Notes under the pieces: generated by a model | What the model saw: only the letters and a program-made list of their open reading frames with translations | Databases searched by the model: none | What the model was told of the DNA's origin: nothing | Origin: a virus | Length of the DNA stretch: 43,901 bases | Reading direction: 5' to 3' (one strand) | Virus record (IMG/VR): IMGVR_UViG_3300033153_008103 | Span: 1 to 43,901 of that record | Shown here: piece by piece, positions 1 through 43,901 of the stretch | Position numbering within the stretch: the first letter of the stretch is position 1 | Layout of the letters: each line of letters begins with the position of its first letter | Translations under genes and position numbers: made by a program

Positions 1-180
1 TATATTGTTGGAAAATTATCATTGCTTATTCCTTTTTATTCACGTTGGATATGTGCTGATAATTTAGGATTAATTCTTGCCGCTGGTTTTCTATTTTTGT
101 TATTTTTAATTATGGCGATAGAAATTTTATTTTTGATTTTTCTTTTTTTAAAAGAAATTTATAATAAAGTTGATTTTTAA
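1..180 (+). CDS. C-terminal end of a membrane protein (partial)
   Basis: The reading frame is open from the first base and ends at TAA 178-180, giving 59 residues with no start in the window. The second half is one long very hydrophobic stretch (starting around LGLILAAGFLFLL) and ends in a short charged tail (KEIYNKVDF). This is at least one transmembrane helix, probably a hairpin of two. The family is not recognised. The gene precedes the promoter at 195-223 and the RNA island. Confidence 0.6.
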   Translation, partial: YIVGKLSLLIPFYSRWICADNLGLILAAGFLFLLFLIMAIEILFLIFLFLKEIYNKVDF

Positions 181-194
181 ATCATAAATTCTTC

Positions 195-223
195 TTGACT
201 TTTTGTTAATAATTTATTATATT
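195..223 (+). promoter_or_regulatory. Sigma70-like promoter of the RNA island
   Basis: TTGACT (195-200) is followed after exactly 17 bases by TATATT (218-223). The same pair with the same 17-base spacing occurs at 35072-35100 and 42978-43006, and all three share a T-rich stretch right after the -35 box. Predicted transcription would start near 230, at the 5' edge of RNA element A1, so this promoter most likely makes a non-coding transcript. No Shine-Dalgarno site or start codon follows closely. Confidence 0.7.
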
Positions 224-356
224 TAACCGAGAAAGCAAAAATCTCCTTGCTTCAGCCGGGAGATGAATGTAATTGCCTGGGACGGGCTATTGTCGAAAGA
301 CAATATTCTGCAACCAGTTTGCAGGGAGCACTTTCCTTTAGGGAAGTGTAGTTCAC
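222..356 (+). ncRNA. Solo omega-RNA-like element, family A copy 1 (A1)
   Basis: This is a structured, non-coding element of about 135 bp. Hairpins in order are 241-264 (ATCTCC/GGAGAT plus GC/GC, loop TTCA), 289-304 (ATTGTC-GAAA-GACAAT), 308-324 (CTGCAA/TTGCAG) and 329-348 (CACTTTCC-TTTA-GGGAAGTG), then TAGTTCAC. A copy at 11022-11158 is almost identical from the first hairpin to the end. Only two substitutions are seen there, and one changes an A-U pair to G-U. The terminal CTTTAGG hairpin plus TAGTTCAC resembles the right end of IS200/IS605 TnpB elements, where the omega RNA ends and its guide begins (inference from family knowledge). No tnpB is present. Any guide would start at 357 (TTAGTTCTTTAATAGAAT). 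The promoter at 195-223 would start transcription at its 5' edge. Confidence 0.6.
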
Positions 357-382
357 TTAGTTCTTTAATAGAATATTTAGAG

Positions 383-563
383 CAGGTAGTCGTCTAAAGG
401 AAAGACATAGATTTATTTAGTTTTGGTATTTTATATCAAAGTTAAATAATTTCTATCCTGAATGACAAATATTGTATAGAAGTGCATATTCTAATATAAT
501 ATGAGTCACGCACCTAAGCAAGGTGTAAAAAGTAGGGTGCGGGTTCAAATCCCGCCTGCCTGA
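383..563 (+). ncRNA. tRNA-like RNA with an insertion of about 100 bases
   Basis: The 5' half reads as a tRNA: acceptor strand CAGGTAG (383-389), then a 4-bp D-arm GTCT-AAAGGAA-AGAC (392-406) with the usual GG. The 3' half reads as a tRNA too: T-arm GCGGG-TTCAAAT-CCCGC (539-555) and acceptor strand CTGCCTG (556-562), which pairs with 383-389 over 7 bp (one G-U), then A563. In between, a stem-loop GCACC-TAAGCAA-GGTGT (510-526) could be an anticodon arm but lacks U33. About 100 extra bases (408-509) fold into local hairpins (422-440, 451-481, 485-503). It is not a normal tRNA. It could be an interrupted tRNA, a tRNA mimic or a decayed gene. Confidence 0.4.
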
Positions 564-576
564 AATATTTAGAATT

Positions 577-739
577 GGGATGAGATAGTGACAGAATGGT
601 AATGCAGACGAATGTCCTGGTGTGCGGGAAAGTCGTACTGACGAGTACACCTAATCAGTTCTTTGAGACCTGGATAGCTTCCGGCGGTAAAAGAACGAAC
701 AGTCAGTTATAAGGTTCGAGTCCTTATCTATCTCATCCC
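577..739 (+). ncRNA. Second tRNA-like structured RNA with expanded arms
   Basis: A perfect 12-bp inverted repeat, GGGATGAGATAG (577-588) and CTATCTCATCCC (728-739), closes the element. Just inside its 3' strand is a canonical T-arm, TAAGG-TTCGAGT-CCTTA (710-726), and just inside the 5' strand is a D-loop-like segment containing GAATGGTAA. The middle, where an anticodon arm should be, instead folds into two large hairpins: 619-650 (GGTGTGC/GTACACC) and 657-695 (GTTCTTT/AAAGAAC, with an inner CTGG/CCGG stem). A 12-bp closing stem is too long for a tRNA acceptor. The family is not recognised. It may be a tRNA-derived or tRNA-mimic RNA transcribed with A1. Confidence 0.38.
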
Positions 740-754
740 TATAATTTATCCTGA

Positions 755-901
755 ATACAAAAGAAAACTTTTCCTTCTATAATAGAAGAGCAAAGGGCAG
801 AGTTAGAATACTATATGAGAAAATACGGTGAAGAAATTGATGCTCATAATTATTATGTGAAAAAATTAAGTAAGGAGAATAAAAATGGAAAAGACAATTA
901 A
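755..901 (+). pseudogene. Probable C-terminal remnant of a gene
   Basis: The frame is open from the stop at 752-754 to TAA 899-901 and encodes a charged helical peptide (for example EEQRAELEYYMRKYGEEID). The only ATG inside is at 815, giving 28 residues, and it has no clear ribosome binding site. The start of the frame (ATCCTGAATACAAAAG) resembles the first bases of RNA elements B1 and B2, so the RNA island may have replaced the 5' part of this gene. It overlaps the start of the next gene by 17 bases. Confidence 0.3.
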
Positions 902-1085
902 AAAATGTCCATTCAGAAAATCTTATGGATTCATTTTTAGATATGAAGATAAGTCATATAAACGTAAAACGGGTTCAAATGAAACCCCATCTCAAATAGA
1001 TGAGACGTTCTTAGATTGTATAGGCAAAGAATGTATGGCTTATATTGAATTTAACGGCAGGGCTTTTTGTAAATTAATGAAATAA
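885..1085 (+). CDS. Small Cys-containing hypothetical protein
   Basis: The protein has 66 residues and starts at ATG 885 behind TAAGGAG. It has four cysteines: one in an N-terminal CPFR motif and three in DCIGKECMAYIEFNGRAFC near the C-terminus. Small phage proteins with this CPF...C..(G)EKC.AY....C layout are common and are presumed to bind a metal, but no function is known to me. The AAA+ ATPase gene follows 12 bases downstream. Confidence 0.7.
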   Translation: MEKTIKKCPFRKSYGFIFRYEDKSYKRKTGSNETPSQIDETFLDCIGKECMAYIEFNGRAFCKLMK

Positions 1086-1097
1086 AGGAGCAATCTT

Positions 1098-2516
1098 ATG
1101 ATAGATATTAAAACCGCAGGAATATTTGCGATGGGTTCGACTTTAGGCGTCTTATGGGGAAAGTTAAAAAGCATTTTTAATTCTCTTCGTTCATTGGTAA
1201 TTGTTAAAGTAGATTTATTTTTTCCAACTTCTTATGCAAAACATTTATGGATCGCTCAAAATTTCTTCTTTCCCATTATAAAAGATAAAAAAATAATTTT
1301 AGTAGATTATATGGGATATAATGAATACAACTCTATTCCTGAAACTATAATAATCAGTCCTCTTTTTTATAATTATAAGGGGTTTGTTTTATATAAGAAA
1401 AAAATCCCTGTTTTTATTAATTTGGATGATGATAATGAAATTCGTTTCGTCTCTTTTTTCTTTTTGAGATTTACAATAAATATAAATAAATTATTAGAAG
1501 ATATTTATGACAAATATAAACAGAGTCATAATTTATATGTAGATAGAAATTCAGAACGATTTTCAATTGAGCATATGGGAGGTACTAAAAATTCTTTGAA
1601 AAAATATCGTGAGACAGATACTATAGAAGAAAAAGAAGCCTCTTCTTATAAGTCTGATGAAAAAAGTGATGCTTCAAAAATAAGAAACATATATTGGAAC
1701 GTAAGAGGAAGACATTATATGGTTTTTAATAAATTCAGATTATATAAAATATTAAAAGGTGATTGGAGAAAAATAGAAAAGATACATCAAAAAACAAGGG
1801 ATGATTTATTGGAAGAAAAATATAATTTATATATTCCGCCAGAATGGAATATATTAATAAAAGATGTTAAATTTTGGAAAGAAAATTATGAATTATTTAT
1901 TAAAAATTCTGTTCCTCATAAACGGGGATGTTTATTATATGGACCTCCTGGTTCGGGTAAATCTATGTTGGTAAGATATGTTGCTGATTTACTTAATATA
2001 CCAGTTTTTGTGTTTCATCTAAATGAATTAGATGATTATTCTTTTAGAAATAGATTTAAAAATATTGGTAATGAGAAAGGAATTTTTCTCATAGAAGATA
2101 TAGATAGTATTTATGACAAAAGAAAAAATATTCATAAAAATATGTTAGGAAATTATGTTAGCTTTGAAACATTGATTAACGAAATTGATGGTGTTGACAA
2201 AATTGCTAGTTTCTACTTCATAGTTACAACCAATAATCCTCAAAAAATAGATAAAGCTTTGATAGATTATAATAAAGAAAAACAAAAAGCAATCATTACG
2301 AGACCAGGAAGAATAGATATTGCTGTCAAATTAGATTATTTAGATGAAAAAGGAAAAGATTTTATATTGTCTCATATCATGAAAGATTATTTTTCCAAAG
2401 AAGAAATTCAAAATAAATATAAAGAGATTAAAAACAAAAAAATGGTAATTGCTGATGTTGTAAATTATGCAATAAAAAATGTTGTAAATAAACAATATGT
2501 AGGAGACCTATTATGA
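1098..2516 (+). CDS. BCS1-like AAA+ ATPase
   Basis: The protein has 472 residues. The N-terminus (about 8-40) is hydrophobic and could anchor it to a membrane. A middle region of unknown fold leads to a C-terminal AAA+ domain: Walker A GPPGSGKS near residue 282, Walker B IFLIEDID near 328-336, sensor-1-like VTTNN, and ITRPGRID near 400-410, which is typical of the BCS1/Vps4-type AAA group. ATP-driven remodelling or translocation of a protein substrate is expected. The substrate is unknown. It starts behind AAGGAG and its TGA overlaps the ATG of the next gene (ATGA), so the two are probably co-translated and may work together. Confidence 0.85.
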   Translation: MIDIKTAGIFAMGSTLGVLWGKLKSIFNSLRSLVIVKVDLFFPTSYAKHLWIAQNFFFPIIKDKKIILVDYMGYNEYNSIPETIIISPLFYNYKGFVLYKKKIPVFINLDDDNEIRFVSFFFLRFTININKLLEDIYDKYKQSHNLYVDRNSERFSIEHMGGTKNSLKKYRETDTIEEKEASSYKSDEKSDASKIRNIYWNVRGRHYMVFNKFRLYKILKGDWRKIEKIHQKTRDDLLEEKYNLYIPPEWNILIKDVKFWKENYELFIKNSVPHKRGCLLYGPPGSGKSMLVRYVADLLNIPVFVFHLNELDDYSFRNRFKNIGNEKGIFLIEDIDSIYDKRKNIHKNMLGNYVSFETLINEIDGVDKIASFYFIVTTNNPQKIDKALIDYNKEKQKAIITRPGRIDIAVKLDYLDEKGKDFILSHIMKDYFSKEEIQNKYKEIKNKKMVIADVVNYAIKNVVNKQYVGDLL

Positions 2517-3100
2517 GTAAAAAAACAAAAAAAGAATTTGAAAAGGCTGTAAATCGTGTCTATAATGAGTTATCTAATATGTCCCAATCTGAGTTCAAGA
2601 AGTTATTAGATGACCATAAGATTGGAGATATTTATTATATCATACGAGATAAAATGCGAACAGTATCATTGGATAATATGAAGATAGATAATAGAAAAGA
2701 AAACAAATATAAAAACGAAATTAAAAAGTTACGAAAGAAGGCAAAGAAATTAGGAGTAGTTTATATTGAAACTTTTGGGGATATTTCTAAAGATGAAGAG
2801 ATTAGGGGATTAGAATATTGTCTTGATTATATAGAAAAAGATTTAACTACAGATGCGGTATCTGAAGAAACTAAAAAAGAGATAAATGGAAATCCTCTCA
2901 TAAGAGATAAAAGTGGAAACTATAATAGTACAGATGCTTTTGTGACTTTTGTATATCTTTTAGGGAGAGATTATTTATCATTAGGAAAAATACAAGAAGC
3001 ATTAAACATATCTGTTAATCCCAATAAACGAAATATTAAATTTTCTAATGGTTGGCTTGCTAAATATGCCGAGTATGTTGTGAATAAATTAAAGGAGTAA
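2513..3100 (+). CDS. Lys-rich helical protein of unknown function, coupled to the AAA+ ATPase
   Basis: The protein has 195 residues and starts at an ATGA overlap with the AAA+ gene. It is rich in Lys/Glu and predicted to be mainly helical (for example YKNEIKKLRKKAKKLG), with a more ordered C-terminal half (about 120-190) that has a helix-turn-helix-like look (LSLGKIQEALNISVNPNKR). No family is recognised. Coupled translation suggests it is a partner or substrate adaptor of the ATPase, which is inference. Confidence 0.7.
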   Translation: MSKKTKKEFEKAVNRVYNELSNMSQSEFKKLLDDHKIGDIYYIIRDKMRTVSLDNMKIDNRKENKYKNEIKKLRKKAKKLGVVYIETFGDISKDEEIRGLEYCLDYIEKDLTTDAVSEETKKEINGNPLIRDKSGNYNSTDAFVTFVYLLGRDYLSLGKIQEALNISVNPNKRNIKFSNGWLAKYAEYVVNKLKE

Positions 3101-3102
3101 TT

Positions 3103-3456
3103 ATGAAAAAAAAGAAAAATGAACCAGATAAATCAATTGAACTTCCGAAAATGAAACACGTTCTTTGGGAATGTGGAACATCTTGTATAATCTGTGGACA
3201 GTATTTTTATAGAACATACCAAAGCAAATATTGGAGTAAAATCTGTTCTGAATGTATAGAAATGGGAGCGGAACAAAAACTTGATGAGAGGATCGAAGAA
3301 TTAAAATACACATCAACTTTAAAATTGAGATTGAATTTATTGAACATTTGCAATCCGTTAATTCGTTATGCAAGTAAATATATACTTCAAGAACGTAGTT
3401 ACCAGAGGGTTGATAGTCATTACAAATCCGTAAGAAAGAATATTTTGAAAAAATAA
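3103..3456 (+). CDS. Small zinc-finger-like protein
   Basis: The protein has 117 residues behind AAGGAG (3093-3098). Cysteines are arranged CGTSCIICGQYF...ICSECIE (residues about 24-60), a likely four-Cys zinc site. The remaining part is basic and helical. The function is unknown. It is in the same run of short early genes as its neighbours. Confidence 0.65.
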   Translation: MKKKKNEPDKSIELPKMKHVLWECGTSCIICGQYFYRTYQSKYWSKICSECIEMGAEQKLDERIEELKYTSTLKLRLNLLNICNPLIRYASKYILQERSYQRVDSHYKSVRKNILKK

Positions 3457-3476
3457 TAAATAAATAGGAGAAATAA

Positions 3477-3629
3477 ATGAAAGTAAAAGCATTTACATTT
3501 CTAACTACGAAGGAAATGGAAGATACCTTAAATACATGGTTAGAAACAAATTTTACAATTAAGATTGCATTCATTGCACAAAGTGAAGACGAAGAGAACA
3601 TTAGAGTCTCAATATGGTATACAGAATAG
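3477..3629 (+). CDS. Small protein resembling the Cse60/short ferredoxin-like family
   Basis: The gene encodes 50 residues, ATG 3477 to TAG 3627-3629, with AGGAG 9 bases before the start. The sequence begins MKVKAFTFLTTKEMEDTLNTW and ends in a strand-like VSIWYTE. This beta-helix-beta pattern resembles the small sporulation-related Cse60 family found in firmicutes and phages. The function is unknown. The resemblance is from memory of the family pattern and was not tested. Confidence 0.6.
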   Translation: MKVKAFTFLTTKEMEDTLNTWLETNFTIKIAFIAQSEDEENIRVSIWYTE

Positions 3630-3638
3630 TGGGGTTAA

Positions 3639-3977
3639 ATGAACACAGAATGGTTGAAGAACTTGAAACATTCAATAGTAGTTGGAAGGAAGAGAACGTA
3701 TAAAGACTACTTAAATTTTATGAGAATGATTAATAAATTAAAAGGAGTGAACAAAATGAAAAAACAGGTAGAGAAACGAAAACCAAGAAAACAAAAGGAT
3801 TATGTTGAAACAACACTAATAGACGAAAATAAAATGCTTTTGTTACAGATAATTCTTTTAATCTCTATGTTTTTTGATACTAATGTTACACTTGTTGCAA
3901 TAGGTCTAACAATAAATTACTGGTTATACAGACTTGTAAAAAATAGGAATAAGACGAACAAGGGGGAGAAAAAATGA
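3639..3977 (+). CDS. Small membrane protein
   Basis: The protein has 112 residues from ATG 3639, weakly preceded by GGGG. A second possible start, ATG 3756, lies behind AAAGGAGTG and would give 73 residues with a better ribosome binding site. The N-terminal part is very basic. Residues about 68-100 form two close hydrophobic segments (MLLLQIILLISMFF and TLVAIGLTINYWLY), consistent with a two-helix membrane protein. It overlaps the next gene by 4 bases. Function unknown. Confidence 0.6.
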   Translation: MNTEWLKNLKHSIVVGRKRTYKDYLNFMRMINKLKGVNKMKKQVEKRKPRKQKDYVETTLIDENKMLLLQIILLISMFFDTNVTLVAIGLTINYWLYRLVKNRNKTNKGEKK

Positions 3978-4198
3978 AGATACAGGCAATAAAGTGTCCC
4001 AATTGCGGAGATATAATTTATTCTCTACATAGACATGATTTTCAAAAATGCAAATGTGGAAAAATATACATTGATGGTGGATTTGACTATACTCGTATAG
4101 GATGTTCCACCGATATTGACCCACATAAAATCGAATATATCACAATTAAAAGAACTAAGAAACAATTGGATAAAGAAATAAAGGAGAGAGATAATTAA
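3974..4198 (+). CDS. Zinc-ribbon protein with HDF motif
   Basis: The protein has 74 residues, starting at an ATGA overlap with the previous gene, behind GGGGGAG. It shows CPNCGDIIYSLHRHDFQKCKCG followed by a DGGFDYTRIG stretch. This combination (CPNCGD..YS..RHDF..C.CG...DGG.DY.R) is a recurrent small phage protein of unknown function. Four cysteines suggest one bound zinc. Confidence 0.75.
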   Translation: MKIQAIKCPNCGDIIYSLHRHDFQKCKCGKIYIDGGFDYTRIGCSTDIDPHKIEYITIKRTKKQLDKEIKERDN

Positions 4199-4752
4199 TG
4201 AAAAAGATAACAACTATAACATCTATAATCGTATTATTATTTCTAATATTTGTTGTAATAGAAATGATTTTTGCCCCACAAAAGAAAGCCAAATATTTTA
4301 TCAACAATTTTATATACATTACTAAAGAAAAAATGGTAATGTCCTATCAGGGATTGTTCAATATAAAGATAAATCAACCGGCATTTTATATACAATATTC
4401 AAATGGAAAACATCAGATATTTAAATATCCTGATGTTGTAGTATTAAGTAAATCAAGTAACGCCAATTACAGAAAAGTGGCAACCTACTTAATGTGGAAA
4501 TTTGTCAGAAACAAACAATTTCTTGCTAAATACTTTAACTATATTCCATACCAATTATTATATGTAACGAATTCATTTACATTCAATAAATACGAAATAG
4601 ATGGATTTATATTTCTAAATGAAGTAAATACGACAGGCGGAGAATGGTGTTGGGGTATAAATGGTATTCCAAGTGAATCAAATAATATATTTATAAACTC
4701 TGAAATGATTAACAATTGTATAGTTGTTACAAATTTTAGGAGGTTACCATAA
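4198..4752 (+). CDS. Membrane-anchored hypothetical protein
   Basis: The protein has 184 residues. Its ATG overlaps the TAA of the previous gene (TAATG) and AGGAGAG lies 8 bases upstream. Residues about 5-26 form one hydrophobic helix with positive residues before it, giving a signal anchor with the rest outside. The outer part is rich in aromatic residues, Asn and beta-strand-like segments. No family is recognised. Confidence 0.6.
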   Translation: MKKITTITSIIVLLFLIFVVIEMIFAPQKKAKYFINNFIYITKEKMVMSYQGLFNIKINQPAFYIQYSNGKHQIFKYPDVVVLSKSSNANYRKVATYLMWKFVRNKQFLAKYFNYIPYQLLYVTNSFTFNKYEIDGFIFLNEVNTTGGEWCWGINGIPSESNNIFINSEMINNCIVVTNFRRLP

Positions 4753-4779
4753 ATCATATTAAAAATGGAGGTCAGTTGA

Positions 4780-5010
4780 ATGCCAATATATGAATACAAA
4801 TGTGACAAATGTAATTTAGTAAAAGAAGCAACACATAAAATGAATGAGAAACCTATAATAAAATGTGACAAATGCCATAAAAAGATGAGAAGGATTTTTT
4901 CAGTGGCAGGAATTAAATTTGTTGGTCCAGGATTTTATACTAATGATTATAAAGATTTAAAAAAGGTACATCCAGAAGCCGTTGAAGCCCACGAAAAAGG
5001 AATTATATAA
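4780..5010 (+). CDS. FmdB-family zinc-ribbon protein
   Basis: The protein has 76 residues behind GGAGGTCAG. It starts MPIYEYKCDKC and has a second pair CDKCHKKM near residue 29, followed by a GPGFYTNDYK tail. This is the FmdB/CxxC putative regulatory family, small single-zinc-ribbon proteins whose molecular role is not settled. It is the last gene before the virion block. The 115 bases that follow (5011-5125) are about 85% A+T, and nothing firm can be seen in them beyond the ribosome binding site for the next gene. Confidence 0.85.
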   Translation: MPIYEYKCDKCNLVKEATHKMNEKPIIKCDKCHKKMRRIFSVAGIKFVGPGFYTNDYKDLKKVHPEAVEAHEKGII

Positions 5011-5125
5011 AATAAAAAATAATAAAAACGACAAATAAAAATATATTATTAGAAAATAGATAAAACTTAAAAAAGAAAAAACTTACCAATTTTTAAACTC
5101 CCGATATAAGTTAAGGAGAATTGAT

Positions 5126-5509
5126 ATGCCAGATTATACTTTACAAGATTTTGTGATAGATACAACAGAACAAATATTAGAAATAACGCCAGTGGATAAA
5201 TATTTAAAAAGTAGTATTTTTGTTATTAATAAAGGAGATAAGACGGTAACCGTCAGGATTTATGGTTCTCCTACTGGGGCAACCATTGAAAAATTTGCTT
5301 CATATAAATCTGGTTATGAAAAATATTCACAGTCTGAAATAAATCTTCATTATATTCTTATAGCACAATTTAATGTGTCTCCTAATGATAATCATTATTT
5401 AGATTTAAGTGATTATGTTTTCGATTATTTCAAAATAACAGCAGAGACAGGTTCTGGCGAAACTACGATTAATTATAAAATTCAAAAAGCCTATTCAATG
5501 TTAGCATAA
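5126..5509 (+). CDS. Hypothetical virion-associated protein
   Basis: The protein has 127 residues behind AAGGAG. It is rich in alternating hydrophobic and polar residues, as in beta-sandwich proteins, with no Cys and no recognised motif. It is the first gene of a run that leads straight into fibre proteins (spacing 12 bases or less), so it is probably a virion or fibre-related protein. The assignment rests on position only. Confidence 0.5.
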   Translation: MPDYTLQDFVIDTTEQILEITPVDKYLKSSIFVINKGDKTVTVRIYGSPTGATIEKFASYKSGYEKYSQSEINLHYILIAQFNVSPNDNHYLDLSDYVFDYFKITAETGSGETTINYKIQKAYSMLA

Positions 5510-5521
5510 AGGAGTTTAAAA

Positions 5522-5773
5522 ATGCAAGGTGTATTTCCAAGCAACGTTATTCAAGATTTTTTAGATGCATTCCATGAAATTATTGTTGTTGAAAGTGCTG
5601 ATATGGTAGAAGTTTCAACCCAACGAATAGCACAGAAAATGAAAGATGAAGCAAAAAAAACAATATGGATAGAAATTACAATAGGAAAAAATGCAGGTGG
5701 GGATATTATATATGCAAAACAAACTTACAGGGGGAAAGATAAACCATCCTGGATCCCCGCAGGATTAGAATAA
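5522..5773 (+). CDS. Small hypothetical protein in the virion block
   Basis: The protein has 83 residues behind AAGGAG. The N-terminal half is helical (VIQDFLDAFHEIIVV) and the C-terminal half ends GKDKPSWIPAGLE. It lies one base before the next gene, so the three genes 5522-9166 are probably translated from one mRNA. No family recognised. Confidence 0.5.
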   Translation: MQGVFPSNVIQDFLDAFHEIIVVESADMVEVSTQRIAQKMKDEAKKTIWIEITIGKNAGGDIIYAKQTYRGKDKPSWIPAGLE

Positions 5774-5774
5774 A

Positions 5775-6719
5775 ATGAGTTTGATTAAATATATAAAAGA
5801 ACATTTAATATTTGGCTCAACTTTTGGAGGAGGTATTCCTGTTTCTCATGTCCCTCGATTTTGGGCATATCAAGATTTTTCTTCTATAACTGGTACGAAT
5901 TTAACAATAACTCAAAATGAAAATGCCACTTCATCATATACTCCTAACAATAGTCAGATAGTATCAAATTCGGTTGTTATAACAGATACCAACGGAAAAT
6001 CTATTTATACTGGAACTACTAGATTATTTTCAAGTAGAGTATATGCTTCTAATACAAATCAAAATGTTACTCTGAATGCCGTTCCTAATAATATTTGGTC
6101 TCCTTTTAGAATTTGGTATTTAATAGAATCTTCTTTCAAACCTGATGGAAGAATTGAAGCACCGAAATTTGTTACTAAACAAAGATTAGAAATGCTAAAT
6201 GCCACTTATGTTGATCAAACAGGGGATACTATGTATGGCAATTTAGATATGAATTCTAATCAACTAACAAATCTTCCTTCTCCTATTTCAAATGGAGAAC
6301 CTCTTATTTATGGTAATGCAGATGATGTTTATTTTTATGATACTACAAGAAGCAAAATATTATCAGTTTCTTGCATAGCAACTATAGCAGGAAACAACAA
6401 TACTAATGTTACAAATCAATATTTAAAACAGGTTGATGGTATATATACAAATATAAATGGATTTCTATTGCCCAATAATACAACACTGGTTTGCATAGTT
6501 GCATCATCAAAGATTGGAATAAATGCGACATGGACAGCAGAAATAAGAAAGAACGGTTCACCGACAGTTATAGATTCAATAACAATTACAAACTCAGACA
6601 GAGCGTATGACTCAACCAAAAATACTGATTTTAATGCAGGAGATATTATTGAGATATATATGAACGGAACAGGAATTAATAGTCCAAAAGTAATACTACA
6701 TCTTAGGAGACGTAAATAA
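5775..6719 (+). CDS. Tail-fibre-like protein
   Basis: The protein has 314 residues. The N-terminus is a short charged helix. The middle is Thr/Asn/Ser-rich beta sequence. Residues about 150-165 read QTGDTMYGNLDMNSNQLTNL, the familiar short repeat (GDTM.GNLDMN.N.ITNL) of phage fibres that often precedes a trimeric region. The C-terminal part (about 185-314) looks like a compact beta domain with a receptor-binding feel. Its TAA overlaps the ATG of the next, larger fibre gene. Host-surface binding is an inference from the fibre motif. Confidence 0.7.
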   Translation: MSLIKYIKEHLIFGSTFGGGIPVSHVPRFWAYQDFSSITGTNLTITQNENATSSYTPNNSQIVSNSVVITDTNGKSIYTGTTRLFSSRVYASNTNQNVTLNAVPNNIWSPFRIWYLIESSFKPDGRIEAPKFVTKQRLEMLNATYVDQTGDTMYGNLDMNSNQLTNLPSPISNGEPLIYGNADDVYFYDTTRSKILSVSCIATIAGNNNTNVTNQYLKQVDGIYTNINGFLLPNNTTLVCIVASSKIGINATWTAEIRKNGSPTVIDSITITNSDRAYDSTKNTDFNAGDIIEIYMNGTGINSPKVILHLRRRK

Positions 6720-9166
6720 TGGCATTTAAAATAACAACAACAGGAACACAAGACTTAATAGTATTCAATGATCTTGGAGCGAGATCATTTAGTCATCCTA
6801 CTATTGACTATGATTTGGAACAAGAATTTGATATAGATGAAATAAGCAAATCAAATGATATTCAAAATGCAATAAATCAGGGTTGGATAACAGCTGAAGA
6901 TGGTCTTGGTAATCCTGTAACTAACATACTTGGATATTATTTAACAGCAGATCAAAAAGATGCAATCACTCACACACCAAATACAATAAATGCGTCAAAT
7001 CCTCTTGCGGATAAGATGTATGTTGATGCAGTTAGTGTGGGAATACACCCTCTTACTCCACCTGCACGAGTAGCAACTACTACTGCTCTTCCATCGAATA
7101 CATATTCCAATAATACTATAACAGCGACTACGAATGGTTCTATCAATGATACAGGGATCGATAGTATAACTAATCTTACTTTGAATGACAGAATACTTGT
7201 CAAAGATGAAACAGATAAGTATAAAAATGGTGTATATTATGTATCTCAAGTTGGTGATGCTAGTAATCCCTGGATATTAACAAGAACAACAGATGCCGAC
7301 ACATGGGAAGAAATTAGAAAGGCTCTTATTCTTATTGATGAAGGAACTGTAAACAAAAACTCTGGGTATCTTTGTGTTATATCGGATAGTGGTACGTTGG
7401 GAGTTGATGATATTGATTGGGAGTTATACTCCCGTTTTGAATCAGCAATTGGAGATAATATAGGAACAGGCGGCGTAGGTATCTATAAGGATAAGGTTGG
7501 AAATGTTCTTCAATTCAAGAGTATAAACGTCGGTTCTAGCAAAATGACTGTAACAGATGATGTTTCCAATAATGAAGTTGATTTAGATATAGACGAATCG
7601 AATATAGTTCACGACAATTTAAGTGGAGCAGGAACAAAAACACATTCAGAAATAGATACACATATCGACAGTACGTCTAATCCTCATTCAGTTACAAAAG
7701 ATCAAGTGGGATTGGGTAATGTTCAAAATGTAGATACCACGATTGCGGCCAATGTAACTATTCAGGATTCTGATGATAAATATAATGCTTCCAATGTGGA
7801 GACAGCACTAGCCGAGATTGGAGAAACTAAATTCTGGAATGGGTTTGATAGACAAAATCCTGATAGCATGGGAGATTTAAGTTGGAATAATTCAACAAGA
7901 ACAATGACTATATCTCCTAAATCGGGAGAATCAGATTTTCATTTTTGGAGTAAGGGAAAAAAGTTTTCAAAAACATCTTCTCAAAGCATTCAAATTCCAG
8001 ATACAACTGGTGCTTATTATCTGTATTTTGATGAAAATGGCAGTATCCAATATATTCTTCAAACTAGTTTAGTGTTATCATATTATGAAAATTATGCTTT
8101 ATTTGCATTTGTATATTGGAACGCCACCGATAGTATAGGGTTGCCCGGAGATGAAAGACACGGAATAAGAATGAGTGGTGCAACCCACGCTTATAATCAT
8201 CTTACAACTGGTGCAAGATATGAAGATGGAATGGATATAGAAGGACTGGTAAGTGGAAATAAGACTTATACAAAAACAACATCAGGTCACATGTGGGACG
8301 AGGATATTAGACATATAATTTCTGAACAGACAACTCACAAATTCTTATACAGAAAAGGAACGAATGGAGAATGGACAGTTACATCGGCAAATAATTATGT
8401 TGGATATTTGCCTTCTGGTAATACCTATTACGTTTGGAATGAATGGGACGGAAGCACGTGGAAATTATCCGAAGGAACATATTCTACAGATTATTATATA
8501 TATTTCTTTGTTGCTATTCCTAATATAGAAGGATATTCAATTTATAAATTGATTTCTCAATCAGCGTATAGTTCAGCGGGAAATGCAAGAACAGCAATCG
8601 AAAATGAAATGAGAAACATAGTATTGACTGGACTTCCATCGCCTGAAATGATATTCTTGTATTCTGTAATTGTAAAAAGAAACGGCAACTTGGTTGCTAT
8701 GAGTGATGGAAGTGTTTATTATGATTTACGTTATCTTAGAGGCGGGGTAGGGAATTCCGATACTACACATATAGATACAGAGATAAAGAAAGCCAAAGAC
8801 ATTTATATTTTAATGACTAATTATCAATATAATCAGCCATATTTAGATACAGTATCATTAACTTATGTGTCTGCTGCCCGTTTCATATTTAGAGGAACAG
8901 ATATTGGAACACCAACGAAAATAAAAGCAACCTGTTGGGTCGATAATGTAGGTGATATAGGAGCAATAAAAATATATGATTTAACAAATTCAGCAACTAT
9001 TGCAGAAAATAATAATATAACTAATACAACAGAAAGTATTATAGATTTAGGAACACTTTCCAATTTGCCTTCATCAGAAGCAATATGGGAAGTCCAATTT
9101 GCCAGACCAACTGGAAGCGGGCAAGATAAATTTAATTTATCATCTTTATTAGTTGAGTTTAATTAG
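6719..9166 (+). CDS. Large tail-fibre-like protein
   Basis: The protein has 815 residues and starts at a TAATG overlap with GGAGACG upstream. An N-terminal region is followed by fibre-type spacers: HSVTKDQVGLGNVQNVDT (near 320) and DDKYNASNVETALAEIG (near 355), both widespread in phage and prophage fibres. A mixed beta region follows, and the C-terminal part (about 690-815) looks like a separate beta-sandwich. It has no catalytic motif that I recognise. With the preceding gene it forms a probable fibre pair. Confidence 0.75.
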   Translation: MAFKITTTGTQDLIVFNDLGARSFSHPTIDYDLEQEFDIDEISKSNDIQNAINQGWITAEDGLGNPVTNILGYYLTADQKDAITHTPNTINASNPLADKMYVDAVSVGIHPLTPPARVATTTALPSNTYSNNTITATTNGSINDTGIDSITNLTLNDRILVKDETDKYKNGVYYVSQVGDASNPWILTRTTDADTWEEIRKALILIDEGTVNKNSGYLCVISDSGTLGVDDIDWELYSRFESAIGDNIGTGGVGIYKDKVGNVLQFKSINVGSSKMTVTDDVSNNEVDLDIDESNIVHDNLSGAGTKTHSEIDTHIDSTSNPHSVTKDQVGLGNVQNVDTTIAANVTIQDSDDKYNASNVETALAEIGETKFWNGFDRQNPDSMGDLSWNNSTRTMTISPKSGESDFHFWSKGKKFSKTSSQSIQIPDTTGAYYLYFDENGSIQYILQTSLVLSYYENYALFAFVYWNATDSIGLPGDERHGIRMSGATHAYNHLTTGARYEDGMDIEGLVSGNKTYTKTTSGHMWDEDIRHIISEQTTHKFLYRKGTNGEWTVTSANNYVGYLPSGNTYYVWNEWDGSTWKLSEGTYSTDYYIYFFVAIPNIEGYSIYKLISQSAYSSAGNARTAIENEMRNIVLTGLPSPEMIFLYSVIVKRNGNLVAMSDGSVYYDLRYLRGGVGNSDTTHIDTEIKKAKDIYILMTNYQYNQPYLDTVSLTYVSAARFIFRGTDIGTPTKIKATCWVDNVGDIGAIKIYDLTNSATIAENNNITNTTESIIDLGTLSNLPSSEAIWEVQFARPTGSGQDKFNLSSLLVEFN

Positions 9167-9176
9167 GAGGATTAAT

Positions 9177-9251
9177 ATGCTTTACAAATATAGACTATAT
9201 TGCGAAGATGAATATGGACTTTCTGTTGAAACAGGAATTAATAAAAAATAA
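9177..9251 (+). CDS. 24-residue ORF with a strong ribosome binding site
   Basis: ATG 9177 to TAA 9249-9251, preceded by AGGAGG at the ideal distance. It encodes MLYKYRLYCEDEYGLSVETG and four more residues. The first ten residues match the start of a longer small phage protein often found next to fibre genes (YKYR.YC.TE...V..W), so this may be a shortened copy. Translation is likely from the strong site. Function unknown. Confidence 0.5.
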   Translation: MLYKYRLYCEDEYGLSVETGINKK

Positions 9252-9263
9252 AAGGAATGACAA

Positions 9264-9545
9264 ATGAAAAAAATAAAATGGGAAAAGGATAAAGAAATTA
9301 TTTTTACATTTTCAAATCCAAATCATAAAGATACAAAAAAAGCCAAAATTCAGATTTTTAAAAAAAATAAATTAATTTTATTTGATATTATGAATGAGCA
9401 TGATATTATTCCTGATGTATTTTTTTATAAATGGTATCCTGATGTATCAGGAAATTTTAAAATCAATTATATAACAAATAAAAATATTTATGAAGAAGAA
9501 ATAAATATTGAAGAAAAACAAATTAATATTTCAAAGGAATGGTAA
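9264..9545 (+). CDS. Hypothetical protein in the fibre region
   Basis: The protein has 93 residues behind AAAGGAATG. The composition is Lys/Ile/Asn-rich with alternating strands, consistent with a single small beta domain. It ends one base before the next gene. No family recognised. Confidence 0.55.
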   Translation: MKKIKWEKDKEIIFTFSNPNHKDTKKAKIQIFKKNKLILFDIMNEHDIIPDVFFYKWYPDVSGNFKINYITNKNIYEEEINIEEKQINISKEW

Positions 9546-10106
9546 GTGAATTTAGGATATAAGTCAATAGGAAATTTACCTATTTTTATTTTACTTTCTG
9601 GTGGAGAAACTAATTTATACCCACAATGTGAAATATATGATAGCACTGGAACATTATTAACAACATTAGATTTGTCACATAAAGTAAATGGATTTTATTT
9701 ATTCAACTGGGACATATCATCAATAAATGTAGGATATTATGAAGCAATTTATAAAATTTATACCGATGTAGCGCATACTACATTATCGGATTTGTATGGT
9801 CTAGTATCCGAACCTATTTTAATAGAATATGCAAGTAATGATGAGATGAATAGTAATTTATCTGATATTCAAACACAAACAAATAAAATGCAATTTGATG
9901 GTGCAAACAATATTCAATCACGAGTAAATGATAAAGGTGTCTTAAATAATCCACCTTCTGAAGATATAGATGATTATAAGGCAGATGTTTCTGGATTGGC
10001 AACAGAAACTAATGCAACAAATAATAAAAATGAAATTATAAACGAAATTGATAGTATAAAAACTGACAATCTTGATTTAAGAAATTTTAATACGGCAGGA
10101 GTTTAA
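9546..10106 (+). CDS. Virion protein with Ig-like N-terminus and coiled tail
   Basis: The protein has 186 residues and starts at GTG 9546 behind AAAGGAATGG. The first about 100 residues look like a beta-sandwich (LYPQCEIYDSTGTLLTTLDL; GFYLFNWDISS). The rest is a segment of the type found in many phage virion proteins (NKMQFDGANNIQSRVNDKG) and ends in a helical stretch of KNEIINEIDSIKTDNLD. It is probably a virion adaptor, with its exact role unknown. Confidence 0.55.
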   Translation: MNLGYKSIGNLPIFILLSGGETNLYPQCEIYDSTGTLLTTLDLSHKVNGFYLFNWDISSINVGYYEAIYKIYTDVAHTTLSDLYGLVSEPILIEYASNDEMNSNLSDIQTQTNKMQFDGANNIQSRVNDKGVLNNPPSEDIDDYKADVSGLATETNATNNKNEIINEIDSIKTDNLDLRNFNTAGV

Positions 10107-10108
10107 AA

Positions 10109-10909
10109 ATGGCAGTTCGCAGAGAAGATGCAATAATAAATGAACAATTAGATTTAAGAATAATGTTTCGATATGATGATTCGGGTGTTCTATTTGACCC
10201 TTATCAAATTAGACAAGTTGAAATATTGGACACCGATGCTACAACTGTTTTAGAGACAATAACAAATATTACAAGATTAGGCGTAGGAGAATATCAAATA
10301 ATAACTGATAGTAGTTGGAACACAGTATCAAGATTGGTTTATGATAAATGGTATTTTACAAAATCATCAGGATTAAGTGAAGATGTTGCATTAGAAGATA
10401 CGTTTATAAAATCTCTTAATATTTCTGTCGAGGCTTCTATAAATAATTTAATAAATGACTTAAGAGTTCTTTTAAAAGATACTCATCCTGATTATACAAA
10501 AAGACGTTTTACAGACAATGAATTAAGACTTTATCTTGAACAGGCGTTACTTGATATTAATGTTCAACCACCTGCATTTACTGATTTTACATTATTTGAT
10601 TATGAAGATAATGTTCCAGAGTGGAGAGGATTAATAACTCAAGGCGGAATGATTTTTGCATTAATAAGTGAAGGTGTTTTTCAAATAGGATTAGAATTTA
10701 ATTATAGCGATAATGGAATTTCAATTAATACAGATAAATCTGGAAAATATCAGAATATGGCTAATATGTTATTACAAAATTATCAAAATTATAAAAAATC
10801 AATTAAACAACAATACTGGTTTCAATCAAGCAAACCGAGAGCATTGCTATCTGTTCCAATTCCCATGAGAATCAGATCATATGCTCCTAGGATGTGGAGA
10901 GTGCGTTAA
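10109..10909 (+). CDS. Virion protein, possible head-tail connector or tail-completion protein
   Basis: The protein has 266 residues. The N-terminal half (about 1-110) is a beta domain similar in style to the preceding protein. The C-terminal half has a helical connector-like segment with RFTDNELRLYLEQALLDINVQPP (near 130-152) and a later run of helices ending in a basic tail. The F(T)D.EL...L..AL..IN pattern is typical of phage neck and connector adaptors. The next conserved virion gene is at 11292, after RNA element A2. Confidence 0.5.
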   Translation: MAVRREDAIINEQLDLRIMFRYDDSGVLFDPYQIRQVEILDTDATTVLETITNITRLGVGEYQIITDSSWNTVSRLVYDKWYFTKSSGLSEDVALEDTFIKSLNISVEASINNLINDLRVLLKDTHPDYTKRRFTDNELRLYLEQALLDINVQPPAFTDFTLFDYEDNVPEWRGLITQGGMIFALISEGVFQIGLEFNYSDNGISINTDKSGKYQNMANMLLQNYQNYKKSIKQQYWFQSSKPRALLSVPIPMRIRSYAPRMWRVR

Positions 10910-10932
10910 TTCATATAATAAAAGAGAATATT

Positions 10933-11226
10933 ATGAAAAAAATATTAGGATTTACGTTGATGTTTCTTGTTTTTACATCATTTACAAAAGTTGGAAAAAT
11001 TAAACTTTTCAAGGGGAGAATTTTAACCGAAAAAAAACAGAAATCTCCTTGCTTCAGCCGGGAGATGAATGTAATTGCCTGGGACGGGCTATTGTCGAAA
11101 GACAATATTCTGCAACCAGTTTGCAGGAAGCACTTTCCTTTAGGGGAGTGTAGTTCACTAAAAAATAAAACTAATTTGATAAAAACAATAGAATACATCT
11201 TGGACCCACGGCTGTTGCAGGGGTAA
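10933..11226 (+). CDS. ORF with signal peptide reading into RNA element A2 (likely disrupted gene)
   Basis: ATG 10933 begins MKKILGFTLMFLVFTSFTKV, a typical secretion signal or single membrane helix. After about 30 residues the frame runs into element A2 (from 11022) and continues through it to TAG 11224-11226, 97 residues in all. The part inside A2 is the same in sequence as the untranslated A1 copy, so it is unlikely to be the original C-terminus. The simplest reading is a small lipoprotein or holin-like gene cut by A2. The ribosome binding site is weak. Confidence 0.35.
   Translation: MKKILGFTLMFLVFTSFTKVGKIKLFKGRILTEKKQKSPCFSREMNVIAWDGLLSKDNILQPVCRKHFPLGECSSLKNKTNLIKTIEYILDPRLLQG
11022..11158 (+). 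ncRNA. Solo omega-RNA-like element, family A copy 2 (A2)
   Basis: From the first hairpin to the end it repeats A1 with two substitutions. One lies in a linker. The other turns an A-U pair of the last hairpin into G-U and so keeps the pairing. The leader (TTTAACCGAAAA) is similar but less conserved. It ends TAGTTCAC at 11158, after which any guide would read TAAAAAATAAAACTAATT. Unlike A1 it has no visible promoter of its own and lies in the middle of the virion operon, followed by a terminator at 11225-11275. No tnpB is present. Confidence 0.6.
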
Positions 11227-11275
11227 GGGGGGCTGATGTATCTAAAAAAAATATTCATAGAAGCCCCTCTTTTTT
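11225..11275 (+). terminator. Intrinsic terminator after A2
   Basis: A 10-bp stem AAGGGGGGCT (11225-11234) with AGCCCCTCTT (11262-11271, one G-U) is followed by a T run to 11275. The loop carries GATGTAT (11235-11241), which can pair with ATACATC at 11193-11199, so the upstream transcript may contact the terminator loop. It could end an A2 transcript and reduce transcription into 11292 and the tail genes. No promoter is seen in the 16 bases between it and the next start. Confidence 0.7.
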
Positions 11276-11291
11276 AATTTGGATAGAATAA

Positions 11292-12188
11292 ATGGCATTT
11301 AAAGACTATAAAAATGATTATGAGCATCCCAAGATTCCAATTGGGCATAGACATATTGAACCGAAAGAATCTTTTGAGATTGATTATATCTATGAAGAAA
11401 TTCTTTATAGAAATAAAATGATTTTAGAAACAAGTGGAGATATTTGTCAAATATTTAGAAAAAAAGTTCATGGAACAAGATGTACCAATCCTGAATGCCC
11501 TGCCCATGAAAATTATCAACAAGAAGGTTCTCTCGATTGTCCTGTATGTTTGGGGACGGGATATGTCGGAGGATATGATTATGTTGAGGAAGTTTATGTT
11601 AGATTTCCATTAGCAGAAGAAAAAATAGCATTATCACAAGATGGAATTATGCGGGTAGTTAAACCTATTATCTGGACAATGCCAGAACCCAAATTAAGAC
11701 AATTCGATATTATTATTGATTTTAGTCAACCACAAGTAGTACAAGAAGAAACTATTGTGGACAAAGAAATTACAAGAGAAATCGGAACATCATTTGATGT
11801 GTTAGATGATAATATAGGGGAATTTAGGCAACTTGTTAGAATTATAAAAATCTCTAACAATGCTAATTCATCAGAAGATTATAAATACGATATAGATTAT
11901 GAATTATCTAATAATGGTATTTTATGGAAAACAGATAACCGACCCGAAGATTACGATAGTTATTTTGTAACTTATGAAGTTACAAATAGTCATTATAGGA
12001 GATATGAAATTACTGCAGTTAAACCGTCACCATGGCGAGGTAGAATTTTAAGCCAAAGATTTGATGTTACAGAATTAAATATAACACATCCATCATATAA
12101 AATACCTGCTGAAGAATTAGGAAACGAGGAAATTAATATTATTTATAACCCATTCCCAACAAGTAAATGGTTCGATAGGACAACATAA
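11292..12188 (+). CDS. Zinc-binding virion protein
   Basis: The protein has 298 residues. Four cysteines, CTNPEC (64-69) and CPVC (83-86), form a zinc knuckle typical of phage neck or tail-completion proteins. Residues about 182-230 hold a small beta module (DYKYDIDYEL...ILWKTDNRP...SYFVTYEV) that recurs in the sheath, in gpJ and in the gpI-like protein of this window. Gene order just before the sheath fits a tail-completion or head-tail joining role, which is inference. The stop overlaps the next start (TAATG). Confidence 0.6.
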   Translation: MAFKDYKNDYEHPKIPIGHRHIEPKESFEIDYIYEEILYRNKMILETSGDICQIFRKKVHGTRCTNPECPAHENYQQEGSLDCPVCLGTGYVGGYDYVEEVYVRFPLAEEKIALSQDGIMRVVKPIIWTMPEPKLRQFDIIIDFSQPQVVQEETIVDKEITREIGTSFDVLDDNIGEFRQLVRIIKISNNANSSEDYKYDIDYELSNNGILWKTDNRPEDYDSYFVTYEVTNSHYRRYEITAVKPSPWRGRILSQRFDVTELNITHPSYKIPAEELGNEEINIIYNPFPTSKWFDRTT

Positions 12189-13048
12189 TGGCGATAAAAT
12201 TAGAATTAAAAGTAAAAACGACAAATGAGTTTATAATTAAAGAGAGAGAGTATACTAAGATAATTGTAGACGTTGTGGCAAAAGGAAAGGATGTTAAAAA
12301 TGCCTCCGTTTCTTTTGCTATTAAAAATGGATTATCGGGTACTCTTAATCCGACAAGTTGTACTACAAATAAATATGGCAACTGTGAAACAATTTTTAAT
12401 GCCGATGAGACTGGAAGATATGAAATAGAAATAACGGCAACAAAAACTGGTTTCACTGACGGTTCTTTTACAATTGAAATTATATCATTAGATGACCCCG
12501 TAGAATATTCCTCAAAAAATGTTTTATATCTAAATATAATAGAACAGAGAAAAAAAGATTTATTAAAAGAATTAAGAAATTATTTAGATAATGATAAAGA
12601 ATTTTATAAAAGTACAGGCGCAACTGATAGGATAACTTATCTGACTGAATGGAACTTTGCAGTTAAAGATTTTCCTTTAATAGTTGCTTCTAATGAGGGT
12701 CCTGAATTCAAATTGGCCGGAATAAATAATATTATAGATAATCAAACTTTCGGTGGGTTTGTTAATATTAATTTAGGTCTTAATATAGTAGCAGAAAATA
12801 AAAACATTTTAGATAGATTAACAGAAAAATGTATTTTTATTTTAGGAACATTAAAAAGATTAGAACTTTACGGGAAATATGGTTTATGGATTGAATCCAT
12901 ATCAACAGGTGGATTGGCAACAGAAGAATATGGAGCAAGAATGCTGTTTGCCAATAAAATAACTTTAAATACCAGATTAGAACTTGTCCATAATATTATA
13001 GTAAAAGATTCTATTGAGTCTATTAATACAAGTGGACAAAGCATATAA
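12188..13048 (+). CDS. Virion protein with N-terminal Ig-like domain
   Basis: The protein has 286 residues. The first about 100 residues form a bacterial Ig-like (Big/invasin-type) domain: VKNASVSFAIKNGLSGT..., then CTTNKYGNCETIFNADETGRY. The C-terminal two thirds contain a helical segment (EQRKKDLLKELRNYLDNDKEF) and a beta region ending in ELVHNIIVKDSIESI. It lies immediately upstream of the sheath. It may be a tail-terminator or tail-completion protein carrying an accessory surface Ig domain. Only the Ig domain is reasonably certain. Confidence 0.55.
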   Translation: MAIKLELKVKTTNEFIIKEREYTKIIVDVVAKGKDVKNASVSFAIKNGLSGTLNPTSCTTNKYGNCETIFNADETGRYEIEITATKTGFTDGSFTIEIISLDDPVEYSSKNVLYLNIIEQRKKDLLKELRNYLDNDKEFYKSTGATDRITYLTEWNFAVKDFPLIVASNEGPEFKLAGINNIIDNQTFGGFVNINLGLNIVAENKNILDRLTEKCIFILGTLKRLELYGKYGLWIESISTGGLATEEYGARMLFANKITLNTRLELVHNIIVKDSIESINTSGQSI

Positions 13049-13066
13049 TTAGGAGGATTTATAATT

Positions 13067-14401
13067 ATGGCAATATATGTAAAACCAGGAGCATATTCAA
13101 GATTTATTGAAACTGCTGGTACGGTAATTTTAGGTGCAGGAACAAGAATCCCCGCCATTATTGGACCATCTTATACCTATAAGATTGCAGAAGAAACTTT
13201 AGTAAGAGGGAGCATTTATCCTTATCAACCTGATACGGCTGACGCACTAAGCCATTCTGGTGTAACAGAAATTTTAAGTGTAGGGAATATTCCTTATACT
13301 TCTGATTATACAGAAAATAGTGATTTTCAGTTAGTCAATGATTCTATTGATTGGAGCCTGGGTGGCGATGAACCTTCAGTTGGTGATAAATATTATGTTA
13401 GATATAAATATGCTAAATCTACAACTGATTACAATCCAAAGCTTTTATATCGCAAATCGGAAGCACAGGCAGAATACGGAGAAGAACTTTCTGATAATCC
13501 ATTGATGATTGCTTTATCAATTTATTTCGAGAACGGACCTGCCCCTGTTGTAGCAGTTCAAACAAATGGAACAAATGTCCAGGCTTTTAAGAATGCAATT
13601 GATTTATTAAAAAATCAGGTAGAAGGTGCTGATGTAACACATTTGATAGCATTGAGTACTGAATCTGAAATACATACTTATCTTTTAAATCATGTTTTGA
13701 CAATGAGTTCTATGTTTCAAAAGAAAGAAAGACGTGCATTGATTTCTACTGCAATTAATACCACTTCTGGAGATATGAAAGCTAAAGCTAATGCTATGGC
13801 AAATGAAAGAATTATTTATGTTCCTCAATGGGCATCGAGAAATATCAAAAAATCTGATGGAACTTATGATGATTTTACTCTTGATGGGACTTATGTCAGC
13901 TGTGCAATTCTTGGACAAATGATCAATAGAAATATTGAAGAATCTATAACCAATGAAGCAATTAGTGGATTTAAAGAATTATCTAAAATCTATCTTGAAG
14001 ATGAGGCCGATGATTTGGCTAATGAAGGAATTCTGTTACTTTATTCAAAAGGTGGGATTATAAAAGTAAGACATGATATTACAACTTCTACAGCAACTCC
14101 TGAAGAAAACCAATGGAGTGTTGGAGAAATCAAAGATTATGTTATTAAGAATGTTAGAGATGTTCTTGAAAATCAGTGGCTTGCCAAATCAATTTATGGC
14201 GCCGAGACGGTAGGAAATATTCAGAGAACTGTTTCTGCTACATTAGATAAATTCATCGAATCAAGAATAATCACTGATTATAATGGTATTGAAGCAGTTC
14301 AAAATGCACAAGAACCAAGACGAATAGATGTTACTTTTAATTTTAAACCTGTTTATCCGTTAATGTGGATATTTATTAATTTTAGTATAATAAAGAGTTA
14401 A
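13067..14401 (+). CDS. Tail sheath protein
   Basis: The protein has 444 residues behind AGGAGG. It starts MAIYVKPGAYSRFIE, the usual sheath N-terminal arm, and its C-terminus ends in a beta strand of the kind donated between subunits. A variable outer domain is inserted at about 66-116 (EILSVGNIPYTSDY...FQLVNDSIDWS...DKYYVRYKY). The main domain contains the conserved-looking VPQWASRNI and the C-terminal region RDVLENQWLAKSIYG. It is followed by the tube gene, as in other contractile phages. It contracts during injection. Confidence 0.85.
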   Translation: MAIYVKPGAYSRFIETAGTVILGAGTRIPAIIGPSYTYKIAEETLVRGSIYPYQPDTADALSHSGVTEILSVGNIPYTSDYTENSDFQLVNDSIDWSLGGDEPSVGDKYYVRYKYAKSTTDYNPKLLYRKSEAQAEYGEELSDNPLMIALSIYFENGPAPVVAVQTNGTNVQAFKNAIDLLKNQVEGADVTHLIALSTESEIHTYLLNHVLTMSSMFQKKERRALISTAINTTSGDMKAKANAMANERIIYVPQWASRNIKKSDGTYDDFTLDGTYVSCAILGQMINRNIEESITNEAISGFKELSKIYLEDEADDLANEGILLLYSKGGIIKVRHDITTSTATPEENQWSVGEIKDYVIKNVRDVLENQWLAKSIYGAETVGNIQRTVSATLDKFIESRIITDYNGIEAVQNAQEPRRIDVTFNFKPVYPLMWIFINFSIIKS

Positions 14402-14430
14402 AACTTAATTTTAATTTGGAGGATTTTTAA

Positions 14431-15033
14431 ATGGCTGAAGTTTACGAAAAATCTAAAGATTACCCTGCTGGTGTAGTGCCTTTTAATAAAGCCGTTATAC
14501 CTGCAGCGAATATTCTTACAATAAATGGAAAATGGATAGGATTTGTTCAAAGTATAGAACCGATACAAGCAAGAGATGTTACAGAACAATATGAAGTCGG
14601 AAGTATTGGTCCAGTTGATATGCTGCCTGGACAACCTTCTTATTCCTTAAAATTGACAAAAACAAAAATCTATCTTCATAATGCTATGCAAATTTTTATG
14701 GAACAGGGTTATCAGGCAAAAGGATATGAAGTTAAAGATGCAATAAAAGGACAGATGGTTGGAGACGATGCAAATAAAGAAGCCGAAGTTTTTTCTTTGA
14801 TTATCCATAATATTTTACCGTTTGATATTGAAGTTTGGGAATTAAACTATGGTGTGGACGCTGAAGGAAAACCACTTGATTTTAATTTGGACCCATCTTC
14901 TAAAAATAAGATAGTTGAAAAATATGTTAATTGTTGGATTACTAATTATACAAAACCGATTACTCAGGGCACAGTAAATGAAGTTGAAAGTATAGATTTA
15001 AAAGCACAGAAATTAAAATTTGAGCAGGGATAA
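14431..15033 (+). CDS. Tail tube protein
   Basis: The protein has 200 residues behind TGGAGG, directly after the sheath. It contains a phage tube-like beta-barrel pattern (ANILTINGKWIGFVQSIEPIQAR, near 30-50) and PGQPSYSLKLTKTKI, in which KLT starts a hairpin. Position between sheath and chaperone and its length support the tube role. It forms the inner channel inside the sheath. Confidence 0.75.
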   Translation: MAEVYEKSKDYPAGVVPFNKAVIPAANILTINGKWIGFVQSIEPIQARDVTEQYEVGSIGPVDMLPGQPSYSLKLTKTKIYLHNAMQIFMEQGYQAKGYEVKDAIKGQMVGDDANKEAEVFSLIIHNILPFDIEVWELNYGVDAEGKPLDFNLDPSSKNKIVEKYVNCWITNYTKPITQGTVNEVESIDLKAQKLKFEQG

Positions 15034-15212
15034 TGGATAAAGTTATTATTAACAAAATAAAAAAAGAATCTATTATACAAAAATGCAGAACATGTGTTTA
15101 TGGCAAAGACTATGATTTGCAAAATGTAAATGCACCAAAAGGCTGGGTTTATTGCATAAGATGGAATGGGCTTAAACCAATTAATGGTTGGTGTAGCGAA
15201 TGGAAATCTTAA
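15033..15212 (+). CDS. Small four-Cys protein inside the tail operon
   Basis: The protein has 59 residues, starting at a TAATG overlap with the tube gene. Cysteines are at about 18, 21, 41 and 53 (KCRTCVYGKD...WVYCIRWN...NGWCSEWK), a likely zinc or other metal site. The layout CxxC...C...C with following aromatic residues resembles the protein at 43014-43229. It is unusual to find such a gene between tube and chaperone. Function unknown. Confidence 0.65.
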   Translation: MDKVIINKIKKESIIQKCRTCVYGKDYDLQNVNAPKGWVYCIRWNGLKPINGWCSEWKS

Positions 15213-15247
15213 AACTTAAATTTTTTTAAAAACAAAGGAGGAATAAC

Positions 15248-15697
15248 ATGTTTACCGAAAATGAACTTGAGAAAATTATAACATTAGGTGTTATTCAAAA
15301 AGAATTTCAAATTTCAGGAATGACATTTTTAATGCGTAGTTTGACAGCACAAGAAATGTGGGAAGTTCTACGTGAAGTATCAGGATATGATGATGCAGCA
15401 AAAATGAAGGGAATCGAAATTAAAACGTTAGCAAGAAGCATTATTGCAATAAATAACAAAAAATTAGAATATATTCCTGAAGAAAAAGATGATATAATTA
15501 CGTATGATAAATTAATAAAACAAAATGAGAGAATATTAGGAAAAACGCAGGGAGGAATTATTGATCTGCTTTATACCAAATATGGGGAATTAATGGAGGA
15601 ACAAGAACATTTTTTGCAACAATGCACTACCGAGTTAAAGAAAAATGGTCAAGACAAAAATGGAAAATCGGTAGAGCTATCGGAATTGAAAAAATAA
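15248..15697 (+). CDS. Tail assembly chaperone, short form (gpG-like)
   Basis: The protein has 149 residues behind AAAGGAGG, between the tube and tape measure genes, which is the conserved place of the lambda G/GT-type chaperones. It has an N-terminal beta segment (EFQISGMTFLMRSLTAQEMWEVL) typical of these proteins, then helices. The short product stops at TAA 15695-15697. A second frame continues 15565-15924, joined by a slip site. It binds the tape measure protein during assembly (family knowledge). Confidence 0.7.
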   Translation: MFTENELEKIITLGVIQKEFQISGMTFLMRSLTAQEMWEVLREVSGYDDAAKMKGIEIKTLARSIIAINNKKLEYIPEEKDDIITYDKLIKQNERILGKTQGGIIDLLYTKYGELMEEQEHFLQQCTTELKKNGQDKNGKSVELSELKK

Positions 15698-15924
15698 TTG
15701 ATATTTCAAAAGGAATACTTCCCATTCAAGAAGCATGGATTACTTATAACTATATAGAGGATGAAAAAGAGAAAATACAAAATATAGAAGATATTGTAAA
15801 AGAGATTGGTTGGAGATTAAGACCCGAAATTGCATGTAAAATTGAAGAACAATCTAAAAAAAGAAAAAAAACTAAAAATGAACATATTAAATTAATTGAG
15901 CAATTGTTTAAAAGGAATATTTAA
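15248..15924 (+). CDS. Tail assembly chaperone, -1 frameshift form (gpGT-like)
   Basis: Ribosomes that slip back one base on T-TTT-TTG (15610-15616) would join the first 123 codons to the -1 frame, which is open from 15565 to TAA at 15922-15924. The result is a fusion of about 225 residues. The second part has no good start of its own (ATG 15622 lacks a ribosome binding site) and is helical with a basic end. In lambda-like phages the G-to-GT shift gives a small fixed amount of the long form, needed for tail assembly. The same design is inferred here. Confidence 0.7.
15610..15616 (+). promoter_or_regulatory. Programmed -1 frameshift site TTTTTTG
   Basis: In the frame of the short chaperone this reads CAT-TTT-TTG, so the heptamer is X-XXY-YYZ with both codons able to re-pair in the -1 frame. 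It lies between the last stop of the -1 frame (TGA 15562-15564) and the stop of the 0 frame (15695-15697), the only place where a shift can join them. No strong downstream hairpin is obvious. Confidence 0.7.
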
Positions 15925-17879
15925 TGCCAATAGAGAATCCATTAGAGAAATTAGTTGAAAAATTATCCTTGATTAAAGAAGAAGAAGGCACATATTCACA
16001 AGAGTATTTAAAAAATAAAAAAGAATTATTGCGTAAATTGAGAAATTTATACGGGCTAGAAATAGAAGAAGGCCAAGAATTTATTCGGAACTATTCAAAA
16101 ATTGTCAGAGAAAGTAAAAAAATAATAAATGAAGAAAAAAAAATAAACAAAAGTAAATATGAAATTGAACAAGAATATTATAAAAAACTGTTATCCGATG
16201 CAAAAAAATTTTCAAAAAAAATACCCGGAATAGCAGATAATAAAATAATAGAAAATAAAATAAAATCTTTATCATCTAAAATAAAATTCGATAAAATTCA
16301 AACTGGATTACAAAATATTTCTAAAATAGCAGGAAAATCCAAACTAGGAAGTTTTGCTAATGCTTTATCTGGATCAATGAATAAAGTAAGCGCCATGCAG
16401 AAAGGCGTTACCAAACTTGGTCTTAAATTTGGGATGTCCGGCAAAGCGGCTGCGGCTGCTGGTGGACCTATCGGAATAATTGTTTTTGTTTTATTAGAAA
16501 TTGGAAAAGCGGCATGGAAAGTTTATAAGGATATGGCGAAATTAAGGCGAGAAATGGGAGAAATGTCTGCTTCTGTAGGAGATGCTGCTTATGGTTTTGG
16601 TAATGCTTCATTATCTTATAAAATTGCATCCAAAGTAATTACTCAAACAGGGGAGGGTGCAGAAGAAGTTAAAAAAACAATGGCAATGTTAACTAGTGGC
16701 GGATTTCTTTTGCTTAAAGGTAGTATAAAAGATGTTCGCAAAACTGTAGGGGATTTAGTAGGAAATATGCTTAAAGTTAGAATGGGATTTCGATTGTCTA
16801 ATGATACAATATCACAAAGTATAAAATTATTTAATCAAGAATATAAAATTAAAAGAAAAGCGGATGTTCCAGGTGCTCTAGCTAAATTAACTAGTGGATA
16901 TTCAAAATTGAAAATGACAAGAGATCAATATGCCAAAACCTTATTGAATGAATCAAAACAATATTGGGAATTAGGTATTAATGTTTATTCTTTTTCAAAT
17001 CAATTAAAAAGAGCATCTAATTTAGGATTTGGGGCTGCACGTTCAATAAGATATGTAAATGATATGATGCTTAATATTAGAAAATCAGCTATTGGCAGTA
17101 GAGCCTATTTGGCTGAACAGTTGGGTATTGCAAAAGGAAGTCCTATCGCAGGAGCCTTTATGTTAAAATATGCTCCCAAAAAAATGTTGGGATTAGAAGG
17201 TGAAAAAACATTGGGAGAACGTGCTGTTGAATTATCATTAAAAAAAGTTGTAGGAATGTCTAAAGAGCAATTTCAGAGATTATCCCAAGTGGAAAAATAT
17301 AAATATGCAGGGCAGGTGGCTATGTTTGCTCAAAAGACATATAATCTTTCAGAAACGACTATTATGGAATCTTTCAAAAAATTTGGTTTAGAGCTGAGAA
17401 AAGAAGTTCTTCCTAAGGATATTGGAAAGAAACAATTAGAAACTGCACAGAAACAGGCTGATACATTATATGAAATGTTATCAATTGATAAAAAAGTAGG
17501 TAATTGGATTAGTAAAGTGGGATATAATCTTAAATCAATATTTGTAGATGTGATGGAAAAAATAACTGGAAGCGAAGGTCGCCGTCCTAAAAAACATTCT
17601 GGGGGAATGATAGAATTTCCCAAATATCATAATGGACTAGGACCAGATGAAACAGCAATAATAGCTAAAGTAGGAGAAGGAGTATTAAGCAAAGAAGTTG
17701 GGGTTCCAACGGCAGGTGGTCCAGATGCAGTAAGACAGATGAATATGGGAATACCACCAACAGGTGGGGGAAGAGGACAATTAGATATAAATGTAAACAT
17801 AGAAATATTAAAACCTTATATAGAAGAAGCAATTAACCGAGCTTTATTAGAAAATTCACAAGTAGTGATGTTTGGGTAA
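15924..17879 (+). CDS. Tape measure protein
   Basis: The protein has 651 residues, overlapping the chaperone stop by one base (TAATG). The N-terminal about 100 residues are charged coiled coil. A Gly/Ala-rich hydrophobic segment near 175-195 (AAAAAGGPIGIIVFVLLEIG) is the usual membrane-active stretch of tape measures. Near the C-terminus GGMIEFPKYHNGLGPDETAIIAKVGEGVLS (about 570-600) is the familiar tape-measure tail. It sets tail length. At 651 residues the tail should be short to medium. Confidence 0.85.
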   Translation: MPIENPLEKLVEKLSLIKEEEGTYSQEYLKNKKELLRKLRNLYGLEIEEGQEFIRNYSKIVRESKKIINEEKKINKSKYEIEQEYYKKLLSDAKKFSKKIPGIADNKIIENKIKSLSSKIKFDKIQTGLQNISKIAGKSKLGSFANALSGSMNKVSAMQKGVTKLGLKFGMSGKAAAAAGGPIGIIVFVLLEIGKAAWKVYKDMAKLRREMGEMSASVGDAAYGFGNASLSYKIASKVITQTGEGAEEVKKTMAMLTSGGFLLLKGSIKDVRKTVGDLVGNMLKVRMGFRLSNDTISQSIKLFNQEYKIKRKADVPGALAKLTSGYSKLKMTRDQYAKTLLNESKQYWELGINVYSFSNQLKRASNLGFGAARSIRYVNDMMLNIRKSAIGSRAYLAEQLGIAKGSPIAGAFMLKYAPKKMLGLEGEKTLGERAVELSLKKVVGMSKEQFQRLSQVEKYKYAGQVAMFAQKTYNLSETTIMESFKKFGLELRKEVLPKDIGKKQLETAQKQADTLYEMLSIDKKVGNWISKVGYNLKSIFVDVMEKITGSEGRRPKKHSGGMIEFPKYHNGLGPDETAIIAKVGEGVLSKEVGVPTAGGPDAVRQMNMGIPPTGGGRGQLDINVNIEILKPYIEEAINRALLENSQVVMFG

Positions 17880-17882
17880 ATT

Positions 17883-18734
17883 ATGGCTACATTTGCAATA
17901 GATAAAAAAATAAATGAAAGATTTCCTGAAACACTTATTAGACAAGGAATATTTTCATCTTTTCAATATCAAGCACCTCAAGTTCCTGAAAATAAAAAAT
18001 CTCGAATGATATTTACAGATTTAGTATCTTTTAATGAATCAGAAACTTATCCAGATGTTGAATTATATTTAGATCCTAAAACTATTCAGGTTTCTAAACC
18101 AGTTATTCAGCGTCAACAATTAACAAAAGGTGGGTTTGTAATTCAATTTTGGGGACATCAATTAACAAAAATATCGGTAAATGCTGCTACTGGTAATTTT
18201 CAGCCCCTTTATGGAACTCAATTTGTGCTACCGTCTTTTGCGACTGCAAAAGCTACTGAATCTTGGTTTAATCAAGTTAAAGAAAGATGGATGAAGGGTG
18301 GAGGTCCACTTAAAATTTTTTCAAAATTTAAAGAATGGGCTTTTCAAAACAGATTTAATCTTGATAAACCTTATGAAGGCAGACCGATAATAAAATTAAT
18401 ATGGGAAGATTATGTTTATAAAGGATTTTTTAGCAATTTTAATTATAATTTAGATTCTTCTATCCCATTTAATATTAATTTTACTTTTGAATTTATTATT
18501 TTAAAAAGAGAAGATTGGCGATATAAAGATACAGGCGGAACTATACCAACCCATAAATTAATAGGTGATCCTATAAATACAATTTCAAATAAAGTGAAGC
18601 AAGAAACTGCCGTTGTAGTAAGTTATGGTAAAAAACAGTTAAAGAAATTAGGCGATAAATCAAAAACAATAAACAAAATATTAGAAAATTCAGGAATATT
18701 AGAAGATGTTCCTGATAAAATAACATTATGGTAG
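17883..18734 (+). CDS. Tail/baseplate protein between tape measure and hub
   Basis: The protein has 283 residues, starting 3 bases after the tape measure gene with no obvious ribosome binding site, so translation is probably coupled. Motif-like parts are LYLDPKTIQVSKPVIQRQQLTKGGFVIQFWGHQ (about 60-95) and a beta segment KLIWEDYVYKGFFSNFNY (near 175). This pair is common in myovirus proteins encoded just after the tape measure, which link the tape measure to the hub. Exact role unknown. Confidence 0.6.
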   Translation: MATFAIDKKINERFPETLIRQGIFSSFQYQAPQVPENKKSRMIFTDLVSFNESETYPDVELYLDPKTIQVSKPVIQRQQLTKGGFVIQFWGHQLTKISVNAATGNFQPLYGTQFVLPSFATAKATESWFNQVKERWMKGGGPLKIFSKFKEWAFQNRFNLDKPYEGRPIIKLIWEDYVYKGFFSNFNYNLDSSIPFNINFTFEFIILKREDWRYKDTGGTIPTHKLIGDPINTISNKVKQETAVVVSYGKKQLKKLGDKSKTINKILENSGILEDVPDKITLW

Positions 18735-18743
18735 TTTATAACT

Positions 18744-21404
18744 ATGGCTCAAATTTCACATCTCAAATATGATTGTCGAGTTTTTTTATGCAAATATAAT
18801 AGACAACCTGTCAAATTTAAAATTTATGAAGATGTTTATTATGAAATAATAAAAGGACTTAAATCTGTTAATGTAACATTAAGCAGAACAGGAATGGGAA
18901 CTGCTAATGTGGTTATTTTCTTACCTCTCAATAATCAATCAAATCATAAAGAATATAATAGTAATAATATATTATTAAAATATGATAGAGGTAAAAAAGA
19001 AGAAAAGGTCAAAACTGTTACTAGGGATGATTTTCTTAAATATAGAGAAAGATTAATCAAGTTATATCCCAGTAAAAAAGTTAATGAAATTATTGATAGA
19101 ACATTTAGATTTGAAATTAATGGTAAGAAAGTATCATCTCCCACAGGATATGAAGAATTTTTAAAAATACAAGTTGTAACAGAAACCGGTGGAGATTGGG
19201 GCGTCTTAACCGACAGTACGACAAAAATGAATCCGTCGTCTAAAAGAGAAGATATTTTTAAAGATAAACAAGGAAACCCTTTTATTTTTAAATATGAACC
19301 TATTTTGAATGATGATTTTACAGAATGTGTTTTTCAACCTATGGATAAAATAAAAATCTATATGTCCAATAGGTTCCAAGGAGACACAATCAATGATGAA
19401 AATATTGATAAAATAGAAATAGAAAAATATTCTCAAGTTTTTGAAGGATTAATCAATAATGTTAATATTAATTATAATAATGGAACCATTTCTATTACAA
19501 TATCTGCCAAAGATATAACAAGATGGCTCGAAATTTCTCAATTTAATCTTAATCCCGCAATAGCAAGTAATAAATTACCTGCTATTTTTGAAAATATGGG
19601 TGTTAAAGTTTATGCAACGGCTTTTGCTGAATTCAGTTTGAATGAAATTGTTGAAATGTTAATCGTGGGTTCAGAAGATAAATGGGCAGAAATTACAAGA
19701 CAAGAATATCTCAATGCTGTTTCTGCTGCAAAAAAAGAAGGAACATATAGTAGTGTTAAGGATAATTTTAGAACAGAAACATTGGAACAACAAAGAGTAG
19801 TAAATAATGAAGAAACATATAAAGCAGTTCGTTCTCGAACAATCAGTAATTTAAGTAAAAAAATAACAATAGATAATGACTTATTAACAAAATATAAAAT
19901 AAAAAGTAAACAAAGTATGACTCTTCGGGACGTGGATAGAATTATATCCAAAGAAAAATTAGAAAATGGTGAAAAATTATCAAAATATCGAAATCAAATT
20001 ATTTTATCTGAAGATAAAATTAAAGAATTAGAAGTACAAGAGACAAAAGATGTAACAAAATATTATAAAAGAATTCCAGGGCTAAAGGGCGCTGGAAATT
20101 TTAGTCTTCAAAAAAAAGACGAAGGGATTGCCCCAGGAGAATCAGCAGGACTTGATACTATCAGACTTGAAACTGATTTTTCACGAGATAAATTATGGAT
20201 TGATCCTACTATTCCCAAATTTATTCCTTATCGTTCTATATTTAATCAGTTTCAATTATTTAATCATGATAGACGACCAAGATTAGATATAATTAAAGAA
20301 ATTACAGCAATTAATGAATTAGAATTTTACATGGATTCAACTGGAATTTTAGTTTGTAAAGTTCCAGATTATAATTTGAATCCTGGTACAGAACTTTTCA
20401 AATATTCACAGGAAACTTCCTCCAGTTCAAAACCATCTTTATCTTATTCTCGTTCATCCCCTGAATTAGAATTTAAAATGTCAGATGATACATTTTTAAT
20501 AAAGCCACAAGAAATCATATCTTATAATAAAACTTTGTCTGATGATATAATAAAAACATATTGTATTTTAACTGGAGAATACAGATATGAAATAAATGAA
20601 GTAGCATTGGTTAATACTGATATAGCTTTTGATCCATCATTAGCTAAAAGATTTGGTGTTAGAATTATACAAAAAAAAGTTCCACTGATTACTGGTTCTG
20701 ATAAAAAAGAAGTTCGTGAACTTTTGGCAAAATCATGGTTGAATAGAATTAATTCTAAATGGAAAACTATTAATGTAAGTATTCCACTTCGTCCTGAAAT
20801 TCAATTAGCAAAAACTGTTGCATTTTTATCTGATAAAATAAAAATAAATACTCGCACCAATTCTGATATTGTTGAATATCTCAATGAAATAGAAAGTCAA
20901 ATAAAGTCTACCAGTCAAGATTCTGATAAAGATAAAATAAATAATAATAAAGAAATATTGGATTCAATAGAAGTAGGTTATGTTTCTGGAATAACCCATT
21001 CTTGGTCAGTAGGAAATCTCTGTACTACACGATTAACATTAACACATGTAAGGAGATGGAGACAGACTTTTGGAACATTGGCATATAAGAGATCAAATTT
21101 TAGCCCCTCTGTTTTTAAAGAAAAATCGGTTACTTTGAATTACAGAGCATTAGAAAGTAAAATTATAGATAAGAAAAATTTAAGAAAACAAGCATATATT
21201 AAACATCAAAAATGGCTTGCGAAAAAAGGATATTATAAAGGCACTGCTAATGGTGAAGTGACAAATTCTGACAGAGCAGCAGTTAATGATTTTCTGAAAA
21301 AACACAATGAAGATTTTCCTGATAAACAAATCAGAGCAGTTAGAAGTGACGAAAATCCTTATGAAAGAACAGACATATTAGAGGCCTTTATTTGGAGCAA
21401 ATAA
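18744..21404 (+). CDS. Large baseplate hub-type protein with a possible peptidoglycan-binding end
   Basis: The protein has 886 residues. The N-terminal beta region contains GLKSVNVTLSRTGMGTANVVIFLPLN. The middle has FEGLINNVNINYNNGTISITISAKDITRWLEIS, a pattern of hub proteins (gpD-like). It also has long Lys/Glu-rich helical segments. The last about 70 residues (HQKWLAKKGYYKGTANGEVTNSDRAAVNDFLKKHN) resemble a peptidoglycan-binding-1 repeat (WL...GYY.G...G..T...A...F). Position before the spike gene supports a hub role. Confidence 0.6.
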   Translation: MAQISHLKYDCRVFLCKYNRQPVKFKIYEDVYYEIIKGLKSVNVTLSRTGMGTANVVIFLPLNNQSNHKEYNSNNILLKYDRGKKEEKVKTVTRDDFLKYRERLIKLYPSKKVNEIIDRTFRFEINGKKVSSPTGYEEFLKIQVVTETGGDWGVLTDSTTKMNPSSKREDIFKDKQGNPFIFKYEPILNDDFTECVFQPMDKIKIYMSNRFQGDTINDENIDKIEIEKYSQVFEGLINNVNINYNNGTISITISAKDITRWLEISQFNLNPAIASNKLPAIFENMGVKVYATAFAEFSLNEIVEMLIVGSEDKWAEITRQEYLNAVSAAKKEGTYSSVKDNFRTETLEQQRVVNNEETYKAVRSRTISNLSKKITIDNDLLTKYKIKSKQSMTLRDVDRIISKEKLENGEKLSKYRNQIILSEDKIKELEVQETKDVTKYYKRIPGLKGAGNFSLQKKDEGIAPGESAGLDTIRLETDFSRDKLWIDPTIPKFIPYRSIFNQFQLFNHDRRPRLDIIKEITAINELEFYMDSTGILVCKVPDYNLNPGTELFKYSQETSSSSKPSLSYSRSSPELEFKMSDDTFLIKPQEIISYNKTLSDDIIKTYCILTGEYRYEINEVALVNTDIAFDPSLAKRFGVRIIQKKVPLITGSDKKEVRELLAKSWLNRINSKWKTINVSIPLRPEIQLAKTVAFLSDKIKINTRTNSDIVEYLNEIESQIKSTSQDSDKDKINNNKEILDSIEVGYVSGITHSWSVGNLCTTRLTLTHVRRWRQTFGTLAYKRSNFSPSVFKEKSVTLNYRALESKIIDKKNLRKQAYIKHQKWLAKKGYYKGTANGEVTNSDRAAVNDFLKKHNEDFPDKQIRAVRSDENPYERTDILEAFIWSK

Positions 21405-21406
21405 GA

Positions 21407-21808
21407 ATGGATTTAAAATTAGCAACAGAAACAATTCAATCTAATTTAGAAGAAATAGATAGATTAGAAATTGAATTGAAAGATGTATCATTAGAAATTC
21501 CGCAATTAGACAAATTTGATGATGATACTATTAAATTATATTTGATAGAACAAGAAATTTACCCCGACAATGAAGATTTTGAATATTATAAAACACAAAT
21601 TTTAACAAATTATCAAAAACGACAAGAATTATTAAATAATATAGAGTATTACAAAACATTAAACTTATCTTTACATAAATTGATTTTATTTTATGAGTCT
21701 GAATTAAGAGACACCACAGAAAATGAATTAAATGAATTATTAAAAAATTCAGGCATTCAAGAAAATATTCAAAGATCAATTGATTTTATAAATTCTAATA
21801 TATTATGA
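21407..21808 (+). CDS. Coiled-coil protein of the baseplate region
   Basis: The protein has 133 residues. I chose ATG 21407 because GGAG (21394-21397) is at the right distance. A TTG at 21392 is also in frame but has no site. The sequence is almost entirely charged helix (for example EEIDRLEIELKDVSLEIPQL). Its TGA overlaps the next start. No family recognised. It may be a baseplate chaperone or linker. Confidence 0.55.
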   Translation: MDLKLATETIQSNLEEIDRLEIELKDVSLEIPQLDKFDDDTIKLYLIEQEIYPDNEDFEYYKTQILTNYQKRQELLNNIEYYKTLNLSLHKLILFYESELRDTTENELNELLKNSGIQENIQRSIDFINSNIL

Positions 21809-22617
21809 ATGATATTAGTTTACAAGATGTAATGGCAAAATTTTTTGACTTGGAAGAAGGACATATTGTAGATGTAGATTTAGATAAAGAAATAGCATCT
21901 GTCAAAGTTAATGGTATCACCGTAGATAATTGTGCTTTTTATTTTCCTAATGCTCATAGTAATTTAAAAAAGAGCATAGCATGGGGATTATTCGATTATC
22001 CATCTATAGGAGATATAGTTTTAATTTTTAAATATAAAAATCAACCATATATTATTAAAAATTTAAGTGGATATAAGAATATTCAATCAATTTATAAAGA
22101 AGGAAAATTACAGATAAATAGAATATCTGATGAAGAAGATGAAGATACATCATTAGAAGAAGAATTAAGAAAGGGCGAATTATTTTTGAGAAGTCTTGGA
22201 ATGGGAGATATATTTCTTGACAAATTAGGAAATATTATTGTAGATACTCATAAAGAAATTATATTTAGGATTGGTGATAGAGATAATGGATATAAAATAT
22301 CAGAACCCGAAATAATATTAAGAGTAGGAAGAATCAAAGATGATAATGGTGAAGAAAAAAAAGATAATGAAGATAAAAAAATAAAAGTAGAATTACAATT
22401 AAATAATGAAACTAAACTTATATTAAATGAAGATGGTGTTTGGAAATTGGGGTCGGAATCCGCAGACCAAAGTTATATTTTAGGAGATTTATTTAAACAA
22501 TATTTTGATACGCATACTCACATGGGAAATATGGGTGTTCCCACTGGACCACCTACAAGCACTATTCCCGGTGAAATGCCAGCAAATACATTAAGCAAAA
22601 AGATAAAAGGAGCATAA
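21805..22617 (+). CDS. Baseplate spike protein (gpV/gp5-like)
   Basis: The protein has 270 residues, starting at an ATGA overlap. The N-terminal part (about 1-90) has the OB-fold pattern of gpV/gp45 spikes (GHIVDVDLDKEIASVKVNG; SIGDIVLIFKYKNQPYII). The middle is beta-rich with short repeats, as in the spike helix. The C-terminal segment (about 240-262) contains HTHMGNMGVPTGPPTSTIPG, the familiar H.H.....PTGPP end of phage spikes, probably metal-binding at the tip. It pierces the outer envelope on contraction. Confidence 0.8.
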   Translation: MNDISLQDVMAKFFDLEEGHIVDVDLDKEIASVKVNGITVDNCAFYFPNAHSNLKKSIAWGLFDYPSIGDIVLIFKYKNQPYIIKNLSGYKNIQSIYKEGKLQINRISDEEDEDTSLEEELRKGELFLRSLGMGDIFLDKLGNIIVDTHKEIIFRIGDRDNGYKISEPEIILRVGRIKDDNGEEKKDNEDKKIKVELQLNNETKLILNEDGVWKLGSESADQSYILGDLFKQYFDTHTHMGNMGVPTGPPTSTIPGEMPANTLSKKIKGA

Positions 22618-22619
22618 TA

Positions 22620-22880
22620 ATGGCATTAGATAAAACTACATTAGCAAATAATTTAATAGACAAATTAAAACAAAATATGGGTGCAGTTGAAAAGGATAAA
22701 GATGGCAATGATACTTATTTAGTAACTTTTTGTAATTTACTTGCTAAAGAAATTATAAATCATATTAAAAATAATTCAGAAGTAACTTATCAATCAGGAA
22801 CATTACAGATTCAGATAGGTTCCACTCCATATCCTGTAACACAAGTTCCAGGAACATCTAATATTGGAAAAGTAAAATGA
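22620..22880 (+). CDS. Small baseplate-region protein
   Basis: The protein has 86 residues behind AAAAGGAG and sits between the spike and gp25 genes. It has a helical N-terminus (DKLKQNMGAVEKD) and a short beta end. In many myovirus and prophage baseplate operons a small protein of this size is found at this position. Function unknown. It overlaps the next gene by 4 bases. Confidence 0.55.
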   Translation: MALDKTTLANNLIDKLKQNMGAVEKDKDGNDTYLVTFCNLLAKEIINHIKNNSEVTYQSGTLQIQIGSTPYPVTQVPGTSNIGKVK

Positions 22881-23290
22881 AAGATATTAAATTAAAAGAC
22901 GGTGATATTGATGTTACAAACGGAAAAATTCAACTTGTAGAAAAAACAGATAAATTAAAACAGCAATTAGGAAAAATATTATTAACAAATATTGGAAATT
23001 ATTTACATGAAAATTATGGCTCCCGTATTTCAGAAATGTTGGGAAAGCCTTACATCGGAAATATTGAAGCACAAATAAAATCTGAAATTAGAAATGCTTT
23101 AAATTATTTTATTGATCTTCAACAAAAAGGAATTTTATTTAATATGTATGAAATGGAAGAAATTCTTTATAAAGTTGCATATATTAATGTAAATTTATTA
23201 TCAGGAGATAAAAGAGGTGTTGTAGTTGATATTGGAGTTATAGATGGGACATTACAGAATGTATCAATAGAACAAATCTTTTTAGTATAG
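22877..23290 (+). CDS. Baseplate wedge protein, gpW/gp25 family
   Basis: The protein has 137 residues, starting at an ATGA overlap. It follows the gp25 layout: an N-terminal strand, QQLGKILLTNIGNYLHENYGSRISEMLG (near 30-57, with the conserved G.....YGS motif), a middle helix and a C-terminal strand. It interacts with the gpJ-like protein encoded next (family knowledge). Confidence 0.85.
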   Translation: MKDIKLKDGDIDVTNGKIQLVEKTDKLKQQLGKILLTNIGNYLHENYGSRISEMLGKPYIGNIEAQIKSEIRNALNYFIDLQQKGILFNMYEMEEILYKVAYINVNLLSGDKRGVVVDIGVIDGTLQNVSIEQIFLV

Positions 23291-23299
23291 GAGACTAAA

Positions 23300-24709
23300 A
23301 TGGCTAAAACATATAGTGAAATATTAGCAAGTTTGAAAACGAATTTAGGAAAAATAAGAAGTGAGATAGAATCAACTGAAGGAACTGTGATTTCTGATAT
23401 TTTTGAAACTATTTCAGATGAAATAGAAAATGTTTATGTTGACATTGCCCATGTTGAAATTCTTAATTCTTTTATAAATTGGGACAAAATGACAAATGAA
23501 GAACTTGATGATCTTGCATATAATTATGGATTAACAAGAAAACCAGCATTAAAATCATCAGGGACTGTTTTTTTTAGAACTTCTACTCAACCCACACAAA
23601 ATATTTTTATACCTTCTGGAACAACTGTTACAACAGAATTAGATGAAAAATTAAATAAAATATTATTCAATACCACTGAAGAAAAAACATTAACGGTTGC
23701 CAATATAGATGATTTTTATAATTCGGATACTGGTTATTGGGAGATAGAAGTTCCTGTTCAATGTACTCAAGAAGGCGAAATAGGAAATGTCGGGGTGGGA
23801 AATATAAAAATAATTGAAGGTTCAATTACAGGCATAGATGATGTTTACAATTATTCTGCATTTACCAATGGGAAAGAGGAAGAATCTAATGAGGATTTTG
23901 CGGCACGAGGATTATTAGCACTACAAGGTGTTTCTGTAGGAACAGAAGCAGGTTATATTTCCAAAATTTTAGAAAATATTTATGTTTATGATGCACTTGT
24001 AGTCGGTCCTGGCGATGAACTTATGGTTAGAGATGATGGTCTTGGTGGAAAAATAGATATTTACGTTAAAATAGATAAAAATTCAACTGATGTATATACA
24101 CAAATCACAGAAACTTTTACCTATAATGGTGAAACTGAAAAAATATTATCAAATGTTCCTGTAAAACAAATTACTTCGGTGGAAGGTAGTATTTCTGGAG
24201 TTTTATCGGAAAATACTGATTGGAAATTTGTAGAGGATACAGGAGAATTTAAAGGTTCTATTGATGCAGTAGATAAAATTGAATTTTTGACATCGTTGGA
24301 TATTGGTGAAGAAATAACTATAACGTATGATTATTTTGATATAGTTCAGACATTAGTGACTCTTGTTGAAGATGTCAGACCTATTACTGCCGATGTAATG
24401 GTAAAATTGGCTTCAGAAGTTCCAATTGATGTAACTGCACGAATTACAGCCGATAGCACAATAACTGATAAATCACAATTAGAGAACGATATACAAACAG
24501 AATTAGAATCATTCTTGACGTTCAAAGATTTAGATGGAAAAATTGAACAATCAGATATTATTCAACTAATACATAATATTGATGGTGTTGATAATGTCAT
24601 AGTACCTTTAGATAAATTAGCAAAACAAGGAGAAACTGGGGTGGGAGATATTGATTTTAAAGAAAATGAATATCCAGTACCAGGAAATATTAATATTACG
24701 GTGTCATAA
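23300..24709 (+). CDS. Baseplate J-like protein
   Basis: The protein has 469 residues behind AGGAGAC. It shows the gpJ/Mu gp47 pattern: N-terminal GTVISDIFETISDEIENVYVDI (about 28-49), DDLAYNYGLTRKPALKSSGTVFF (about 70-92), and later GLGGKIDIYV and the C-terminal FLTFKDLDGKIEQSDIIQLIHNIDGVDNV. Residues about 288-346 form an inserted module (VKQITSVEGS...NTDWKFV...GEEITITYDY) shared with other virion proteins here. It is a wedge component between gp25 and the fibre-bearing proteins. Confidence 0.85.
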   Translation: MAKTYSEILASLKTNLGKIRSEIESTEGTVISDIFETISDEIENVYVDIAHVEILNSFINWDKMTNEELDDLAYNYGLTRKPALKSSGTVFFRTSTQPTQNIFIPSGTTVTTELDEKLNKILFNTTEEKTLTVANIDDFYNSDTGYWEIEVPVQCTQEGEIGNVGVGNIKIIEGSITGIDDVYNYSAFTNGKEEESNEDFAARGLLALQGVSVGTEAGYISKILENIYVYDALVVGPGDELMVRDDGLGGKIDIYVKIDKNSTDVYTQITETFTYNGETEKILSNVPVKQITSVEGSISGVLSENTDWKFVEDTGEFKGSIDAVDKIEFLTSLDIGEEITITYDYFDIVQTLVTLVEDVRPITADVMVKLASEVPIDVTARITADSTITDKSQLENDIQTELESFLTFKDLDGKIEQSDIIQLIHNIDGVDNVIVPLDKLAKQGETGVGDIDFKENEYPVPGNINITVS

Positions 24710-25605
24710 TGGCTAATCCAGAACCAACAATTTGTCCATGCAGATGCGCTTGTGATTTTTTATCTAAACTTGATAAGAATATTTATGATATTGAAAATCC
24801 AGATACTTTTTTGGCCGCATTTTTTGATGTAGTCTGTATGGAATTTTGCGATATAAATGTTTCCGTACAAAAAGCAAAAAATGATTTTTATTTATGGAAA
24901 GATATAGACGAAGAAGCAGTAATAAAAGGAGAACCTTACGGTGTAGATTGTTTTAAATGTAAAACAGTTGTAGAAATATTAAGTATTGGAGATACCCCAG
25001 GTGCTTCTGATTACATTCAAGGAATAGATTTTGAAGTTGATGAATGTGGAGTTAAATGGCTTGAACCTTCTTCTTATTATACCCCCTATTATTATGGATA
25101 TTCACAAGGACAAACAGGTCCATTTACCGTTGAGGCAAAACAACCTGAGACTGGAAGCACGTATTACGTAAATTATAGATGTGGCGTGAGAAATGATAAA
25201 CTTTACGAAAATTTTGGAATATTAGTTGGATTAATAAAAAAGGATTATCAAACTTATGAAGATTATAGACATGCTATCAAATCTTTAATAATAGCATTTT
25301 TAAAAGGTCCGACAAAAGAATCATTAATAGAAGCATTATCTATTTTAATTTCCAAAGAAAATATAGAAATTATTGAAGGTTTTGATACGGGTTGGATTTT
25401 GGGAGAAAGTTATTTATATACTAAATCTGATTTTGATAATCCATTAATTGATACAACAGATGGAACGATTTTAAAGGCAGGACAAGATTTCATTTTTGAT
25501 ATTTTTGTTCATAATTCCTATCTGGTTCAAGATAAACAATTATTTTTAGAGATAGTTGATAAAATAAAACCCGCACATACTATTGCGACTACACATTTTT
25601 TGTAA
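24709..25605 (+). CDS. Baseplate/tail protein I-like
   Basis: The protein has 298 residues, overlapping the gpJ stop by one base. The N-terminus is Cys-rich (CPCRCACDFL, and further Cys at 43, 47, 81, 84, 113 and 157). Position after gpJ and a C-terminal IVDKIKPAHTIATTHF (typical of the gpI family: ...KPA.T......F) support the call. The shared beta module lies at about 87-158. A C-terminal helix bundle (about 165-225) is also seen. It would connect the wedge to fibres. Confidence 0.65.
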   Translation: MANPEPTICPCRCACDFLSKLDKNIYDIENPDTFLAAFFDVVCMEFCDINVSVQKAKNDFYLWKDIDEEAVIKGEPYGVDCFKCKTVVEILSIGDTPGASDYIQGIDFEVDECGVKWLEPSSYYTPYYYGYSQGQTGPFTVEAKQPETGSTYYVNYRCGVRNDKLYENFGILVGLIKKDYQTYEDYRHAIKSLIIAFLKGPTKESLIEALSILISKENIEIIEGFDTGWILGESYLYTKSDFDNPLIDTTDGTILKAGQDFIFDIFVHNSYLVQDKQLFLEIVDKIKPAHTIATTHFL

Positions 25606-25644
25606 AATAACGACAATATTTTTTAACATATAGGAGATAATTAA

Positions 25645-28600
25645 ATGGGAGACAAAAGAATAAAATGGTATGATAGACAAAGAGTAGATGTGACTGATAT
25701 GACCGATGAACAGTCTTATATGACAAGACGTATCGGAAATATTTTTGCACGAGCATTGGGAGATGGAATTATAAATGGACTTGAGGTTTCTGATGATAGC
25801 GAAATGATTAATCAGAACTCCCAAAATAATTATTATGATACTCATATAGATACAATAGGAAATCAAATAATTCAAATATTCAAAGCGACTACAAATAATC
25901 TTCAAAAAATTATAATTCACGGCAGAAGAACTGGTGCTGTGGCGGGAAACATTGATGTTTCTATTTATCAATTAAATGATCCAACGGATATGAATTCAGG
26001 TGTTTCAGGTGCGATTATAAATCAAGTAACTGTTCCTTATACGGATTTCGGAACTTCTTTTGGTGAAGTGACAATTGATTTTACTTCTACTGGAATAGCA
26101 GAACCAGGAACTTTAACGGTAGGAAATTATTATGCTTTAATTTTAGAAAGAGATAATTCTTCAGGTAGTATTGATATTTCTTATAAAGATGGAAGTCCTT
26201 ATGCTGATGGGTTTATTATCGAATATAATTTTAGCACCCACACTTATACTGATAGAGCAGATAGAGATTTATATTTTAAAATATATGCGGATGCTATTCA
26301 GGTTTCGGCAGGAAATGCTTATAAACAAGGAAATCCAATAGAAGTTTCTTCTGCACAAAGAAAAGTTAATTTGGTTGATACTTCTGGGGCAACAAATTAT
26401 GTTTATATAAAATATAAAGAAATTGAGACAGACCCAGAAACACATCCTCGTACCGGACAACAAGTTAATTCAAGAATAGAAGATAATTTTGAAATTGTTG
26501 TTAAAACTTCATCGACTGCTGATTCTGATGAAGAACCATTGGCAGAAGTTTCTCATACTGGTAGTTATCCTTTAAGTGTGGGAGATAGACGAGTTTTTAT
26601 TCCAAGTAGAAATTCTATATGGGACAACTATACTAATAAAAATGTCTTATTAACAGGACAATCAATTCAGTCTGGAGTTAATATATTAGATTGTGTCTAT
26701 TATAATAATTCAAATAGTAGATGGGAAAAAGCAAGTTTTACAAATCTGCCGCAGGGTGTAAAAACTGCAAATGGGGAAGTTACATTATTTGGTAGAAAAA
26801 CAGGACTTACTATTTCTGGATTAACTATTGGAAGATTGTTTATGGATTTAAATGGTAATTTAAGTAATAGTCAATCTGGAATTCAAATAGGATATATGAT
26901 AACATCGGATACATTATTAATTGATATAGATATTAGTCGAGATTCAATTGTTTTATATGATATACCAGTCGATACTGGAGTAAGTGTATTAGATTGTGTT
27001 TATTTAGATAGTTCTACTGGAAAATGGAAAAAAGCAAGTTCTTCCAATTTTCCACAAGGTGTTTTGACAGGGTCTGGTGAAGTTGCATTATTTGGTAAGA
27101 ATACTGGTTTATCGGGATTATCAATTGGAACACAATATATGGATTCAAGTGGTAATTTAACAACTACTCAAACAGATGTTAAAATTGGATTTGCTCCTGA
27201 TACTTCTACTTTGTTAGTTGATATAGATTTCATAGAAGATAATAGTATTTCTAATGATAAAATACAAGATTTTACTATTCAAATTGACAAATATCATCAT
27301 CTTCTTGAAAATAAAGGAAAATGGTTTGATATAGATTTTCAAACAAATCAAATATTTAAATATGATAGCTTATCACCTTTTACAAATATTACTGCAATTT
27401 TAAAAAATATAATTAACGATAATATAGCAATATTTGATAGAGATGGGACATTATATATTTATAATAATCCAACAGTAGATGATGATTTTGGAACTTCTGT
27501 TTATAATACTACTTTAACTAAAACAGGAATAATACAAGATGCTATAATGATTAAAGATAGCAATAATAATTATTATTATATATATACTGATAGTCATACG
27601 ACTGTCGGTGGTATTTGTTTACGTGTTATACAATTAAATTCAAGTGGTAATATTATTAATATAAATTATAAAACTCTTACAGCGCCAACAAGTCCTGCTG
27701 AACAGTTTTATGCTTGGGGCTTAACAGAATACGCTGGTTATATTTATGTTACTTTTGCACAAAATGATTCAACAAATGGATGGAGCGTTTATAAGATTTC
27801 AATACAAGATGTAATAACAGGAAATTCTGCGGGGTGGTCATCTTCTCCTGTATTTAAAGCACCTACTTATGCAGTTTTAGAATATATTACTGTAGATCCA
27901 TCTACAGGTATTTTTTATGTTTTAGACGAGCAAGGAGATAAATTATATACTTTTATAGATGGTGGTAGTAATAATTCTCAACCAATTCCTTCTGGCACTA
28001 CATCTGTTGATAATATTAAATATTTTAATGGTAGAATATATTTTGCTGATAATTCTAATTATATAAGAAGTTTTAAGGCATTTTCATCAGTATCTGATAC
28101 TCCTATAGAGATTCAATATGATGTAAGATATTTTGGTGACTCTAATCATTTAATAAATATTTTTTCAATATATGAAGAAAATAATAGAGTCAAATTTTAT
28201 GGCGCAAATTCTTCTTTATCTAATGCCAGATTTTTTTATCTTAATCATCCAATAGATTTGAATAGAAAAGAGTCAGATTCTGGAAATAAATTTAATGGAG
28301 TAATAATAAATGAAAAGGCTTATATATTAGGATTTGAAAATTCATATTCTGATGTTGATAATATGGTTTTAGAAATAAATGCTTCATCATCCCCATCAGG
28401 TTCTGAAGGAGATTTTTATATAGATAATCAAGCAACACCGCATTTATGGAAGTATCGTTCAGGTTGGATAGATACAGGCACTATTACATCAGGGGATAGA
28501 TTTATAAATTTAAATAATTCAACTCAAAATATTTTCAGTTGGAATGGTTCAAGTTTTGTTGATCAAGGAATTCCAACAGATAAATATGGCGTAACGGTAT

Positions 28601-29571
28601 TAGATACTGGATTTGGTAATTCTGCCGATTATGTTTATAACGAAGATTTATCATCTTGGATAAGAACAGATTGGAATATTGTGATTGAAAAAACTACTAT
28701 TGATTTGAGAAAAGGATTGGCGGGACGAATTGATGGATTAAATGATTATTTTCCAGATAGTTTTTATTTTGTATGGGCATTTGCAGATGCTAATAATAAT
28801 TTTAAAGGATTGGGAATAACAAGACAACCGAAAGCTTATGCTGATGGTGTTGCATCTACTATTGATTATACCAAGAAAAAGAATGAAACATTAACAATTA
28901 CTAGTATATCTAATTTTGATTCAAGTATGGAAAATTTTGACAATGAAAATCCTCTTTCTCATTTTACAGTTGGTGCTACTATTCAAATATGGAATAATTC
29001 AAATAATTTTTATATCGCAAGAATTGATAGTATAATATTAAATAGCGGTGTTGGTATAGATGATATGACAGTAACTATATTATATTCTTCGGGAGGAAGT
29101 TTGACTGGCAGTGATGGTACTATAGTTCAACTTGATAATTTTAAACCATATATTAATGGAACTACTCATACTCTTTATCAACCCAAATTTAAATTGATTA
29201 GTAAATGTGTAAGAATAAATGATGAAGGAAATATAAAATCATTTATATGGCATAACGAACAAATTTTTAATTGTGGTGTACAATCAACATTCATATCGGC
29301 TGTATCTTCTGGATTTTTTTCTACATCTGAATATTTTCCACCTGAAGTATTTGAATTTTTAAGAGTTATATCATCCGGAGTTGCTGGAGCTTCTATAAGT
29401 ATACAATCTTTTGGATTGAACGATTTAAGTGATATGATAGCATCTCAACAATCTGATTCTGCTTATGCTATGAATGATTCAGGAAATATTATGTATGATA
29501 AATATAATTTAATATGGATTAATTCCAATAATTCTAATTTGATAAGTTTTGTAGGGTATATGGATAATTAA
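25645..29571 (+). CDS. Very large baseplate/fibre protein
   Basis: The protein has 1308 residues behind AGGAGA. The N-terminus (MGDKRIKWYDRQRVDVTDMTDEQ) is of the type found in phage proteins that attach to the baseplate through this segment. Residues about 85-215 are a carbohydrate-binding-like beta region. About 342-530 hold two tandem copies of one module. About 540-920 have repeated strands with Asp/Asn-rich turns, possibly a propeller. The C-terminal part is beta-rich with a compact end. No enzyme motif is recognised. It is the largest gene here and probably contacts the host surface. Confidence 0.65.
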   Translation: MGDKRIKWYDRQRVDVTDMTDEQSYMTRRIGNIFARALGDGIINGLEVSDDSEMINQNSQNNYYDTHIDTIGNQIIQIFKATTNNLQKIIIHGRRTGAVAGNIDVSIYQLNDPTDMNSGVSGAIINQVTVPYTDFGTSFGEVTIDFTSTGIAEPGTLTVGNYYALILERDNSSGSIDISYKDGSPYADGFIIEYNFSTHTYTDRADRDLYFKIYADAIQVSAGNAYKQGNPIEVSSAQRKVNLVDTSGATNYVYIKYKEIETDPETHPRTGQQVNSRIEDNFEIVVKTSSTADSDEEPLAEVSHTGSYPLSVGDRRVFIPSRNSIWDNYTNKNVLLTGQSIQSGVNILDCVYYNNSNSRWEKASFTNLPQGVKTANGEVTLFGRKTGLTISGLTIGRLFMDLNGNLSNSQSGIQIGYMITSDTLLIDIDISRDSIVLYDIPVDTGVSVLDCVYLDSSTGKWKKASSSNFPQGVLTGSGEVALFGKNTGLSGLSIGTQYMDSSGNLTTTQTDVKIGFAPDTSTLLVDIDFIEDNSISNDKIQDFTIQIDKYHHLLENKGKWFDIDFQTNQIFKYDSLSPFTNITAILKNIINDNIAIFDRDGTLYIYNNPTVDDDFGTSVYNTTLTKTGIIQDAIMIKDSNNNYYYIYTDSHTTVGGICLRVIQLNSSGNIININYKTLTAPTSPAEQFYAWGLTEYAGYIYVTFAQNDSTNGWSVYKISIQDVITGNSAGWSSSPVFKAPTYAVLEYITVDPSTGIFYVLDEQGDKLYTFIDGGSNNSQPIPSGTTSVDNIKYFNGRIYFADNSNYIRSFKAFSSVSDTPIEIQYDVRYFGDSNHLINIFSIYEENNRVKFYGANSSLSNARFFYLNHPIDLNRKESDSGNKFNGVIINEKAYILGFENSYSDVDNMVLEINASSSPSGSEGDFYIDNQATPHLWKYRSGWIDTGTITSGDRFINLNNSTQNIFSWNGSSFVDQGIPTDKYGVTVLDTGFGNSADYVYNEDLSSWIRTDWNIVIEKTTIDLRKGLAGRIDGLNDYFPDSFYFVWAFADANNNFKGLGITRQPKAYADGVASTIDYTKKKNETLTITSISNFDSSMENFDNENPLSHFTVGATIQIWNNSNNFYIARIDSIILNSGVGIDDMTVTILYSSGGSLTGSDGTIVQLDNFKPYINGTTHTLYQPKFKLISKCVRINDEGNIKSFIWHNEQIFNCGVQSTFISAVSSGFFSTSEYFPPEVFEFLRVISSGVAGASISIQSFGLNDLSDMIASQQSDSAYAMNDSGNIMYDKYNLIWINSNNSNLISFVGYMDN
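26671..27231 (+). repeat. Tandem duplication inside the 1308-residue protein
   Basis: Two adjacent segments, 26671-26934 and 26973-27231, encode modules of about 87 residues. Matching parts are SGVNILDCVYYNNSNSRWEK / TGVSVLDCVYLDSSTGKWKK, NLPQGVKTANGEVTLFGRKTG / NFPQGVLTGSGEVALFGKNTG, and the end TLLIDIDI / TLLVDIDF. Both keep one Cys in LDCVY. The identity is high in protein, but the DNA has diverged at many third positions, so the duplication is not recent. Confidence 0.8.
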
Positions 29572-29582
29572 AGGAGAAAGAA

Positions 29583-30014
29583 ATGAAAATTATAGCACAC
29601 ATAGGATATAAATTATATCTTGGAGAAGATAATAACCAATATAAAAGTAATAAAGAAATATATAATCTTTTCAATTCTGATAATCTTCCAAAATATGAAA
29701 TAAATATTGAAACAGGAGAAATAACAGAAATTGATTACAATGATTATCTTGATGATATAAAAATAAAAAAAGTAGAAACAATAAAAGAAACTGCAAAAAA
29801 TATTTTGGAAAGTCTGGATTGGAAATGTATTAGACATAGAGACCAAACCGATAATGCAGAAACCACTTCACTGACCGCAGAAGAATATACTGCTTTGTTA
29901 AATTATAAAAAATTAGTTCGAGATTGGAGTAATACAAAGGAAACAGAAATAAATAATACTACAACATTAAAAGAACTGAATGCCGTAGATTTAGAAGATT
30001 ATCCTGCGCAATAA
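29583..30014 (+). CDS. Fibre-assembly-like small protein
   Basis: The protein has 143 residues behind AAGGAG. The second half reads ESLDWKCIRHRDQTDNAETTSLTAEEYTALLNYKKLVRDW, very close to the common end of phage tail fibre assembly proteins and fibre C-termini (W..IRHRDQ......T.L...EY..LL.YR..LRDW). The first half is a different small domain. It probably helps fold or attach the preceding large protein. Confidence 0.65.
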   Translation: MKIIAHIGYKLYLGEDNNQYKSNKEIYNLFNSDNLPKYEINIETGEITEIDYNDYLDDIKIKKVETIKETAKNILESLDWKCIRHRDQTDNAETTSLTAEEYTALLNYKKLVRDWSNTKETEINNTTTLKELNAVDLEDYPAQ

Positions 30015-30026
30015 GGAGAAACAAAA

Positions 30027-30557
30027 TTGGCAGATTTTGAAAAAGCAATAATAATAATAATGAAAAATGAAGGTGGATATGTAAACAGCAAATATGATGC
30101 TGGTGGAGAAACAAAGTTTGGTATAACAAAAAAAGTAGCAAGATTTTTTGGATATAAAGGTTCGATGTATGGTTTAACTATTGTGAAAGCCAAAGAGATA
30201 TATCGCAAGGGATATTGGGATAAATTATTATTAGATTTTGTAAAATCGCAAAAGATTGCCAATGAGATTTTTGATACAGCTGTGAATTGCGGAAATACTA
30301 CTGCAATAAGATTTGTTCAAAGAGCATTAAACGTATTAAACAGATATGGTCGAGACTGGAAAGATATTAAAGTAGATGGGAAAATGGGTCCCAATACAAT
30401 TAAAACTATTAATCTTTGTATTCAAAAAAGAGAAAAAAATTTATTGAAAACACTCAATATTTTACAGGGCAATTATTATATCAAACTTGCTGAAAACCCA
30501 AACAGAAAAGATGAAATGAATATAAATGGGTGGATAGCCCATAGAATAAAACTTTAA
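30027..30557 (+). CDS. GH108-type N-acetylmuramidase (endolysin)
   Basis: The protein has 176 residues, starting at TTG 30027 behind AAGGAG. The N-terminal domain has MKNEGGYVNSKYDAGGETKFGIT, the glycoside hydrolase 108 signature, with E15 as the catalytic acid (EGGY). The C-terminal about 90 residues fit the peptidoglycan-binding domain usually paired with it (VDGKMGPNTIKTIN). It cuts glycan strands of the cell wall at lysis. No signal peptide is seen, so it needs a holin, or it acts from the virion. Confidence 0.85.
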   Translation: MADFEKAIIIIMKNEGGYVNSKYDAGGETKFGITKKVARFFGYKGSMYGLTIVKAKEIYRKGYWDKLLLDFVKSQKIANEIFDTAVNCGNTTAIRFVQRALNVLNRYGRDWKDIKVDGKMGPNTIKTINLCIQKREKNLLKTLNILQGNYYIKLAENPNRKDEMNINGWIAHRIKL

Positions 30558-30571
30558 AAGGAGAAAAAATT

Positions 30572-30760
30572 ATGAAAAAATTTTTTATTAAATGGTTATA
30601 TCCATTATTAAAAATGGCAAAACCATATTTAAAATCTTGGGCTAAAAAAGAATTGATACCTTATTTACAAAAAGAAGTCAACGCTGGTGCTAAGAATATA
30701 GATAAACATATTGACGAAATTATTAAAAAAGTTATTCTTAAATCTATAAATAAAATATAA
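30572..30760 (+). CDS. Small basic helical protein after the endolysin
   Basis: The protein has 62 residues behind AAAGGAG. It is strongly basic and amphipathic (FIKWLYPLLKMAKPYLKSWAKK), with no clear transmembrane segment. Position next to the endolysin suggests a lysis or virion role, but there is no sequence proof. The next gene starts 15 bases later behind a run of T with no recognisable ribosome binding site. Confidence 0.5.
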   Translation: MKKFFIKWLYPLLKMAKPYLKSWAKKELIPYLQKEVNAGAKNIDKHIDEIIKKVILKSINKI

Positions 30761-30775
30761 TTTTTTTTTTAAATT

Positions 30776-32053
30776 ATGCCTACCATAAATCGTAACGTAA
30801 TAGTAAGACCTGTCACTGAAAATAATATTCCCGTTTTTACTAATGATAACAGAATAAAAGACAATGGAATATCTATTAATGATGTAAATAAAAAAAATTT
30901 TACAGAATTAAATGACACCCCTACTTCATATACAGGGCAAGCCGAGAAATTGTTATCGGTTAAATCAGATGAAACAGGACTGGAATTTTCAACAGTTACT
31001 ACTAAATCTATAGCTGATTATATCGTTACAAATGAAAGTGAATTAAATGCCGCATTATCACAAATTCAATCTTATCAGAAAATAATAACAGTTGGAACTA
31101 TTCCGCTTAATAATGCAGTATATATACCTAATAAAGAAGGTATAAAAATTGTTATTGCAGGAAGTATAATTAGACCTAAGAATGATCATGCTTTTGTATT
31201 TGATTGGACAAGCAATGCTTATAATCAAAGTATTGAAGGTGGCACATTTAAGTTTTATACGGGACAATGTACAGCATCTGGAAATGTTATTACATTAGTA
31301 ACACAAGATAGAGAATTTGTAACTGATGAATGGGCTGGATATTACATAATGACAGGAGTTCTATATACAAGAAAAGTTTATCAAATTACTGGTAATACAT
31401 CAAACACTATAACAGTTTCAGGTACTGTGGCAGAGCAAGGATTTTATACTATAATTCCTCAAAATTTGTATCATTTTATGTATTTTAAACATAGATATTT
31501 AGTTGGAGGTAGTATAAGAGGCATTAAATTTTTAGATAATTATGGCGGTCATATTTATATGAATCAATCTTCCAGTCCTTATGCTGCACTTGATAGTAGT
31601 ATTATAAAAGATTGTGAATTTTGGCGTTCAACTTATTCTATTTATGGATCTTTAATAAGAACACGAATACACGATAATATATATTTGTTTCCTGATTACG
31701 ATAATAAAACTACACAATTATATCCATCAAGAGCAATAATTGATATAAATGGAACAGATTGGAAATATGGAAATGAAATAATGAGAAATAGATTTCTGAG
31801 ATGGACTTGGTATGGTGGAACTCCAATAGGTTATGGAATTTATTATACAGATTCTGGTCCTCGACATATAGTAGTAAAAGATAATAATTTTTGGAATGAA
31901 ACAACAACTAATAGATTTAATTATTGTTTTTATACCACAGGACTTTCTGGCGCCACAATAGCTACTAATACATATTATAGAGAAAAGAATCCATTTACAA
32001 ATTTGGTCGATACTGGGAATATTCATGTTTATCGTAACGATCAATTAGGATAA
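30776..32053 (+). CDS. Fibre or tail spike with beta-helix-like region
   Basis: The protein has 425 residues. The N-terminal region contains NFTELNDTPTSYTGQAEKLLSVKSDETGLEF (near 40-70), a linker motif of many fibres. From about 85 on, short repeats with Gly/Asn turns (PNKEGIKIVIAGSIIRPKN; GSIRGIKFLDNYGGHIYM; SSIIKDCEFW; IVVKDNNFW) look like a right-handed parallel beta-helix, as in tail spikes and polysaccharide lyases. No catalytic residues were assigned. It is a likely receptor-binding protein or depolymerase. ATG 30776 has no clear ribosome binding site. Confidence 0.6.
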   Translation: MPTINRNVIVRPVTENNIPVFTNDNRIKDNGISINDVNKKNFTELNDTPTSYTGQAEKLLSVKSDETGLEFSTVTTKSIADYIVTNESELNAALSQIQSYQKIITVGTIPLNNAVYIPNKEGIKIVIAGSIIRPKNDHAFVFDWTSNAYNQSIEGGTFKFYTGQCTASGNVITLVTQDREFVTDEWAGYYIMTGVLYTRKVYQITGNTSNTITVSGTVAEQGFYTIIPQNLYHFMYFKHRYLVGGSIRGIKFLDNYGGHIYMNQSSSPYAALDSSIIKDCEFWRSTYSIYGSLIRTRIHDNIYLFPDYDNKTTQLYPSRAIIDINGTDWKYGNEIMRNRFLRWTWYGGTPIGYGIYYTDSGPRHIVVKDNNFWNETTTNRFNYCFYTTGLSGATIATNTYYREKNPFTNLVDTGNIHVYRNDQLG

Positions 32054-32065
32054 AAGGAGGAGAAA

Positions 32066-32368
32066 ATGAAAGTTATTCAATTAACGAATCCTATAGATTT
32101 AGAAATACAATACAATACTATATCTGTTAATGGTATTATTATACCAAGAATTGATAGTATAGATTTTGAAAATAATATCTTATTAGCAAATTCTTATTAT
32201 ATAGATATTCAAGGTACATCTTATACTAAAATAATAAAGACGGATTATATCGGAGAATATTCTGGTGCAGCGTTCACTGCAATAATAAGTTCTGTTATTA
32301 CAGAAGACATATTACTACAGAAGTTAATAGACGATAATACAATAGATGGAACAATTATTGAATTATAA
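32066..32368 (+). CDS. Hypothetical protein after the fibre gene
   Basis: The protein has 100 residues behind AAAGGAGG, 12 bases after the fibre stop. It is predicted all-beta (IDLEIQYNTISVNGIIIPRID) with an acidic C-terminus. It could be a fibre-associated cap or chaperone. No family is recognised. It ends the virion run. A promoter-like region follows. Confidence 0.55.
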   Translation: MKVIQLTNPIDLEIQYNTISVNGIIIPRIDSIDFENNILLANSYYIDIQGTSYTKIIKTDYIGEYSGAAFTAIISSVITEDILLQKLIDDNTIDGTIIEL

Positions 32369-32390
32369 TAAAAAATATCAAATAAACTAC

Positions 32391-32436
32391 TTGACTTTCA
32401 AAATCTATTATGTTTTTTTATGATTATAAATCATAA
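32391..32436 (+). promoter_or_regulatory. Possible promoter and operator-like palindrome
   Basis: TTGACT at 32391-32396 matches the -35 box of the three strong promoters in this window, but the -10 position is only a T run, so promoter strength is uncertain. Downstream, TTATGATT-ATA-AATCATAA (32418-32436) is a perfect inverted repeat with 8-base arms and a 3-base spacer. It overlaps the approach to the ribosome binding site of 32449 and is a plausible operator. Confidence 0.4.
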
Positions 32437-32448
32437 GGAGAGGTTTTT

Positions 32449-33480
32449 ATGCCTGTTTCAATAAAAAGATCAGAAAAGATAATGATATATTATCAAAAAC
32501 ATGGAGTCGAAAAAACAAAAAAGAAATTTAATCTCAAAGAAACAACTATTAATAGATATATTAGGAAATGGAAACAAAAAGAACTTCCACGACGAATATT
32601 AGATTTGGATATTGAACATTATGAGCCAAAAAATGATGAAGTTGATTTATGGGAAATTATGAAGAAACGGAGCAGAAATTATATTGAAAAATTTGAACAT
32701 AGGAATATATTAAATGCAACAATGCAACAGAAAAAATATATTGCTATATGTTTTGTGGGTGATCAACATTTAGGACATATTGGCGTTGATTATGAATTAG
32801 CCGAAGAACACGCAAAAGCGATAGGTCATACAAATAATGCCTATGCTATATTGGGTGGGGATGGAATAGATAATTTTATAACTTCTACTATAATGTCAGC
32901 AGTTATTAATCAAATGACATCACCAAAAGAACAGATATATTTATTACACAAATATTTAAGTTTTTTTAATGGACATATATTGGCGATGATTTCAGGAAAT
33001 CATGATATACGCACCAAAAAAGTTTCTGGATTAGATTTTTTAACGACATTGGCCAAACAGCATAAACTTTTATATTCTCCAAATGAATTTAAAATTAAAA
33101 TAATACTTAATGGCATAGAATATAAAATTTATATTCGACATAAATACAGATACAATAGTTCTTTAAATTTAACCCATACAGTTAAAAGACTTCTCAAGGA
33201 AGGAGATTATGAGTTCGATATTGGCAGTATATATCATCACCATCAATACGATATGGAAAGTTTTTTATATCATAATGAAGAAAAAATAGCCATCCGAACT
33301 GGAAGTTATAAAGTGGCTGACCCATTTAGTAGAGAAGTAGGATTTAATTCATCTACTCCTTTAATGCCAATGGTGATATTATCTCCTTTTAAAAAAGAGA
33401 TGGTAATGTTTAAAGATTTAGAACAAGGATTAGATTTTCTAAAATATAAAAATGATAATTTAAAACGAGGAAAAAATTAA
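32449..33480 (+). CDS. HTH-containing metallophosphoesterase
   Basis: The protein has 343 residues behind AAGGAGAGG. Residues about 10-42 look like a helix-turn-helix (YYQKHGVEKTKKKFNLKETTINRYIRKW). The rest carries calcineurin-like phosphoesterase motifs: GDQHLGH near 104, GGDGID near 134, GNHDI near 184, and HHHQ near 265, which together make a two-metal site. Phage proteins with this fusion are known, but their substrate is not. It may be a nuclease or phosphatase that recognises DNA. It starts the second gene block. Confidence 0.8.
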   Translation: MPVSIKRSEKIMIYYQKHGVEKTKKKFNLKETTINRYIRKWKQKELPRRILDLDIEHYEPKNDEVDLWEIMKKRSRNYIEKFEHRNILNATMQQKKYIAICFVGDQHLGHIGVDYELAEEHAKAIGHTNNAYAILGGDGIDNFITSTIMSAVINQMTSPKEQIYLLHKYLSFFNGHILAMISGNHDIRTKKVSGLDFLTTLAKQHKLLYSPNEFKIKIILNGIEYKIYIRHKYRYNSSLNLTHTVKRLLKEGDYEFDIGSIYHHHQYDMESFLYHNEEKIAIRTGSYKVADPFSREVGFNSSTPLMPMVILSPFKKEMVMFKDLEQGLDFLKYKNDNLKRGKN

Positions 33481-33718
33481 TGAAGTTGTTTATCCTAAAA
33501 TCCAAAAGAAACTCTTTTCTTCAGGGAAGAGATGAATTTTGAAATACCGCAGGAACTGCGGAAATCCACGCCTGTCAGACATGAGCGGCGTTAGCGGCTC
33601 AAGGCAGGAAGCCACTTCCTTTAGGAAGTGGTAGTTCACGACCCTCGTAAATTTAATTACAGAAGGCGGAAAGAAACAAATTGGAGATTTTAAAAACAAG
33701 GAGGAACAAAAAAAATGA
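33480..33718 (+). pseudogene. Small gene apparently split by RNA element B1
   Basis: ATG 33480 overlaps the previous stop (TAATG) and has a ribosome binding site (GAGG), but the frame enters B1 after three codons and stops at 33540-33542. Right after B1, a frame is open from 33635 and reads LVNLITEGGKKQIGDF... to TGA 33716-33718, which overlaps the next start by ATGA. Gene-like spacing on both sides suggests one short gene cut by B1. The two parts cannot be shown to belong together from one sequence. Confidence 0.35.
33488..33639 (+). ncRNA. Solo omega-RNA-like element, family B copy 1 (B1)
   Basis: This is a structured element of 152 bp. Hairpins are CTCTTTTC-TTCA-GGGAAGAG (33512-33531), CCGCAG-GAA-CTGCGG (33547-33561), a branched CGCCTG...GGCAGG region (33569-33607) and CCACTTCC-TTTA-GGAAGTGG (33612-33631), then TAGTTCAC. 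The last part also reads as the end of a TnpB-like protein (SDMSGVSGSRQEATSF), the usual overlap of tnpB 3' ends with their omega RNA. B2 at 38023-38178 is a close copy. Any guide starts at 33640 (GACCCTCGTAAATTTAAT). No tnpB is present. Confidence 0.6.
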
Positions 33719-33960
33719 AAACTATTGGAAACAGAAAACTAATTTATTCTTCTGTGATGTCAATTTTAATATTGATATTTTTATCGGTATTAAAAATTCA
33801 GGGAAAGGCATTAAATCAATGGGACGCTATTACAATTATTTCCATTTTAATAGTATTCCCGTTGTTTAATTATCTTTCAAAATTTACTCCAAAAAAATTG
33901 GAAAATATTTTGAAACCAATAAATAAATTTCTCAAAATTATTAAAGAGGATGAAAATTAA
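33715..33960 (+). CDS. Two-helix membrane protein
   Basis: The protein has 81 residues behind AAGGAGG. Two hydrophobic segments (about 11-28 and 38-56) are separated by a short loop (KIQGKALNQWD) and followed by a basic C-terminal tail. The layout fits a small holin-like or other membrane protein, but nothing specific is recognised. It lies just before a permuted NlpC/P60-like gene. Confidence 0.6.
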   Translation: MKTIGNRKLIYSSVMSILILIFLSVLKIQGKALNQWDAITIISILIVFPLFNYLSKFTPKKLENILKPINKFLKIIKEDEN

Positions 33961-33972
33961 TCTAAATTTCAA

Positions 33973-34242
33973 ATGAAAGAAATAAACGAAATTTACAACT
34001 ATCTTGAAAGCAAATTAAAAAAAATAAAAAATAAAGTTTTTTGTATTTGTGGCAGGAAATTGATTAAAGACCGTAATCATAAAAATCTTGTTTGTCCCTT
34101 ATTCAAAAAATATGAAAAGACTGTTATCAATTTTTCTTTGTTAAAAAAAGACCATAACATAAACACTTGGGGAACAAAAAGAGATTTGTATGAATATGAG
34201 TTGTTGAAAGAAATTTTAGATTTCATTGAGGAGGTAAAATAA
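33973..34242 (+). CDS. Hypothetical protein with a CxC...C motif
   Basis: The protein has 89 residues. It contains VFCICGRKLIKDRNHKNLVCP (about 22-42), a possible metal site with only three cysteines, and a helical C-terminus. The start has no strong ribosome binding site. Its TAA ends at 34242, overlapping the ATG of the next gene by one base. No family recognised. Confidence 0.5.
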   Translation: MKEINEIYNYLESKLKKIKNKVFCICGRKLIKDRNHKNLVCPLFKKYEKTVINFSLLKKDHNINTWGTKRDLYEYELLKEILDFIEEVK

Positions 34243-35063
34243 TGAAGAAACAAATTAAAGCTATTGAATCTATTAGTAAATATGCTAAAGATGGAGATGT
34301 TATAAATTTCAATGGACATACTGCGTGGTACAATCTCCCTATTAAAATAGGATTTTGGGGAATTAGAACAGCCCAAACAGAATTATTTGGTAAGGTTTCT
34401 CGAACTCTTACAAATGGTATTATAATAAGTCCTTTTATGGATACTCATTCTACTATTTATTTTCAAAATAAAAACATTAGAAAACATATAGGAGAAAATG
34501 AAAAAGTAAAAAAAATATTATCAAAAGAAAAATGGGGTAAAACTTTTAGTGTTGAGCCACCAGTATGTACTTTCATTCCTGTTGAAGATTATGCTTTAAA
34601 AGAAATATCTATTTATAGATATACAAAAAAGAAAATTGATGATAAAGATATTAAGATTATGATTGAAGGAACATTGCCTATTTTATTGACAGAATATGAT
34701 TATGGACAACTTGGACAAATTGCCATAAATCAAATTGCAGGTTATCCTTATGAACAAAAATGGGATTTTTTAGATTTTGGTTCTGATAAAAAAGTTTGTT
34801 CGGTAGGTGTTGCTTCAGTATATACATATTGGAGACATCAACTTGAAAAATCGGGAATAAAAATACCTCGTATCTTTTCAAAGCTTAACGAAAAAATGTG
34901 GGATAGGGATTTTGTGAAAAAATTTTATGAAGAAGGTAAGGGAAAATGGTCAGTAGAACAAACATATCCTGCAAATTTTTCGTATAGTTCAACATATTTT
35001 GATAATGAATTTGAATTGATTCTATACATGAATAATGGTAAAATTTTATATAAAAATATATAA
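34242..35063 (+). CDS. Probable permuted NlpC/P60 (YiiX-like) cysteine hydrolase
   Basis: The protein has 273 residues behind GAGGT. The N-terminus has KDGDVINFNG (about 16-25), as in YiiX/YebB-type permuted papain-fold enzymes, followed by FMDTHSTIYFQ with candidate His 69 and KKVCSVGVAS with candidate Cys 186. This His-before-Cys order is the permuted one. It would cut an amide bond, in peptidoglycan or a lipid or protein adduct. The motifs are clear but the pairing of residues is inference. The ParA-like gene and its promoter follow. Confidence 0.55.
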   Translation: MKKQIKAIESISKYAKDGDVINFNGHTAWYNLPIKIGFWGIRTAQTELFGKVSRTLTNGIIISPFMDTHSTIYFQNKNIRKHIGENEKVKKILSKEKWGKTFSVEPPVCTFIPVEDYALKEISIYRYTKKKIDDKDIKIMIEGTLPILLTEYDYGQLGQIAINQIAGYPYEQKWDFLDFGSDKKVCSVGVASVYTYWRHQLEKSGIKIPRIFSKLNEKMWDRDFVKKFYEEGKGKWSVEQTYPANFSYSSTYFDNEFELILYMNNGKILYKNI

Positions 35064-35071
35064 GAAATTTC

Positions 35072-35100
35072 TTGACTTTTTGATTTTAATTGTGTATATT
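35072..35100 (+). promoter_or_regulatory. Promoter of the ParA-like gene
   Basis: TTGACT (35072-35077), 17 bases, TATATT (35095-35100), the same design as at 195-223 and 42978-43006. The predicted start of transcription (about 35106-35108) falls on ATG 35107, so the mRNA would have no leader. The -35 box begins only 9 bases after the stop of the previous gene. Confidence 0.7.
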
Positions 35101-35106
35101 TCCTGT

Positions 35107-35838
35107 ATGATTATAGGATTAGCATCAGGAAAAGGTGGAACAGGAAAATCCACTATTTCAAGTAATTTGGCTTATTATTATTCCAATCAGAAAAAGAAAA
35201 TTTTATTACTCGATATAGACTGGGGTGCTTCAAATTCTTTTTATTTCTTTAATGTTTTTCCAGAAAAGAGTATATATCATTTTCTTTTCAAAAAAAATAA
35301 TTGGAATGACATAAAATATAAAATAAATGACAATTTAGATATTATTACAGCAGGACAAGGGGATGATAAATTAGCAAATATTAATCCCCAAGACAAATCA
35401 AAAATAATAGATGAAATGAAAAAAGATGAAAAAAATTATGATGCTATTATTTTGGATTTGTCTCCGGGTCTTCATTCTAATGTAACAGATTTTTTAAGAT
35501 TATCAAATAAATCCATTATAATAATTACAGCAGATACGAGTGCATTAACTGATGGGTATCATTTGATTAAAATACTTAAAACTAAATTATCAAAAACAGA
35601 AATAGGAGTGATTATAAATACAATATCTGATAACAAGGAATCTTTTGAACAATATAGAATACTTGCTCAAGTATGTTATAATCATTTGAATTTTGTTCCT
35701 AAAAATTATGGAAATTTAAAAAATAGCAAAATAATAAATGATTGTACCAAAAAATATAAATTGTTTATTAAGGAATTTAGAAATTCTGAACCATCAAAAC
35801 AATTAATAGATATAGGAGAAAAATTATGGACGATGTGA
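35107..35838 (+). CDS. ParA/MinD-family ATPase
   Basis: The protein has 243 residues from ATG 35107. An upstream ATG at 35035 is in frame but lies inside the previous gene and before the promoter, so I prefer 35107. It begins with a deviant Walker A SGKGGTGKST (7-16) and has LLDIDWGASN, and later IILDLSPGLHS as Walker B, all typical of ParA/MinD/FlhG ATPases. These ATPases dimerise with ATP and act in DNA partition or positioning. No ParB is recognised nearby. The following gene overlaps by 13 bases and is a membrane transglycosylase. Confidence 0.8.
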   Translation: MIIGLASGKGGTGKSTISSNLAYYYSNQKKKILLLDIDWGASNSFYFFNVFPEKSIYHFLFKKNNWNDIKYKINDNLDIITAGQGDDKLANINPQDKSKIIDEMKKDEKNYDAIILDLSPGLHSNVTDFLRLSNKSIIIITADTSALTDGYHLIKILKTKLSKTEIGVIINTISDNKESFEQYRILAQVCYNHLNFVPKNYGNLKNSKIINDCTKKYKLFIKEFRNSEPSKQLIDIGEKLWTM

Positions 35839-36590
35839 ATCCATCTAAAGAGATTTTTAGTCTAAAAAAGAAAAGTTTGGATATATCTAAGTATTTGCAT
35901 GCAATAATGAAATATAGAATAATAATTATTTTAGTAGGTGTCCTTTTAATATTTCAATTTGCGGTAATTTTTATGTTGTATAAACAAAATCAATCTCAGG
36001 AGCGAACATATAAATTAAATTTTCAATATATATTTTCTGTCAATCAAACAATCAGTCAAAAAAACAGAAAACAAAATTGTATTAATATGATTATGAAAGT
36101 TGCTTTGAAATATAATAAAAATCTTAATGAGGTTGCACTTGTCAAAATTGCGAATCTTATATATGAAATAGGAGAATTACGATATGATATTCCAACAGAA
36201 GAATGGATAATACTTTTTACTCTCGAAAGTGAATGGAATCCCAAAGCTGTATCTAAATCAGGAGCAAAAGGACTTGGACAGTTAATGCCAGTAATTGCCA
36301 TGTATAATGCTAAAATGCTCAATATAACTTGGCGTGGAGATAAAACTTTATTTAATCCCGAAGAAAATCCAAGACTTTCAATGAGATATTATTTTGATTT
36401 GAAACATCAATATGAAAAACCCATCTATTATATAAGTGCATACAATTGGGGTGAAAAAGAAATTGGATATTTTTACAGAAATGATAAAAAATTAATTGGA
36501 AAATATTTGGATTATTATAAAAAATATTTAAAAGCAAAAAAAGAAGTTGAAAAAATATTAGGAAAGAAAATAATTATTAATGGATTATAA
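35826..36590 (+). CDS. Membrane-anchored lytic transglycosylase
   Basis: The protein has 254 residues. A cytoplasmic N-terminus, then a transmembrane helix (about 31-52), then an SLT domain: FTLESEWNPKAVSKSGAKGLGQLMP (131-155) with the catalytic Glu of the ES motif at 134, and later ISAYNWGEKEIGYF. The enzyme cleaves glycan strands non-hydrolytically outside the membrane. It is translated overlapping the ParA-like ATPase (13 bases), suggesting joint action at the membrane. A virion entry enzyme or lysis factor is an alternative. Confidence 0.8.
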   Translation: MDDVNPSKEIFSLKKKSLDISKYLHAIMKYRIIIILVGVLLIFQFAVIFMLYKQNQSQERTYKLNFQYIFSVNQTISQKNRKQNCINMIMKVALKYNKNLNEVALVKIANLIYEIGELRYDIPTEEWIILFTLESEWNPKAVSKSGAKGLGQLMPVIAMYNAKMLNITWRGDKTLFNPEENPRLSMRYYFDLKHQYEKPIYYISAYNWGEKEIGYFYRNDKKLIGKYLDYYKKYLKAKKEVEKILGKKIIINGL

Positions 36591-36594
36591 AAAT

Positions 36595-36667
36595 GGTCTT
36601 GTGGTCTAATGGTTAGGACATTGCCCTTTCAAGGCAGTAACGGTGGGTCCAAATCCCCCCAAGACCA
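36595..36667 (+). tRNA. tRNA-Glu (anticodon TTC)
   Basis: The gene is 73 bases long: acceptor GGTCTTG/CAAGACC (36595-36601 with 36660-36666), D-arm GTC...GAC with GG, anticodon arm TTGCC-CTTTCAA-GGCAG giving anticodon TTC, and a T-arm with one mismatch and a C where T55 is usual. CCA is not encoded. GAA is a very common codon in these AT-rich genes, so a phage tRNA-Glu would help translation. It is transcribed between the transglycosylase gene and the recA operon. Confidence 0.88.
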
Positions 36668-36696
36668 AAATAAAAAACTTAAAAAAGGAGAAAACT

Positions 36697-36882
36697 ATGA
36701 AATTAAAACAAGGATATTCTGCACGAACTTTTGATTTTGAAGACAAAATCTGGAAAGAATTAAAGGATCTTCACAAAAAATTAAAGTCCTTTGATGGTCT
36801 CTTTCTTAAAGATAGAATTCATTCAGCAATCTTGAATCTTATTAAAGATATGAGGAGGGAATATGTCGAAAAAATCAAATAA
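36697..36882 (+). CDS. Small protein before RecA
   Basis: The protein has 61 residues. I chose ATG 36697 behind AAAGGAG. An in-frame ATG at 36643 lies inside the tRNA gene. The sequence is Lys-rich and helical (KIWKELKDLHKKLKSFDG), with a ribbon-helix-helix-like feel but no certain motif. It overlaps the recA-like start by 20 bases, so translation is probably coupled. Confidence 0.55.
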   Translation: MKLKQGYSARTFDFEDKIWKELKDLHKKLKSFDGLFLKDRIHSAILNLIKDMRREYVEKIK

Positions 36883-37909
36883 TGAGAAAGTTAAAAAAAC
36901 CGCTTATGATATTATTATCCAAGATTTAAAAAATAAATTTGGAATGAATTCAATTATAACTCCAAAAGATGTAGAACTTATGGACAAATATGTTGTGAAA
37001 AAAAATGTTATTCCTTCGGGCTCTTTTTCTTTTGATAGGCTTACGGGTGTAGGTGGATTACCAAAAGGCAGAATATTTTTAATTTATGGAAACAAGGGTA
37101 TAGGAAAAACTACTACTTCTTTATCTTTATATATAAATGCTGCAAAACAAGGTTATCAATTAGTTTTTTGTGACACTGAACATAGATTAGATGTAAGCTT
37201 ATTGGATGCGATGGGAATTGACAGATATGATGTCGATAAATTTGCTTTATCTCGTTCAAAATGGGCTGATGAAGTTTTTGAAACTATTTATAGATTGCTT
37301 CAATTAGGTCGTCCTCTTTTTATTATTATGGACAGTATTACTGCTTTACGAATTAGACCATCAGCAAAAAAGAAAGAAGATGAATCTACTAAAGATTATT
37401 TAAAAGGAACTCGTATGGGAAAAACTGCTGCTTCATTGGGGGAGTTTCTTAATGATATTTCTCCTTTAATATCTTCTACGCAAAGTATATTTATTATGAT
37501 TTCTCAAGAAAGATATAAGGGAATAGGAAGGGGAATGGCTTATAAGTCTTATACTGGCGGAGAAGCTCCTGGATTTTATGCAACATACATTTGGTATGTT
37601 AAAAAGGAGCAGGGGGGTGAGATTATAAAAGATAATCAAATTATAGGTCAAGAATTGGTTTGGGAGTTTAAAAAAACAACAACTTCACTTCCCCCAAATC
37701 CAAGAAGAATTGCATTACACTATGGCAAAGGATTTTATCCCGAATATGAACTTGCTAAAATAGGCGTACAAAATAAATTAATTGAAGTATCGGGTTCGTG
37801 GGTAACATATAAAGATGTTAAGAAACAAGGCTTTATGAATTTTGTAACTGAATTGGAAAATAATAAAAAATTATTTCAAGAGTTAAAAAAAGATTTAAAT
37901 ATTAAATAG
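36863..37909 (+). CDS. RecA-like recombinase
   Basis: The protein has 348 residues behind GGAGGG. The core has GVGGLPKGRIFLIYGNKGIGKTT (Walker A 76-83), the conserved DTEHR with Glu 106, Walker B PLFIIMDSI (151-159), and a KTTTSLPPNP region near the end. It forms filaments on single-stranded DNA for repair and recombination-dependent replication. The N-terminal oligomerisation part differs from bacterial RecA, as is common in phage versions. A strong terminator overlaps its stop codon. Confidence 0.85.
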   Translation: MSKKSNNEKVKKTAYDIIIQDLKNKFGMNSIITPKDVELMDKYVVKKNVIPSGSFSFDRLTGVGGLPKGRIFLIYGNKGIGKTTTSLSLYINAAKQGYQLVFCDTEHRLDVSLLDAMGIDRYDVDKFALSRSKWADEVFETIYRLLQLGRPLFIIMDSITALRIRPSAKKKEDESTKDYLKGTRMGKTAASLGEFLNDISPLISSTQSIFIMISQERYKGIGRGMAYKSYTGGEAPGFYATYIWYVKKEQGGEIIKDNQIIGQELVWEFKKTTTSLPPNPRRIALHYGKGFYPEYELAKIGVQNKLIEVSGSWVTYKDVKKQGFMNFVTELENNKKLFQELKKDLNIK

Positions 37910-37971
37910 GCGGTTCCATTTTTGTACCTCCGTTCCCCTCCCAATAAAAATTATTGGGACCGCCTATTTTT
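37904..37971 (+). terminator. Intrinsic terminator after the RecA-like gene
   Basis: An outer stem of 11 bp, AAATAGGCGGT (37904-37914) with ACCGCCTATTT (37959-37969), includes the stop TAG. An inner hairpin CCCAATAA-AAA-TTATTGGG (37940-37958) sits in the loop. A T run follows to 37971. It separates the recA operon from the next block. Confidence 0.85.
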
Positions 37972-37985
37972 AAAATGGAGAAGTA

Positions 37986-38072
37986 ATGAATTTTATAATT
38001 TGGATTTTAATAGGATTGATAAGTTTCATCCTAAAATCCAAAAGAAAACTCTTTCCTTCAGGGGAGAGATAA
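37986..38072 (+). CDS. Short membrane peptide running into RNA element B2
   Basis: ATG 37986 behind GGAG encodes MNFIIWILIGLISFILKSKR and ends after 28 residues at TAA 38070-38072. The first half is one membrane helix. From residue 14 the frame lies in element B2. This may be a small membrane protein cut by B2, whose original C-terminus is lost. The peptide may still be made. Confidence 0.4.
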   Translation: MNFIIWILIGLISFILKSKRKLFPSGER

Positions 38073-38178
38073 ATTTTGAAACATACCGTAGGGACTACGG
38101 AAATTTACGCCTGTCAGACATGAGCGGCGTTAGCGGTTCAGGGCAGGAAGCCACTTCCTTTAGGGAGTGGTAGTTCAC
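38023..38178 (+). ncRNA. Solo omega-RNA-like element, family B copy 2 (B2)
   Basis: This is a copy of B1 (156 bp). Hairpins are CTCTTTCC-TTCA-GGGGAGAG (38049-38068), CCGTAG-GGA-CTACGG (38086-38100), and CCACTTCC-TTTA-GGGAGTGG ending before TAGTTCAC at 38178. The second hairpin differs from B1 by a C-G to T-A change on both strands, a compensatory change that keeps the stem. The sequence TTGAT at 38016-38020, just before the element, is the target motif known from some IS200/IS605 elements. Any guide starts at 38179 (AATTTTTGAATTAATTGA). No tnpB is present. Confidence 0.6.
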
Positions 38179-38213
38179 AATTTTTGAATTAATTGATAAA
38201 TGGAGGAATCACA

Positions 38214-38750
38214 ATGACAAAACAAGATTTAAAAATAATTAAAAAGGGATTTGCTTCTGATAGAAGTATTTATATCAGAAAAATTAAAAATGAGAATGTA
38301 ATTACTGACGGTTCAATAATTATTGCTAATTATAAAATGCCTATAATTATTGATGCACTAAAATTTGGATTTATGAACATTGTTCCAGACGGTGATTACG
38401 AAGTTGATATTAAAAGAAATTATTTTAAAATTATGCTTTTTCCAAATTATCAGGATATGATTGAAAGAGCCAAAGAAAATTGTATTTTCCAAATAAAAAA
38501 TACTACATTGATTCATGATGAAACACTTATATTTTCAATACTCGGAAATTTTGATAAAAATAAATATTGTTTTATAAGAATCGATGTAGTCAATCTCATT
38601 ACCTCTCTCTTAGGCCCCGATTTTGAATTTCAAAGAATATTGACCGATAAATCGGGGCATACTTTTTTACTTGAAATGAATGAAAATGAACATATTTTAT
38701 TTTCTGGTATAGATAAAAAATTGGATATTGCAAAGGAGTATTTAAAATAA
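38214..38750 (+). CDS. Hypothetical protein after B2
   Basis: The protein has 178 residues from ATG 38214 behind TGGAGG. TTG 38193 is in frame but has no site. The sequence alternates strands and helices (SIIIANYKMPIIIDALKFGFMNIVPDG; HTFLLEMNENEHILFSG) in a way that loosely recalls a sliding-clamp domain, but this is weak. It is followed after 4 bases by a nuclease-like gene. Confidence 0.6.
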   Translation: MTKQDLKIIKKGFASDRSIYIRKIKNENVITDGSIIIANYKMPIIIDALKFGFMNIVPDGDYEVDIKRNYFKIMLFPNYQDMIERAKENCIFQIKNTTLIHDETLIFSILGNFDKNKYCFIRIDVVNLITSLLGPDFEFQRILTDKSGHTFLLEMNENEHILFSGIDKKLDIAKEYLK

Positions 38751-38754
38751 GATT

Positions 38755-39123
38755 ATGGAATATAATTTTTCAACAGATGAATTAAAAAGTTCATATCACA
38801 AAAAAGTAATTGATTTTTTAAGAAAAGAATTCCCTTTGTTTGATATAATACAGGAATTTTCAATAAAAATTGATAATAGAACTTTATTTTGTGATATTGC
38901 CTGTAAATCTCCTATTAAATTTATAATTGAAATTAATCCTGACCATCATTATAAATTTACTCCGTTTTTTCATGGTTCAATTGAAAATTTTAAACGAATA
39001 CAGGAAAACGATAAGTTAAAAGAAAAATGGGCAGAAATAAATAATTATCTTTTTATAATCTTAAAAGAAAATGATTTAAAAAAAGATAAGTTTAAAAAAA
39101 TTTTAAAAGAATATCTGGGATAA
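38755..39123 (+). CDS. Small protein with a PD-(D/E)XK-like nuclease pattern
   Basis: The protein has 122 residues. The sequence TLFCDIACKSPIKFIIEINPDHHYK (about 43-67) has the order Asp, then hydrophobic strand, Glu-x-Asn, as in PD-(D/E)XK and Vsr/DUF559-type nucleases (D47, E59). It is followed by helices and a final strand (NYLFIIL). A DNA-processing role fits its place in the replication block. The residue assignment is inference. Confidence 0.5.
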   Translation: MEYNFSTDELKSSYHKKVIDFLRKEFPLFDIIQEFSIKIDNRTLFCDIACKSPIKFIIEINPDHHYKFTPFFHGSIENFKRIQENDKLKEKWAEINNYLFIILKENDLKKDKFKKILKEYLG

Positions 39124-39134
39124 GAAAATAAATC

Positions 39135-39377
39135 ATGAATAGAAAAACGAAGAGAAGAAATAAAATGAAATTAAAGATAGAAATTTATAAAGAAAAAAAT
39201 ATATATATTGCTGAATGTAAAAAGTTGTCAATTTTTTGTTCTGCCGATTCATTTTTTCAAATATTAAAAGAATTACTTTCGCAATTTATTCATTTCCGTA
39301 AATATTATTCAAAAATACCCCCAGAAAAATTAACTGACGAAGCAAAAAGAATACAAAAATTATATAAACAATTATGA
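39135..39377 (+). CDS. Small HicB-like protein
   Basis: The protein has 80 residues from ATG 39135, or 70 from ATG 39165. Neither site is strong. The central part IYIAECKKLSIFCSADSFFQILKEL has the beta-beta-helix look of HicB-type partial RNase H folds (Y.AE...L.IF..ADS..E.L..L). No HicA toxin is seen next to it. It may be a stand-alone regulator. The family call is tentative. Confidence 0.5.
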   Translation: MNRKTKRRNKMKLKIEIYKEKNIYIAECKKLSIFCSADSFFQILKELLSQFIHFRKYYSKIPPEKLTDEAKRIQKLYKQL

Positions 39378-39391
39378 AAAGGAGGATTAAA

Positions 39392-39937
39392 ATGATTCAA
39401 AACAAAGCATTAAAACCATTAACAAACAAAGAGATTAAAGAAGTTATCGAAGAAGTAAAGTCTATGGATGACCCTGTTGGTAGGGCAGTTAAAGAATATC
39501 AATCAAAATTTTTGAATATCACCGTAGATGATATTGATACTTCTTTGAATGATTTATTGAAAATTAAATCATCTGACCTTGTTGATAAAACTGAAAAACA
39601 ATTGCAACAATATCTTTTCGATATAAACAAATGGCAGATTGTTATAAGAAAAGAAATCAATGAGAAGGAATTTATTTTAACAAATAGTAAAAATAAGTAT
39701 AACACCATATTGAGACATAAAAAATTAAATGTTCCTGGAAAATCTGAAAAAGAAAAAGAAGATAGATTGCTCGCAACAGATGAAGTATTAAGAAATTTAG
39801 ATGCTGTGAAACAAGTAGCACAATCTTTTTATGATGTTATAAAAGGATTTGATAAAGATATTAATTCTATTCATTTTACTATTCAAAGAATTTTAATCTC
39901 AAAAGAAATAACTCGACAAAATCATAATAGATATTAA
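39392..39937 (+). CDS. Helical protein of the replication block
   Basis: The protein has 181 residues from ATG 39392, which has AAAGGAGG at the right distance. ATG 39374 is in frame but its site is poor. It is mostly charged helix (KSSDLVDKTEKQLQQYLFDINKWQIVIRKE; EKEKEDRLLATDEVLRNLDAVKQVAQS), likely a coiled-coil dimer. No family is recognised. It lies next to the replisome organiser, so a DNA-related role is likely. Confidence 0.6.
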   Translation: MIQNKALKPLTNKEIKEVIEEVKSMDDPVGRAVKEYQSKFLNITVDDIDTSLNDLLKIKSSDLVDKTEKQLQQYLFDINKWQIVIRKEINEKEFILTNSKNKYNTILRHKKLNVPGKSEKEKEDRLLATDEVLRNLDAVKQVAQSFYDVIKGFDKDINSIHFTIQRILISKEITRQNHNRY

Positions 39938-39958
39938 AAAATGGGAGGTAACTTATAA

Positions 39959-40789
39959 ATGAATATTCAATGGCTTAAATTGGATGTTAATATACTTGAT
40001 GATACCAAGATTAAAATAATTAGAAAATATCCTGATGGAGACAAATTGTTCGTCTTATGGATAGGATTGCTCTGTATGGCTATGAAAAGCGACCTGGCTG
40101 GTTATATATATATATCTGAGGGAATACCTTATACTCCTCAAGATATAGCCAATATATTGGAATTAGAATTGAAAACAGTTGAAATGGGATTAGCTCTATT
40201 TAAAAAATATGATATGATTAACATTATTGAAGGGGGAGTCATAGAGATTATTAATTTTAATAAACATCAGGCAATTGATAAACTTGAAAGAAGAAGAGAA
40301 TTGGCAAGAAAAAGACAAGAAAAATATAGAAAAAGACAAAAATTATTAATTAATCCAAAAGATAATAACGATGATGATGTTAATAACGACTCAGTAACGC
40401 ATAACGAACCCGTTGATAACGATACAGATAAGAAAAGAATAGAAAAGAATAGAAAAGATAAGAAAAAGAAAAAAGAAAAGAAAAAATATGCAGAACATGT
40501 TTCTCTTTCTGAAAAAGAATATGATAAATTAATTAACGAATATGGAGAATCTAAAACAAAAAAGTTTATACAAAAATTAAATAATTACAAAGGAGCAAAA
40601 GGAAAAAAATATAAATCTGATTATCGAGCTATTTTAAATTGGGTCGTAGATTATTTTGAAGAAAAGGAGAATAAACATGTACAAAAAAACAATATTACAC
40701 AAAATTCAAGAACTTCAGGACATATTAGCCCATACTCCCAAGCCAGCATTAAATATGACGAATTGCCCAAAGTGTCACGGAACTGGTAA
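39959..40789 (+). CDS. Phage replisome organiser
   Basis: The protein has 276 residues behind GGGAGG. The N-terminal about 115 residues match the phage replisome organiser domain: MNIQWLKLDVNILDDTKIKIIRKYPDGDKL, WIGLLCMAMKSDLAGYIYI and INFNKHQ. A very Lys-rich linker follows (about 150-175). The C-terminal part (VSLSEKEYDKLINEYGESKTKKFIQKLNNY...YRAILNWV) is the usual DnaD/organiser tail. It binds the origin and recruits the helicase through the loader encoded next. Its end overlaps the loader gene by 113 bases. Confidence 0.85.
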   Translation: MNIQWLKLDVNILDDTKIKIIRKYPDGDKLFVLWIGLLCMAMKSDLAGYIYISEGIPYTPQDIANILELELKTVEMGLALFKKYDMINIIEGGVIEIINFNKHQAIDKLERRRELARKRQEKYRKRQKLLINPKDNNDDDVNNDSVTHNEPVDNDTDKKRIEKNRKDKKKKKEKKKYAEHVSLSEKEYDKLINEYGESKTKKFIQKLNNYKGAKGKKYKSDYRAILNWVVDYFEEKENKHVQKNNITQNSRTSGHISPYSQASIKYDELPKVSRNW

Positions 40790-41546
40790 AATTCCAGTTG
40801 ATAAAAAAGAAATAGAAATAAGAAAAGAAAAATTTGAAAAAATTGGGATTGTCGATATGAAGTATTTTGATTTTGATAGATGTGATTGCAGAAATCCTGA
40901 ATATGATAAATATATTAGTATGCAAAAGGATTTGAATACATATAAAGATATTTCTAAAAATATAAATATTCCACCAAAATATAAAAATTTTTGTTTTGAA
41001 ATGTATAAAAAACCTATTCCTGCATCTGTTATTGAATTATTAAAAAATAAACAATTTAAAGATTTGAATGGTGTAGAAAAAAACGGATTCTTATTTTGGG
41101 GATATGGTGCTGGAACAGGTAAGACACTTCTTGCTATATCAATTGCACACTCCTTATCAGTTGAATACAGAATGACATTTAGATATGAAAATACAACAAT
41201 GTTTTTGTATAATTTAAAAAGATTTTTTAATCAAGATAGACAAGATAAAATGTATACTGAATTAGATTATTTAGAAAAATTGGTCAATATGGATATTCTT
41301 ATTATGGATGATATTGGGACCGAAAAGGTATCTGAATGGGTAAAAGAAAAATTTTATTTTATTCAAGAAAATAGAAGTTTTTATAATGACAAAATTACAA
41401 TTTATACTTCAAATGATGATATTGATACTTTGGCAAATAAGATCGGTGATAAAATAGTTTCCAGAATTATTGAAAGTTGTCAGGCTATAGAATTTACTGG
41501 AGAAGATTGGAGATTAAAATTAAATAAAAAAGGAGATATAAAATGA
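40677..41546 (+). CDS. DnaC/IstB-type helicase loader with zinc ribbon
   Basis: The protein has 289 residues from ATG 40677, behind AAAAGGAGA. It has an N-terminal zinc ribbon CPKCHGTGK...FDRCDCRNP (about 30-74), then an AAA+ domain: Walker A GYGAGTGKTLL (about 142-152), Walker B DILIMDDIGTE (about 205-215), and an arginine-finger-like end. It loads the replicative helicase. A later ATG at 40755 would remove the overlap with the organiser but has no ribosome binding site. Its stop overlaps the dnaN start (ATGA). Confidence 0.85.
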   Translation: MYKKTILHKIQELQDILAHTPKPALNMTNCPKCHGTGKIPVDKKEIEIRKEKFEKIGIVDMKYFDFDRCDCRNPEYDKYISMQKDLNTYKDISKNINIPPKYKNFCFEMYKKPIPASVIELLKNKQFKDLNGVEKNGFLFWGYGAGTGKTLLAISIAHSLSVEYRMTFRYENTTMFLYNLKRFFNQDRQDKMYTELDYLEKLVNMDILIMDDIGTEKVSEWVKEKFYFIQENRSFYNDKITIYTSNDDIDTLANKIGDKIVSRIIESCQAIEFTGEDWRLKLNKKGDIK

Positions 41547-42637
41547 ATTTAACTATTTCACAAAAACAATTATTAAGTGCCTTACAATTGGCAAAAGATG
41601 TTATAAAAGAAAAAACTACAACATCTATTTTATCTAATGTTTTATTGGAAACAAAAGATAAAGGTTTAACTATCCTTTCAACTGATTTAGAATCATCAAT
41701 TAAAATTTTGATACCTGCTAATATATCAGAACATGGGGCTATTACATTACATGCTAATAAATTAACAGAAATTGTTAAATCTTTACCTGTAAATAATGAT
41801 GTTAATATTATTGCCAATGATTCTGGTAGAACAATAATTAAAAGTGAAGATATTAAAATTAAAGCAAATTTCAAAATAAATGGAATGCTGACAAAAGATT
41901 TTCCTATTGTTCCAGAAATAGAAAATAAAATACATTTTAAAATTTCTCAAAAAGATTTTAAACAAATGATAAGAAAAACAATATTTGCAACATCTTCAGA
42001 TTACATAAATAGTTCTATTAATGGTGTTAAATTTGAAATGGATAATAAATTTAAATTGATTGCTACTGATGGTAGAATATTAGCATTTATTCAAGAAGAT
42101 TTAAAAGATGAGTTTAGTATAAATAATGTTATAGTTCCTCATCAAATTTTAAATATACTATTAAAAATATTAAGCGATGAAGGAATTATAGAAATATTTT
42201 TTGCAGAAAGTCAAATATGTTTTAAATTAAATAATATGGAATTAATATCAAGATTGATTGACGGGGTATTCCCTGATTATGAACAAGTTATTCCCAAAGA
42301 ATATAGTAAAAATGTTTTGGTGTCAACTAATATGTTATTGACAGCATTACAGAGAGTATCACTTTTATCTGATAATATGATAATATTAAATTTTAAGAAA
42401 AATATATTAGAAATAACTTCAAATTCAGAGATAGGCGAGGCAAAAGAGAATATAGAGATTGAATATAATGGTAATGATTTTGAAATAGCATTCAATAAAC
42501 AATATTTATTAAATGCTATTTTGTCTATTGATACTGATAAAATAATTATCAAAATGAATGAATCACAGGACCCTGTAGAAATAAGAGATGATAATTCTGA
42601 TAATTTCTTGTGTCTTGTAATGCCTATTAAATTATAA
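41543..42637 (+). CDS. dnaN: DNA polymerase III beta subunit (sliding clamp)
   Basis: The protein has 364 residues, the usual clamp length. It shows the three repeated domains with MNLTISQKQLLSALQLAKDVI at the start, TTSILSNVLLETKDKGLTILSTDLE, FKLIATDGRILAFI, LISRLIDGVFPDYEQVIP, and the C-terminal CLVMPIKL typical of DnaN. It should form a ring dimer that holds a polymerase on DNA. No polymerase is seen in the window, so it may serve a phage polymerase encoded elsewhere or act on the host enzyme. Confidence 0.92.
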   Translation: MNLTISQKQLLSALQLAKDVIKEKTTTSILSNVLLETKDKGLTILSTDLESSIKILIPANISEHGAITLHANKLTEIVKSLPVNNDVNIIANDSGRTIIKSEDIKIKANFKINGMLTKDFPIVPEIENKIHFKISQKDFKQMIRKTIFATSSDYINSSINGVKFEMDNKFKLIATDGRILAFIQEDLKDEFSINNVIVPHQILNILLKILSDEGIIEIFFAESQICFKLNNMELISRLIDGVFPDYEQVIPKEYSKNVLVSTNMLLTALQRVSLLSDNMIILNFKKNILEITSNSEIGEAKENIEIEYNGNDFEIAFNKQYLLNAILSIDTDKIIIKMNESQDPVEIRDDNSDNFLCLVMPIKL

Positions 42638-42664
42638 TATTATATTGGAATCACAATTTGTGAT
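42633..42664 (+). promoter_or_regulatory. Possible promoter/operator before 42686
   Basis: TATAAT at 42633-42638 is a perfect -10 box, but the best -35 (TTGTGT 42608-42613) is at 19 bases. Just downstream, ATCACA-ATT-TGTGAT (42650-42664) is a perfect inverted repeat with 6-base arms and a 3-base spacer, in an operator position. There is no T run, so it is not a terminator. Confidence 0.4.
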
Positions 42665-42685
42665 ACCAAAATTAAGGAGGAAATT

Positions 42686-42976
42686 ATGAGTTCAAAACAA
42701 CAATTTTATGATTTTATTCAGGATACATTAGGAAATATAACTGATAATGTAATAGGAGATTTAAAAATTGTATTTAACGGAAAGATATATTTTAAAGTTG
42801 AAAAGGATGGAATTGAATTGGGACTAACTGACAAAAGTTTTATTGCAATTGTGGATAAATCACGAGGTAAAGATATTTTCAAAAAAAGAATACCTATTTC
42901 AGGAAAATTACAATTTCCAACCCGTGGGAAAGCACCTATTAAATATATTGCTGAATTTAAAAATGGTAAAAAATAA
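42686..42976 (+). CDS. Hypothetical protein after the clamp
   Basis: The protein has 96 residues behind AAGGAGG. A helical N-terminus (KQQFYDFIQDTLGNITDNVIG) is followed by beta strands ending in a basic tail (FPTRGKAPIKYIAEFKNGKK). It has its own possible promoter and operator. No family recognised. A promoter for the next gene begins right after its stop. Confidence 0.55.
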   Translation: MSSKQQFYDFIQDTLGNITDNVIGDLKIVFNGKIYFKVEKDGIELGLTDKSFIAIVDKSRGKDIFKKRIPISGKLQFPTRGKAPIKYIAEFKNGKK

Positions 42977-42977
42977 C

Positions 42978-43006
42978 TTGACTTTTTTAAATTAATTTAT
43001 TATATT
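42978..43006 (+). promoter_or_regulatory. Promoter of the small Cys-rich gene at 43014
   Basis: TTGACT (42978-42983), 17 bases, TATATT (43001-43006). ATG 43014 lies 8 bases after the -10 box, so the predicted transcript starts at or next to the start codon. Same design as at 195-223 and 35072-35100. Confidence 0.7.
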
Positions 43007-43013
43007 AAACATA

Positions 43014-43229
43014 ATGAAAAAATATTGTAAAAAATGTTTATATGGAGACATCAATTTTTGGGGATATACTGAATGTTATAGATTTAATAATGACTTAGAT
43101 TTTGAAATAACTAAGAATACTGCTGATAGAGAGAAAACCGCCTCATTTTTAAATAAAAATAATGATTGTAAATATTTTGAACATAGAAATTCAATAATAA
43201 GATTTTTTATAAAAATAATAGGAGGATAA
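43014..43229 (+). CDS. Small Cys-rich protein with a promoter at its start
   Basis: The protein has 71 residues. Cysteines lie in YCKKCLYGD (5, 8), at TECYRF (21) and at NDCKYF (52), a likely metal site, followed by a hydrophobic end (IIRFFIKIIGG) that may contact a membrane. The CxxC(L/V)YG start resembles the protein at 15033-15212. There is no Shine-Dalgarno site between the -10 box and ATG, so translation would be leaderless. Function unknown. Confidence 0.6.
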   Translation: MKKYCKKCLYGDINFWGYTECYRFNNDLDFEITKNTADREKTASFLNKNNDCKYFEHRNSIIRFFIKIIGG

Positions 43230-43231
43230 TA

Positions 43232-43678
43232 ATGAAAAAATATTTTTATAAAGTTGTATCAGCAAAAAATATTAAAGATGGGATTTTTGTTTCTAATGGT
43301 TCATTTCTATTAGATGAACAAAATCTAACTTTAACTTACAGGATAGGAAAACCAACTTCTGCATTTCATAATACTATGGGAATTTTTTTATTTAAGTCTA
43401 AACGTTCTGCGAAAAAATTTAAAAAAAATTCTTTAAATTGGCGACATTATGATTATCGTATTTTAAAAGTAGAGACTCTTTTTGATGTATTAAAATGTAA
43501 ATTTCAATTAAATCTTACATTGATGCCAGAAATTTATAAAAAATATTCTATTAGTTTTTTAGAAAATAAAAATATCAGAAAAGAAATTGAAAAAGAATAT
43601 TCATCTTTTTTTGTTTTTCATCCTGCCAAGAATATGGTAAGATGTTATGATGTTAAACCTGTGGAGATAATAGATTGA
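43232..43678 (+). CDS. Hypothetical protein before the phosphoesterase
   Basis: The protein has 148 residues behind AGGAGG. The sequence begins MKKYFYKVVSAKNIKDG and continues with strands that look like a small beta-barrel or ART-like fold (LTYRIGKPTSAFHNTMGIFLFKSKRSAKKF). A KVV.......S......L.YK.G..T......G.F.F.....A pattern is shared by many small phage proteins of unknown role. Its stop overlaps the TTG start of the next gene. Confidence 0.55.
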   Translation: MKKYFYKVVSAKNIKDGIFVSNGSFLLDEQNLTLTYRIGKPTSAFHNTMGIFLFKSKRSAKKFKKNSLNWRHYDYRILKVETLFDVLKCKFQLNLTLMPEIYKKYSISFLENKNIRKEIEKEYSSFFVFHPAKNMVRCYDVKPVEIID

Positions 43679-43803
43679 TATTTTTTACGGCAGATTTACA
43701 TTTGGGTCATTCAAACATTATAAAATTTTGTAATAGACCATTTAAGGATATAGAAAGTATGAGTCAATCACCCCTGCTTAAAAACAGGGGGCTTGAATCG
43801 TGA
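43675..43803 (+). pseudogene. Metallophosphoesterase gene interrupted by a mobile element
   Basis: A TTG start at 43675 overlaps the previous stop, with GGAG 9 bases upstream. It encodes MIFFTADLHLGHSNIIKFCNR and continues PFKDIESM. This is the start of the small calcineurin-like phosphoesterase family (F.(A/S)D.H.GH.NII..C.RPF.....M), with the metal ligands Asp and His in place. After ATG-A (43759-43762) the family sequence stops and the frame runs through foreign sequence to TGA 43801-43803. A full protein cannot be made unless the element excises. Confidence 0.8.
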
Positions 43804-43901
43804 GATTTAAGGGCAACTGGTTGATTAGGAGGCATTAAATGCAGAAGTTACAAGTAAAGTTAAAGAACGCACTTCGGGATGCTCCACAAGTCCCGAACCC
43901 T
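43763..43901 (+). mobile_element. Left end of an IS200/IS605-superfamily (IscB/HEARO-like) element, partial
   Basis: The sequence breaks the phosphoesterase gene exactly after ATGA and is clearly richer in G+C than the surrounding DNA. It begins GTCAATCACCCCTG and has a hairpin CCCCTG...CAGGGG near 43771-43790 and a second, TTCGGGA/TCCCGAA, near 43873-43897. HEARO elements (the RNA of IscB transposons) are known to insert next to ATGA or GTGA and to carry the RNA upstream of the nuclease gene, which fits. The rest lies outside the window, so the nuclease is not seen. Confidence 0.55.
43839..43901 (+). CDS. ORF start inside the mobile element (partial)
   Basis: ATG 43839 has AGGAGG at a good distance and the frame is open to the edge of the window (MQKLQVKLKNALRDAPQVPN...). 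It could be the N-terminus of the element's protein. It could also be chance coding within the structured RNA, because the hairpin TTCGGGA/TCCCGAA lies inside it. I cannot decide from 21 residues. Confidence 0.3.
   Translation, partial: MQKLQVKLKNALRDAPQVPNP

Follow-up and report, generated by a model that had tools for sequence, protein, structure and literature searches.

Between positions 195 and 739 of a phage genome, a promoter reads into a mobile element that keeps an omega-RNA scaffold (A1), followed by a tRNA-shaped RNA (TL1) and probably by a second one (TL2). We consider it probable that promoter, TL1 and TL2 once formed a leader, that A1 inserted into it later at a TTTAAC target and that the tRNA-shaped RNAs are processed by the host. 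The initial annotation had described the region as an RNA island; its parts were recovered (promoter, omega-RNA scaffold, TL1 and, less certainly, TL2), while their working as one functional unit was not confirmed. What stands out as most unusual in the locus is its pair of tRNA-shaped RNAs.

The window analysed here is the whole of IMG/VR record IMGVR_UViG_3300033153_008103, 43,901 bases long and possibly a fragment. Its gene products include a tail sheath and a baseplate wedge protein, together with a UvsX/RecA-like recombinase and a DnaD-like replication protein, and the ribosome-binding sites are strong. No relatives came up when viral contigs were scanned with its sheath, AAA, RecA and 651-aa proteins, nor with four DNA patterns (A1, A3/A4, TL1 and TL2). 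BLASTN of the island, A1 and A3 against phages and plasmids gave only a weak 45-nt match to Aeromonas phage CC2. With Rfam, the only family recognised in the window and the locus was a normal tRNA-Glu gene (at 36594, with no encoded CCA); a T-arm fragment appeared under tmRNA.

A1 to A4 are best read as core-deleted IS605-type elements that keep an omega-RNA scaffold

A1 (228-356, plus strand) is best read from its sequence as a core-deleted IS605-type element, in which the left-end hairpin is fused to an omega-RNA scaffold that terminates in GTAGTTCAC. We assign it to this class because it is repeated, because the related copies A3 and A4 match a tnpB-linked scaffold, and because it shares their 3' hairpin and TAGTTCAC end. 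Bases 222-357 recur at 11022-11159 with 95-97% identity, which defines the second copy A2 (11022-11158, TTTAAC target included). Repeat comparison and alignment to an autonomous element (L024, see below) revealed two further elements of this kind that form a second subfamily, A3 (33492-33639) and A4 (38028-38178), lying at 33.5 and 38.1 kb and 92% identical to each other; all four are on the plus strand. A3 and A4 follow the plan of A1 and A2: a 5' hairpin containing CTTCAG and GAGATGAAT (GAGATAAAT in A4) is followed by the scaffold hairpins, then by the final hairpin and TAGTTCAC. The omega-RNA-like character that had been claimed for A1 was borne out, the scaffold lying in the right orientation, folding with a z of -4.4 relative to shuffled sequences and sharing its 3' hairpin with the tnpB-linked scaffold. 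This covarying hairpin and the TAGTTCAC end are common to A1-A4 and L024; the hairpin is fully paired in all five sequences, with three pairs changed on both sides. In A1-A4 it forms the conserved 3' stem-loop beside the guide that was described for such RNAs (PMC10278001).

Near-identical copies are thus found at unrelated sites in both subfamilies (A1/A2 and A3/A4), as in the non-autonomous elements known as PATEs. They have terminal palindromes and ends related to those of an autonomous IS605-type element, since the right ends of all copies and the scaffold of A3/A4 align to L024. A fixed short target precedes them on the left and is not duplicated: TTTAAC (222-227, plus strand, TAM-like) adjoins A1 and is also in the left flank of A2, and TTTAT or TTCAT stands before A3 and A4, the flanks being otherwise unrelated. 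A1-A4 contain neither tnpA nor tnpB. TnpB (PF07282) had no match in the 43.9-kb fragment; the record may be incomplete. Beyond the window, no close relatives of A1 were found. Genome scans for its left hairpin returned nothing, and the 11 matches to a looser pattern, none with the 3' hairpin of the element behind it, were discarded as chance.

A search of 299 genomes identified one scaffold that aligns to A3/A4, in the element L024 of a bacterial genome. Positions 925-2541 of L024 form a complete IS200/IS605-type element with a Y1 transposase (Y1_Tnp PF01797, E 2.9e-42) and a TnpB (PF07282 and PF01385, with TnpB structures among the closest solved chains). The A3/A4-like scaffold sits between the tnpB stop codon and the right end of the element, and TTTAAC precedes the left-end hairpin, as for A1 and A2. 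Judged from these alignments, the link to L024 appears strong for A3/A4 and weaker for A1/A2, which resemble it only in the final hairpin, the terminal sequence and the target motif. The TnpB of L024 is a candidate partner nuclease.

Further traces of such elements were seen in the window. Directly after TL2, the segment 745-777 (plus strand) resembles the left end of A3/A4 (TTTAT followed by CCTGAATACAAAAGAAAACTTTTCCTTC; 30/35 identity to A4, E 2e-4 at window size) and has no right end; it is possibly the remnant of another insertion. In a small signal-peptide-like reading frame (10933-11160), A2 lies just a few codons ahead of the stop and alters the end of the frame. On the minus strand, the record ends within the apparent 3' end of another IS605-type element (43760-43901, hairpin CCCCCTG-TTTTT-AAGCAGGGG), which interrupts a metallophosphoesterase-like reading frame.

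A recurrent phage promoter reads into A1

A promoter scan located a sigma-70-type promoter, TTGACT-17-TATATT, at 195-223 on the plus strand, with its -10 box at 218-223, in agreement with the promoter proposed earlier to read into A1. Besides its occurrence at 195, the extended pattern TTGACTTTTT-n-AATTTATTATATTTAAC is found at 42978 with one mismatch, and 100 shuffles contained none. A third, looser copy at 35072 precedes a ParA-like reading frame that begins at 35107. The promoter at 195-223 is therefore one of three similar phage promoters. By analogy with the copies at 42978 and 35072, where an ATG stands 6-7 nt past the -10 box, its transcription likely starts at about 230, at the edge of A1. 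The two copies (42978-43014 and 35072-35107; TTGACTTTTT/TATATT class) are so near their start codons that the messages would be leaderless.

No plus-strand terminator-like site was detected from 1 to 1200, and the scan agreed with the earlier reading that no other good promoter or terminator lies between A1 and TL2. Small reading frames start at about 814 or 885, downstream of TL2. A1, TL1 and TL2 as one transcript is plausible, with continuation into the genes probable, and the island may be an operon leader.

TL1 is a tRNA-shaped RNA with rebuilt arms

TL1 (383-563, plus strand, 181 nt) was detected by a tRNA-pattern scan, by ARAGORN in intron mode and by fold statistics, and is a real feature. 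Its acceptor stem has 7 bp, its D stem 4 bp with GG in the loop and its T stem 5 bp with TTCAAAT; T8 and a discriminator A are also present. The acceptor, D and T arms are perfectly paired, and only TL1, not TL2, combines the tRNA arms with the consensus bases. The anticodon arm is replaced by a 50-nt hairpin (407-456) and the variable arm by a branched domain of 80 nt (457-536). The tRNA-consensus pattern matched once in the window, at TL1, and never in 100 shuffles; with introns allowed, ARAGORN called only TL1 and the normal tRNA-Glu, and nothing in 60 shuffled windows. The minimum free energy of TL1 is 25 kcal/mol better than that of shuffled sequence (z -7.7), and the two inserted domains taken alone reach z -5.0 and -3.9. 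On the T-arm/acceptor side, 24 nt are 96% identical to genuine tRNA-Leu genes. TL1 has no standard anticodon stem (5 bp, 7-nt loop, U33) and is not called by plain ARAGORN; the tRNA covariance model listed no match in 150-900 up to E 10, and the T arm alone appeared under tmRNA, a family of the same clan. CCA is encoded by neither TL1 nor TL2.

TL2 (577-739, plus strand) is probable and makes a looser tRNA-like case. It has a 12-bp end stem, a T arm with TTCGAGT, GG in the D region and a large interior of uncertain fold. End stem and T arm together matched once, against none in 100 shuffles, with a pattern written after seeing TL2; the T arm alone is unremarkable, at about three per shuffled window. 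TL2 as a whole folds with z -3.6 and its interior with z -1.1, no better than shuffled; a good D stem is missing and ARAGORN does not call it. Two tRNA-like RNAs had been annotated, of which TL1 thus has all the tRNA end features and TL2 only part of them. A hammerhead-like motif in TL2 (GAAA, CTGACGA) was dropped, stems I and III being missing. Phage and plasmid BLASTN and viral-contig pattern scans returned no relatives of TL1 or TL2.

Two conventional readings of these RNAs were weighed. They might be decayed tRNA genes without function, an unlikely reading to which the close match of TL1 to tRNA-Leu in its T arm and on the acceptor side, and the lack of relatives showing conservation, nevertheless lend some weight; against it, TL1 pairs perfectly in its tRNA-type arms, its inserts are far more stable than shuffled sequence, and such stems are not built by decay. 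Functional tRNA genes with introns are still harder to accept. ARAGORN in intron mode does read TL1 as a tRNA-Cys with a 103-nt intron, but in the predicted tRNA the anticodon stem is mismatched and the variable loop has 11 nt, no Rfam family matches the insert, and the whole locus does not match the tRNA model. At about 100 nt the insert is also short for a group I intron, TL2 escapes ARAGORN altogether, and the tRNA-Glu of the same phage is a normal gene.

TL1 and the maturation of the A1 guide

According to the initial annotation, the tRNA-like fold behind A1 would be a new route of guide maturation. TL1 starts 26 nt past the end of the A1 scaffold; RNase P, cutting at 382/383, would give a guide of 26 bases, and such a cut may occur. 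Without its leader, the acceptor and T stem of TL1 fold with a probability of 0.9-1.0. In the joint transcript, the probability of the canonical acceptor drops to 0.3, because a shifted pairing (0.5) forms between the TL1 trailer and the leader (357-382, the presumed guide); these probabilities come from an energy model without tertiary contacts and are weak evidence. The A1 3' hairpin and the TL1 D arm have 11 complementary nucleotides, but a pairing of the two was rejected, since the A1 hairpin itself stays at 0.95 or above in the ensemble. The pattern scan and ARAGORN, run over the whole window, found no tRNA-like RNA behind A2, A3 or A4. In a published in vitro study, TnpB is reported to process the 5' but not the 3' sequence and to cut DNA even when the RNA carries 59 nt extra at its 3' end; a related TnpB reportedly uses no more than the 12 proximal nucleotides of the guide (PMC10278001). 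Our literature search, incomplete in coverage, retrieved no published TnpB guide matured by a tRNA-like neighbour.

The proposed route is thus unsupported, A2-A4 having no such neighbour and TnpB reportedly needing no 3' trimming. That TL1 is a dedicated processing device, with RNase P setting the 3' end of a 26-nt A1 guide at 382/383, would fit its distance from the scaffold and the 12-bp helix of acceptor and T stem, of a kind recognised by RNase P; leader-trailer pairing competes with the canonical acceptor, however, about 12 nt of the guide are reportedly used, and A1 is a mobile insertion whose neighbourhood looks accidental. We give this reading very little credence and see no sign that the cut was selected for the guide. 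We also hold it improbable that the phage makes a class of tRNA-shaped RNAs with rebuilt anticodon and variable arms in an operon leader, and that tRNA-processing enzymes release and trim the omega-RNA now lying upstream of them, an arrangement that would be nature's parallel to engineered tRNA-guide RNA arrays. Domestication of A1 into an independent phage guide RNA that serves a nuclease or repressor in trans (cf. TldR and flagellin genes), with a strong promoter selected for it, would account for the promoter exactly at the A1 edge and for the intact scaffold fold. The partner gene is absent from the fragment, though, the first 12 nt of the guide flank have no second site in the window, and the placement is explained simply by the TTTAAC target overlapping the -10 region; we regard domestication as improbable.

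A proposed history of the locus

We prefer an insertion of A1 into an existing leader. For this, the sequence shows that the elements are repeated, that A3/A4 are homologous to a scaffold linked to tnpB, that the copies have a 3' hairpin in common, and that a target motif and tRNA-type stems are present. Because TTTAAC at 222-227 overlaps the -10 box at 218-223, insertion just after this target keeps the promoter whole and directed into the element. Joining the flanks of A1 in silico yields, in a short junction reading, the promoter, a leader of about 25 bases and then TL1, which would be the simplest ancestral state. The ancestral promoter would have driven a leader with TL1 and TL2 ahead of protein genes, until the non-autonomous IS200/IS605-type A1 inserted at TTTAAC between promoter and TL1, whereby transcription would now start at the A1 edge. 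The old TL1 leader (357-382, plus strand) would then follow the scaffold and, by the rule of such elements, serve as guide, matching the uninterrupted allele. We infer that a single RNA is made and cleaved: host RNase P and RNase Z probably excise TL1, and perhaps TL2. Loading of a TnpB is likewise conjectural; one from the host or from an unseen part of the phage could use the A1 guide to cut relatives that lack A1. No A1-less junction was found, nor a relative phage for comparison; with no relatives of A1 outside the window, of TL1 or of TL2, the insertion order and the TL structures therefore rest on one genome.

Comparison with known systems

TL1 resembles a bacterial class II tRNA (tRNA-Leu) in its acceptor, D arm, T arm and arm order, and in the near-identical 24 nt of the T-arm side. 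It differs in having no usable anticodon arm and, within its 181 nt, a 50-nt hairpin and an 80-nt branched domain. Like tmRNA, it has tRNA-like ends around a large insert; unlike tmRNA, it has a D stem, only its T arm matches the model (15.5 bits against a gathering score of 47), and ARAGORN finds no tmRNA. If expressed, TL1 and TL2 would be natural examples of the laboratory tRNA-scaffold trick, possibly acting as decoys or stable carriers, roles that we put forward tentatively.

A1-A4 share with the TnpB omega-RNA (reRNA) of IS200/IS605 elements the left-end hairpin, the scaffold hairpins, the TTTAAC-type target, a guide in the flank, a conserved 3' stem-loop no more than 10 nt from the guide and the TAGTTCAC right end, and A3/A4 moreover align to a tnpB-linked scaffold; in contrast to these elements, they have lost tnpA and tnpB. 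In the palindrome-associated transposable elements (PATEs) of Haloquadratum, IS605-type ends were fused after loss of the core (PMC3119063), and A1-A4 are like them in their several near-identical copies, near-terminal palindromes and fused ends. Unlike those PATEs, A1-A4 reside in a phage and retain the omega-RNA scaffold, so that they would be guide RNAs spreading without a nuclease, here right behind a phage promoter.
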